This document shows positions 1 to 64,000 of a stretch of 64,000 nucleotides of DNA, piece after piece (position 1 is the first letter of the stretch; the number at the start of each line of letters is the position of its first letter). The stretch comes from Diphasiastrum complanatum (lineage: Eukaryota; Streptophyta; Lycopodiopsida; Lycopodiales; Lycopodiaceae). Under the pieces are notes generated by a model, which saw only the letters and a list, made by a program, of their open reading frames with translations, did not search any database and was not told the origin of the DNA. The position numbers and the translations under genes are program-made. The stretch lies in contig CM055111.1 in NCBI GenBank assembly GCA_029204225.1, positions 47,545,224 through 47,609,223 of the forward strand, given 5' to 3'.

Positions 1-2560
1 GAAGTTAGAATCATTGACAAGTTCAACAGATCTAATTTCTATATTTGGAAGTTAAAACTCCAGATGATGCTGATTGATAGAGATACTTGGGATGTTGTAG
101 ACGGGGCTGGAAAACTGGAAGACGTTGATCATCAATCAGCTAAGGCCTGGAAGATCAAAGATCAGAAGGCCCTAGTAGCAATCACGTTGAATCTAGCCGA
201 CTCCCAAATATCACACGTTACCACGTGCAATTCCTCCAAAGAAGCATTAGACTTGTTATCGAATCTGTAGCATCTTAGAAGGAAGTTCTTCACTTTAAGA
301 ATGCCTGATTCTACAGCCATCACTTCTCACATCAACAAGTTCAAATCTTTGTTAGATCAGATATCAACTATAGGATGTGCTATTCAAGATAATGATATTA
401 TGACCTTGCTTTCTTCTTTACCAAAGTCCTATGAACACTTTGTTGTAATGATCTCCACTCAATCTGACCTGACTCTTCAAAAGGTCATCAGTCATCTTCT
501 TCAAGAAGAACTGTAGAGAAAAATTCGCGATCTGTCCGTCAAAGATAAGTCCCTAGCCCTATACACCAAGAAGAAAGACTATTCCAAGGGCAAGAATCAA
601 GTGCAGCAGCAGAAGCCTCATACTCAATTAGAGAGCAATGGATCACACAAGAAGCTCTTTTGCAGATATTGTAAGAGGGCGAACCACGACATCAAGGAGT
701 CCCATATCCGCATCTACAACGAGGCCAAGAAGCAACAACAACTACAACCCAACTCTTCTAATGCTGGGGAATTCAAGGAGCACACCTCTAATGAAGACAA
801 ACCATCAGAACTGTTAATGGCTTACAAATGTAGCAATGAAGACTACGATAGCTGGTATCTGGACAGTGGCGCTACCCAACACATGACTTCTCACAAAGAA
901 TGGCTAACTAAGTACGTATCTTATAGTAGAGATCAATTCATCTACCTCAAAGACTCAAGCACCATTCGCAGGGAAGGAAAAGGGACAGTCAAGATCGTAT
1001 TCAACAACGATCTTTCTATTTTCGTTCCAAATGTTCTTCACGTACCTGAGCTATCTAAGAAGCTGTAATTAGTCTCTAAGATAACTGGTGAGGGCTACAC
1101 TGTAATGTTTTCTTATTAACAGTGTACAATCTTCGATGAAAATACTACTCTGACTACGTGTACTAGAGTCATATATGTACTCTCTGACTCAGTTGCATTA
1201 GCTAGTATCTCAAATGAAAATGTAACTGTCGCATGGTTGATTTGGACACGTGAATACAAGAACACTTTCTTACATGTGTTGTAACAACTTAGTTGATGAA
1301 TTGTATTTCTCTCTTTCATTAGATAGGAAATCATTTTTCTGTGAGTCTTGCATTTATGGCAAACACTCCAGAAGTGAATTTCCCAGAACACACTCCGTCA
1401 AAACAAAGCACGTATTAGATCTTGTACATAGCGATCTTTGTAGTCCAATACCAACTCCATCCTTAGGAGATGCACTCTAATTTATAACCTTCATAGATGA
1501 TTATTCTAGATGGTCTACAATCATGTTTGTAAAACATAAATCTGAAGCCTTTGAATGCTTCAACAGATTCAAGGCCATGGCTGAAACCCAAACATCTTAC
1601 AAGGTAAAAGCACTCTAAAATGATGGTGGCGGTGAATACATCTCCAATGAGATGTCCGACTATTTGGATGATCACGACATTCGAAGACAATTTACAACCT
1701 CTTATTCACCTCAGCAAGGAAGAATTGAACGCTTCTCAACTCAGCCAGATCTATGCTACATCAGGCGCACCTGTCTGCGAAGTTTTGGGCAGAAGCTACT
1801 GCCACAGCCTGTTACATGCAGAATAGATCCAGCACAAAAGTCATCAACCGCAAGACTCCTTATGAAGTATGGCATGGACACGAGCCTAGTGTCAGCCATT
1901 TAGAAATCTTTGATTGTATATGTTTCATTCATGTTCCTAAACAACTTAGGAAGAAATTGGATCATAGAATAAATAAATGTATTTTCATTGGCTATCCTGA
2001 TGAACATAAAGCTTATAATGTTTATGATCCATCCACCAATGTAGCATTTGTTTCAAGAGATGTAATCTTCAAGGAAGATATGTTCTATGACTTACAACCA
2101 TCGATAAAGGATGCTAGTCATTTCATCCTATTTCACGCAACATAGAATCTTCCAATCACGATGTTTCTTCTACAGAACCTGCAACTACAACTATAGAAGT
2201 CGAGCAGCAAACAATACCTGTCACCAGACCAAACCAAGCTAGCTCGAACAGATCTGGACAAACTCAAGAAAAAGCACCATCGCATTCTGGTCAATCAAAT
2301 ATTCGCAGATCCTCACAAACTTGAATAGTTCCTCAGAGGTATATACCTCAATCTTTCTGGACTTCATAAAAAAGAACTAGAGACCCTAGCTGAAGCAATC
2401 AACTCTAAGGATGCTATGAAGTGGCAAGAAGCTATGGAAAACGAGTACAATTCCACATTGCTACAAACATAGATGAAACCATCTTGAGAATTTGATAATT
2501 GTAAATGGAAATTTGTCATCAAATTTAGGAATGGTTCATTATAAGTGATGTTATGGAAAA
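1..2560 (+). mobile_element. Decayed Ty1/copia element, gag to start of RT
   Basis: In order: gag (LKLQMMLIDRDTWDVVDGAG near 50-110 and more to about 530), a zinc-knuckle-like CRYC stretch at 660-700, the protease site WYLDSGATQHMT near 850-890, GAG-pre-integrase (CIYGKHSRSEF, DLVHSDLC) near 1345-1440, integrase core 1490-1900, the integrase tail HLEIFDCICFIHVPKQLRKK near 1900-2090, and the first part of RT near 2390-2560. No LTR is in the window on its left. Broken at several points and old. Confidence 0.88.
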
Positions 2561-2689
2561 CTTAAAGAGGAACCCAACATGTAAATGAAAACTTGGATAA
2601 GTTAGAGTCATTTTCATGAGATTGAATCTAAAAGTTTGGAACTTTTTTGGGATTTAAGCTTATGGTTTGGAATGAGCTTGTAAAAAAAC

Positions 2690-3060
2690 ATGCATTAGTT
2701 TACACTAAAGCATTCATAAGCCTATTATCTTTTTCTAGTCTTACTTTCTTTATCGACGCTTTGAAAACTAGGATCACGATCAAGACACTCCCATGAATCA
2801 ATCAACCTCTAATCCTACCTTTCATTTATCTAAACCTGATAGTGTGGCACAAGCCCTACAAATCCTTTACCAACAAATCCAAAAAACAAACCAACAATTA
2901 CATGAAACTAATTTGAAGAATCAAGCTCTTGAATCTAAGTTGGCTAATAATCGAAATCATGTAGTATCTCCTTCCGTTAAAGTGTATGAAGGGGAAAAGA
3001 AAGAGAGGAGTCTACAAGTAGTAAATTCATGGCTTAATGTTTGGAATAAATATATTACCG
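2690..3060 (+). mobile_element. Ty3/gypsy-like gag fragment
   Basis: An open frame from 2793 has a glutamine-rich coiled-coil-like start and then KVYEGEKKERSLQVVNSWLN. This resembles the opening of plant gypsy gag proteins (a short P/K-x-Y-x-G motif followed by a W-containing helix). It stops where an oppositely oriented gypsy integrase piece begins. Fossil. Confidence 0.5.
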
Positions 3061-3990
3061 TGAATATATTTTTTGAAAGTGAAAAATTCTATTGCAAAGA
3101 ATCTTATTGGAAGATTTTGCTTGTCCATTTTCTCTCGGATAATACGGAGTACTAAACCGATGAATAACGGAAAAGTCTTCCAACAGACACTTTATTGTTT
3201 CATTAACAAAGTGCGTTCCACGATCACATACGATCTCAATAGGACATCCAAATCTGACAATGATGTGCTCATATAAGAAGTAAGTCGTAGACTTTTCATC
3301 GACAACTCGAACCGCTTTTGCTTCGACCCACTTGGTCATATAATACTTTGCTATGATGATATATATGGCTTGAGAACCTCTTGCCGTAGGATGAATAGGA
3401 CCAACATAGTCAAGTACCCATTTCTCAAACGGTGCTTGCGATAGAACTGGATGCAAAAGGTTCATAGTTTTGCTTTGTAGGGCGACGTGCTCGTTGATAT
3501 ACATCACATGAATGAATAACGTTTTTTGTATCCTTATGAAGTGTAGGCCACCATTACCCTGATTGTAAAATTTTCTGAACAATGATATCAGTTGAAAAAA
3601 TTCCACCTCCCATCCCATCATTGAAAACATGATTAGATTACGTACTTCGTGTGGCAAAACACATCTTCTTAGAATATCATCTATTTTGTGACGATACAAT
3701 TGGCCTACAATCAACTGATAAGGTTGTGCCTTAACAACCAATTGTTTCTTTTGAACTTTTGTAAGAGAATTATTAGGTTGGCCTAACATCAAATATTCGA
3801 CAATATCTGCTGTCCACTCAAGTACCACTCAGGTATTGCTTCAACATAAAATAATGCAGCATCTGGTAATTCATCATCCACTTCAGTGTTGACTGGTGAT
3901 GTCTGGATTCTTGAGACATGATCAGCAAGATAATGTTGTTTACCTTTTTGAACCACAACTCAAAAATCAAATTCAATCAATAATAGGCAT
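3056..3990 (-). mobile_element. Ty3/gypsy RNase H-integrase fragment
   Basis: On the minus strand the end of RNase H (QHYLADHVSRIQT near 3900-3950) is followed by an H2C2 region and the integrase core: KWVLDYVGPIHPTARGSQ near 3430-3380, then the DRGTHF and YYPRENGQAKSSNK region near 3230-3100. Fossil piece, broken, with no LTR recognised. Confidence 0.85.
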
Positions 3991-5780
3991 TAGTCGAATA
4001 ATTATTCGACAGTGAACTGTTGATTGGATAATCGATAGTAGCAATGATAGTTAACGTGAAAACAAAATCGATTTGGTACTATCACAAGTACAACTATATT
4101 ATCATTCACAAGTGCAAAAAATGAATGACGGGATCGTTATGCCAATATTAAACGGGAATAATAGACTTAGTAGAACAAGACAGAAGTAGCACAAGTAGTT
4201 TGTATTGAAGATGATGAATTACAACTGCTTGATGTTTCTGCTATCTACTCTGATTGCACTATGATAATAGCGCATCTTATTCTGCTATAAATTTCGCTCT
4301 TACGTAGACTATAATCATGATAGCTTATTACTATTCAGTCTATGCCTATGGTAGAACAAAGAGGAGGAAAAGAAGAAACTATGAACTTAAAATTCAATTG
4401 AAAACTAATCTGATTTTATTGATCTATTTATAGTTTTTTATGGTGCAACCCTAATAGAATGCGACGTTTTTCATGTGCCAGGTGCCACGTGGGGCTATGG
4501 ATTTGGACCCGAAATGTAGCAGATAAGAATCCACCCTCGACATCCTATCGACTATTGGTCGATTCGAATTTTGTTGTGATTATCCCTCGAATTTTGAACT
4601 ATTTTGACAATACGTGTGTTTTTGTAGATGGTCTCGATACAATTGACATTGTCTCGAGAATGCAAAAAAACTACAGACTATACATAAAATGGTTTCCCAT
4701 TACAAACGATTTCAAGAATGAAATCAAACGCAAACTACAAAGAGTAGGAGAAATAAAACTTTGAGAAGTTTCGAATCTACAACTTTAAAGCTTGTAGTTA
4801 TGGCTACACTAAGAGACTGTAATAGGAATCGCTTGGTTAGACAACTTGCTTTTATGGTGTTTAGACTTGTATTTATAGAAATACCATAAATCCTACTATC
4901 CTAGAATAGTATAGATTTAGTGATTGGAATGTAGTCATGTGTACTGATATGAATACATGATCACCTTCAAAAGTTGTCTTAAGTGTGTGATAAAGACTAG
5001 GGTTATTGGTTGGCACGTATGAGATACGAATAAAGTTCAAATTGAAGGATTGTTGAAGGTTTCTCAAACAATTATCGAGTACAGTGCTGAGTGAGATTCG
5101 AATGTCGAGTAAGTTTGAATTTTGATGCTTGTCGAATAATTGTCAAGTGTCGAGTGAGATTCGAATGAAGATTGTCGACTGTCAAATAAAATTCGAATTC
5201 GAATGAAGGTCAGACAATACTCGAATCGACTAATACTTGAAGGAGATTCTAATAAATTTTGAATTTTAGGGATTCAAATTTTGATGAATTTCTTGTTGCT
5301 CAAATCTTGAGTTTAAATGCAGATTGCCGAATTCTGCTTGGACTTGATAGGCATAGAGACTGTGACATGATGGGTTTGGAGTGGAATTAAAATTCCAACA
5401 ATCTTTTATCACATTCAAGCAAACCAACATTACTAAATCTTGGTATGATGCTATAGTCTCATGTTCAATTTAAGCTAGTTTATTGTAAACCAACGGTTTT
5501 TAATTTAGGTAATCTTGGTATGAAGCTATTGTCTCATGTTTAGTTTAAGCTAGTTGGATTGTGCTACTACATAGAATTCAATAGAGTTGGAAGATGTGTG
5601 TAGATCACACATGAATACATAAGATTAAGAGCGTGCCACACACACCCAACACTATAAAGAGCTTTATCAAACATAAATAGCAAGTTTAAAACAAGATTTA
5701 ATACCTCTAACATGAGCTCCTTCGGTTGTTGAATTGTTGTCTCACTTTATTGACCCTCTATTGATGGAGGCCAGTTTGTC
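3991..5780. other. Spacer without recognised genes
   Basis: No conserved protein or RNA gene is recognised. A 101-codon open frame at 4459-4764 has no motif and atypical composition, so it is not called. Degenerate tcgaat-rich repetition occupies 5085-5230, and a diverged duplication lies at 5435-5555. Confidence 0.5.
5435..5555. repeat. Diverged direct duplication, period 75
   Basis: The segment aatcttggtatgatgctata at about 5436 recurs as aatcttggtatgaagctatt at 5511. About 45 bases per copy match, ending taagctagtt. Confidence 0.75.
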
Positions 5781-5849
5781 GCCACGAGTAATCATCCACG
5801 GCAAGTAATCTCCTACAAGCATCTCTCCTACTTGGCGACAATAGCACTC

Positions 5850-6640
5850 ACACTATCAAAGGTGAAGGTACTGTGAGTGTCTCTTTGAATTTGAATACCT
5901 AGATAGTAATGAGCTTCACCCAGATCAATCATGTCGAATTTGAAAGATAGCATTGTCTTAGCTGCCTTTATCACATCGATAGATCATGTGGAATTTGTGC
6001 ATAAGCGATACATCCAAAACTCGTAAGTGAGATAAAGAAGGTTTGGAACCTGTCCAAACTTCGTATTGTGTTTTGTCTAAGAGACCTTTAGTAGGACATC
6101 CATTCTGAATATAAACTGCAATTGAAACTGCTTCAGCCCATAAGGACTTTGGAAGTGTCGCATGTGATAACATGCACTTTGCAGATTCGACTAAGGTTCT
6201 GTTCTTTCTCTCAGCAAGATCATTCGATTGAGGCGAATAGGAGATAATGTATTGTTGCTTAATGTCATTGCTAAGGCAATACTCCTTGAATTTGATAGAG
6301 ATATATTCTCCCCCATTATCGGACCTCAGTGCTTTAATTCTTTTACTAGTTTGATTTTCTGCATGCTCTTTGAATTGTCGAAACTTGTTAAAAAAAAAAA
6401 AGCCTCCCATTTTTGCTTAATGAAATAAACAACTGTTCTTCTCGAATATTCATCAATGAAGGTAATAAAATACTTTGCATGAGGCAATGACAAAGTTTGC
6501 ATTGGACCACATATATTTGAATGAACAACGTCTAGCAAATCTTTTGCTGCATGCCTATGACTTGATCTAAAGGGAGTCCTAGTCTGCTTTCCAGGATGTA
6601 GCTATGACAGACAAGGAAGTTGAATTTGTCGGATGGATAG
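5850..6640 (-). mobile_element. Ty1/copia integrase with a short RT piece
   Basis: Minus strand: GAG-pre-integrase near 6600-6500 (HAAKDLLDVVHSNICGPMQ), then integrase core (FITFIDEYSR, LRSDNGGEYIS, SYSPQSNDLAERKNRT) down to about 6000. RT-like FDMIDLGEAHYYLGIQI follows at 5950-5870. It is flanked on its 5' side by the LTR at 6678-7148, which may belong to the same insertion. Broken fossil. Confidence 0.85.
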
Positions 6641-6677
6641 TCAAGATCAAGTTCTAGGGATCGTTTAGACATGTATG

Positions 6678-7148
6678 CTAAATTGTACCTCAATGCATTG
6701 CATGAATGAATTGCTTTAATTAAAATGTAGAAGTATGATCAACTATTTATACTAAGCAGATAACGGGCATCTAGTAGGACAACTGATTAGGTCATAGATC
6801 ATAATGGCCAGTGCTGGCATCCATCCAGTTAGTATTTCTTGAAAATTTACTTGTTATAGGGTTAGGGCAAGTCTTTAGCTTCAAAATGAGTGGAACAATT
6901 AACTATCATTCATCGACATGACTGAAGTGGCCGAAGTCTCCGAAGTGGCCGAAGCTCGTCGAAGTCACCGAAGTTCATTGAAGTCTTTGAAGTTTGCCGA
7001 TGATGTCCAATATGTCAGATCCATCTATGAGCGATTTGTCGTGTACTTTTGCAGACTGTGTAAAAACATGCATAGAACTGCAGAGTTGGATAATGTAGTG
7101 GATGAAGATTAAAAATGATTAGTCGATAATCATGAGAATAATCCAACA
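6678..7148 (-). mobile_element. Copia LTR, minus orientation
   Basis: Read on the minus strand it begins tgttggattattctc at 7148 and contains a degenerate cttcggccacttcggag repeat and a TATA-like agtataaatag near 6750. It is the inverted partner of the LTR at 29718-30147. The open frame over 6918-7112 is a by-product of the repeat. Confidence 0.75.
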
Positions 7149-7659
7149 TCCCCATCATTGTCCATATCAAACAAATGGACACTTGTCTTATGTGTAGCCA
7201 AAATTGAGGTGCCCATTGCAATCAACAAATCCAAAGCAATGCCACCTTGTGGGCAAAAAAGCGGATAAAAGAAAAATCATGAAGTACTCATTTTTCTCAA
7301 TGCTATCTCGAATTGGCTTGCCTATTCCCTTGTCCAACCACTCTGAGTGCGAAAGATAGTGTGTCTATACATCACTATCTACACTTAACAGGGAAGAATC
7401 ATAAATCTCTACATGATCACGATGGAATGATGGCATACAACCTCTTCTAAATAGAGGGTAAACATCCATGAATTTATCTTCAAGAAAATGATTACATCAT
7501 ATCAAACCAAAGAAAGCAATTGACGTGTGCTATGACAAACCAAATGAATTGAATAACAAAATTACAAAAGAATTATTTCATCACATGATGTTTGAATAGA
7601 AAGAGGAAAACAAAACTTATACTCAATCCATCTTGCCCTCTGCCAAAATTTTCAACACC

Positions 7660-8396
7660 TCACAATATAGCTCGTCTCTGAATTGTCAACTTGCGCCGAC
7701 CACTTTGAATCTCAACTTGTAGTGTGTGTGTTGGCGGACTAATGAGGGCTACCCAACCAGTATCATCAAGAACAACCATGGAAATATCTAGGCTCACTTC
7801 TAGAGTCTTGTCAGGACCATTGGTTCCATGTGGACTCACCATCCACAACACCATCAGAAAGATACCTTGAAAGATCAATGTTGTATGTGGTTGTCTTTCC
7901 CTTTCTTACCCTCCCGAAACACTGTTGCTCTCCATGAAACGTTTCATGCCTTGGTACTCTTTCATGTTCTCCCCGTGAGAAAGGCCTTCTCGGATGGAAT
8001 TCACATCAGCCACAATCACTTCCATAGAAGAGTTGACTTGCGATTTCACGTTTAATGTGTTAACCCTTACAAATTCATATTATTTCCTTCTTCATTTTGT
8101 AGGAGTGAAAGCCACAGAAACTTAACAAAATATAATGCAAAAAATCAAACTCAAACTTACGAACAATGTCTAAACATCACAATTGAAAAATAGAGGTTCA
8201 ATTAGGAGGATACCTTTTCAGGTGCATTAGCAAGCGACGATTTAGAAGCCATCTGGGTGGCAACGAAATCATTGTCATCATCAATGACCAACCTCCCTTT
8301 CTTGTGTAACTGGTATTGGGAAGTCTCAAATATAGGACATTCACCGTCCTTGAAGTCGATCCACCATGCGCAATACTTCACTTTCCACTCACTCAA
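7660..8396 (-). pseudogene. Possible remnant of an unrecognised protein gene
   Basis: Three minus-strand open segments have protein-like composition. 8396-8202 includes WKVKYCAWWIDFKDGECPIF and ends at a donor-like aag|gtatcc. 8050-7910 includes VNSSMEVIVADVNSIREGLS and ends near a donor-like gg|gtaag. 7878-7660 includes GPDKTLEVSLDISMVVLDD. I could not join them with GT-AG introns in one frame, so this is either a decayed gene or chance. No family is recognised. Confidence 0.25.
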
Positions 8397-8629
8397 TTAC
8401 CCACCAAGATCAATAGGCTATAGGTGTTATATAGAAGTTGAAAAAGTAAAAAAACACTGTATTTTTCTGATTGTTTGAATCAACAACATTAGAAGAAAAT
8501 CTCAGTTGTATTAAATAGGAATTGATTCTCTCAAACCAAGCTCAAGGAGATTATTTTAGAACATATGGGGCTTTATGCAATTTGCTCACCTTACTTTCTT
8601 GGCCTTTGATTTTGAATCTTTTTATGTTG

Positions 8630-10135
8630 AAAATGTAAATATTTTCATTTATTAGAACTCAAGAATGTTGTCTTGACATCCATTTGATGAATTTTAAGAA
8701 CATGGCAGAAGTTTATCTAGTAAAATCATCAAAAAAAGTGATGAAATAATTAGCAAATCATCAAAAAAAGTGATGAAATAATAAGCTCATCCAAATATGC
8801 AAGATTAAAAAAAGATTGTTATCTAAGAAAGTAGAGAGTTTAAGGCCATTCACCAAGGCATTGTGATACGTGTACATAATTGACCTTATATTTAAACGAC
8901 CAAGATAGTTATGTCACAATAAGTTCTAATTTTGAGGAGCGATCTTTTCTTCTGAAGTTAAGGCATAATCATGATGTGTACAAGTAGCCATGCCTTACTC
9001 CCTTTGCAAGAACATCTAAATTATAATCAGAGATTCAACATTTTATTTGAGCTGAGCTTAATGTCATAACCTTGATCACCAATTTTATTTATGGATAAGA
9101 AGTTCTTTGAGAGTCCAGGTACATAAAAAACTTCAGAGATAGTTCTTGAAGTCGTATTCTAAAATCGAGTAGAACAATGTCGTGTCTTGTGACTTGATGT
9201 GAGTTGGAGTCTCCAACCATGAAAAACTTTTGTGGTTTTTCATTTTCTTGGTTGTCTCAAAGCTTTAGTAGTATTGTTCTACTGTTGCTTTTTCAATTCA
9301 TAGTGAATTCTTATCCTGCAATATATAATGTCATGGTTTTCCTTTTGCAATATCGACTTGATTCTGCATTAGACTCTAGGATCAAAATTAATTTTCTTGT
9401 TTTTTATTGTTGTCTTGTTTTCGAAAAATAAAGCAATTGGTTTTTCATCTATAGCCATGTTAGATGTTTTTCTTCTAATTTCTTCTTGTAGAAGTATCAA
9501 AGTAATCTTTTGTAAGATTAAATAAGGTTGAGTACTGATCAACATTATGAAGCATTCATAAAATGATGATAAGGATGACAGTTAAATCATTAATGCATTA
9601 CTATCTATCATTGAACAACCTACATCAAAAAGTTGATTCAATAAAAGTTTAAGTTTGTCTATGTGCATACTCGTTGAAGAATTTTTTGACATTTCAATGA
9701 AAAGAATATTTTTTTTAAATAATCTTGAAGAGACATCTTGTGTCTCATACAAGCTAATTAAGATATCTCAGACTACTTTTGTGTTCTGACAGCTCGCTAC
9801 ATGAGAGATTTTTTAATCAAAAAGATTAAGGGTAATGAAGGCTAAAGCCATTTGATCTTTGATATTCCATTTATGGAGTAAATCAAAGTTATTATGTTGA
9901 ATTCATCCACAATTTTTTATAAATCTCTATTAATCAACATCATTTTGATCTTGAATTTTCATGTAAAGAATTTTAAACCAATGAACTCGTCAATAATTTT
10001 AAAATCAAAAGTTGATCCTTCCATTGTTTCTGTAGCAATAGCTGTACCAAGATATGAATAAGAGTTTTGAATCAATTTTTTTTAATAAATCAAGCTGATA
10101 TCATGCTATGGACAAATCAGTCTTGGATCAAACTA
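8630..10135 (-). mobile_element. Heavily decayed Ty1/copia, same lineage as 1-2560
   Basis: Read on the minus strand, short protein stretches follow the gag-to-protease order of the element at 1-2560: KMMLINRDL near 9930, then NIKDQMAL and FITLNL, then SSTSMHIDKLKLLLNQ near 9680, then YCKRKTMTL near 9350 and VPGLSKNFLSINKIGDQGYD near 9100. Many breaks; much older than the other copia elements here. Confidence 0.7.
8723..8783. repeat. Direct repeat, period 32
   Basis: aatcatcaaaaaaagtgatg plus gaaataat occurs at about 8724 and again at 8756, identical over about 28 bases. It lies inside the decayed copia. Confidence 0.8.
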
Positions 10136-10344
10136 CAACATATGGACCAAGATCTTAATCAATAGAATAGTCTAAAAATTTTACATTCAAATCGCAAAAA
10201 TTTAAGAAAAAAATAGATTTGTGCAATTTGTTGCTATGCAATAATTGTTTAATTAGGTAACTTTAAGATTTGCAAAGTATATATTTAAGAGTTTTTTAAA
10301 AATATGAAATTTGAAGGACCTTCAATATTTTTCTAGTTTAGGCT

Positions 10345-10620
10345 TGTTTGCAATCTAATAATTAAGATTTTAACATTTAAAAAAAAAATCACAAAATGCA
10401 AAATCTAAATAAGATTCAATATCTAAGTAATATCCAATATCCATGAACGCAAATATCACAAAATTAGTCTTAAATAATTATTAAGAAATTGTTTTTTTGC
10501 AACAAAGAAACTCATTTGTTAAAAATATTCATATAAATCATTTTGATATGAATGTTTGAGTTACATTCAATTATTGTGTATCAAATCATTTGGATTAATA
10601 GCAACAACTTTTGTGCCAAT
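10345..10620 (+). repeat. Dispersed AT-rich repeat, copy 1
   Basis: The order of words (ttttaacatt, acaaaatg, aataagattcaatat, tatccaatatc, then caaatcatttggat) is shared with 42262-42545 in the same orientation, with many changes. No coding potential. The family is not recognised. Confidence 0.55.
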
Positions 10621-10689
10621 GTTTGTATCTACTATGAGAATGACTGCAAATTTTACCTTTGTAATAATATTATACTCTTGTTCTACCCA

Positions 10690-11390
10690 CCTCTGCTAAA
10701 TTGCCCTCATCACTTGCAATTCCACTAGCTAAGGCTCTTTGCAAAGGGAAGAAATATCATCCTCATCTAGTCATGCCTGACCTACCTCTTGAAATTTATT
10801 TGGAAAATTTGGGATATCGATTAATCTCTGTTTAATAAAACTCACTAAACTACAATTTAGTTCTACTATCGTGGCATGTCTATCCTATTGGATAGCACAT
10901 GCATTGGTGGTGCCACTACCACTACATAAATCCAAAACCCAATCTGTTGGGTGTAAAAACACTTCAATCAACCTATTTACAAGTTGTTGTGGCTCTTGAT
11001 ATGGACACGCCACATAACAAGTCATCAAATTTTTCAACTGTTTTGTCGCTCCCAAACATCGAAATGAAAAAATTTGTGCATTCAACAACGTTGTAGTGCA
11101 CCATTAACCTCTTTCCATCAATTGAAAAATACCCAATGCTTATACATTCACCGTGTTGCAAAGATGAGCATCACCATAATTTTTCACATTTTGTTTAAAC
11201 TTGCAAACATTTGAGAACATTAGTTAGAGTAACAAAACTAATTTTAAAAATAAAATAAAAATTAATATAGTACAAATAAAAGTACCAAAATTTTTATTTA
11301 ACAAATGACATTCTTGATGCCAACATCATAAAGACCTCGAGTAGAGCCTTGTGCACATTTTGTTACCAACTGGAGTGAAATATCATTATT
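10690..11390 (-). pseudogene. Decayed DNA N4/N6-adenine methyltransferase-like gene
   Basis: Minus strand. 11161-11030 encodes SIGYFSIDGKRLMVHYNVVE. After a frame change, 11030-10890 gives PQQLVNRLIEVFLHPTDW followed by VLDLCSGSGTT, which has the layout of AdoMet-binding motif I in N4/N6 DNA methylases (PF01555 type). The same frame continues, with stop codons, as DRHATIVELNCSLVSFIKQR to about 10790, matching the helix after motif I. An upstream piece near 11390-11300 (QLVTKCAQGSTRGLYD) may be an earlier exon behind an AT-rich intron. At least one frameshift and two or three stops make it a pseudogene. No DPPY-type catalytic motif is seen. A host gene or a cargo gene of a transposon are both possible. 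Confidence 0.6.
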
Positions 11391-11399
11391 CTCCATATA

Positions 11400-14300
11400 G
11401 GAGCAATAATAGTTAAAAAGACAATAATTAACTAGTTATTTGGCGGTTACTTGCCTATTCTTTTACGATTACTTTCTCTCTCTTGGTTCTAGACGGTTGG
11501 ACAAATATTTCTCGAGCCCTTGGCTACTACTTATGTACATTCTTCTCGTACTTTCAAGTTAATGTAAAATACAATGTGTTTGGAGCAATTCGATTCTTGT
11601 TTTGTCTTGATAGCACTTGACGGTGTGCTTAAGTGATTGAATTGATCAGCATTAGTTTTGTCAACTTGGTATCAAAGCGAGGTGATAGACAAGGACAAAA
11701 ATCAGATTCATGTGGAATCTAAGGGGAATATGTGTCGGTTTGGGTAGGCTACAATTCTTTCCTGAGAGATTTCAATCACTCCACCAAAAAGAAAGTGAAA
11801 CATACCTATAGAAGCATTGCTTCTCATGCTAGTAAGATATTAAATAAGAAAAAGAATTACAAGCTCTAAACTTAGAACCCGAAACTTCAACCTGGTTAAT
11901 ACACACGCTTTTCTATGGGTAAACATCTCATGATTGGTTGGTATGGGAGTCACTCTATTAAGGAGGTTTGGGCATGTAATTATTCAAATTACAAGCCGTC
12001 CAGCTCTTAAATAAGAAACTGCAGTCACTAGGAGGGCCTATTCTAAAGTAGCTTTTACAGACTGATACTTACACATGATTTGCCTTTGGAATATCAAGAT
12101 ATTGTGTTGGCATTATTATGGTTGGATAGGGACGAAGAATTCTTAGCAAAGGAGATCATTGGAGATTGTCCATTTTCAATATTGGCGTAGAAGATGAATT
12201 TGTCAAAGATAAAAAAACAGTTCTCTCTCATTTGGTTACAGATTATGTGGTTGTTGGTACATGCCATGAGAGAACATTATCCTTTGTATGGTGCTTGTGA
12301 GGTGTAAGGAAGACTATTTTTGTTGATCATGTATGCTTGATCAAGGGAGTGTTAGAGCCATGATCTTCACATCCATATCAACAACATTATGACAACCTTG
12401 TAAAAGTTGTCAACTGAGTGCACATCAATTAGCAATTACAGATATTAACCAACCATCCTAATGATTAATTAAATTTTACATGTTATGTTGATCAGTCAAG
12501 TGTACTCATTATCTATTTAATGTATTTGCTATTGACTCAATATGTTAAATGATTAGTAGGCCATTGGTTTTCTTTCGATATAATTAAGGAAGTTTGGTCC
12601 TATTTTGACAATAGGAAGAAATCTAACACCTTGAGAATTTGGCACTTTTGAATCAAAAGAAAACTCAACACTAGGAATTTCCAATGAATCTTATGATGGG
12701 TTATTGATAGCTTTGAGTGCCCCACAAGGATCGGGCCAAAATCCTCTTTTTCATTTTCTAGATTCTTGGTAACCTTTGATACGACAAATTTTTCTGCCTA
12801 AGAAATAGCACTCTTTGGTTGCATAACACCACAAAACAAGTATTCAACCATTGCACTTTCATGTAAAAGTGCTTCTCAATTCATTTTTGAATCGCCCATC
12901 ATTGCTTTACAATTGCCCAATACACCTTTGTGCCTTTACCCACATTATCAATTTCTATGCACAAATACCAGTGCAAATGAAAGACAAGTATGTCTTTTTC
13001 AAGTATGGTGGGTAAGGATGTTTTGATATGTTCAAGGGTTGCTTCAAATATGGATGAAGATCTCAAATGCTTAAAATTGTTCATTTGTTATGCTTAGTTT
13101 TTCTTGAAATTACGATTCACCATTTGTTTCCTATGCATCTTTGTTAAAATAAATTTTTGTGATAAAGCTCATACTCTCCCTTCCCAGTAGAGAACAAAAG
13201 TCCTATTAGAGATAAAGAAGATCAATGTTCACTTATGTCAAGAGTAGGATAAGTTACATATTCTTGCATGATGAAGACGAGAAAGCCGACTTCTCATTCA
13301 AAGGCAAAAAGAAGACCAAAGGATTCAAGAAGAATCAAGCAAAGAGACCAAGGAGGAGGATCAACCAACAAGTTCAAAGGCAAAGGGCAAGATAGATAAG
13401 TCTAAGCTTAAGTGCTTCTTTTGTGGAAAAGGGGGCACTTTGCATCCGAATGCTTGAAGAGGCAAAATGCACAGGAGGAGAGCAAACAAGAAAACCTTGC
13501 ACATGAAGAGGAGGATGAAGAAGAATCATCCTTGATGACATCTACATCCTCACCAACAAGCAAGAGCAATTAAAAGGAGTCATGGTGGATTGATAGTGGG
13601 GCTAGCTTCCACATGACATTTGAAAAGAACTATTTTTCAACTCTACTTTCTTTTGATGGTGCTAAAAAGTCCATATTTACACTAGGTGATGGTGTTGGAA
13701 CCATCCTTTTGTTTCTAGGATCTTATAGAAGAATGGATTTAGACAATGTTCTTTATGTACCATCAATCACCAAAAATCTGCTAAGTGTTGGTCAACTTAT
13801 GGATAATGGTTTGGATGTCCACTTCAAGCATGGTGTTTGTTCCATTTCGAATAATGATGTTTGCATAGCAAAGGAATTTAAACATGGAAGATTGTTTAAG
13901 TTGGATGCTACTGTTGCTTTTGAGAGTGTGAACATGACAAAGGAGGAAATCACTCAAGTGGAGATCTTGTCAAAGTGTGATCTTGCTAGGATTGAGGAGG
14001 AGCATCAAAGAGAGAAAGATCTTGAGAATCAATTTCAAATCCCAAAAGTTCCAAGAAGGTCCTCAAGGACAAAGGCCGAGCCATCAAAGTTCATGCAATC
14101 TATTGATTCAAGTGTGCACCTTGCAAAGGTGAAAAACAATGGAGATGCTACTATCATTGAATTTCTCATAGATCGTGTTAGAAGACTTGAAGTGACTTAT
14201 TTTTTATTTTTAACATTCCATGATGTTTAGTACACATTATGTGGATATGACAAGACAATGATATTGAATGCTTTCCAATCTACATTCGTTGTTGATAAAG

Positions 14301-14900
14301 CAATCTCATTGGATAACTATTTTTGTAATAGTTTGAATAATGATGTTATAAAGAATAAGTCATCATTTAGTATGTTTGCTTTGGAAATCTTTGAGTCCAC
14401 ATGCTTTGTGCATGACCATTTCAATGTAAGAACCAAAGAGCTATATCAATTATATGAATAATGGTAGGATATTGCTCATCAAGAAAAGCTTATTGGATTT
14501 GCATTTCCTCTACAAAGAGTTGTAATTATTAGAGAGGTAATCTTCTATGAAGAGAAGAACTATAAGTTTGAAGAAACATGTGTGGATCATCAACCAATTC
14601 AAATCATTGATGACTTGGAGTCAAGTCAAGAGGAAGAGCAAGCTCAAGATCCAAGGACTTCAAGAAAATTTTCAAGTAACAAGATGGAGCCATCAAGACT
14701 CACTTATATGAATAAAGCAAGACAAGTTGAATTTGGCAACATTTCTCATGCACTTATAAGCTCAATTGATATATCATCACGCGTACAAATTGCCTTGGAA
14801 TTCAAAGCTGGGCATGATGCATAGCTTTGAGGTGTGCTACATTGAAGTAAGCATCAAGAAGGTGCAAAATGCTAGATCTCGGCCATCTTTACTTATTTTG
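11400..14900 (+). mobile_element. Decayed Ty1/copia element with primer-binding site
   Basis: An LTR end is followed by a tRNA-Met-type primer-binding site, tggtatcaaagc, at 11667. Gag-like sequence follows, with a zinc knuckle (CFFCGKGG) at 13410-13460, protease (WWIDSGASFHMTF) at 13583-13620, the protease tail NVLYVPSITKNLLSVGQL near 13745-13800, and integrase-tail and linker pieces 14260-14830. Broken at many points. 12350-13250 has no recognisable coding. Confidence 0.75.
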
Positions 14901-15014
14901 AATATTGAAGCAGCTTGAGCTCCACTTTTCTTGCTGTTTTATTGATTTTAGCTTGCTACTTCATTTTTAAGAAGATCTCAGATGGATCTATGCATGTGTG
15001 GATACACATCAATG

Positions 15015-15132
15015 GAGTTTGTTAGGTTGTTTGGTCAAGTTCCCTAGAATTTAGGAGCAATGGAATTAGTTAGGTCCTAATCATAGGAGTTAATTCGGTT
15101 GTTTGGTCAGGTTCCCTAGAATTTAGGAGCAA
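15015..15132. repeat. Direct duplication, period 72
   Basis: ggttgtttggtcaagttccc with taggagcaa downstream occurs at 15015-15060 and again at 15087-15132 with a few changes. It lies between two oppositely oriented copia fossils and may be part of an LTR. Confidence 0.75.
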
Positions 15133-15649
15133 ACTCCTCAAATTATGGAGGTAGATGAGTAACCTAACCACCAAATTGGCATAACTCTAGGGTTAGGTAA
15201 GATTGACATATTAGGGCAAAAAATGTCAATTAGTCTTCTTGAAACATACTAGATTTTCAACTAACTTCAAAGGAGTTTTTGAGGAGTGTGAAAAAATGGT
15301 CAAAATCTATCTTGGTTGTTTTGTGGTTTTTTAGTTTGTGATGAAAAGATCACATGTGTGAAGCATGTTCTCACATGTAGAAAAAGTCAAAATAGTTTAT
15401 GATGTTCACTTTAGGGGTATCACAAAGTTTTTATATCAAGCACCTTTGTGTAGATTTGTGATAGGGTCAAAAATTGGCATAGATGGCAAATTGGTCAAAT
15501 CCACATGTAATGACTTTGGTTATCAACATATGCAACTATCATTGCCTCTATGCCTTAGTCTTTTGATCTAGATCTTGGAATTCAATCTAGCATCCATCAA
15601 CAAGTGCATAAGCTTGCTTAAGAGATCATTCACACACTTTAGGGCATTC
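15133..15649. other. Spacer between converging copia fossils
   Basis: No conserved protein, RNA gene or complete element is recognised. The short open frame at 15365-15571 has no motif. Confidence 0.4.
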
Positions 15650-17760
15650 CTACACGTGTGAAATTTTACACCATTTATTGCTATTGGGTTTTTTGCCTAG
15701 TGAAAGATCAACCAAATACAACATACCATATCTTTGGATCGAGTCAATCTCATTCTCCATAGCCCCTTACCACTCTTTAAGATCCTTTGCCTCTTCAAAG
15801 TTTGTTGGCTCTTGACACTTCAAAATGTCACTCATATGGGCGTAGTTCACATGATAAAAATAAGGAGTTTTCCTCTCTCTTGTTGATCTTCTCCTCTCAC
15901 CTTGCAAGTTTAATCATGGTTGGTTCATCCTCACATCCTTCATGATAGTTTGGTACCACTTTGGTACCTTTGGTTCAGGTGACACACTTCTTGGTGAGAA
16001 AGTATCTCACAGAGTGTCTTGATATAACCTCTTTCACCTATCAACAAGTACCTCCCCCTTGGTTCTTGAATAGATGGAGTTCGATCATGGTCATCCACCT
16101 GATCATGGTCTTCTTGCTCAATTTTTTGTGGAATGAGATCCTCTTTCAAGATAGTAGGAAGCCTCTTGATGTTATTATCCCCATCAATGTCACCATTTTC
16201 ATCAAACTTGTGCATCTCATCAAAAATCACATCCTTGGTAATGTGGATTTTTCACATGAATGGATCAAAACACTTGTATGCCTTTGTCTTCTCATCATAA
16301 CCAACAAAAACACAATTTATAGACTTCGCATAAAGCCTGTTTCGCTCCTCCTTTGGATCGTGCACGTAAGCCTTGCATCCAAAAATGTGACACTTATCAA
16401 TCTTTGGCTTCATACTCATGAGTGCCTCTTCGAGAGTCACATTTGGAATTGCGATAGTGGGACTCCTGTTTTGCAAAAAGGTTGTTGCGTTGCACGCCTC
16501 TAACCAATAGAAGTTTGCCAATCCCATTTGCTTCATCAATGGATTGTGTGCTTTTCATAGCAATGTAGTTTATTCTTTCGGCTACCCCATTGCTATGCGA
16601 AGTATGAGCTTGAGTAAATTGCCTCTCGATTCCATGCTCTTTGCAAAAGCTTCAAAATCACCTAATTTGTACTCGCTCGCTCTCTCTATATGATCTTAGC
16701 ACTTGATTTCTGTATTCAATTGGTTCTCCACCAAAGCCTTGAATTTCTTAAAGCAGACCAATGTATTTGACTTACTTTTCAAGAAGTAGAGCACGTCCTC
16801 TTGGAGTAATCATCTATGAAGGTCATAAAATAATAAGCTCCACCTAGTGACATGGTCTTCATTGGGCCGCACAGGCCACTAAGTATCAACTCAAGTGCCT
16901 TATTACCCCTTGTTGCTCCATCCTTTTTGAATTTCTCTCTATGGTGTTTTCCCATCATGCAACCTTCACATATTGAGTGTTGCAACAATGTCTTATCTTC
17001 TTGAGTGACATTTCTTCCTTTAGAAGGATCCCATGCACGTCTTCAAAGGTGGGTAATCTCTCCCTTGATGCAATGCCGCTCACAAACATTTGCAATCCTT
17101 TAGATACACCACTCATGGCCATATGAACAAGTTCAATATCCCTGATGTGTTATTGAGCTTGTTCAATGGCTATCAATCGATCTCTTAGTTCCTTGATCCT
17201 GGTGAAGAAAGATATTGCGTCTTCCATTTGTATGGTATTGAGCTTGGTCTTCAAAAACATCATTGGATTCGGCAAAGCCATTTGTGCCCTCTTATCATAG
17301 GCCCTCATGTTAGATAGAGTCATGTTTGGCCTCAATTCGACGCTCGTCATGATGTCCCAAAGCTCCTTCTCCATAAGGATGCTCTTCATTTTGAATTCTT
17401 CGTCCAAAACTAACTCATTCAAGTTAACCATCTCCAAATTGCTTGAAATCACACCCGTATGCTAAAAAGAGTACTTCAAGCACAATGGCAATGGCATAAG
17501 CCCAAAATAATGACCTGCAATTTTTTTCTTATCAGGCCCTCCCGTCCCCTGGTTGGCAGGTTGAAAGCCAAGATAGTTTCTGATCGAAAAATAGTTTTCG
17601 CCGCACACTCCCAACTACGCGCTCCCTGAAAGGGGCAATTGACTTCTGGCATCCACTGAGTGGTTCTCCATGGTAATCACTCTATTTTATGGTATCTACT
17701 TGTAGGTACAATCTAGGTGCCCTTCGTTGGAGTCCGTGGCCCTTCATTTGGTCAAAATCA
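15650..17760 (-). mobile_element. Decayed Ty1/copia element, gag to RT start
   Basis: Minus strand: gag UBN2-like region 17452-17150 (LVLDEEFKMKSILMEKELWD), GAG-pre-integrase near 16980-16900 (CEGCMMGKHHREKFKKDG), integrase core and tail 16850-16250 (FITFIDDYSK-type, IFGCKAYVHDPKEERNRL), linker 16230-15940, and the start of RT near 15830-15690 (PTNFEEAKDLKEW). The leader at 17460-17760 shares words with the leader at 50020-50320 (cacttgtaggtaca-type, gtgcccttcgt), so both belong to one family. Broken and old. Confidence 0.85.
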
Positions 17761-18235
17761 ACTTAAAAAAATGGAAATAAGGGTTTTTTCAATTTTTGAA
17801 CTCCTAGCCACGACAATTTACAAATCAAGAATTGGTCTTCAATAGAGAAAACTCACATTTTCTACTAACAAACCCTAGATGAGAAGCAATCAGCTTTCAA
17901 AGCCTTTCTAAACTGAAAGTGAAAAATTTGACAGCTCATTTTCCCTGCTCTGAGGTCACCCCACCAGTTAGATGCAGCAACAGTCGATTCCAACAAACTT
18001 TCTATATCACATATATACCATGTGTATGCCCTTTTCTGTTTCTGGCTAAGAAAATTTCAAATTTCCATGCTCCAAACAAATTTCATATGGATTGTGGCTA
18101 AGAAAATACTAGCACGCTCCATAAATAGCATACAAAGTAAAGCCATTGATACATCTTGAGACTATTAATTAAGTAGGCTATATAATTCGAACTATTTCAC
18201 GAGGAATATACCTAGAAGGACAGTGTTGATGGCTT
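17761..18235. other. 3' flank of the UBA2-type gene
   Basis: Contains the 3' untranslated region of the UBA2-type gene on its right and probably leader or LTR sequence of the neighbouring copia on its left. No clear polyadenylation signal can be chosen. Confidence 0.35.
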
Positions 18236-21200
18236 TCACTTTGCACTTCTATAATATGTTGGAACTACCCCAGCTCCACCAGCTGGTGCTGTTTGGAAAA
18301 CAGCCTGCCCTGATTGAGGAAAAGCTGAGGCATATTGTGCATACTGTGCAGGATTATATTGCGTTAGTGGTGCACCAACAGCTCCATATTGTGGATTACC
18401 TGCAACACCAGGATATGCAGGTTGTGTGCTGTATGCAGATAATCCAGGAGCATAATGCGAGAAACCTAACTGTGGAGCAGCTGGAGCCGGCCCTGGTGCC
18501 CTTGCATAATTTGGAATGTTTGGATTTACAACACCATATCCTGCTTGCACTGGGATCACTTGACCCTGTTGAGGCGGTGTCACATATTGTGCTGCAGCCT
18601 TCTCTTTTTGACCCTCAGCTGCTAGCTTGACAGTTACATGTCGTCCCTGCATAACACATCAATAAAAAGCCAAGCAGTTCACTATGTATGTGAGCAAAAT
18701 GCAAAATTTTACTGTAGCATCATATCGACAGCAGCAGAGATACCTCAATGGTCTTGCTGGGATCATCAACAGCCTTCTTTGCAGCTTCAACTGTCTTATA
18801 TGTAATAAATGCAAAGCCTCTGTCATCAACAAGGCATCCACACATTAGTTTTACAATAAAACATCGAGAGCTCTAGCAACTTCTAGACAAACAACAACTA
18901 TCAGGGGAAAAAGGGCACCGAAAGCATACCGTGATCTGTTTGTATTCTTGTCATAAGCAACTGAGCCCTCCTCGATCTCTCCGTATTGAGCAAAAATGTG
19001 AAGGAGTGTCTCATTAGAAGTGTCATATGATAAACCACCCACATAAAGCTTTCGCTGTGATTGATCTGCAGGAGTAGATCCTGCATAACTGCCCACTGAT
19101 GCCAAGTTGCAGATAGTTATACGACCCTGCAATCGCAGGACACAACAACTTACATACCAAAACTCACAGCAGAAAAATAAACCAAAAAAACAATACTAGA
19201 GCTAAATTCAGCCTAGACAAACTCAACTGGGTATGTACTATGGGGCTATGTGCGCACGTGTTCAGGTGTCAAACCAATATACATGTGTGCTTCTATATGG
19301 GCTGCAAGCACAAACATGTATACATACAAGCATAGATAGATTCTAGAATCATAGATCATACTACTTAGATGCAATCATGCATGCAACATGATCATTGATG
19401 GATCATGGTAGGCTGCAAATGCATCATGCCAAGCTCCAGCAACCACTCCTCACAAATTACGATTTTGAATGTTCACTTGTCCTCCGCATAGCCTCCTAAT
19501 AAAGAAATGCCTACACATCCTCATGGTCCTATGACCTTGGTGGCAAATCTGGAACCTTTGCCACATCGATGCCATCTAGGTTGACCTATGCACATTGCAC
19601 GTGCCACGTCGTTGATCATAAAGGATTCAAGAATCCGGAGGACCGAATGTCAGCAGTCATATGATATGCATTATAATCTAGTAGAAATGACTTTAACTTC
19701 TAACTCAAAACTACAGTGTATAGGCAATAGTTTAAACTTCAAACTTCAAAGTTCAAACACACTGGTGACTGTACTGTCACCTGTGTACACAATGCACAGG
19801 CCCCATTATTTGTGATTCATCGGACTGGTTCGAACAAATTCAAATCGCCAATCTAAAAATATAGCTAAGAGGAGAGTCTTAGTTGTACAGCTAGCTGCTA
19901 CAGTTAGTGGTCACGAAAGAGAGAGAGAGAGAATTAGAATTATTATTAACGTCTTTTGGTACCAAAAGGTACATAAGACAAAAAGAGAGTATGTAGGTTG
20001 TAGAAAACTACTTCCAAAAATCTTAATATGTAACGTACATAACACATATCAACCACCTGGGGACTTGAATCTACCCCAACCGAGAAAGCATTCTAAGACC
20101 AACCTTTGGATGCCAATGTAGTTGATATAAAGCTCCCTTATGGGAGACTCCTTCCAAAATAGGTTATGCAAACCCTAATTTATAGCTAATGGGTGATTAT
20201 TTTCTAAGTCAAACCCATGGACAACTAGGATTTTCTTCGCTGATCAATATACATGGAGGCATGCTCACACCTCACAAGTGGATATCTCTAATACCATGTA
20301 GAAACTTTAATTCCACTTAGCACAAACATCGTAGTTACCACTGACTCGCAAACAAGTTTGCATTCAATTGCAAACTTGCAAAATATATTTGCTACAAAAT
20401 TGTACAAATTCATTGCAAACTTCAAAGTTTATGACGGGAAATTTTGTTTGAAAATTTACTCAAAAAGTTAAACTTTATGAAAATTTCAACATTGTGCAAT
20501 GTAATGTGTCAAACATTAAAGTATATAGCAGATTTTAGAGTTATTTTTTCCTAAAATCATTCTTAATGTAGGTGAAATTAGGGGTTTTTTCCATGAAAAC
20601 ACTTGCAAACCTCTTTGCTTTCTGATAAATGTGCAAACACATTTGCAAACTCAAACTCTTGAAGGTTGCAAACATTTATTGGCAACTATAATGCACGTTG
20701 ATCATGGAGTACTTGCACTTAGATTAAACAAGAGGTAAAGAAAACTTAATTGAAAATCGACACACAAAAGGCAATAGATGATATAGACATGGACTTTCTC
20801 ACAACTACAACAATTATTAGCTGAGTAGGTATTGTCTCAATAACTACTTGCGCATAGGGTCCACCGATCTATAGTAGATAGAGTGGGTCCTTGGTACACC
20901 ATTGCTTACATTGATTTTAAATAATGGCCATGTACATAAAACTTCACAGCAATAGGATGGTCATATACACATATGTAGTCAAATATATAAGAGATATGGG
21001 GTAGCATGGTAGATAATACGATTAAAAAAACATTACATTACATTCTAACAAAAAAGAAAGAATGTTAAATATTCTTAGGTACAATCTAAAGATCAATAGC
21101 AAGAAGAAAAACATTATTGTTTTCTTCCCAAAGTCAAAAAACTTAAATTTGATTCCAACACAATTGCTAAATATGGATCTAAAAACTATAGAAGTTGGCA

Positions 21201-22759
21201 TCCAAGAGTGCTCTAATACCAAGTTGCAGGCAAATCCACATCACGTAACAAAAGCATAGAGAGGAATGCAAAGAATCAAAGGAATGCAAAGAATCTAATC
21301 AGAATAAAAGTACTCTAAGCCACATTTGATGCTAATATGAGTGCTAACTAAACTAAGATGGATTAAAGACTAAGTTTTTCGATCAGCCATTGTATCTATT
21401 AATTGCTAACTAGAGGGTTTCACGAGTTAGCCTTCGGGCTGCACCAGCGATATACAAAAAAGAAAAAGAAAAACATTCATAGCAAAAGTCCTCATCGACT
21501 GAGGTTCATCCTACACTACTCTCATTACTAACTAGCAGCCAAAAAACAAGCAAGATTATCATCCATAAAAGACCTACCAACTTCTCTTACCAAAATGATC
21601 CACGAACAAGTAAAAGACGTTTGGACCATAAAGTCCAAACTGCTGATCAGCATAGAGGAACTTAAAATTTGAAGACAAGGTCTTACGGGTATGTTGTAAT
21701 GACTTTTCTTTGAAAAACTATAATTTCCAAGGCAAGAGAGCTTACATCAATAGTTTTACTGGGTTCCTTCAAAGCGCGTTGAGCAGAGTCCATGTGCTTG
21801 AATGTGATAAACCCAAAGCCACGAGACTTTCCAGTTGCTTTATCAGTTACTACGGCACCCTCTTCAATCTCACCGTACTGCTCAAAGGCCTGCTCAAGCC
21901 AAACAAAAAAGTATGATTCAGGCATATCCTGTACAAGATGATATACAAGTATGCACTAAGAACAGACATGATGACACAATCCCCGCCTTGGAAACCCTAA
22001 GCCCTAAACCCCACACCCCAACAAAATAAATCAATAAATAAATGTTTGTCAGCTCTTTATGTGCATACCCTATGCAACATACTAATGTTAGTAAATGTGT
22101 TGCAACAAAATCCGAAACCCTAAACCCTACATCCTAAACCTTAAAGAAAGAAACGAAAAAGTATTAGTCAGGCAATTCCAAGTATATCATACAAGAAGAT
22201 CGGCCTTCGTATAGACCGTCTTGTGTGTGTCACCAGGAGTCTAGAAAAACAAGCAAACCAGCCATCCATGCACTCACATCACGCAGAGCTTGCGAAGTGG
22301 TCTCCCAAGCCAGTCCACGTACAAACAGTTTCCGATGAGCAGGATCCTTGCTTGCAACATCTGAGATCTCATCTGCAACTGCAGGGTATTGACAACCCCT
22401 GCAGAATACCACATGCAGTCCCAGTCAAGGCATTCACAATCAATGTAGGCATCCATCCACTTAATCAAGAATCAAAAGTTCACCTCCATGTTTTTGCCAA
22501 CCACAGTACGCAGAAAGCCACAGGCATGGCCATTCAGAGTTGAACCAGCCATTCTACTCACTCAATCTCCAAAAACATACATACAAGTTAGTGTTTAATG
22601 ATGAGATGGAGATAAGGCTTACGCATCGGCCAGAAGCTCGACAAGCTGTTCTTTGCTCAGCGGCTCCAGCAGCCGCTTCAGGTCGTCTTTGGAGTTAGGC
22701 GCCACCCACGATCCGATGCCTTCCTCATGTAGCACCTTCCTTTTCTTCGACTCCTCCAT
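18236..22759 (-). CDS. UBA2-type hnRNP with two RRM domains
   Basis: Six exons on the minus strand: 22759-22623, 22398-22278, 21889-21746, 19126-18930, 18819-18744 and 18646-18236. They give 361 residues, all junctions are GT-AG, and the phases agree. The N-terminus has a KKRK cluster and the motif [17 protein letters not shown], typical of UBP1-associated protein 2 (UBA2) relatives. RRM1 spans about 68-140 (RNP2 LFVRGL 70-75, RNP1 KSRGFGFI 107-114). RRM2 spans about 159-235 (RNP2 LYVGGL 161-166, RNP1 [10 protein letters not shown]). The tail from about 240 is rich in A, G, P, Q and Y and ends PTYYRSAK. Family members are nuclear proteins that bind U-rich pre-mRNA and affect stability, stress and ABA responses. 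The protein is shorter than Arabidopsis UBA2a. The frame is intact throughout, and the exact paralogue cannot be told from sequence alone. Confidence 0.92.
19127..21745 (-). other. Large third intron of the UBA2-type gene
   Basis: An intron of 2619 bases separates the RRM1 exon from the exon leading into RRM2. It is AT-rich. Around 20330-20690 the word tttgcaaact and its variants recur in an irregular cryptic repeat. A short (GA)n lies near 19918-19932. No conserved protein-coding segment and no complete element is recognised in it. Confidence 0.75.
21985..22145. repeat. Degenerate telomere-like repeats in intron 2
   Basis: Two clusters of the plant telomere word (aaaccctaa and variants such as agccctaaacccc, aaaccctaaaccctac) lie at about 21996-22017 and 22108-22142, inside the second intron of the UBA2-type gene. 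The sequences around them, aagtatgattcaggca near 21909 and aagtattagtcaggca near 22159, are diverged copies of each other, so a stretch of about 250 bases was duplicated. Confidence 0.6.
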
Positions 22760-22768
22760 TATCGAATT

Positions 22769-22815
22769 CTCTCTCTCTCTCTCTCTCTCTCTCGTATTTT
22801 GCGTTCTCTCTCTCG
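22769..22815. repeat. CT microsatellite in the 5' leader of the UBA2-type gene
   Basis: A (CT)n run at 22769-22793 begins 10 bases upstream of the start codon and reads as (GA)n on the transcribed strand. A shorter run follows near 22807. Such tracts are common in plant 5' untranslated regions and can bind GAGA-type (BPC) factors. Confidence 0.7.
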
Positions 22816-22991
22816 TTTATTTTTTTGTGGTTTAATGCTCTATCAATTACGAGCTCAACAATCAAAGACTTATTGGCTTGGAAACAAAAAGGCTAGGGTA
22901 GGGCAGGAGGCGCAGTGAGGACTTTTCTATCCATTCACGCCATATAGTTGAGCATCATTCATTCATATTAATTTGTTGCTTTTTTTGCCTT

Positions 22992-23061
22992 ATGGATCAT
23001 GCATTGTTTGCATGCCTTTTCTAACAATTTTCATGGATCATACATTGTTTGCATGCCTTTG
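22992..23061. repeat. Short direct repeat, period 41
   Basis: The segment starting atggatcatgcattgtttgc at 22992 recurs with one change at 23033. The matching part is about 29 bases per copy. It lies in the spacer between the UBA2-type gene and the composite inverted-repeat element. Confidence 0.7.
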
Positions 23062-23464
23062 TAATGGGACAAATGCATGTTAGTTTAGCCCTTAGCCAAG
23101 GTTCAAGCCTTAAAAGTTTAGGTCGCCATCACAAAGTTTTCCTTAACGTTGACTTTTTTGAAACTCCATTGACCAACCTCAAGACATAGTATTGCCTTTG
23201 CAAGGCAAGGCCAATAAATTAGGGTGTCTTTTGATATGAGAGGGGAGGCAAGGTGCAAAGTGGGTTCATGCCCATTGCACATGAGCATTGTTAGGTGGCA
23301 TCCACGTGGATTTTTGCATTGGGCAGATGAATAGTGTGTGGGGATGTTGCCTCTCGCTCCTCACATCTCCACTTCCTTTGTCCTACTAGATTATTGTTAG
23401 CAACATTGGATACTCCCCTTTACACACTATTCTTCTCTCTTTACCCTCGACAGCCTATTTGCAT

Positions 23465-23848
23465 ATCTATATATATATTTCAACTTATGTACAGTTTTGC
23501 GCATGGGTATGGGTTCACCCATGCATCCTCCCCCCTCACCCATGCATGAGTTTTTTTTGAACTAAAAATCTAAAAAAAGAGGATGCATGTATGGGGAGGA
23601 GGATGTATGGCCCTCCTCCCCATTATTATCTATATAGTATAAAACTATTTTAGAGAAAGTGTGTGTTTTTGTCGCCAACAATGTCACACTCTGCCCGCAA
23701 AAACGTCACTCATTTGCAAAGAAAAGAGCAAAAAAACGTTTGAAAAAAGTGTGTAAAAAATCAAACATTACAAGCCTTTTTTTTTGTTTTTTTTTTAGTG
23801 CACACACATATTTCAAATTTTATCTCCCTCTCATTCTCATGCTCTCTC

Positions 23849-23917
<69 letters not shown>

Positions 23918-24024
23918 CGGGACGCGGGTCTATCTCTCTCAATCGGGTCTCTCTGTTTCTCTGGACCTAACTGGAAATCAGCCTGCTTGCAAAAATCAAC
24001 CTGCTTTCTAATAGAGCAGCAGAC

Positions 24025-24061
<37 letters not shown>

Positions 24062-24304
24062 CTTAAAAGAGGAAGAAAAAGGAGGAGTAGAGAAAAGGAG
24101 GAGGAGCGGGCTTGAAAGAATCTATTGTAACAGCAGAAGAAGATGATACCATGGTGTGAATAATGTGGGTGTTCAGACCGCGGAGTCGCAACGTCAGTTT
24201 CACTCCCCTCGATTTTTGAAGCAGGAAGATGCAAGTCTCAGGGTCACCATCTCCACCACCACGCTGCTCCGTTGTCTTGCCTGCCAGCCAGCCAACCTGC
24301 TGCT
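23465..24304 (+). repeat. Left inverted arm of the composite element
   Basis: This arm matches the reverse complement of 28046-28734 over nearly its whole length, from the outer ctatatatatat to the inner ctgctgc. It contains (CT)n at 23842-23884, (CA)n at 23884-23914 and a second (CT)n at 24028-24059. The stretch between the two CT runs, about 120 bases, is absent from the right arm. Open frames here are low-complexity artefacts. Confidence 0.85.
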
Positions 24305-25257
24305 CACATGCTCATAGCTCATGCATATTTGTTTCGTACAGGGCTAGAAGATCACACAATTTTTCTGTCATGCTCTACTATGATAATTTAATAAGAAAAT
24401 CCATCGATGGTTATTGTCTATTCTATGAGTTTCTGATCTCTCCGTCGCTATGTCTTTGTTGATTTATGGCTCGGACTTTTGGAAGTTGGTCTTGAGAAGC
24501 TATTGAGTGTGATTATCGAAATAGGCGAAGATGTACGTGCTTTAGCTTAGAACTTTCGAGAGATTGGCCCTCCAAGACTGGATTCTGCCTGCGAATTCAT
24601 CATTTTTTGTCTGAAATCACTATTGAGGCCATATTTTGATTGTTTTTCTCTTGATGTACGTCCTAATTTGTGCAACTGAATGACCATTGAGGCCAGGTTT
24701 TAATGGGTTTTTCTTTGTACGTCCTCATCTGTGCAGCTGATTGGAGATGAACTCCTTGCCTCAAGGAGACGAAGGAAGTCTTCACCAACTTGCCACTTAT
24801 TAGAAAGCCAGATTTTAATTGTTTGAAGCTGTGGGAGTTGCATGATACTGATGAACCGACAACTTCTGTGTAAGAAATGCCACAAACTCCTAAAATGAAT
24901 GTCTAAACTCGCATGGACGATCCTGATCGCTATTTTCTTGCAAGAGATTTCAATGTCCTGGCACGACTGATATATTTGTGAAATGCTTTCACACGCGATG
25001 GGGAAGCTGACTTTGATGCTTCACTGATTCCGATCTTTTCCAAAAATGTTGTTTAGGTGAGCAAGCACTCTTCTGTAGTAGAGAGTAGCTTTGTGTCGTT
25101 TTCTTACAGGATATAGATAAATTTTCTCTTCATGTAATTGTTTGACTATCTAGCCTTGACGTTACATCATAACCTCCTTAAAAAAAAAATACTGAAAATT
25201 GGTCGTAAACACTTACTCTTCTTCTACAAAGATCAATAGAATAAAATGCCGATACAA
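24305..25257 (+). repeat. Internal direct duplication, copy 1
   Basis: Starts tcacatgctcatagctcatg directly inside the left arm and ends ccgatacaaggt. It matches 26207-27054 with few base changes. A stretch of about 105 bases near 24885-24990 is missing from copy 2. No conserved protein is recognised in it. Confidence 0.85.
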
Positions 25258-25410
25258 GGTGGCGGCCAATGATCTAGTGGGTATGCCCGTCGTTGACGGG
25301 CGGCCAGCGATCTGGGTGACGACCGATGATTTGGATGGCAGTCGATGGTTTAGGAGGAAAGCTGATGGTCGTTGACGGGTGGCCGAAGGGGAGGGTCGGT
25401 GGTCGTTGAC
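25250..25410. repeat. Degenerate GC-rich minisatellite
   Basis: Irregular repetition of words such as tggcggccaatgatct, gggcggccagcgatct, gacgaccgatgatttgg and gtcgttgacgggtggcc. The stretch is clearly more GC-rich than its surroundings. It begins where duplication copy 1 breaks off. Sequence from 25410 to 25990 is unassigned. Confidence 0.55.
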
Positions 25411-25989
25411 ATGTTTACAATGCCATTCTGAAACTGAAATTAGGGCTAGGGCTGAAGTTAAGCTTCTAATAGCAAATACATGATAACTTAAAACCAAAAT
25501 ATATAGATTTGATGCGAGACTCAAAGTATTTTGGCAGGGGGTAGAACCCAATGAAAGAAATACTATTAAGTCTACACTTGCAAGCCATAGAAGAGCTACA
25601 TACAATGGCAGGTGCTTGTCAGATACAAATTGGAAATCGAGTGTGTAGATCCTTTCGCATATTCCAAAGAGACCAAGCTCATAGAAAGAAAAGGCTGGCA
25701 AGCCCTTCTAGCTCCCTCACAATGAAATGTTGAATGGTCCAATCTTAGAACTAACACTGTTGCTTCCACTAATCTGTTTTAATCTATTGACAAGACGGAA
25801 GTAACAATAGAAGGGTTGACATGATGAGAGTATAGATGCAAGCCTGTTCTGGGGCTTGCATTTAGAGATTCAAGGTATGGAGGCTCTGGGACTTCAAATC
25901 TCTCGAGTTGGTGACTGCACACTACGATGCGATAGATGTGCTATGGATTAAGAAAGACATCAAATGCACCGTCGGGCCGAAATGCGTGT

Positions 25990-26206
25990 GTCAAAAAAGA
26001 AAAAGAAAAAACTTGTATGTGTTATTTTCTACACACATTTTTTTTAGAACAATTTTTAGCTTTTTCCTTTGCTAAAAGGTGACATTTATTGCGGGCAGTG
26101 CGTGACATTTTCGGCGGCAGAGCGTGACATTTTTTACGGCAAAACACACACACACTCTCTCTCTCTCTCTCTCTAAAAGTTTTATACTTTATAGATAGAT
26201 ATCACA
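25990..26206 (+). repeat. Partial inner copy of the right arm
   Basis: The words aaacttgtatgtgtta, gtgacattttcggcgg and the (CT)n followed by gttttatactttatagata match the right arm at 28380-28568 in the same orientation. The copy stops at the point where the TC-like end lies in the outer arms. It is the remnant end of another element copy. Confidence 0.75.
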
Positions 26207-27054
26207 TGCTCATAGCTCATGCATATTTGTTCCGTACAGGGCTAGAAGATGATACAATTTTCCTGCCATGCTCTGCTATGATAGTTTAATAAGAAAATCC
26301 GTCGATGGTTATTGTCTATTCTATGAGTTTCTGATCTCTCCGTCGCTATGTCTTTGTTGAGGTATGGCTCAGACTTTTGGAAGTTGGTCTTGAAAAGCTA
26401 TTGAGTGTGATTATCGAAGTAGGCGAAGATGTACGTGCTTAAGCTTAGAACCTTCGAGAGATTGGCCCTCCAAGACTGAATTCTGCCTGCGAATTCATCA
26501 TTTTTTGTCTGAAATCACTGTTGAGGCCAGATTTTGATTGTTTTTCTCTTGATGTACATCCTAATTTGTGCAACTGAATGACCATTGAGGCCAGGTTTTA
26601 ATGAGTTTTTCTTTGTACGTCCTCATCTGTGCAGCTGATTGGAGATGAACTCTTTGCCTCAAGGAGACGAAGGAAGTCTTCACCAATTTGCCACTTATTG
26701 GAAGGGATTTTGATTGTTTGAAGCTGGGGGAGTTGCATGATACTGATGAACCGACAACTTCTGTGTAAGCAAACTCCTAAAAGGAACACGCGATGGGGAA
26801 GCTGACCTTGATGCTTCACTGATTCCGATCCTTTCCAGAAATGTTGTTTAGGTGAGCAAGCACTCTTCTGTAGTAGAGAGTAGCTTTGTGTCGTTTTCTT
26901 ACAAGATATAGATAAATTTTCTTTTCATGTAATTGTTTGACTATCTAGCCTTGATGTTACATCATAACCTCCTTAAAAAACAAGGTCCTGAAAATTGGCC
27001 GTAAACACTTACTCTTCTTCTACAAAGATCAACAGAGTAAAATGCCGATACAAG
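26207..27054 (+). repeat. Internal direct duplication, copy 2
   Basis: Second copy of the unit at 24305-25257. Here it continues without a break into the segment that carries the NOP2 exons, so this copy probably keeps the original arrangement. Copy 1 breaks off at 25257 into unrelated sequence. Confidence 0.85.
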
Positions 27055-27478
27055 GTACTTTCAAATTCTTTCATGCATAATGAGCCTCCGAATCTACAGC
27101 AAACATTGTCGCTATCCCTGACTGTTTCAATTGAATATTCAAGCTAATCGGGACGATTTTAGTTTACCAATTGCAAAAGTAAGATTTTTTTTCTTCATTT
27201 TCATGTCTCCATGAATCAGTCAGAAGTCTGAAATATTCAGTTCAATTCAGAAGGGAATTTTAATTTCTCCACTATGAGCAGCTATTTTTATGTTGTTGAG
27301 TAGCTATATGCATTTCTTGCTCAGCTTCCTAATCCCACATATCAGTCTTGGCACTTTCTTCTAACCGATAGCAAACTGGCTGCACTGTTATGCGGAAGTT
27401 TATCTATTTTCTCTTCAACATATGAAAATTACTGTAATTTTTTCCAGCTGATTTGAGTTCCAAATATATTTGTATTAG

Positions 27479-27831
27479 GAGCTTGAATTAGAGACAAAGG
27501 CACCTCCTGATCTGCCGAGTATCCAGCGCCAAATCAAAGAGAGTAAGAGCCCTTACACTTGTGTAATAATAGAGTAATTTGAGTTGTGGCTCTAAGTTTG
27601 CTTCTGCAATATCGAAGTTTTTTCAGAAGCCAACACCAACACTATTCTATTTGCAATTTATTGAAACGAGCTTATGAACATCCCAACTTGCTCTAGACAG
27701 CTATACGAGTTCTTACAAACTTTAACGATCTTAGACAAGGAGTGCCTCGAAAAGATTACATGAGACAACTTTCTGTGGACCTTGCTTCCTACTATGGCTA
27801 CAACGAATTTTTGTTGGATATGTTTCTTCAG
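27479..27831 (+). pseudogene. Captured NOP2 (25S rRNA cytosine-C5 methyltransferase) gene fragment
   Basis: Two exons, 27479-27542 and 27701-27831, are separated by a 158-base GT-AG intron and join in phase to give 65 residues. They contain PPDLPSIQRQIKE, then IRVLTNFNDLRQGVPRKDY and LASYYGYNEFLLDMF. These match the region just before the catalytic methyltransferase domain of plant NOP2/NSUN1 (Arabidopsis OLI2 family). The catalytic core and the N-terminal region are absent, so no enzyme can be made. The retained intron shows DNA-level capture, not retroposition. It sits between the second internal duplication and the right inverted arm. The frame and splice sites are intact, which suggests recent capture or lasting transcription. 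Confidence 0.88.
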
Positions 27832-28045
27832 GTTTTGCTATTTTCCTCATTTATGACTTCTTGATGACAACTTTAAATTTGTACCTTTTGGTTAATCACT
27901 CAGAACTATTTTACAAGTTCGTTGATCTTAAAATGCATAAAGCTTGCCTGTGTTTCGAATAATGCACGAAATGCAACATGCCAAATCATTCCAACAATTG
28001 AAACATTCTAAAATGTCAACTTCATTCTGACATAGTGCTATTAAC

Positions 28046-28734
28046 AGCAGCAGGCTGGCTGGCTGGCTGGCAGGCAACGGAGCAGCGTGGTGGTGGACAT
28101 GGCGACCTTGAGACTCGCATCTTCCTGCTTCAAAAATCGAGGGGAGTGGAACTGACGTTGCAACTCCGTGGTCTGAACACCCACATTATTCACACCATGG
28201 TATCATCTTCTTCCTCTATTACAATAGATTCTTTCAAGCCTCCTCCTCCTCCTTTTCTCTACTCCTCCTTTTTCTTCCTCTTTTAAGCCGAGAGAGAGAG
28301 AGAGAGAGAGACAGAGAGAGAGAGCATGAGAATGAGAGGGAGATAAAATTTGAAATATGTGTGTGTGTGCCCTCAAAAAAAAAAACAAAAAAAAGGCTTG
28401 TATGTGTGATTTTTTATGCACATTTTTTTTCAAACGTTTTTTTGCTCTTTTTTTTGCAAATGAGTGATGTTTTTGTGGGCAGAGTGTGACATTTTTGGCG
28501 ACACAGTGTGACATTTTTTGGCGACAAAAACACACACTCTCTCCCAAATAGTTTTATACTATATAGATAATAATGGGGAGGAGGGCCATGCATCCTCCTC
28601 CCCATACATGCATCCTCTTTTTTTAGATTTTTAGTTCAAAAAAAGCTCATGCATGGGTGAGGGGGGAGGATGCATGGGTGAACCCATACCCATGCGCAAA
28701 ACTGTACATAAGTTTAAATATATATATATAGATA
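28046..28734 (-). repeat. Right inverted arm of the composite element
   Basis: Reverse-complement partner of 23465-24304, including the words gcatgggtatgggttcaccc and gaggatgcatg in inverted order. A (GA)n run at 28291-28324 corresponds to the CT run of the left arm. Confidence 0.85.
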
Positions 28735-28739
28735 GCTCA

Positions 28740-29375
28740 TGTATTTTGGAGAGGAAATCTCATTAGTACCATTTCCAATGGGTTTTGACAAGCTGCGAGT
28801 AAATCATCTACGAGTTTTGCAAGTTTCCTTCTTACATGGGTCAAATATTTTCATAGCACATGGCGTGCTACCAAAATGAAGCTATGCTATGGTAGGTTAG
28901 GGTGGGTATTACAATACAGAGATAGGCATTTGTTCGTTTGTGGGTCCTTCTGTTTTTAGAAAATATTGCGACCCTTCTGTCTTTAGAGATCATTTTTTTT
29001 TTCAAAGCTTAAAGGTACTAGTATATTTTCACAAGTGTACAGGTACAAGAAAAAAGCACATGGCAGCCCAAGGTCGAAACAGACAAAACCCCGAAGGAAA
29101 GTTCTATACACAAGGGACTATTCGCACACCACGTAGGGAGGTAGTTCCAAAAGCTAAGTAACCTTAGAAAAATACATAGCTAACCACAAACTGGCTGTCG
29201 CTGAAAGAGAAGAAGAAGCACCATAAAAAACCTATCGATTTTGTGTCGTCCAAATCTGCCAGAGTACGGAAAGCCTTTAAATAAAACTCTTGAAGAGGGG
29301 AAAGCATATCTGCTAACAAATTGGCCACCTAAGCCACCATCTGCAAAAGAGAAAGCATTTCCGGGGGCTGAGATC
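28740..29375. other. Spacer without recognised genes
   Basis: Sequence between the composite element and the minisatellite pair. Only short open frames without recognisable domains are present. The word cttctgt-tttag is repeated near 28948 and 28974. Confidence 0.5.
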
Positions 29376-29717
29376 GTAGAAAACTGCGAAAAAACTCCTT
29401 GGAAAAACGTGACCTGAACCTGAAAAAAATGCAAAAAAAGCGACCCACCTTGGAAAAACACCAAAAAAGCAACCTGCCCACCCTAGGAACTGCAAAAAAT
29501 GTGACTTACCCACCGTAGAAAAATGCGAAAAAAGTGACTTGTCCACCCTAGAAAGGCGCATATTTCGGGGTCATAGAATGGATAGGAGAAAACTCTAGAT
29601 GTTCTAATGACTATGGTTGGTCATGTTTTTCGCATTTTTCTAGGGCGGTTGATCATTTTTTTTGCATTTTTCTATGGTGGGCGGGTCGCATTTTTGGCAT
29701 TTTTCTATGGTGGGCGG
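29376..29717. repeat. Minisatellite blocks in inverted orientation
   Basis: The left block (29376-29556) repeats a unit of roughly 30-40 bases built around cccaccctagaaaaatgcaa followed by aaagtgact. The right block (29625-29717) carries the same unit on the other strand (gcatttttctatggtgggcg). The 68 bases between them are unique. Copies differ by several substitutions. Open frames here are repeat artefacts. Confidence 0.75.
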
Positions 29718-30147
29718 TGTTGGATTATTCTCTTGATTATCAACTAATTGTTTTTAATCTTCATCCAATACAATATCCAGCTCTGCGATTCTATGCCTGT
29801 TTTTACACAGTCTGCAAAAGTACACAGGAAATCGCTCACACATGGATCCAACATATTGGACATCATCGACGAACTTTAAAAATTTTGATGAACTTCGGCC
29901 ACTTCGGAGACTTTGTCCACTTCAGTGACTTTGGAGACTTCGACCACTTCGGTCATGTCGATGAATGACAGTTAATTGTCCCACTCGTTTTGAAGCTAAA
30001 GACTTGCCCTAACCCCCTAATGAGTTGTCCTACTGGACGCCCATTATATGCTTAGTATAAATAGCTGATCATACTTCTATCAATTTCAATTCATAGAATT
30101 CAAGCAATTCATTCATGCAATGCATTGAAGTTGAAGTTAGCAACTCT
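29718..30147 (+). mobile_element. Copia LTR fragment, plus orientation
   Basis: Begins tgttggattattctc and matches the reverse complement of 6678-7148, including a TATA-like agtataaatag and a degenerate cttcggccacttcggag repeat. The LTR may extend to about 30490. No primer-binding site or matching coding region follows directly. Fossil. Confidence 0.7.
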
Positions 30148-31384
30148 CTCAAAGCTTGAACACTATTGAGCATTCTAGCTCAGTTCTTTAGAGTTCTTTT
30201 AGAGTTTTGCTATTAGCGCTTATTGCTTTTATCAGCGGAAGTGCAAATTAGACAGAGTTTTCAGAGATAGCTTAGAGTACGCGGTTTCTATCCGCAATTG
30301 TCTTGTGCTCATCATTTTCCTGAATCAATCTCTCCTTTATTGCGTTCAATATTATGCCAGAATCTTTGTGATCTCATATTGCTTTTGTTTGATAATTCAA
30401 TTTTTCATTGTTTGGCTACATAATCACTTTAGCTCTGATAATTTCAAAGTTAGTTGCTGAAAGATTGAACGTGACTCTTGTCATTATGTTTTGTTCAATA
30501 TTGATTGGTTGAGATAGAGCAAATAGAGAATTACATCTTGTACTTCTACATGTTTAGTAAGAGTTGGCCAAGAGCCCTTCTATTCACTAGTTATGCATAA
30601 CAATCTAGTCTGAATCTGTGTTGTAATTTTCTTTGAGTCACACAAGGCTATCATCTTTCTCATTCTTCCATATTTTTGTGGTAAAATTCTAATCAAGACT
30701 ATTGCATTCATGGTTGTCTTAGACACCTACTGAATTAGTAACATGATTGTCATAGACACCTTAAATAAGATTGTTAGTACTCAGACTTTATAAGTGCAAG
30801 ATCTCTAGAAGTTTATTTTTTATCTTGATTATTAGAATATCTTACATTACTCATTCCAAATATTTGCAAAATGTAGCTAATTAGTTTTTAAATTCAAAAT
30901 TCAAAATTTAGGCGAGTTTTCAAAAAATCATAAAGGTTCACAAAATAGGTCTCTCCATCATTTCTCAATTCAAAAAATTTCATGTTCATACTTGTATTTT
31001 ATATTTAGACAAGAGTGTCACCCTAAATATGAAATTTTAAACAATTCCCAAGTGCATATTTGACAGTCTTGTAAGGTTATTTTGTAGCTAAAGAGCCATT
31101 TTTTGAGGCTTTGTTGAGAATGGTTCCTGGCTTAAATTATATGCTTAGAGGGATGTAAAAAGTAGGTAGATAGATTCTCGAAAGATTCTTGAAAAGGTAG
31201 GTTGAGAGATTCTCGAAAGATACTAGAAAGTTTCTAGAATGTTTCGCGAAACATTCTTGAGAGATTCTAGAAAATGATACAGAACTTCACGAAAAATTCT
31301 CGAAAATGTTAAGCGTCATATCTTCCATTGACTCGTTGATATATTCGATCTGCCCATTGGATTCTGGGTGATCCAAAGATGAGA
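30148..31384. other. Spacer, probably LTR-derived
   Basis: AT-rich sequence with no recognised coding potential. The first 350 bases may be the rest of the upstream LTR. A degenerate tctcgaaagattc repeat occupies 31165-31310. Confidence 0.4.
31236..31257. repeat. Perfect 22-bp palindrome
   Basis: A perfect inverted repeat centred on cgcg (core gaatgtttcgcgaaacattc) lies within a stretch that repeats tctcgaaagattc and variants from 31165 to 31310. No protein-coding frame is present. Confidence 0.8.
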
Positions 31385-32606
31385 GACTTAAGGAACCAAA
31401 CCACAGTTTATGAGGCGATGTCTACTCCTGATGCTGACCAGTGGAAATTAGCGATGGACACCAAATTTGATTCTCTGTTGGAGAGCTCTACGGGCTGAAA
31501 CAGTCACCCAGAGCCTAGTTCCAGAAGATCGATGCAATTCTGATAGAGAATGGTTTTATTCCAAACTCAGCAGACTCGAATGTTTACTTCAAATCTGTAT
31601 CAGAATACTTCATCATCATCACTCTCTACGTAGATGATACACTCTTATTTAGTAATAATCTGAATCTGATGAATGATACAAAATGCATGCTGGCCCAGGA
31701 ATACAAGATGACTGACATGGGTCTAGCCCACTATTGTCTCAGAATCCAAATTCAACGAGATCGACCCAATAGACTGATCTTTATTAGTCAACAACGATAT
31801 CTCAAGAACGTGCTGAAAAAGTATGGAATGGCCAACTGCAAACCCAGTCACTTTCCACTCGACCCTGGACTAAAACTATCAAAGGAACAGTCTCCTCAAA
31901 CTGAAGCAGAAAAGGAGGAGATGAAGCGCTACCCATTTCAATCCATCATCGGCTCACTAATGTACGCAATGATCTGCACGCGACCAGACCTTGCATATTC
32001 GATCAGTACGCTCAGCCAGTTCCTGTCAAATCTAGACATAACTCATTGGAAAGCGCTAACAAAGGTCATGAAGTACATTCAAGCAACGACAACTCTCAGC
32101 ATCTGCTATGGAGGCAGCTAAACTACCAATATCCTTGAAGCCTATACAGATGTGGATTGGGCAGGAGATGTCAATACCAGAAAATCAACTTTTGGATTTG
32201 TATTTCTATACAACCAGGGCCCAATCTCATGGAACAGTTGGAAGCATACCTCAGTTGCATTATCATCAACAGAATCCGAATACATAGCTGCCACAAATGC
32301 AACCAAAGAGGCGATTTGGCTTAGGCAATTGCTTGCAGACCTCAATCTTGCACAACCACTTCCTACAACAATCTCTTGTTACAATCAAAGCACAATAGCG
32401 CTATCTCTCAATCCGAGATTTCACTCTCGAAGCAAACATATAGAAATCAGGTATCACTACCTTAGAGAGAAAGTGCACAGTAAGGAAGTAATATTGTTTT
32501 TTTGTAGAACAAATTACATGGCAGCAGATTATTTCACAAAGGCTCTATCAAAGGAGCAACATATTAGATTTAACGACATGTTAAATCTGAAGATCAAAGT
32601 TTTTTA
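31385..32606 (+). mobile_element. Ty1/copia reverse transcriptase and RNase H fragment
   Basis: The plus strand carries the start of the copia RT region near 31410-31500. The YVDDTL catalytic stretch lies near 31630, followed by the C-terminal RT with LIGSLMYA-type motifs (SIIGSLMYAMICTRPDLAYS). RNase H spans 32140-32606 (STESEYIAATNATKEAIWLR, SKHIEIRYHYLREKV). It is followed by a purine tract and an LTR. Broken fossil. Confidence 0.9.
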
Positions 32607-32626
32607 AAATCCACATTAAGGGGGAC

Positions 32627-33386
32627 TGTTAGATTTCTTATGCTCAGTCTTAAACCAATCGTTCAAGTAATGAGCATCCTGAAAATCCGAAGGCCAACAA
32701 CATATTTTTAGGTCTTCACATTTTTCCCCTTTGAGATTTTCTATGCCTTGGAAATCATTTTAAGACACCTTTGTCTTTTTCGCTTGCTTCTTAGCGAAAA
32801 AAATCATTTTAAAGCACCTTTTTCTTTTTCACTCAGCGAAAAATGTGACACACTGGCCAAGTGGCTAGAATACCTTAGAAATCATTTTTAAGGCACCTTC
32901 GCCTTTTCTGCCTTTTTCGTTTTTCCCGCATTTTTGGCTAACCGACTTCGCCAACTTATGAGTAACCCTTAAAACAGTTGGACAAACAAATATTTCAAAG
33001 GCGGTTGGCGGTTACCAACTTTTGTACAGACTGGCATAAATAGCCTTAAAGGCTTGTAAGATATTTACTCTCTTGTAAATCTCTATATTAGTTGAATCAA
33101 GCTATTGAAGTGTTAATTTTTGAAATTTCACTTTGAATCAAAGTTATCTGTAGCCAACATTATCACGTTCAGCAAGCTGAAGTTATTACTTCAAGCCATT
33201 GTACTCACTGTTGATATTTTTATCAAAGTGCAATTTTTGTCTCACTATTGCGTCGTTCATTTGCGCAAACTGTATGAATTCTTCAACTTGAATATTTCTG
33301 CTGCTAACTGTTGCGTTTCCGTTCCTACACGCCTATGCTCTGAGCAACCAAGCCTCAGCTGCGCTCACGACCATCGTTTTACGACA
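32627..33386 (+). mobile_element. 3' LTR of the copia fragment
   Basis: The polypurine tract aaggggga precedes tgttagatttctta at 32627, and the LTR probably ends ttttacgaca near 33386. It contains a TATA-like gcataaatag near 33035 and three diverged copies of aatcattttaaggcaccttt between 32750 and 32915. It does not match the LTR at 29718. The right end is an estimate. Confidence 0.65.
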
Positions 33387-33399
33387 AGTATGGGGTAGA

Positions 33400-35261
33400 A
33401 AAGTCAAAGTTTTGCTCAATGTGTACATGATAGAATGGCAAAAGTTGTATCTTGATTTAGTGTCACCTAGATTCAAGGTTTTTTCAAAAATGTGACCGTC
33501 ACAAATGAATTAGAATCAATTCATGTTAAACAAAAAAGATTTGAGAGTTTGTACTAAACTTATGTTATATATAGTCAAAATCATTGATAACAAGATTGAT
33601 AGCTCTTGACTTCCTTGATCTTGTTGAAAATTTGCAAACATGCCACAATAATGTCCTTTGCTTTTTTGTTGATGTTTTTGAGTGGGGGACCTCTGTAAGA
33701 AAAACAACATTTTTATTTTTAAGTATAAATATATAGAATCCAAATGCTAACAAACTTTGACAACCATTGACAACAAGAAAGATATTTCATATTAGAAATA
33801 TAGAATTGTTCAAGTAAATAGAAAAAGTGAGAAAACACATACTTGTCATTCCCATTTAGAAAGTGCATTAGATGTTGACCACTTTTATGCACCTCAACAA
33901 CAATTTGTACAATAAAAAAATGGTGACATAACAATTAAAAAAACTTTTTAACTTTGTACAAATTTACTAGTTTGCAATTCTTTTATCTATTTCTTTTTTT
34001 AGTTGCTTGAAAGAAGATGAAATATCTTGAGACATGTCAATTAAGTTGAGAATGTTGCAATGTTCCATTAACCTATTCGACATATCCTTGTCATGCTATT
34101 GTTTATATAATTATAGGAACTCCTAGATTCTATTGTTTAATAAATTCATAATGTACAATTGTGACTGACGTGCTAGCTACCCTTCCTCCATTATCGTGCT
34201 TACATGCTCTAGCATATCATCCACTAGTTATAAAAGTCAAGCAAGTTCAAATCAAATAAACTAGATGAACAATATAAGGAGAGATTTTGGAGAAGCATGG
34301 AGACATTTCTTCACAATACATATTCTCTGTTTATTCAATATACAACGACTTCAAGTTTGAGGATTTAATTTCTTGAATTGAATACATCTTCATATATATA
34401 TTCTTGAAAATAGAATTGTGATCATGAAGATTTACCTAGCATCATTGTTCTGATACCATGGTATATAATTGATTGAAAAGAAAGTTCAAAAACTATACAC
34501 CATCTCAAACAAATCAACACACTTTGAGAAAATAAAAGATAGACATTAAAAATCAAGGATTAGCCACCATCACAATCACAAAACTATGTTCCTATCATGT
34601 TGATTATTTTTAGTGATCTAAAAACATGAGGGCCTAATTAGTGATATTTCATACAAACTAATGCATGTAATGTCATCATAATGCTAACATAACAAGGACC
34701 ACCTATGCATTTACTCTTTGGAACTCATGTTCTATAAGAGTGCTTATTATGTCTAATGTTGTATGAATGTATCTTTCGATCTAATTTCATGTACTAAGGT
34801 TGTTTATTAGCCTGATTAGGCCAATCTTGACGGATCAATACCATGAACCTAACTAATTTTGAGTTCAAATGGCATGCACCATCATTGAAACCACACATGT
34901 TTATCAAATTTGAAACCCATGAAAGTCTCAATTTTTATTTCATTTTAGGTCCTAGCCATGCATATTTACATATTGCTTAATCTGTCATTTTTATCTTGAT
35001 TCCAGATAAATAGGAATGTCAACAATGGTTCAATATAAGTCAAAATGCGAGCCCACCATGATTGACACTCCATCCCTCTTCGCATTTTGTACATAAAAGA
35101 AACTTCACTTTATAGTTATTGCATTAACACCAACTTGGCACAACTTAACACTTGAAGATTTAGTAAAATTCCATGCCAATCACTGAACAAAACTACTACC
35201 CCGCACTAATGTCAAGACATCAACATTCATTAGTAACTCGGATCATTGTTATGCCATCTGT
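33400..35261. other. Spacer with a possible minus-strand LTR junction
   Basis: AT-rich sequence downstream of the P450 gene. At 34451-34458 tgatacca followed by tggtat reads on the minus strand as a tRNA-Met primer-binding site next to an LTR end, so part of 33400-34900 may be leader and LTR of a retroelement without coding sequence. No conserved protein is seen. Confidence 0.4.
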
Positions 35262-38224
35262 TCATATCAAGCATTCTCTTAACTTTGAAACCTTGATTGG
35301 AAGGCCTCCTTTAATTGTTGGACTTGGCCAATAATTTATTATGTTTTCAGACCCAATGCTCTCCCAACTGCACCAAGTCATCACAATAGGTTAAGTGATT
35401 CTTGTAGCAATGTCATCACCAAGTGACTTCCAGTCAATCATGTGAATTACTCTAACACAAATGGCTAACATTACGTATAACCTAATTCATGCACTTAGAA
35501 GAAAATTAAATGTGTCAAAAATAACAAGACGAACAGATCTGGCCGGGGACTCATAAAAGCAAACTCTTTTAAATACCTGTAAGTTGTGACAAGGTAATGT
35601 AAAAAGACCAATGCCTCTATCTTTACTAATTCTCGTCCTGGGCACATCTTAGCACCATTCCCAAAAGGCATGAATCCAGCTGGTTTTACAGGTGCCTGAT
35701 TGAACGCATACACAAAAATATTACTTCCAGCACCATTAAAACAAGCGGATAAAAAATATTCAAGCTCAACTCCTACATCTGTTGCTCATGTGTAGCAATT
35801 CAGAAGGTGTTGATCAGATAAGAGGGTCTCACTTGAAACCTAGATGGATCAAATTTAAGTGGGTCCTTGTGGTATTCTGGACTAACATGAAAATTCTGGA
35901 GGCACACTTGAACAAGCCAGCCTTTTGGAATCAGAACACCTGTATGAGAGTGCAATGATGGACATCATCAAAGGGAGTTCCAAGTTCCAACATCCAAGCT
36001 CTAAAATTTGTGTGATAATGACTTCCTAGATTATCTAGTGAATTATATTTGGACATGCTCATATGCCTTTTGAAGTTTTATATCAAGCCTCTAACAGCAC
36101 ATAGATAGATAGCATTGTGATAGTATTCAACTTTGAAGAAAACAGGTACATTCCTGAAGATCCATCGCCACCATCATCTCTGTGAATGTTATTACAAGCA
36201 CTAGTTTAGTAAAGAGGAGTTATGACCTTCGTAGTTTACATCTTCTGTTGCTTTGCGCGTCAAGAAGGGAACGATACTTGCCAGCCTCAAGGTTTCTTGA
36301 ATAACCTGCAACCAAGTAGGTGACATTCTGTAAAACGCCGGCATGCACTGGTTGTCGTCACAACAAACAGCTAAGGGAATCTTCATGGTGATGGTATTCA
36401 TATTTCATAGCACGGAGTTAGTTTGTTATTCTTTGAAGCTAACACTCTTCTGCGACTAACAATCGCTTTCACAAGAGCTGGGCTAAATTTCGACAATACT
36501 CCCAGTAATTATAAACTAGGGAAGGAATAAGTGAATATGCTTCTTACTGCTGAAGAATATGGCATGTTTTGGATATCCGTCCAAGATAATGGATCCTCAG
36601 GTGAAATCTTTCCCATTCGGATCGTGTCTTGCTCAGCCTGAAGAACATATAGAGTATGAAACTCTGAGAACAAGCATGCCAATCTGCAGAAACTTTACTG
36701 AACTCATGCATGGACTGAGCAATAGTGACTTTCCGGGTTGTTAGGATTCTTAGGAACCTCTGATGGGTTATATGCAGCTAATTGGAGAACATGTACAAAT
36801 GAGATATTAAAGACAGAAACCTTGACTTGTTGGAGAATTTGCGGATTTTCTCCCAAGAACTTTAGCAGCCACATAAAGAACGCCGCAGAGGTGTCGAATG
36901 CACCAAACGTGAGCCCCAATAGCTGGGACTGAAGTATATCGTCTGGCAGCTTTTCACCCTTCTCATCCTCTAATTTCATCAGAAAATCAAGTGAGCATTT
37001 TTCATTTGATTTCTCTGATCTCCTTTTCTTCACCATAGATGAGTAAAGTTCCAAAACTTGCTGCCTTTTCTGATCACAGATGAGAAAGGTCCATAATTAA
37101 AATTCAGCATTCATCGCAGTATGCTACAGTGTGACATAAATTCACACTTAGAAGGGTGCTGAATACCTCGAGAGCCATGTGGTAGCTTGTTCCTGGAATG
37201 TTGAACTGCATGGACGTTCCCATCCCTTTGTTGATATAGCTAAAATCGTCCATCATTTTTATTGTCTCGGGAGATGGTCCGCTGCCAGTGACGGCTTCCA
37301 AAGCTACGTGGAATGCGAACTACAATGGGAAACCAGATCAGTCAGGTTGCACAACAAAACTGCATCAAATTTTCTAATGCTGAAGCTCATGTCTGCAAGG
37401 AGTTGATCCTAGCAACGTCAACACTAGTCAAGAATTCTCATAAAAAATGAAGCTTCGTGAATACTTACTATTGCAGCAGAAGATAATATAGAAATTATAT
37501 TCTATATTATCTTGATTACAAGCTGCTACAAGTTACATTCTACATTGAACTGAATATATATGCATACCTTCTTGGTTTCCTGGTATGTGACCACACAAGG
37601 CTGTTTGTCCCATGAACTCAGAACCCATCTCGCGATCCTATCAACCTTTACAACTTTGGTCCGCACCAGCTCGGAATGTAATGAATCATGAATATTTTTG
37701 AGCGCTTTTTCTTTCATGGCCTCTTCTGACGAGGGGAAAACATTCAAAAGCCGATATATAGACGGAGGAAGGAATTGCAGAAATGACTTTTGCCGTGTAG
37801 CTAACACAAATTTGGCAGCTTCTGGAGTGGACGTGACAATAGTGGGATTCCCCATTAAATGAGTTCGAAAAGTGCGCCCATATCTGTCAAATTACAGACC
37901 TTCATGCTTCAAATCGGAATGAATTAATCATGATGCTGATACCCATTGGTCTAGACTGGGGTAGCTAATAGCCTATAATATTGATCGTATAGGTGAAAAA
38001 GGAGCGAAGAAAGACCTGGCGATGTGCTGGGAGTAGAATTGGTATGGACCCTGGCTGTATAAAGTAAAACTTTCGCCGATCCATGGCAGAGACCAGCTTC
38101 CCTTTGGCAGCTGCGCACCATGCAACCTATCGATCTGCCCGCTATTGCTGTTCTTTATCCAGCGAGCAGCTATGGAGGTGATGAACAGCAGCACAGCAGC
38201 TGTGATAAGAGAAATCTGCAACAT
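35262..38224 (-). CDS. Cytochrome P450, CYP85 clan, CYP707A-like
   Basis: Nine exons on the minus strand: 38224-38016, 37883-37568, 37319-37167, 37069-36821, 36637-36548, 36305-36227, 35939-35833, 35695-35577 and 35367-35262. Together they give 475 residues and end in TGA, with every phase compatible. Residues 3-20 form a membrane anchor, followed by a proline hinge around SLPWIGESF. The I-helix oxygen site is AFDTS (283-287), the K-helix ExxR is ETLR (343-346), the PERF equivalent is FDPSRF (395-400), and the haem loop is PFGNGAKMCPG with Cys419. The C-terminus YWPSPTIKGGLPIKV has the usual GLPI turn. Length, exon number, the haem loop and the VIQETLR context are most like CYP707A abscisic acid 8'-hydroxylases. 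An ancient CYP85-clan relative with another terpenoid substrate is equally possible. It would be an ER-anchored monooxygenase. No defect is seen. Confidence 0.9.
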
Positions 38225-38742
38225 CTTGTACTCAGAGCAATGAAAAAAGAAGCCTCGGTTTGTGTGGTTTGTGGAGAGTGTGATCCGATAGATATAGAGA
38301 GTGTGGAGAGCCAGTGTGTTCCGATAGATAGAGAGAAAGGAAAAGGGGGAAGCAGACCTGCCTCCAAAGAAAAAGGCGCATTTACGAGGTGGGTCCTACC
38401 TCTGGTTTGACATGTGGAACTTGGGGTAACAGATGTAGGGTTTTGATTTGCATTCTAAAAGCTTCGGCCTGATTTTTGACTCTTGCGCCGTGCCGTGAAA
38501 AATCAGATGAGTGTGATTCGAAAGACCGCCCTTTGAAAAGCCACCCATCCCATCAAAACACAGAAAATTGAGCTCTAATCTTGCTCAATGGGATAGCCTT
38601 AAATGGAGAAGTACCCACTTCACTCTACTTTTCACAGCAAAAAATTATATTTACGGGCCCCATAAGGACCTTTTTTTCACATGAAGAGGTCCAAACAATA
38701 GGACTCGTGTGTATTGGGCTGCAAGAGAGACATCATGTAAAT

Positions 38743-38783
<41 letters not shown>

Positions 38784-38800
38784 CACCAGTCACAATAGAG
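38225..38800 (-). promoter_or_regulatory. 5' flank of the P450 gene with a GA tract
   Basis: Upstream region of the P450. The ATG context has A at -3. A (GA)n microsatellite lies at 38744-38782, about 520 bases upstream, reading as (CT)n on the gene strand. Shorter purine-rich stretches lie at 38295-38350. No TATA box can be assigned with confidence. Confidence 0.35.
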
Positions 38801-39100
38801 AATATATGTGAAAAAATCTAACATTTTCAATTCAGATTTTTACCCAAACCATGCTTTGTGTTGACTAAAATTAACTTTTGCAATAGTCCCATAATCAAAC
38901 AAAAATGAACTTGATCCATGTATATAGGTCGACACCCATTTGTTCGTAAGAAAATCAACAGATGCTAGAGGCTAGGTACAATTAAGTGATAAAATTTAAA
39001 CAAAGATTGTGAAAAATTCAAAATCGTTTATTATGATGTGATCTACAAGTTAAGCACAAATATTGTATCTAGTGATCCTTCACTTTTTTGGCCCTGCCGT
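38800..39100. other. Spacer without recognised features
   Basis: AT-rich sequence between the P450 5' flank and the T-rich block. Nothing is recognised in it. Confidence 0.4.
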
Positions 39101-40340
39101 AGGCATGGGTTATTGTTTTCATGTTTGGTTTTAACATGCTTGCGATCTTCTTTTTTTTCTTTTTCTTTTTTTTTTATTAATATTTTTCATATATTTTGAG
39201 GGGCCTTGCGATTATTGCAACGTTGACACGTATTAGTGTTCTCAGATTTTAAAAACATTGTATTTTGAAGTTTTTAAAGCCTTCACACTGTCGCAAATCA
39301 GTGTGGACGGAGATAATTTGAAGTTTTGTTATTTCTCTGTCACGTTCCTTGCTGTGATATATCGAGTTTTTTTTCGATTTTCTCAGACAAGTTTTGAGTT
39401 TTTTTTTTTTGTATTTTTCAAGTCTGTTCTCTTGAATTTTTTCAAAAAATTGGTCCGACAATTCCATCCGACGAACTGCACAAAAAGACTTTTAATTCCG
39501 ATTGAATCCGACGACCTTCCCAACAGAAAAAAAAAAAAATGGGACACTTTTTTCGCGACATTTTTAGTCGTTTTTTTTACGAATTTTTCGTCCATTTTTC
39601 AAAAAATATTTGTCAAAAAAATTGCGCTCATTCTTCACGTATTTGTGTCAAAATTTTCATGAAATTTTTGTCGTTTTGTCCAAAAAAAAAAAAAATTGCA
39701 AATTTTTTGTCGTTCTATAAAAAAAATTATTGGACAATTTTTTTTGCGAAGTTTTTCATCGTTTTTCACGAATTTTTTGTCATTTTTTAAAAAAAAATCT
39801 GCCATTAAATAATGTCGCAAATTTTTTCGTCGGATTTCGCGATTTTTTCGTCGTTTTTTCTTTTCAAAAATTTTGGACACAACTCGTCTCTTTTGTGTCA
39901 CAAAAAATCGTGTTGCTGTTTTCGAATTTTTTTTTTTGTCTCAATTTTTTCGTGCTTTTGTTACAAAGTATTTTGCATTCCTTGCGTTTTTCGTTCTCAC
40001 TTTCTTCGTAATTTTTTGTAGTTTTCTCACGTAGTTTTTCTTATTTTTTTCGCTTTATCTTTGTGGCTTTTCAAAAAGAAAAAAAAAACAAAAACCAAAA
40101 CACAACAATAAAAAAAATTTCGCTTTGTTCGCCAAATTTTTCGCGAATATTTCGTATTTTTTGCGAATTTTTGCCACTATAAAAAAAAAAAGAAAGCTGC
40201 CCGTTTTTCATAAATATTTGTTTGTCGTGTTTTTGCTAGAATTTTTGTAGCATTTTTACCTTCGGAATTTTTTGTTGCCAATTTTTTGTAGCATTTTTTT
40301 TGTCGCCCTTTTACAAGTTGCATCACATCTGAGTTGAATC
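39100..40340. repeat. T-rich low-complexity block with tttttcg words
   Basis: About 1.2 kb in which T runs alternate with cg-containing words (ttttttcgtcg, tttcgcgaat, gaattttttgtc). Strong T over A skew holds on the plus strand until about 40050. The open frames here are composition artefacts. It directly precedes a Ty3/gypsy gag and may be that element's LTR and leader. Confidence 0.7.
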
Positions 40341-40352
40341 TCGCCAATTCTC

Positions 40353-42225
40353 ATGGCCAACTTATTAGAGGGACTTATGGATGAGTTTACACCGCCCAAT
40401 CATCCAAATGATGAGAACAAATGTTATCGCCTTCGATCTCAGGTGCAACAGGACCCTGGACCATCCAGATGGACCCTTAACCCTGATGATCAACCTGTTC
40501 ACAATGCTCATCAAAATACCCGATCCGATAAACGAACACCTCGACTAGAATTACCAAAGTTCGACGGTAATGTGGATCCTCATAGATTTTTACAAGTCTT
40601 TGCAAATGCATGCGAAGTGTATGGAGAATATACTGACAATGCAAACATCCAACTTTTTTCGATGACCATGGTAGATAAGGCACGAGAGTGGCTTTTCAAC
40701 CTCGATCGTGACGATCGACAAGACTGGTCAGAGTTGAAATAGTCTTTTCTTAACCATTTCCAACCTTTCCGACTCATAGAAAGCCCATTTGTACGCCTTA
40801 GTAATATCAAAATAAAAAAAAGATGAACGTGTATGTGACTATATTGAGCGCTTTAAGCGTCTCAAAAGTCAAGTCCAGGAACAACCAACTGATAAAATAT
40901 TGATCATATGGTTTCTCGTTGGTCTTCCCAGACGCATCCGGAAAGAGCTTAAACCTAGTGAAGAGTATCTTACTCTTAAATCTGCTATGTCCGACGCCAT
41001 TCATGAAGAAGATGAAGGTTCTGATGATGAGGACCAGAAAGAGAAAAATACTCACCGTGTATTCCCTAATAACCGTCCAAGTGAGCCCCGAGATTCCGAC
41101 CAGGTCTGGAAATCTCAATTTGAGTTGATGAATCAACAACATCAACAATAAATGGAGAAACTCAACAAAGAGTTTCAGCCTTGAAATCTTTCCAAAGTCA
41201 GTTGCCAGGGCAATTGCCATCCGGTAACACTATCCATCGGCGAGAAGACATCTGGTGCTCACAACGTTGTGGTCCACATACCGGTACTGAGTGCCTATTA
41301 CACTGTCCTTACGAACCACAACACTGTATATTGTGTGATACAACCACCCATACCACATTCAGCTGTAGGTACAACCCACGCAACATGCAATATTCTCGAC
41401 ATCAGCAATATGCCCCACGCGCACACCCACAAGCACCATATAACCCATGTTATATGACACCAGTCCAAGTCTAGGAATTACCTTAGACAACACTTACTTC
41501 ATGCCTTAGCGACCATCGATTATGTCAATGCCAGTCTCTATGCACAAGAAGTTTACCAAGATGACCCAATTGAAATCACTATACACTCCACCGATATCAA
41601 CACTCCCATCTTGTCCTTGTACATAATAGATGCACGTCCTATTGAGTGGATGCCTAAAGATGTCTTTGTTACAGACATATCCACCAATGAGGATGAAATT
41701 TTTACTGGGGGAGAACATGATTTATTTGACGACCAACTAATTCACACGCTGGATCCCGACCATTTAGGAAAGCGTCGTATACCGAAAGAGATTAAGCTTC
41801 CATCATCATTGGCTTGTGTGCAACATCCACAACTAGTTCACACTCGTGTATATCGACCCAAACTCAAAGTCTATCAATGGGATGTACACAATGATGAAAT
41901 CTTGAACACCATTGACGAAGTCTTAGTTCGTGAAAAAACACCAAAACATTCATGCATGCCTACTATTACCAATCCACAAATCTCCCACATGCTAACAAAC
42001 AAATCAAGCTTGGGTTGACGTACGATTGACTGATAAGCAATTCCAAATGCGTGAAAAACTGAAACAACCAATCAAACCTTTGATTCAAAATCACAAAAAT
42101 CCTAGTCACGCTTCATCATCTACAAGTAGATCTGTAGAAGATATTCCTAAGATCCCACATGAAGTAGTTGATGATCCACTTTATGATGTTCCCTAGTATT
42201 TTAAGGATTACACCACTGATGATGT
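40353..42225 (+). mobile_element. Ty3/gypsy gag region
   Basis: The Retrotrans_gag fold is readable from 40540 to 40900: RLELPKFDGNVDPHRFLQVF, MVDKAREWLFNLDRDDRQDW, SFLNHFQPF. A glutamic-acid-rich stretch follows, then a zinc-knuckle-like CILCDTTTHTTFSCRY near 41325-41375. Protease or linker-like sequence runs to about 42020. No RT or integrase is present. Broken fossil. Confidence 0.8.
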
Positions 42226-42261
42226 CAATGTATAATCTAAAAGATTTCAGTACTTCTCAAA

Positions 42262-42545
42262 AGTTTGTTTGTAATTTATTATTGATATTTTAACATTCGT
42301 AAAAATACTACAAAATGTAAAAATTAAATAAGACTTCATACCTAGATATTATCCAATATCAATCATTCAAGTGATTTGAATTTATTTTTAAGAGAAAAAT
42401 AAATAAAATCTGAAACAAAGACAAATGTCATTTTTGAGATAGTTAAAAATATTAATACAAATTATTTTAAAAAATGTGTTTGGATTGCAATATAAAAAAA
42501 CTTCCATTAAATTATTTGGATCATCTTTAGTAATTTGGTGAATAA
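42262..42545 (+). repeat. Dispersed AT-rich repeat, copy 2
   Basis: Diverged partner of 10345-10620, including attttaacattcg, aataagacttcatacctaga and tatccaatatca. It sits directly downstream of the gypsy gag fragment. The family is not recognised. Confidence 0.55.
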
Positions 42546-42689
42546 CCATTGGAAAAGCAACTATAATTTTTCAAGTAACTACTCTATATTTCATCTTATA
42601 TGTACTTCTACCTTTCATATCTGCTTCCGATCTTGAGTTTTTGACTACTAGGTTTGGTTAATAAAATAGCCCCTCACACAACATGAAAC

Positions 42690-44240
42690 CAAACAGAACT
42701 TGTAGTGTGGAGAAAAACTGTCTTTTGAGTAGATTACGGTGTTGAAGCACAAAAATCGTCAATGAAAAACATAGCTTCATTCTTGGAGGTGTAAAAAAGG
42801 CCAAGGTAGCATCAAACATATCTTAAATCTATTTAATGGTAGTAAAATAGTGAAGATACACATTCTTCATTGATTTTTGGTATTTCTTAGGCTATCATTA
42901 TTTTCTAGATAACCTAGCCAAGTTAGTAACGAAGGCCCTAGACATCTTGAGAATTAAGAGGCATGGAACTTGACATGGCGACCTTGTTGTTATCCTCAAT
43001 CAAAGTTCTTCTTCCTCAAAATCATCAAGTTTCTCAAAGCCTTTAGGATGTAGAACTTCGTGAACCTTTGGTGAATGGCATCTGGAGTATCTCTAGAGTA
43101 GTATTTTATCCAAGTTCCACTAGTGTCTCTACTACTTTATGTTGCTCATACTCTTTTATTTGATCAAATCCTTCTCTTGAGAAAGAGGATTGAAAAGAAG
43201 GGGAGCTTTGAGAGACTTCAAATTGTTTGGTTTCAAGAGGGTTGGAGTCATCAATTAGATCTATAAAAAATTGGATACCCGGATATATGGCTTTTGATTG
43301 TTTTTTTAGAGGGTAGCAGATGTAGGGAGTGTGAAAAATGACAAAATAGCAAGAAAAATAGTTGACCCAACCATCACATAAGTAATTTAAACAAGTGTTG
43401 TTTCAATTGTATGGGAGGTTTGTAGAATGGAAACTTTAGTGGAAAGAAAAGAGATATGTTCAATATTGATAGCAATAGAGAATTGTAGTAATAGCTAGTC
43501 ATGATTGCAAAGAACAACGACATACCTGAGCTGGGTGAAACAATCTAGTTGTGAATCCATCATAGAATTTGTGAAGAGCTCGTCGCCTATTGCATGCTCA
43601 TAGTTGGTGCCATGGTCATCAACAAAAGTACTCACCTAAATCATTTGACCTTATTCTCCATCACATTCATAGCCAAGGCCTATAAGAGGGGCTTTCCACA
43701 AATTTTCTCCTTGAATTAGACTTGATGGCCTTCTTCAATTTATCCACAATTGTTGCATGCCACTTAGAAGACACCCCCATTACAACAACAAACAAACTTT
43801 TGTCCATAAGTTTTCCAACACTCAAAAAACTCGTTGTTATGCTAGAAGCATAAAGAACTCCCTCATGTATGACCTTCTTGGTAGATCCAAGACACGTTTG
43901 GACTAACCCCCCTCATTCTTGAATTAACAACCATTTTCATGAAGAATTAATTTCTTTGACCCAACAAATGGTAAGAGTTGAGAGAAATTGTCTTTGTGAT
44001 TTGTCATGTTGGACATAGCCCCACTAAGGATCATCTTCACCTTTGAAGCTTGTTGAAGGAAAATTGGACACCATAAGTGACTCCTCAAGGAGAATATTAC
44101 CACCTTATTGAACTTGATTTGACTGCTTGCCATGTCCCTCCTTCCTTTTAAAGCACTCCTTTGCCAAAATGCTCTCTTTTACAACAAATGTAGCACTTGC
44201 CTTCAATAGATAGCCTCCTATTGATACCATGATGAGAAGC
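42690..44240 (-). mobile_element. Decayed Ty1/copia remnant
   Basis: Minus strand: a zinc-knuckle-like KCYICCKREHFGKG at about 44200-44150 is followed by protease-like NSSWKWLL-type sequence to 43920. Serine- and glutamate-rich linker sequence appears near 43260-43100. The pieces follow the gag-to-linker order of copia but are very eroded, so the left limit is uncertain. Confidence 0.45.
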
Positions 44241-44243
44241 TAC

Positions 44244-44538
44244 TTGTACACAAAGTTCACACTTGTGAAATGATTCTACAGATTGATTTCGTGAGCATCA
44301 AGAAACTAGATTTGAACAACTAGAAAAACTAGAAAGTTCAACAAAAGGTCTTGAGCACAAATCTTAGAATCAATCTTCATCGAAAAATCTGTTTGTACAC
44401 AGAGTACAAGCTTGTGAAATGACTTTGCAAATGGTTTCTTTGACCCTCACAAAACTAGATTTGAACACATCAAAAATCTAGGAATATCTACAAAAGATCT
44501 AGATCACAAATCCTAGAATCAATCTTCAACAAAATCTA
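44244..44538. repeat. Diverged tandem duplication, period about 149
   Basis: Copy A 44244-44390 and copy B 44393-44538 share ttgtacaca, cttgtgaaatga, aaactagatttgaaca and agaatcaatcttca in the same order. They differ at roughly one base in five. The sequence from 44540 to 45080 is unassigned. Confidence 0.75.
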
Positions 44539-45083
44539 CTCACCTGGAAAATAGACCTTGCCTAGATCACACAGATTAAGGCTCACAAGAATTGAATCAC
44601 AACACAAAAGAAATCAGATCCAAACACCTCTTTTGGACTCACTCAGATCCAAAGACTCTAACATCAAGAGTTGGATTGGATTTGATAAGTTTTGATGCCA
44701 ATCTATCTCCTAGTTTTCCACCAATTTTGACTATCCTGAAGAAATTGACATCTAGAGATTCACAAAGATCTCAACCAAGATTGTACACTCAAATATGGAC
44801 TCTTCCATATTCTAGACACTCAATGGGATTAGAAATTGACCCTCAAACTCTCACAAAAAAATCTTGACTAGACTCAATTTGAGCTTATGACAATCACATG
44901 TCAATTCTGCACACAAAATGAGCAATTTTAGTCCCCTACAAACAACACAAGATCTATTTTCCTTTCTATGTATTGAACTCTGATCAATCCTAAAAATCCA
45001 TTCTTTTTCCACCTGAAACCTAGATCAAAACATTATATTTGATTATCCAATCCCAAATCTACCCATAGACTTGATGTCAAGAA

Positions 45084-45328
45084 TTAGATATGCAACATCA
45101 AGCATTCACCATAAGCAATCACCACAAGAAGGCGGAAGAAGAACACGTACTGTCACTCTATCACACTAACTCATACAGAATGTAAAATGTACAAATAAAC
45201 CCTGAACCCTGATAGAGAGAGAAAACTTACGAGTAGACTAATAGACTAGCCTATGGCTATTGACACAGCTGTCAACATTAATGTGCATTGTAAACAGTAA
45301 CAATGAAGTTTATCATTGATTTCTAACA
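45084..45328 (-). repeat. 3' LTR of the young copia
   Basis: Begins TGTTAGAAATCAATG on the minus strand directly after the polypurine tract ttgagggagag. Nearly identical to 49151-49403. Confidence 0.9.
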
Positions 45329-48300
45329 CTCTCCCTCAATGATAAAATTACATTTTTTTATCCCTAATAGAGTACGAAACCTCTCAAATTTACATCTACC
45401 TAATGACTTAGTAAAAATATCTGCCTTTTGATCTTCAGATTTACAAAAAACAAGATCAATGGCTCCGTCAAGAATTTTCTCTCGAACAAAATGGTAGTGT
45501 ATTTCGATATGCTTGGTTCGAGCATGTAAAACTGGATTTTTGGCAAGGTGAATGCAACTTTGATTATCGCAAGATAGTCGCATCCACCTGTGGTTGACCT
45601 AAATCCACAAGCAATCTTCGTAACCATACTGCTTCTTGTGTAGCATTGTTGAGTGCTCGATATTCAACTTCCGTCGATGATAAGACTGCTATAAGTTGCT
45701 TTTTGCTGTTCCATGAAATTGCAGCTGTACCATAACTGAATGTATGACCACTTGTAGATCTTTCGTCAACAATATTACCTGCCCAATCGGCATCTGTATA
45801 ACCTACCAACATTGGCGTTTCAGGTTGATCATACTTCAAACCAAAATTCAATGTCCCTTGAATGTATCTGAGAATACGTTTAGCAGACTTCCAGTGTGCT
45901 TGACTAGGATCTTGCATAAATTGACTAACAACACCAACAACATAAAAAATATCAGGTCGTTTGTGTGTCAAATAAATCAAACTACCCACTAGCTGTCTAT
46001 ACAAATAAACATCCACTTTCTCAGATTCATCATATGCAGTAAGCTTCATGTTGACATCCGTAGGTGTACTCAAAGGCTTACAATCTTCCATATTGAACTT
46101 ATAAAGCAAATCTCGTGCATATTTGCTTTGTGTAAGAAAGACCATGTCTTCCTTTTGCCATACTTCAATGCCAAGACAATAGTGCATCAATCCTAGATCA
46201 CTCATGTCAAAAGCTTTGGAAAGATCTGATTTTATTTCATCAATTAAGCTCTCATTACTTTCTATAATAATCAAATCATCCACGTACAACACAATGAACA
46301 CTATATCTGAATCTTGCCTTAGAATGTAAAGATTAGGATCAGCATCACTCTTTATCATTCCCCTTCACTTGAAGTGTTCATCAATGCAAGAGTACCACGC
46401 CTGTGGTGCTTGCTTCAATCCATAAATAGCTTTGTTGAGCTTACAAACGAGATGCTCTCTCCCTGGCTCAACAAGTCCTTGAGGTTGTACTAAGTACACC
46501 TCTCCATCCAGCACTCCATTAAGAAAAGCAGATTTAACGTCCATTTGCTGGATCTTCCAACCATAGAAAGCAGAAATAGCAATGATAGAATTTATAGTTA
46601 CCATCTTAGCTACGGGTGCGAAGGTTTTTTCAAAATCAATACCTTCCTACTGCTGCTTCATGCCACTCCTTGTGCTCCTTTGCTTTATCAAAAGTTTTTG
46701 GTTCCTGAGCCTTGAGCACAGAACCCATTAGGGCTAGATTCATCTCTAATCTTGCAGGAGGTTTTCGATTTCTACTTGATCTTCTAAGCTCTCCCTGCTC
46801 ACTTGATTCGGGAGTATCTCCCTTATTAGCATCACTTGTTACTGACAACTACCACTTAGGCACTCTCCTAGGAATCTCATTATTGACCCTGTCTTTTTCC
46901 ATTGGCTCTTCCATATCGACACCAACTTTTTTTTTCACTTGCATTTTAGCTTTATCATCAAAGGGATCAAATGTCAATTTTATTTGGTCATTTTGACCCA
47001 TCTCATCAAAAGTAGCATCTCTAGAAATCACGATCTTTTGTGCATCTGTGTCATACATCTTGTATGCCTTGGCTCTTTCATCATATCCAAGGAAAATACA
47101 CTTAACAGCTTTTGCATCCAGCTTCTTTCGTTTTTCATCAGGTACATGAGCATAAGCATCACAACCAAATATTCGTAAATGAGAAACATTAGGTTTCTTT
47201 CTAGTAAAAGCTTCATAAGGTGTCTTACCCTCCACGGAGTTTGTAGGACACCGATTCAAGATATGAATTGCTGTGTTGCATGCTTCTGCCCAAAAAGTAT
47301 TTGGCAAACCCTTGCTCTTAAGCATTGCCCTAGCCATCTTCACAATATATCTGTTTTTCCGTTCTGCAACTCCGTTCTGTTGTGGTGAATAGGGTGTAGT
47401 GGTTTGTCTCTTGATCCCCTGATCCTTGCAGAAATTGAAAAACTCTACTGAAAAATACTCACCGCCACCGTCTGATCTGAGAGTCTTAATATAACAACCT
47501 GTTTGTTTTTCAACTAGAGCCTTGAACTCTCTAAACTTGGCAAAAGCATCAGATTTCTTGCTTATGAAATAAATCCAGATATGTCTACTATAGTCATCAA
47601 TGAATGTGATGAAATAGTAACAACCACTAATGGACCTAGTTTGTATTGGTCCACACAGATCACTATGAACAAGATCAAGAATGCCATTGGCTCTTTTTGC
47701 TCCATCTTTGGGAAATCTCTCTCTATGCTGTTTTCCCAAAATGCAACCCTCACAAATTTTTCCTTCAAAAGAGATATCAGGCAATCCAACAATTAGATTA
47801 CCTCTTTTAAGGATTTGCAAGCTTTGAGCACTGATATGACCAAACCTTTGATGCCAAATATCACTTCGACTATCAAGAATGCTTACCATAGCTTGAGTAA
47901 AAGATCTCGCATTCAATTTGTAGAGTCGATTCCCCTTGACTCTAGCTCCTGTAGCAATCACTTTGTAGTGATTCTTGATGTCTTTGACAAGACTTTGTCA
48001 CTGTCAAACTCAACCTTGAGTTGTTGATCAGCCATCGTCCCAACATATAGTAGATTGTTAGCTAAGCCAGGTACATATTGCACATTGCTTATATGCTTTA
48101 TCTTCCCGTTGGCTAGCTTCACTGGTACCACTCCAACTCCTTTAACAGATAGCAATTTGCCATCAACTTGTCCAACTTCATCACCATTGTCAGTTTTCTT
48201 GAGTTCTGAAAACCACTCTTTCCTTGAAGTCATGTGCTTGGATGCACCACTATTAATGTACCAGGTATCCTTGGCTTCATCACTTGTCATTAATGCTGTA

Positions 48301-49150
48301 ATGAACAATTTTGAACTCTCACCTGTGTCATCTTCATATTGATCATCATCGTATTGATGTTGATCAGTATAATTGTCTTCATAATAATAGTCATCACATT
48401 GATGTTGATCAGCATAATTTCCCGCTTGTCATTTGTCTTTTCTCTGTTCCATCTCCTTCTATTTCTTGAAGCATTCACGCTTCCAGTGACCAGGTTTGCT
48501 GCAGTACCTACAATTTCCAGGTTTATTTTGTCTTGAATAGCCGCATCCTTGACCTTGGTCTTGATTCCAATCACCTTGATTCGGACTATCATTGACTTGC
48601 TCATGAAATTGTTGAAATGATCCTTGGCTTGAGTTTCCTCCTCTCGATTGATACTTTCCACGACCAAATCTTCCACCCCGTCCTCTAACTACAAGAGCTT
48701 GATCATAGCTCCTGTTACGATGATTCAAGTTCTCTTGACGTTGCCCTTCTTGCAAAAGCAATCCACCTAGTTCTTCATAGGTTGGAAGATTTTCTCTTGT
48801 GACTATACTCGTCACAAACATTTGATGTGACTCACTCAGACTATTCAGTGTCAATTGCATGATCTCATGATCTTGTATTCGCTCTCCAACTGCTGCCAAT
48901 TGATCACGGATTCTTTGATCTTTAGTATGTGATCAGCAATAGTTGCACCATCATCCATCCGCAATGTATGCAACTTTGTCTTTAAAAATAGTATTCGAGA
49001 TGTATTTGTCGTTTCAAACAATGCCTTCAATGTATCCCACGCTTCTTTTGGTCCTTCCGAATCTGAAATATAGGGAATAATTGCATCTCTAACTGATAAG
49101 TTGATGACATTTTGGGCTTTCCGTCTTCTCCTATCAAATGCCCGTTAATC

Positions 49151-49403
49151 TTAGATATGCAACATCAAGCATTCACCATAAGCAATCACCACAAGAAGGC
49201 GGAAGAAGAACACGTACTGTCACTCTATCACACTAACTCATACAGAATGTTAAATTTACAAATAAACCCTGAACCCTGATAGAGAGAGAAAACCTACGAG
49301 TAGACTAATAGACTAGCCTACGGCTATTGACAGCTAGTCATAGCTGTCAACATTAATGTGCATCGTAAACAGTAACAATGAAGTTTATCATTGATTTCTA
49401 ACA
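49151..49403 (-). repeat. 5' LTR of the young copia
   Basis: Same start TGTTAGAAATCAATG at 49403, with about 98 percent identity to the other copy apart from one short indel. No target-site duplication is evident around the pair. Confidence 0.9.
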
Positions 49404-49601
49404 CTTGAAATCCTTATAGATTTTTTTGCACCTAGTGCTGAAAATCTCATCAAAATTTACAAACATGCTAATTTGAGACAAACTAAAAGACTCTTCTTTG
49501 GTCCTATACAATTCCACACATGTGGGAAAGATACCTAAGTCTCAAAACAATGATTGATCTTGTAAGGATTACCATGAAGATCTAGTTAGATCATGTTGCA
49601 T

Positions 49602-51130
49602 CTAACCAAAAGGACACCTACGGAGCCAAACCACCCAACCAACAGGAAACAAATAGTCGAAGCTCTTGAAGTTATCAAATGCATCTGATTTCTTCTTCAA
49701 GAAGTAGATCCACGTCTTACGTGACATATCATCAATAAAGGTCATGAAATAGAAGGCTTTACCTAAGGACATGGTCCTCATAGGCCCGCATAAATCTGTG
49801 TGGAATAAATCTAGGATGTTCTTTGCTCTTGCAACACCCCCTTTATTGAACTTCTCTCGATGCTGCTTCCCATATACACAAGATTTACACATCGATTTCA
49901 AGTGATCTTCTATGGTAGGCAATCTTGTTACCATCTCCAATTTTCTCATCAAACTGAGGCTTCCCAAGTTTAAGTATGTTTGCCATCGCAAAACTGCTTG
50001 AAACTTCTGTCGTAGGCTAAAAATAGTATGCCAAGGGCAACAGTGATGTCAAAAGTTGCAAAATAATGACCTGCACTTTTATCCTTACCAGGCCACTCCT
50101 CGCTTTTCCACCAATTTGAAAGCCAAATCGGCGTCGCCTTCCGAAATGCACTCAGTCGTCAACTCCCAACAACGTGCCCAGTGGAATGGTGAAATCACTT
50201 ATGACACACTCCAAACACTTTCTCCGCTGCAATCACTCTATTTTGTTGTACCGTACTTGTAGGTACACTTTGGGTGCCCTTCGTTTGGAGGTTATAGCCT
50301 TTTGTTTGGGTCAAAACGGGCAAAGGACCCAAAAATAGAGACTTTTCTAGTTTTTGAACTGTTTCTTCACCTTGAAGAAACTTCACTCTTCACATGTAAA
50401 GGGACCTAGCTCCAATTTTAGTATGAAAATTTTTAATGAGGTTGAAGGCCAAAATGCACTTCATTTCTTCAGGACCCTCTTCAACAACCCTTCAGACTCC
50501 ATCCAATGGTTGATTTTGATCCAACTGTGGATATCCCTTCTGGATAGCACGAACTGAGCCATTGATCTTGTATCTTCTCTATCCAACGGATCTGAGCACT
50601 CTTGTGCACTAATGGAGAGTCTTGTAAGCGCTACCCCCTCCGAAACACTATGGTTTCACCCTGGTTCCACGCGTGAACAGTCCGTGACCTCCCTGTCTAC
50701 GGTCGCGCCTCCCTAAGTTCGTTTTTGCTTGATCTAACTCACCTATGAATTGATTTGAGCACGATCTAAGGCCTGAAGCAGGTTTGCCGTACTGATACCA
50801 AGTCTTTAGAGTGTTCACTCATGAAATTCCGTGGAGAAACGGTGATTTTAGCTCAACTTGACAAAGTGGCTTTTTTCACCTTTTACCGCAAATCTGCTAG
50901 GTTAACTGTCTGGAGACAAATCTCTGACATAAACCTCAGAATTACTCCATGGCTGGTTGACAATGTAATCAGCTTCCTTCTTGTCCTTACGACATCCAAA
51001 ACGGTGCACAAACAGTGAAGAAATCACCAGTTATATATAAAAAAACCGTAACTCCAAACCCGGTTTCAATTTTCAACTGGCTTCAAAATTGTCAATTTTT
51101 CGCCAAAATTTTCCCTGTCTGATGCTATGC
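49602..51130 (-). mobile_element. Ty1/copia fragment with leader and LTR
   Basis: Minus strand: GAG-pre-integrase and integrase start (CKSCVYGKQHREKFNKGG, FYFMTFIDDMSRKTWIYF) at 49990-49650, leader sequence 50020-50790, primer-binding site complement tgatacca at 50793-50800, and an LTR from 50801 to about 51130 with a TATA-like stretch near 51035. The leader matches that of the copia at 15650-17760. Fossil. Confidence 0.7.
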
Positions 51131-51616
51131 ATAGGCTAATAATCCCTCTGTTGAGCTTGGCAAGCCTCTATAAACTAGAAACCGTGCACCATTGCTTCTC
51201 TTTCCGTCTTCAACCCGCATAAACCCCAAACTCTCAGAAGACAGTTCTCCCGAAGCTCTCTTCAATAGCAAAGTTGTACTGTGTACACTCCTTGTACGAC
51301 TCTGATACCAACTTAGAATTTGCTTTGCACAGGAACACTGATCATGCTGCACAGTAACACAGACAGAAAACACTCTCCACAGCAAGCTCACATAGCAACT
51401 GTATTTCTCAAAATGAAATTACACTGTACATATAGTTGTTCACTCAAGCAACCCATGCATGACCCAAGTTGCTGTTGGCGGGACGCGTGTCCCGTCGACT
51501 TGCCTCGTGGCGAGGCCAACTGATCCTTATCCAATGATAGGACCCATAGTACAGTAACACAGTGATTCTACTTTAATTCTAACTCAGTCTATAGCTAAAT
51601 GTCTTTCTCCAAAACA
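51131..51616 (-). mobile_element. Second copia leader, primer-binding site and LTR
   Basis: A second primer-binding site complement, tgatacca (51303-51310, reading TGGTATCAGAGTCGTAC on the minus strand), lies only 510 bases from the first. A probable LTR extends from 51313 to about 51616, where aaaaca reads as a TG start. No coding sequence belongs clearly to it. Confidence 0.5.
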
Positions 51617-51639
51617 ATTTGAACATAAAGGTACATAGC

Positions 51640-53168
51640 TTATTGGTCGACGAGGCTCCGAGAAATCGGGTGAATAATGGCCTTGTGCACCACAATTATA
51701 ACAGTTGCCCCGCCAGCTTCTTCGACGGTAAATTGACTGGTGCATAAACAGTCTTCTGATTTGAGTTCATTGTTTGAGCAGGTACAAAACGCTTTGGTCC
51801 AAATTTTGGTTTGGGCTACAACGCTGGTGCAGATGATCCTTGCACATAACGGCAATGCTCCTCCGGATCTATTTCATATACATATAGAACTTCTCCATCA
51901 GCACTCTCAACATAAGAAACTTGTTTAACTTTACATGCATGGTTAGAGTGACTTGGAGCTCCACATCTTGTACACTAGATATTCGGATCAGAACGTGGTG
52001 CCTTCTGCCACTTATTCGATACTTTAAATATCTGTACTTTTAAGTCTTGTATTTGCTTCGACAGATCCGAGATATTCTTCTTCCAAATTTTATCGGTTTT
52101 TGTAGATAGTTTCTTGGAAGGCTTAGACTTCTTTTTCGTCTTTTTCTCCTTCCTATGGTTCTTGTCATCTTCAGAAGAATTTTAGCTTTCAGTGTTGGAA
52201 TCAACACTGGAACTTGATGACTCCGAACTATTGCACGAATCCTCTTACAAACTTGAATCATCAGATAAAGCTGATGACTTCTTCTTTGTCTTCTTGCTGG
52301 GAAAACGCTTCCGAGCAATCTTTGTTTCATAATTTCCTATTGTTGCAATGACTTCATCCAAAATATTCATTGGTCCTTGTCGACACTACAAGTCAATCTT
52401 ACTTGGTAGCCCTACAAGATACCATTCAATCTACATTGCAACAAGATAAACACCAACTAGTTTACCAATTAAGTTTTTAATTTTTTGGGTGTACCTTCTC
52501 AGAGACTCATTTTCTTCCTTTTGAATAGAGTTGAGTTGTGCAAGCACTCGGGTAGAGTAACCAATCTCACAAAACTGATTAAGAAAGGCTTCTTTCAATA
52601 AGTCCCAAGTGTTAACGACTGCACAATCCATTTGGCTGTACCAAATTCGGACTTGTTTCTGTAGTAGACCAAGAAATATACGTAATTTGTCTGCATTCAT
52701 GCCCTCACTATTGGAAACAGCGATGGACTCAAATTGAGAAATATAACTATTGGCGTCATCTGAAGAAGTTTTCTTAAAGTAATCATGTTTAATTTTTGAA
52801 CTAGAATTGAATTGGTTCTGAGGAGGATCCATTTTTGGTTCAAGATTGGAATTAGGCTCAGGGTCAGGGTCAGGGTCAAGATCGGAATCAGAATTTAGAT
52901 CGGGATCTGATTCAATTTCAGAACTAGGTTTGGGACCAGGATTTGGATTAGGATTACCAACAATCTCAGAAACTTTAGGTTCAGGTTCAGTATTGGGTTT
53001 ATCGAGTAAGTTGTTGAAATAAATGTTAGCTTCTTGATAAGTGGCAAAAGGTGATGTTCCATGCTGAAAAGCTTGTTGAAGATTCTTGAAAAAGTTCTCA
53101 TAAAGACTTCCATATATTTACAAACGCTCTACTCTAGAACTGCTTGAACTACTTCCTGTAGTTGGCAT
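51640..53168 (-). mobile_element. Ty3/gypsy gag with acidic Pro-Asp repeats
   Basis: Minus strand from an ATG at 53168: a linker rich in DPDPDP and NPNPNP dipeptides (52990-52840), the Retrotrans_gag region (52800-52440: SDDANSYISQFESIAVSNSE, WYSQMDCAVVNTWDLLKEAF, LNSIQKEENESLRRYTQKI), a lysine-rich segment (52330-52040) and two zinc-knuckle-like stretches (CTRCGAPSHSNHAC near 51975, NCYNCGAQGHYSPDF near 51700). No pol is present. Broken fossil. Confidence 0.8.
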
Positions 53169-54830
53169 TCATCTTTAACTGACAGACATCTATATCCAAC
53201 AGATTAGTAATCCTTGGCAATGGGGCCAAAAATAAGCATATGTCGTGTTATACTTATCTTAAATGTAAGGATATGTACCATAAAAGATTATTGTTCTCCA
53301 AAGAGATTGCTTTATGTTTTGATTTTAAATTAACTCATTTTATTGTTCTTGGATTAAAAGCTGGTTGTCAACGGACATTCAAGAGTATTGGCAACCAGTA
53401 TCACCGGTTAGATGTGGTTCCAAACAATCAAAAGTAAAAGATATTGATGTCGACAATCTCATATCGAACATGTTGCATTTTTTATTAGTGTATTTGACTT
53501 ATTGGCCAGCCCGATATATCAGTCTGTGCCCCTAATAAAGTTTGTCAGACAAGCGAGGTCTGTTGCATCAAATAAACCAAAGTAGAGAAAGATGCAAATG
53601 TCTCAAAGCATTCCAAATGAAGTCCGACAATCTGTCCTCAACAATAATAGAGTATGCTCATTCATAAGAACGATTGACTACTATGTTGAACTACACGAGT
53701 ATCCATATGCAAAGTTCAGAGCTTTGATTCACAACAACACAAAGCAAGCTTTAGGATGTGTAAGTCTGAATATACATCAGATAAATGTAGCAGTGATATG
53801 CTCCAAGCAATCAATTATTCGATCACACAGGCAATCAAATAACCAATGAGTTTTAAGACAATCTTAGCAGTGAATTTACGGTTGCTCTCATACGACAATA
53901 TCAAGGCTAAAGAAGTGTATGACAAGAGTTTCAATCACAAGCACATCCAACAAGGTGAGGCTTACCAACTGTCAAGTACTCAGCAAACAGAAGACTTATA
54001 AAAGTGGCGAGAAGAGAGAACTCGAAATCTCAAACACTCTCAGAGATCTCCTGATAAACTTGATAACTGTAATGAAGTGTAAATGGAGTACATATAGAGA
54101 ACGAGCGCAAGAGAACTTGGCTCTCTAGTAACCGGTATGTCGCTTCTTATTTAATTTAATTAACTAATTCCAACGAATAAGAAAATTACAAGTGTACATT
54201 TTCTAAGTGGCATCCTTGTCACACAGCTTTGCTCCAATGAGAAGCAAGCATGTGGAAAGTTACAACATTTAATTTGAGGCATGACAGGTAGGGCTTCTGG
54301 AATGTTCCTTCCTTAGGGCTAGTCTTCTTACTAAGGTTTGTGTCGTTTCATATTCGCCCTTCGGAATATAGTCCTTTCTTCAGTCACATTTATTTAGGCC
54401 TATTTATCTTTGATATATCTTTGAATAACTTGTCCTTGTCAGGTCCATTAGATATTTCTTCATATTCGGTGATTATCTTCATCACTTGAGTAGGTTAATT
54501 GGGAATTTGCATCATCAAATACTACTTCGAGATAAATAAGCATGTAATATGGTATTACACCTTGACTTGTTGGTGTATCTCCAAGGTTGATCAAAATTTA
54601 ATGTGTGCCACAGCTTGCTAGAAAGCTAGTGAAGTTTGTGTTGCAATTTGTTTCAACTCAATTGGATGTGTCTTGCGGAAGTTATAGCCATTTGAATCAA
54701 GGTGTGTCTATAGGCACCCAAACTCACATGTAGCTTGTTTGATCCAAAAATTCATGCTTTTGCATGCCAATCTTGACTAGATGAGATCCAGGTGTGATTT
54801 TGAGTCACTAGTTCGGACTCTGATAACTCC
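53169..54830. other. Spacer without recognised genes
   Basis: Probably leader or LTR of the neighbouring gypsy gag in its left part. The short open frames at 53240-53437 and 53592-53849 have no recognisable motif. No RNA gene was found. Confidence 0.4.
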
Positions 54831-54834
54831 GACC

Positions 54835-55029
54835 ATGAATGGAAACACAGAAGGGAACGGAGACCTAAACGCAAGGATACCAAAGAGGCTTGAGACACCC
54901 TCAAAGCCATTTATGAGGCCAAAAACACTTCCAGATTACTCACTCTTATGAATAAAACCTTCCAAAGCTATAAAAAGAGTGATGAGAGTGTCTCAAACTT
55001 TGTCATGAGAGTGACGGATCTTCGCATGG
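54835..55029 (+). mobile_element. Ty1/copia gag fragment split by an insertion
   Basis: The plus strand reads DTLKAIYEAKNTSRLLTLMN, then YKKSDESVSNFVMRVTDLRM, a typical UBN2-type copia gag. It ends where the LTR of the minus-strand copia begins, so that element inserted into it. Fossil. Confidence 0.8.
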
Positions 55030-58000
55030 TAGCGAATCTGTGTTTTCCTCTGCTCTTCTTTAGAGGTTTTGTGTTTTGCTTTTGCAGAAGTTTTGTTTAT
55101 TTGCGGGTTCCTAAGCAAACTACTACAGACCACAAATCATAAAAGATTCAAGCTACAAAATGACGCAAACAATGAGATGGAGAAGAAGAGAGTAATTGCA
55201 TTTGTGTTTTGTGAGTCGTTCAGTGTATCACTCATTGGTTGCCTGATGCTCCTCTAATTGGCTGTGTTTTGCTTGTTGGTAGACTTTCATGCACAATTGA
55301 ACTCTCTACTATCCACCTTTTTTCTTGTGGTAATTTATCCATGTATATATCCACTATTTGGAGTTTACAAGATAGTTAATAATGAATTACAAGACAAGAT
55401 AATGCTAATCAATTAGTTAGCTATCCTCTATCAATGTCGCTTCTCGCAGCTGAGCATGGAAGTGTAAGACTCCACACTCGTCGTGGGCTACCAACTGTCA
55501 GCTCAAATTGTTTTCTTTCGGTTTGTCTCTTCCTCCAGTGTGTCTTGTCGTTTGGTTGCAGCGACGAAACTCGAACACCTTTTCTTCGGCCTCCGAGGTA
55601 TGTCCGACCTTCGGTTCGGTTCGGCCTTTGAGATCTTTTTGTTCTTCAGGACATCTTCATTTTCCGAGATCTTTGCGGCAAAGTTGCAGGAGTTCACTAT
55701 TTCTGACACTCCCTCTTGAACCATGCAACTTTGGTATATGTTCAGTCCCATTGCATTTCTTTGTTTTGTGAAGAGTGGTTTGTCGAGCAGCTTCGTGAGC
55801 AAATCCATAACCATGTCTTTAGAGTTTATGTACTGGACTTTCAGCTCTCCTTTCGAGATCAAGTCTCAAACATGATGGTACTTCAGAGGTTTATGTTTTT
55901 TCTTTGAATGAAAAACAGGATCCTGGGACAGATATATGGCACTTTGAGAATCCATCATCATCGTGTAAGGTTCTCTTTGTCGTATGCCAATTGCCTCCAA
56001 CATCATCTACAACCATACTATCTCATTTGCCATTTTTGAAGCTGCGACATATTCAGCTTCGCATGAGAATTGAGCCACCAAAGTTTGTTTCTTGCATGTC
56101 CAGCTGATTGCTGCTTCGCATGCTATCGAACACCCTCCTGTCACGGACTTGTTGTCGTCTTTGCAGCTCGCCCAGCTTGCATCACTATATTGTTGCATCT
56201 CGAATTCTTTTTTGTCTTTTTCTGTTTTGATAGTTAATCCAATACTTTGGGTGCCTTCAGATATTGCAAAATTCTTTTTGCCATTTGCCAATGTGCCATG
56301 CCAGGATTCGAACAGAATTGATTCAATGCATAAACAAGGAAGGCCAAGTCGGGTTTGGTACAGATTGTAAGGTACATCATACTACCGATCAAGTTTTGGT
56401 ATGGTATACCTTCCATCTTTTGTCTCCCCTCATCAGTATTTGGACAGTCATGTTTTGTCAATCTTGCTCTAGTTATCATTGGTGTGGCTTTTTCTTTGCA
56501 GTCCAGCATCCGGTATTGCTTCAGTACCTTTTCGGGATATTCTAATTGACTCAAATGCATTACTCCTCTTATTCGATCTCTTCTGATCTCCAGCCCAAGA
56601 CATTTTGTTGCTTCTCCCAGATCTGTGATTTCGTAACTTGCAAATATCTGATTCTTTGTTTCTTTGATCAGCGTTAAAGAGTTTCCTATTATCAGGGAGT
56701 CATCTACAAATATAGTCAGAATCACAAAATTTTTTCCTACTTTCTTCATATAGATATTACAATCTGGTTGTGTAGGAACGAAGTCTAGAAACTTCGTAAG
56801 ACTGTCGAGCTTCTTGTACCAAGCTCATGATGTCTATTTCAGACCATAAATGCATTGTTGCAACCGACAAACATATTGTCAATTGTCGGGGTCTTCGTAT
56901 ACTTCAAGCTGCTTTATGAAGATATCTTTCTCTAGATCTCCGTGGAGAAAGACTGTCTTCACATCAATCTGGTGTACTTCCAGATTGTATTGTATTGCGT
57001 ATGCAAGGAGCAGTCAAATGCTTGTCATCTTCACCATTCGTGAATACGTATTGAAATAATCAATGTCGTACCTTTGTGTGTAGCCCTTTGCGACAAGCCT
57101 TGTTTTGTAGCATCTGACAGTGCCATCTGATTTGATTTTTCATTTGTATACCCATTTGTAGTCGACGATCTTTTTATCTTTGGGCAGTGGCTCTAGCGTC
57201 CATGCCTCATTTTGTCTCATTGATTCGATCTCTTCTGACATTGCTTGCTTCCATAATTCTCCCTCTGGATAGCTTCTTGATATGTTGTTGGCTCTTCAGT
57301 GAAGCTACAATATTCAAACTCTATCTCTTCGCTCCATTGAAGGTTGTCAATGTATTGATCTGGAGGTTTTCTTTGTCTTGTTGACCTTCTTGGTCCTGTC
57401 TGTCACTACTACTTTGCTTCTAGGCTGATCTTCAGCTTCCTGCTGGTTTGGAGTTTGGGGCTCAACATTCTAGGTTGATGATTGTCCTCGATCTCCCTCT
57501 TACATTGGTAGTAGTGTGAAGTACTCATGGCCTTTTTTCTTCCTTCAATCCAAGAAATGTGAATATCATGGCCTTTTCTTCTCTACTCGACACAACTTTC
57601 TTCGTGGTTGGGTTGTAGAACCTATACACTTGTGATCCATTTGAGTATCCGACCATGATTGTTTGCTCTGACTTTTCATCAAGCTTGCTTCTTTTTTCTT
57701 TTGGTATGTGCTTGTAAGCTGCACATCCAAACACACGCACTTATGATAGATCAGACTTTCTACTTGTCCACATTTTGTACGGTGTTTTGTTCTCCAGGGT
57801 TGTTGTTGTTGATCCGTACTGCAGGTGTACTGCTGCAGCTATTGCCTCAGCCCAATATTGACTCAACAATTGAGCCTGTGCCATTATGCATCTGTCTCCT
57901 TTGACTAGCATCATGTTTCTTCTTTCTACAACACCATTATCTTCGGGTGTGTACGAAGGAATGAATTGATGCTCTATTCCTTGTTCTGGGCAGAATCTTG

Positions 58001-59832
58001 AAAACTCCTTGCTCTTGTACTCACCTCCATTGTTAAACTTAATGGTCTGTACTTTCTTCGAGGTGTATCATTCTTGTGAATGCCACAAACTTCTTGAAAA
58101 AGTCAAACACTTCAGATTTTTTTTTCAAATAATAGATCGTTGTCATCCGATTGTAGTCATCAATGAACATTAGGAAATACCTTGATCCTAAGAACGAATC
58201 AACCTTCATTGGTCCACAGACATATGAGTGGACGAGCTCAAGAACTTCTTTTGCTCTTCTTCCCTCATATACAAATGAACTTTGATGTTGTTTGCCCTTC
58301 TAGAAGGCTTCACAGAATTTGGTGTCGAGTTTGGATATCTTTAGACCTGTGACTATTTCTTTTCTGCTCATGTCGTAGAGGCTCCTCATGTTCAAATGAT
58401 ACATTCTTTTATGCCAGAGTTGATCTTCATTTTTTGATGCATTTAGTATGTTACTAGAGCTGCTGATTAGCTTTGCTTGGTAGATGTTACCTTCTCTAAA
58501 TCCAATTGTTAGCAGCTTGTTTGTTGTTTTCTCAATCATTCGGCATATATTGCCATCGAACAGAACTCGAATTCTGAGATCTGTCATCTTTGAGATTAAT
58601 AGCAGGTCTCTTAGTGAGGATACGTATAGTGCTCCTGGAAGCTCTGCTTGTCCCGATAGTGTTTGCAGCTGTAAAGTCCCGATGCCCTTGACATCGTGTC
58701 GGCTCCTGTCGCCTAGAATCACTGCTCTGTTGTTTTTGAGTTCTTTGTAGTTGACCAAGATCCTTTTATTGCAGGTAATGTGTGAAGTTGCTTCTGAATT
58801 GATGACTACATCGTAGTCTTGTTCAATATAGCTTGTTGAAGCTTCATCGAATATTGTGAAGGCTTCATCACTTTTGTCTGCACCCTTCGACGACTCTACA
58901 ACATTTGTCTTTTCGGCCTTGTTCCTTCTTTTTGGGTTGAATCTGCAATCGTATGCAGAATGTCTTTTCTTCCTACAGTGCATGCAATGTATTGTTGGGT
59001 TGAACCAGCATCTATTGGTTGTGTGTCCCGGCTTGTGACAGTGATCACAAGGAGAAGATTGTTGGTAGTCATTTCCTCTGTTCAAAGACTTGGTGTTCGT
59101 CTTGTCAAATCTGGGCTTCTTGTTCTTCTTCTTTCCTTTTGTGAAAAGAGCCTTCTCCTGATCATTGTTTCCTTCTCCTTAGTCTCTCATTAGCAAGCCT
59201 GACAGGTCACTCAAACATCATGTCTGGTAAGTTTTGAATGAGCATTCTCAGTGGCTGATAGGACGCAGGTAGAGATTTCATGAAGTACATCAGCTGTTGT
59301 GATGCTGGGACCTGGTGCTCCTGTCCAGATGCAACAAGTTGAGTGAAGATCATTCTAATTTTCTCAACATGCTGATCCAACTGGTTGTCATCCCATCGTA
59401 TAGATTGCAACTGATTGTGAAGGTGCATTACCGAAGCAGCAGTCCTCACTTCGTAATTCTGCTTTAGTCTTTTCCACGCTTCATGACTACTCTCACAGTC
59501 TTCAATCTGCATGAGTATTTCTTCATTTATGGATGAAATGATGATCGCCATAGTGCGCTCATCGTTTTTGATCCATTCAGCTCTCCTCGGGTCTCCCTTT
59601 AGAGGCTGTTCTTCTGTGAGTTCGGTCACGACCAGATGCCTTCACCCTTCAGAAGTGTTTTGATTTTGAATTTCCATATTCTGTAGTTTGTGTCATCAAG
59701 ATTGATTGCTATTCTTGTCTGGATCTTTGTAGCCATATTATGTTGTCTTAAAGAATCCGCTCTGATACCATGTAGCAAATCTATGTTTTCCTCTGCTCTT
59801 CTTTAGAGGTTTTGTGTTTTGCTTTTGCTAAA
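55030..59832 (-). mobile_element. Ty1/copia element, nearly full set of domains
   Basis: The 3' LTR lies at 55030-55708, preceded on the minus strand by the purine tract caagagggag. Then, reading from right to left: gag (59629-59207: RTMAIIISSINEEILMQIED), zinc knuckle (CDHCHKPGHTTNRC near 59050), protease (58810), GAG-pre-integrase (58420), integrase (58290-57525), RT (57400-56234: FVDDSLIIGNSLTLIKE, NLIGSMMYLTICTKPDLAF) and RNase H (56290-55700). The primer-binding site complement tctgatacca is at 59761-59770. Only about 60 bases at 59771-59832 match the other LTR end. Broken, with many breaks. Confidence 0.9.
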
Positions 59833-60260
59833 CCGTTTGATTTCTAAACATCTGATTTGTTGGACAGGTAAGCCAGATGATGAGGACACCTGGGAGAGGG
59901 AGGATGATTTAAGACTTGGATTCCCTAGTTTCTGCCCATAGAAGGAAGTTCTTATGGGGGGGGATGTTATGTACCATAATGGTATGCCCTTCAGTGACGG
60001 CCTTGCAAGGAGCATGACGCAGGACTGGAGTTTTTGACATGTCTAAGTGCCACACGTTACCATCCTAGGTGGTCACGTGTTGCTGGCAGGACCGTGCTTG
60101 TTGGGACCCATTGTGCTATGCCTATTTAGTGGTGGGGTTTCTCTCTTACCATTCATTAAGTCTACGTGAGAGTTGGTGGATGGAGAGTACATGCATGAGC
60201 CAGGATGTTATGAAGGCCTTGTAAAAAGAGTATCAAATTTACACTTTTTTAAGTTGAGCT
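59833..60260 (+). mobile_element. Ty3/gypsy chromodomain tail and LTR
   Basis: The plus strand reads KPDDEDTWEREDDLRLGFPS at 59868-59930, the usual end of a gypsy integrase chromodomain. It is followed by a G-rich polypurine tract (59956-59963) and tgttatgtaccataat at 59965, the start of an LTR that runs to roughly 60260. Fossil end piece. Confidence 0.75.
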
Positions 60261-60417
60261 TTTAAGCTAGCATTCCTAATATTCTTGATTAAACTTTACA
60301 AAAACTTGTCATGTATCCAAAAAAATGTGAAACATTATTAAAATTCAAGATTAAATCAAATCTATTGATTACATCTGTTTGATATATATTAAGATCCAAA
60401 TATACTTTTCAAGAGTG

Positions 60418-60420
<3 letters not shown>

Positions 60421-60492
<72 letters not shown>
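60421..60492. repeat. Compound GT/GA microsatellite
   Basis: (GT)15 at 60421-60450 passes directly into about 21 GA units to 60492, then into degenerate gactga words. It lies about 390 bases downstream of the PPR stop codon. Confidence 0.97.
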
Positions 60493-60495
<3 letters not shown>

Positions 60496-60881
60496 AAACT
60501 GAGACTGAGACTGACCGATTAGATGTTGAGCACACAAAAGATTTGAAAATCAAACTAATTTATGAGTATTATTTTGTATTGAAATTAAGACTTTATTTCC
60601 CAAATACGCATTTGAAGGGTCTATGTGTTTGACCTATTAGATGTTATTGAGCACACATTAAAAATAATCAACAAAAAGCCTCAAAAACAGAAAATAAGAG
60701 AAAGCCGCGATCAAAGACTTCAATAAGAATTGATCTTCAATAGATCAATAAGAATACACTCATCAACCTTAAAATCTGTGTAATTAAAAATATGTGACAA
60801 CCAAGGCCGCCAAAAATCTCCCAATCCAAGCCTTCTGCATGTACAAATCAGCTAGTTGCAATTGCTCTTTTTCACTTTCCA
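60493..60881 (-). other. 3' flank of the PPR gene
   Basis: AT-rich sequence that should include the 3' untranslated region of the PPR-DYW gene. No polyadenylation signal can be assigned with certainty and no other feature is seen. Confidence 0.4.
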
Positions 60882-63807
60882 TCACCAATAATCTCTACAG
60901 GAACAGAAGCCATCCTTGAAATGGTGGGATATGTTTGCATCCATCACAATGATCTCACGCCTGACAATTTTAGAGATGATCTTTGTGGCATTGTGACAGT
61001 CACCACACACCCGAAGATTCTTCTTGATGCGAATAGTTGTCCCAGGAGGTGTGCTGATGAGCCCAAAAGCAAGGGCCAGCTTCTCACTGTGTTTACACAA
61101 AGCTTTCTCCTTCTCCTCATCCTCCACATTATCCAGCACAAAGCTTAAATCAGGTATATACCCTGCCTCCTTCATCAACCCTGCCAATCTATCCAGTTCA
61201 GCCAGAATCTCCTTGCTTTGTGGATGAGTTGCATCACCTACAACAAAGGCATGCACTTGCTTATCAACTTCGATCCAGCTGCACCCAGGCATTTTTTTCA
61301 CACCTGCATCCTTCATTTCATTTCTGATCTTTGCTAACTCGTCCTTCCTACCAGCAGCTGCATAGATGTTTGATAAGAGCACATAAGGTGCAGCATTCTT
61401 TGGATCCAACTTCACGACAAGATCAAAGGCACGTCTACCTATTTCCAGATGGCCATGGTTTCTAGCAGCACCAAGCAAACTCATCCAAACCACACTATCA
61501 GGTTGAATTGGCATTTTGTTGATAAAGAGCTCAGCATCAGCCCAGCACCCTGCACGCGCAAGCAGATCGACCATACATGCATAGTGTTCCTTGGTTGGAG
61601 AAACATCATGATCTTTACACATGGAATCAAAGACGTAACGGCCTTCATCTACTAGGCGAGAATGGGCACATGCAGAGAGAATACAAGTAAATGTGATATT
61701 GTTTGGCTGCACCCCTTCCTGTTTCATTTGCTCATACAGAGCAAGGGCCTCCTTGCCAAGCCCATTCTGTGCGTATCCCGCAATCATCGCAGTCCATGAA
61801 ACCACATTTCGTTCACTCATGTTGTTGAACAGTTCACGGGCATCCTCTATGCACCCGCATTTTGCGTACATGTCAACAAGGGTGCTCCCTACAATCACAT
61901 CCAACTGAAAGCCTCTTTTTATGATGTCAAAGTGGAGCTGTTTGCCCTGTTCCAGGGCTGCTAGGCTGGCACATGCAGAGAGAACAGAAGTAAAGGTGAC
62001 AATGTCTGGCTGCACCCCTTCCTGTTTCATTTGCTCATACAGAGCAAGGGCCTCCTTGCCAAGCCCATTCTGTGCATATCCCGCAATCATCGCACTCCAT
62101 GAAACCACATCTCGTTTACTCATGGAGTTGAACAGTTCACGGGCATCCTCTATGCACCCGCATTTTGCGTACATGTCAACAAGGGTGCTCCCTACAATCA
62201 CATCCGGCTGAAAGCCTCTTTTTATGATGTCAAAGTGGAGCTGTTTGCCCTGTTCCAGGGCTGCTAGGCTGGCACATGCAGAGAGAACAATAGTAAAGGT
62301 GACAATGTTTGGCTGCACCCCTTCCTGTTTCATTTGCTCATACAGAGCAAGGGCCTCCTTACCAAGCCCATTCTGTGCGTATCCCCCAATCATCGCATTC
62401 CATGAAACCACATTTCGTTCACTCATGTTGTTGAACAGTTCACGGGCGTCATCTGTGCACCCGCATTTTGCATACATGTCAACAAGGGTGCTCCCTACAA
62501 TCACATCCGACTGAAAGCCTCTTTTAAAGATGTCGGAGTGAAGCTGTTTGCCCTGTTCCAGAGCTGCTAGGCTGGCACATGCTTTTAGGACAACAACGAA
62601 CACAACCTTGTCTGGTGCTAAGCCTGTTCTTCGCATCTGCTGAAATAGATTAATAGCCTCCTCACCTTGTCCGCTATCAGCATATGCTGAGATGATAGCA
62701 GTCCACGAATACACATTGCGTTGAGGCATGTTGCTGAATACTTTGTGTGCATCCAGCACACTACCGCACTTGGAGTACATGTGAACAAGGGTGTTTGCTA
62801 AGAAAATATTTGAATCAAGTACACTTTGGGCTATAAGGGCATGCACTTGCTTGCCCTCTGCCAAGGCTTTCCTTTTGGAACACCCCTTCAAAAGGCAAAG
62901 ATACGCGCCAATTGGAGTTGTAGTAGTTTGCTGGACCATAAGCTCCACCATATGTAGTGCCTCTTCCAACCGTCCCTCCTGACAGAGTCTGCTCACCTTA
63001 TCACCATTGCAAAAGCAGTCGCGCTCCCTGCATGAATCATATAATAATCATAAAGAGATATGAACAAGTGTCAATTTTGAAAGACCCCGACCTAGAATCT
63101 CACATTCCACATTCAGAATAAAAGTATACCGTGATTTCAAGCCAGCACCAGATTGTACATGACCCAATGCCGCCATAGAAACCATCCTTTCATTCACCCA
63201 ACACGGATTCAGCCAACCATCAACCCAGAGGGACTCAAGTGTACTCTTATGTTTAAAGTCCGGGTGTTTTGAACTTTTCTGCATAACATAGACAGATCAC
63301 AGACATAGCTTCCAGTTACGAAAACAACTACAATAACCAGTCAGCCTCATACACATAATATCATAGCAGCATTAAAAGCTTTTCAAGTCAGAGGTGATTA
63401 GCCAAAGCAAGTGAAGCCTGAAATAAGTCCAAAAGCCACACCTTGGTAAATCTGTTGTCCCACCACTGCGATGGATTTGCGAAAAATTCCTTCCAGCGTT
63501 GTTCCATGTTAAGTAGTCTGCCTGCATACCCTAAGTGCAAACCAGAATGCATCAGAACTTTGGCAAAACATGGTTAAGGCATGAATGTCGATGTGGCTTG
63601 AAACATCCCTGCAAATTAATCTCTCGTCCCCCCAACCAGGGAATGAATAAAAGAGCATGACAAAAACATAAGCATACCCGAGGCCTTCAGTGTTGAAAAG
63701 CCAGGTGACCCCTGTTCTGCTGGTTTTGGCCTGGCATGAACCCAAGGAGGATTGAACCGATTGTTGATCCCCCTCGAAAATCTCCAAATTGTGATGCGTA
63801 AGGCCAT
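60882..63807 (-). CDS. PPR-DYW RNA-editing factor with N-terminal OSB-like PDF motif
   Basis: Four exons on the minus strand: 63807-63678, 63521-63442, 63278-63130 and 63027-60882, all with GT-AG introns and phases 1, 0 and 2, giving 834 residues. The ATG has A at -3 and G at +4. Residues 1-20 (MALRITIWRFSRGINNRF...) are basic and lack acidic residues, like a mitochondrial or plastid transit peptide. Residues about 52-100 (WKEFFANPSQWWDNR, then PDFKHK and SLWVDGWLNPCWV) resemble the PDF motif of plant organellar ssDNA-binding OSB proteins. From about residue 155 come PLS-type PPR triplets, then E motifs with a PGCSW box (about 700-704), then a DYW deaminase with HSEK (766-769), CGDC (794-797) and terminal RDYW. 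This family binds organellar transcripts and converts C to U. The tail is canonical, not the KP variant linked to U-to-C editing. The target is unknown. The large exon is uninterrupted and looks functional. Confidence 0.93.
61701..62609 (-). repeat. Three 303-bp tandem PLS units inside the PPR gene
   Basis: Three consecutive units (62609-62307, 62306-62004, 62003-61701) each encode one L(35)-S(31)-P(35) triplet, or 101 residues. The last two and a half units are almost identical in DNA. Recognisable anchors such as atgatgtcaaag recur at 61921 and 62224, with a diverged version at 62527, so the period is exactly 303 bp. This points to recent in-frame duplication or gene conversion. It also produces repeated antisense open frames of 96 codons, which are not genes. 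Confidence 0.93.
63442..63521 (-). other. PPR gene exon 2, first half of the PDF-like motif
   Basis: The exon encodes residues 44-70, including RWKEFFANPSQWWDNRFTK. The acceptor follows gtatgcag and the donor is AAG|gtgtgg. Phase 1 in and phase 0 out match exon 1 and exon 3 exactly. The paired tryptophans and the following PDFKHK in exon 3 (63130-63278) are the features that recall OSB proteins. Confidence 0.85.
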
Positions 63808-64000
63808 CTTCAGGCGACAAAGACCTGGCACCAGACTCGTCTCTGCGCCAAAATCAATTCACCTACGAATTAATCCCCACTTCCTCAGAGCTTAGTTATC
63901 CTTTCTTGACCGAATACAGAGATTAGAGTCACGTTTCAATGGCAAACAATACAGTGAATGATTAATCAAAGTTGTGCAGGTTTGCATGCAGGCTTCCCTT
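63808..64000 (-). promoter_or_regulatory. 5' flank of the PPR gene
   Basis: Upstream sequence of the PPR-DYW gene up to the window edge. The frame stays open upstream of the chosen ATG to about 63831 but only through a GTG, so 63807 is the first ATG in frame. No TATA box or other recognisable element is visible in the 190 bases available. Confidence 0.35.

Follow-up and report, generated by a model that had tools for sequence, protein, structure and literature searches.

The PDF motif of OSB proteins is described as a stretch of 50 amino acids with a Pro-Asp-Phe sequence, present in one to three C-terminal copies and confined to green plants (PMC6963530, PMC4166229). The motif of OSB1 is reported to suffice for binding to single-stranded DNA (ssDNA; PMC6963530), and AtOSB1 and 2 are reported to favour ssDNA over dsDNA or RNA (PMC4166229). 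For PPR proteins, the available sections of an overview of the Physcomitrium set draw a transit peptide ahead of the array and, for P-type proteins, mention additional domains, among them an RRM at the N-terminus.

We analyzed a stretch of 64,000 nucleotides of the Diphasiastrum complanatum genome (contig CM055111.1, positions 47,545,224 to 47,609,223), hereafter the window. An earlier note had proposed that three small exons of this stretch, upstream of a long PPR exon, supply a basic leader and an OSB-like PDF motif to a PPR-DYW editing factor. Joined in frame, the three small exons and the long PPR exon encode a predicted product of 834 aa, in which a PDF-type module of about 50 residues lies N-terminal to the PPR array (Table 1). 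Elsewhere in the window (601-59085) there are 13 other ORFs of at least 150 aa; 10 were scanned by domain, of which eight had retrotransposon domains (Pol_BBD, rve, gag_pre-integrs, SH3_retrovirus, RVT_2) and two had no match.

Table 1. Features of the predicted gene, in window positions.
Feature	Position	Strand	Evidence or remark
Exon 1: leader, MALRITIWRF...LKASG	63678..63807, 130 nt	-	Weakly conserved among paralogues
Remnant of an upstream, second PDF module within exon 1 (INNRFNPPWVHAR)	63730..63768	-	PDF half-profile
Intron 1	63677-63522	-	GT-AG
Exon 2: PDF module, first half (WKEFFANPSQWWDNRFTK), the module itself starting at 63495	63442..63521, 80 nt	-	
Intron 2, interrupts PDF module	63441-63279	-	GT-AG
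Exon 3: second half of PDF module (PDFKHK...LWVDGWLNPCWV, up to 63174) and linker	63130..63278, 149 nt	-	
Intron 3	63129-63028	-	GT-AG
Exon 4: PPR array, E, E+, DYW; stop at 60882-60884	60882..63027, 2146 nt including stop	-	
PLS-type PPR array, 14 motifs and an S-like one at the N-terminal end	61497..63005	-	Borders set by us
Three tandem 303-bp units, each one P-L-S triplet, about 94% alike	61665..62582	-	
E and E+ motifs	61188..61457	-	PF20431, E 4.8e-26; PF20430, E 3.2e-6
DYW deaminase domain: HSE, CGDCH, terminal DYW	60885..61163	-	PF14432, E 1.4e-41

All chains from any ATG to the long exon were enumerated with simple plant splice-site weights. Six chains were open, and the four-exon chain was the top scorer, with 21.3 against 14.8 for the runner-up; slightly wider limits gave nine open chains and left the top one unchanged. 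When the upstream stretch was shuffled by dinucleotides (n = 400), some open chain arose in 140 of the 400 shuffles and none equalled 21.3, the best coming near with 20.4. An alternative acceptor for exon 2 at 63530, 9 nt upstream, would keep the frame and add 3 aa; it scored 0.36 against 3.81 and was rejected.

Exons 2 and 3 show selection-like, codon-like conservation across paralogues. The upstream region was aligned in 41 rows (the window and 40 others from the same genome), and identities by codon position were calculated for 32 distinct sequences (the window and 31 more), with identical rows merged and the poorly aligned L033-L035 and L023 dropped. In these 32 sequences, pairwise identity at codon positions 1, 2 and 3 was 91.4, 92.3 and 80.0% in exon 2 and 90.3, 90.4 and 82.0% in exon 3; introns were 80.5-84.9% identical. 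Exon 1 gave 65.0, 68.9 and 70.9% in the same set, and an ATG occupied its aligned place in 12 of the 41 rows. This exon is the weakest-supported part of the gene model and should be read as putative.

Splice dinucleotides were retained at D1, A1, D2 and A2 in 36, 37, 40 and 41 of the 41 aligned rows, respectively (the window and identical copies included), at D3 in 37 (plus two with GC) and at A3 in 37. Exons 2 and 3 differed in length from those of the window by a multiple of 3 in every aligned row except L043 and L044, whose exon 3 lengths are altered; these are broken copies, as is L036, with a stop inside the module. Three near-identical places (L033, L034, L035) had the second half of the module, and the first half was not recognisable in the sequence examined. 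The top-scoring chain, the 0 of 400 shuffles and the codon-like conservation of exons 2 and 3 agree with the earlier claim that the small exons join the long PPR exon in phase, and they confirm, at the level of DNA sequence, a predicted four-exon PDF-PPR-E-DYW gene.

The PPR-DYW identity of the long exon, also proposed earlier, was upheld by Pfam matches to PPR, E, E+ and DYW and by alignments to solved PPR-DYW chains. In its 704-residue frame, residues 94-704 align with the solved synthetic PPR-DYW protein 9kfx (E 2.4e-271), and the DYW domain matches the DYW chains of the solved structures 7o4e, 7w86 and 9kfx. The P-L-S array, E, E+ and complete DYW domain, ending in DYW and with its active-site motifs intact, place the protein in the PLS-type PPR-E-DYW class. 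An AlphaFold model of the long exon, made with no alignment, was of low quality, having a mean pLDDT of 63, with the last ~138 residues below 50. By the PPR code the P and S motifs would read Y G n A Y n G G n A A at positions -16 to -6. The three tandem triplets differ at 3 of their 6 code residues, compared with 15 of all 101 residues (p = 0.041), which is compatible with repeat copying followed by retargeting of specificity.

Fourteen copies of the module, picked for diversity, were aligned. They delimit a domain of about 50 residues in which W, D, R, P-D, H-K, L-W and P are invariant and W-W, F and W-V nearly so (F in at least 90%), and the invariant residues persist in copies just 49-51% identical to that of the window. 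These chosen copies thus have the length and the conserved Pro-Asp-Phe by which the PDF motif is defined. The module alone, as an 84-residue piece, matched no Pfam family at E up to 1. No relatives were found in IMG/VR, GTDB genomes or plasmids (viruses, bacteria, archaea), and none that convinced in the PDB (best E 0.39).

To place the module, the OSB-like loci of the same genome were examined. An SSB family search gave 13 matches, one of which (C13:49246103) was left out of inspection. At three chromosomal loci, on C4 (+), C12 (-) and C13 (-), two SSB-like domain halves lie on two ordered exons, with best half scores of 24.4, 23.7 and 24.3 bits. As these fall short of the Pfam cut-off of 26, the term "OSB-like" is our own reading. 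Contig C1396 holds an apparent copy of the C13 locus, and C12:18102062 is the SSB second half alone. The matches on C14 (L059) and C1 (L060) had no PDF within 5.5 kb each (best profile score 6.3 bits); L059 reads like what we take to be a mitochondrial SSB of bacterial type.

A PDF exon was found 33 kb downstream of the C13 SSB exons, on the same strand, and with it as query another was found 12 kb downstream of the C4 SSB exons, again on the same strand. No such exon was present downstream of the C12 locus among the matches listed. By eye, translations at and after the second SSB exon showed no PDF in 5.0 kb (C4) and 1.9 kb (C13). Both PDF exons run from a PDF half through a short tail to a stop; the short stretches inspected showed no PPR. 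A module half-profile built without them scored 55.8 and 45.1 bits on the two, and shuffles gave at most 10.1 (the maximum being from the 1720 of 2000 shuffles reported). They begin at the same module position and in the same phase as exon 3 of the window, that is, at the intron 2 acceptor. Exon 3 is itself among the at least 150 matches of the C13 PDF exon (E 2.8e-7).

By chance, 0.008 of 150 matches would be expected within 60 kb downstream of the three loci and 0.005 within 40 kb, these distances having been chosen post hoc. A combined chance figure of 1.3e-5 was discarded; it counts two matches of one search, yet the C13 exon was the query. The C4 and C13 PDF exons likely belong to the same genes as their SSB exons. 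The family link that the earlier note had proposed is therefore supported within this genome: the module matches the PDF exons of two of the three OSB-like loci by profile, intron position and phase. At these loci (C4:14861440-14880933, C13:6165121-6218671) the exons are 7 to 33 kb apart, and transposon-like reading frames occupy part of the C4 stretch between them. The presence of OSB-like loci in a lycophyte fits poorly with a loss of OSB in Pteridophyta, as has been proposed (PMC4166229).

The combination is not confined to the window. Searches of the 1.745-Gb assembly (5176 contigs) placed the 73-residue module at 155 sites or more (best 150 of 907 candidates scored) and gave at least 150 DYW matches (best 150 of 472 candidates scored). 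These are counts of matches, not of distinct genes, because small contigs probably carry allelic copies. A listed module lay within 3 kb upstream on the same strand for 65 of the 150 DYW matches listed, window gene included, and for 54 of the 119 listed on contigs C1-C23. Conversely, among the 149 module matches listed, which exclude the window's own exon-2 row, a listed DYW followed within 3 kb on the same strand for 65 and on the opposite strand for none; within 10 kb the numbers were 68 and 1. No listed DYW followed within 3 kb in 84 of the 149, or within 10 kb in 81, which the extent of the list may explain, or other genes may carry the module.

Twenty DYW genes were inspected, the first ones listed for C1-C23 once apparent second copies had been skipped, in 8 kb each including the upstream region. 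The module was present on the gene's strand in 13 of them and on the opposite strand in none. The other seven showed no module in the 8 kb examined, so editing factors can do without it. Three genes (L009, L012, L014) had three clear copies each and L023 had three weaker half-matches; the rest had one or two, L013 having two. Weak upstream half-copies of 15-28 bits occur in several paralogues. For several module halves the open frame is as long as that of the DYW downstream (for example C9:7359 with C9:9906, 959 aa), which suggests that module and DYW share one frame.

A one-off fusion is ruled out by these frequencies (65 of the 150 DYW matches listed, 13 of the 20 genes inspected), and with it goes, for this plant, the earlier statement that PPR-DYW proteins normally lack the PDF motif. 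The searches show a large family of predicted PDF-PPR-E-DYW genes in this genome, and its size is a lower bound.

The window gene itself probably descends from a member with two modules. Within its leader, the relic INNRFNPPWVHAR scores 18.7 bits against the PDF half-profile, for which 5000 shuffles gave at most 8.8, and is identical in 12 of 13 residues to the upstream module copy of L024; the upstream module would therefore have been truncated, its end now lying in the predicted leader. No additional module was found in the 784 bases past the window end (L029). As for the basic leader of the earlier note, its charge stands, the first 30 residues containing six K/R and no D/E, but the segment includes the remains of a second PDF module.

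We are highly confident that the gene encodes an organelle C-to-U editing factor, one of a large PDF-PPR-E-DYW family, and that its module and the PDF motif of OSB are homologous. Since the intron position is shared, PPR-DYW genes most likely captured OSB exons, in that direction, and the captured module would then have spread, duplicating to up to three copies alongside the expansion of the PPR-DYW family. The protein would be imported into an organelle, where the PPR array would select one site by its code and the DYW domain would deaminate the C at that site. PPR arrays lie with their N-terminus towards the 5' side of their RNA site, so an N-terminal module could grip nucleic acid just upstream. 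There the PDF module would hold single-stranded nucleic acid beside the 5' end of the bound site, presumably RNA and with no sequence specificity, raising affinity and residence time. We regard this clamp role, taken by itself, as plausible at slightly under even chances. Taken as a whole, the account of family, exon capture and clamp is the best explanation that we have, and we lean modestly towards it.

The earlier note had put forward added RNA or ssDNA affinity or recruitment to nucleoids as possible roles. The partner held by the module could also be DNA. A nucleoid tether, in which the module binds organelle ssDNA at transcription bubbles or R-loops and keeps the editor where transcripts emerge, would make editing co-transcriptional. 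The reported ssDNA preference of OSB1 and OSB2 argues for DNA rather than RNA as partner, and so against a clamp on RNA (PMC4166229). The match of the module to the PDF exons at OSB-like loci also favours such a tether. Against it, we know of no requirement for nucleoid placement in DYW editing factors, and we consider the tether a possible but doubtful reading. Rather unlikely, as we see it, is the extended form in which C-to-U editing is tied to organelle DNA throughout the class, whose proteins have one to three PDF modules: the modules would hold the enzyme on the ssDNA of the transcription bubble or R-loop, nascent RNA would be edited on emergence, and module number would tune the process.

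The module might instead be a passenger, left from captured OSB exons that once gave a start and an organelle-import leader, now doing little and staying as part of the N-terminus. Upstream copies do decay, as the relic in the window leader and the weak half-copies of several paralogues indicate, and exon 1 is poorly conserved. The module adjacent to the PPR array behaves otherwise: its codon positions 1 and 2 are conserved above position 3 and the introns, and its invariant residues are retained in the copies of 49-51% identity noted above, which makes this explanation quite unlikely. That exons 1-3 are unused or part of another transcript, with translation beginning inside the long exon, is very improbable and was dismissed together with chance, for although exon 1 is weakly supported and the model is drawn from DNA sequence, no shuffle equals the best chain, the arrangement and splice sites are common to most aligned copies, and module halves share their open-frame length with the DYW downstream (C9).

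The predicted family unites, within single polypeptides and across many genes, two otherwise separate machineries of plant organelles, that of genome upkeep (OSB) and that of RNA editing (PPR-DYW). It points to a novel means by which editing enzymes might grip or locate their targets. Genes with 0, 1, 2 or 3 modules ahead of similar PPR arrays form a natural series that would allow one to measure how a non-specific nucleic-acid clamp affects a sequence-specific editor, and PDF modules are possible add-ons for synthetic editing factors. In the open-access literature (titles and abstract openings, most subscription journals being outside its scope) we found no report of a PDF module in PPR proteins. 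This domain architecture, which combines two known families and occurs widely in the genome, thus appears to be new.

The product resembles the OSB proteins (Arabidopsis OSB1-4) in its PDF module of about 50 aa, in one to three tandem copies across the family, and the OSB-like loci of this genome in the intron position inside the module. It differs from OSB proteins in that the module is N-terminal and is followed by PPR-E-DYW. In a Pfam scan of the 834-aa product (E up to 1), the SSB/OB-like domain that precedes the C-terminal PDF in the OSB family (PF00436) was absent from the best 25 of 26 families; the product thus lacks the OSB architecture. With canonical PLS-type PPR-E-DYW editors, such as moss PPR56, Arabidopsis At3g63370/OTP86 and the synthetic 9kfx, it shares the PLS array, E, E+, DYW, HSE and CxxC-type motifs; it departs from them in the PDF module in front, of which descriptions of moss PPR proteins, in their available sections, make no mention. 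PPR4, as described, is a P-type splicing factor with an RRM instead of a PDF module and with no DYW domain, and it shares with the product studied here a general nucleic-acid-binding domain ahead of the PPR array (PMC9459714).
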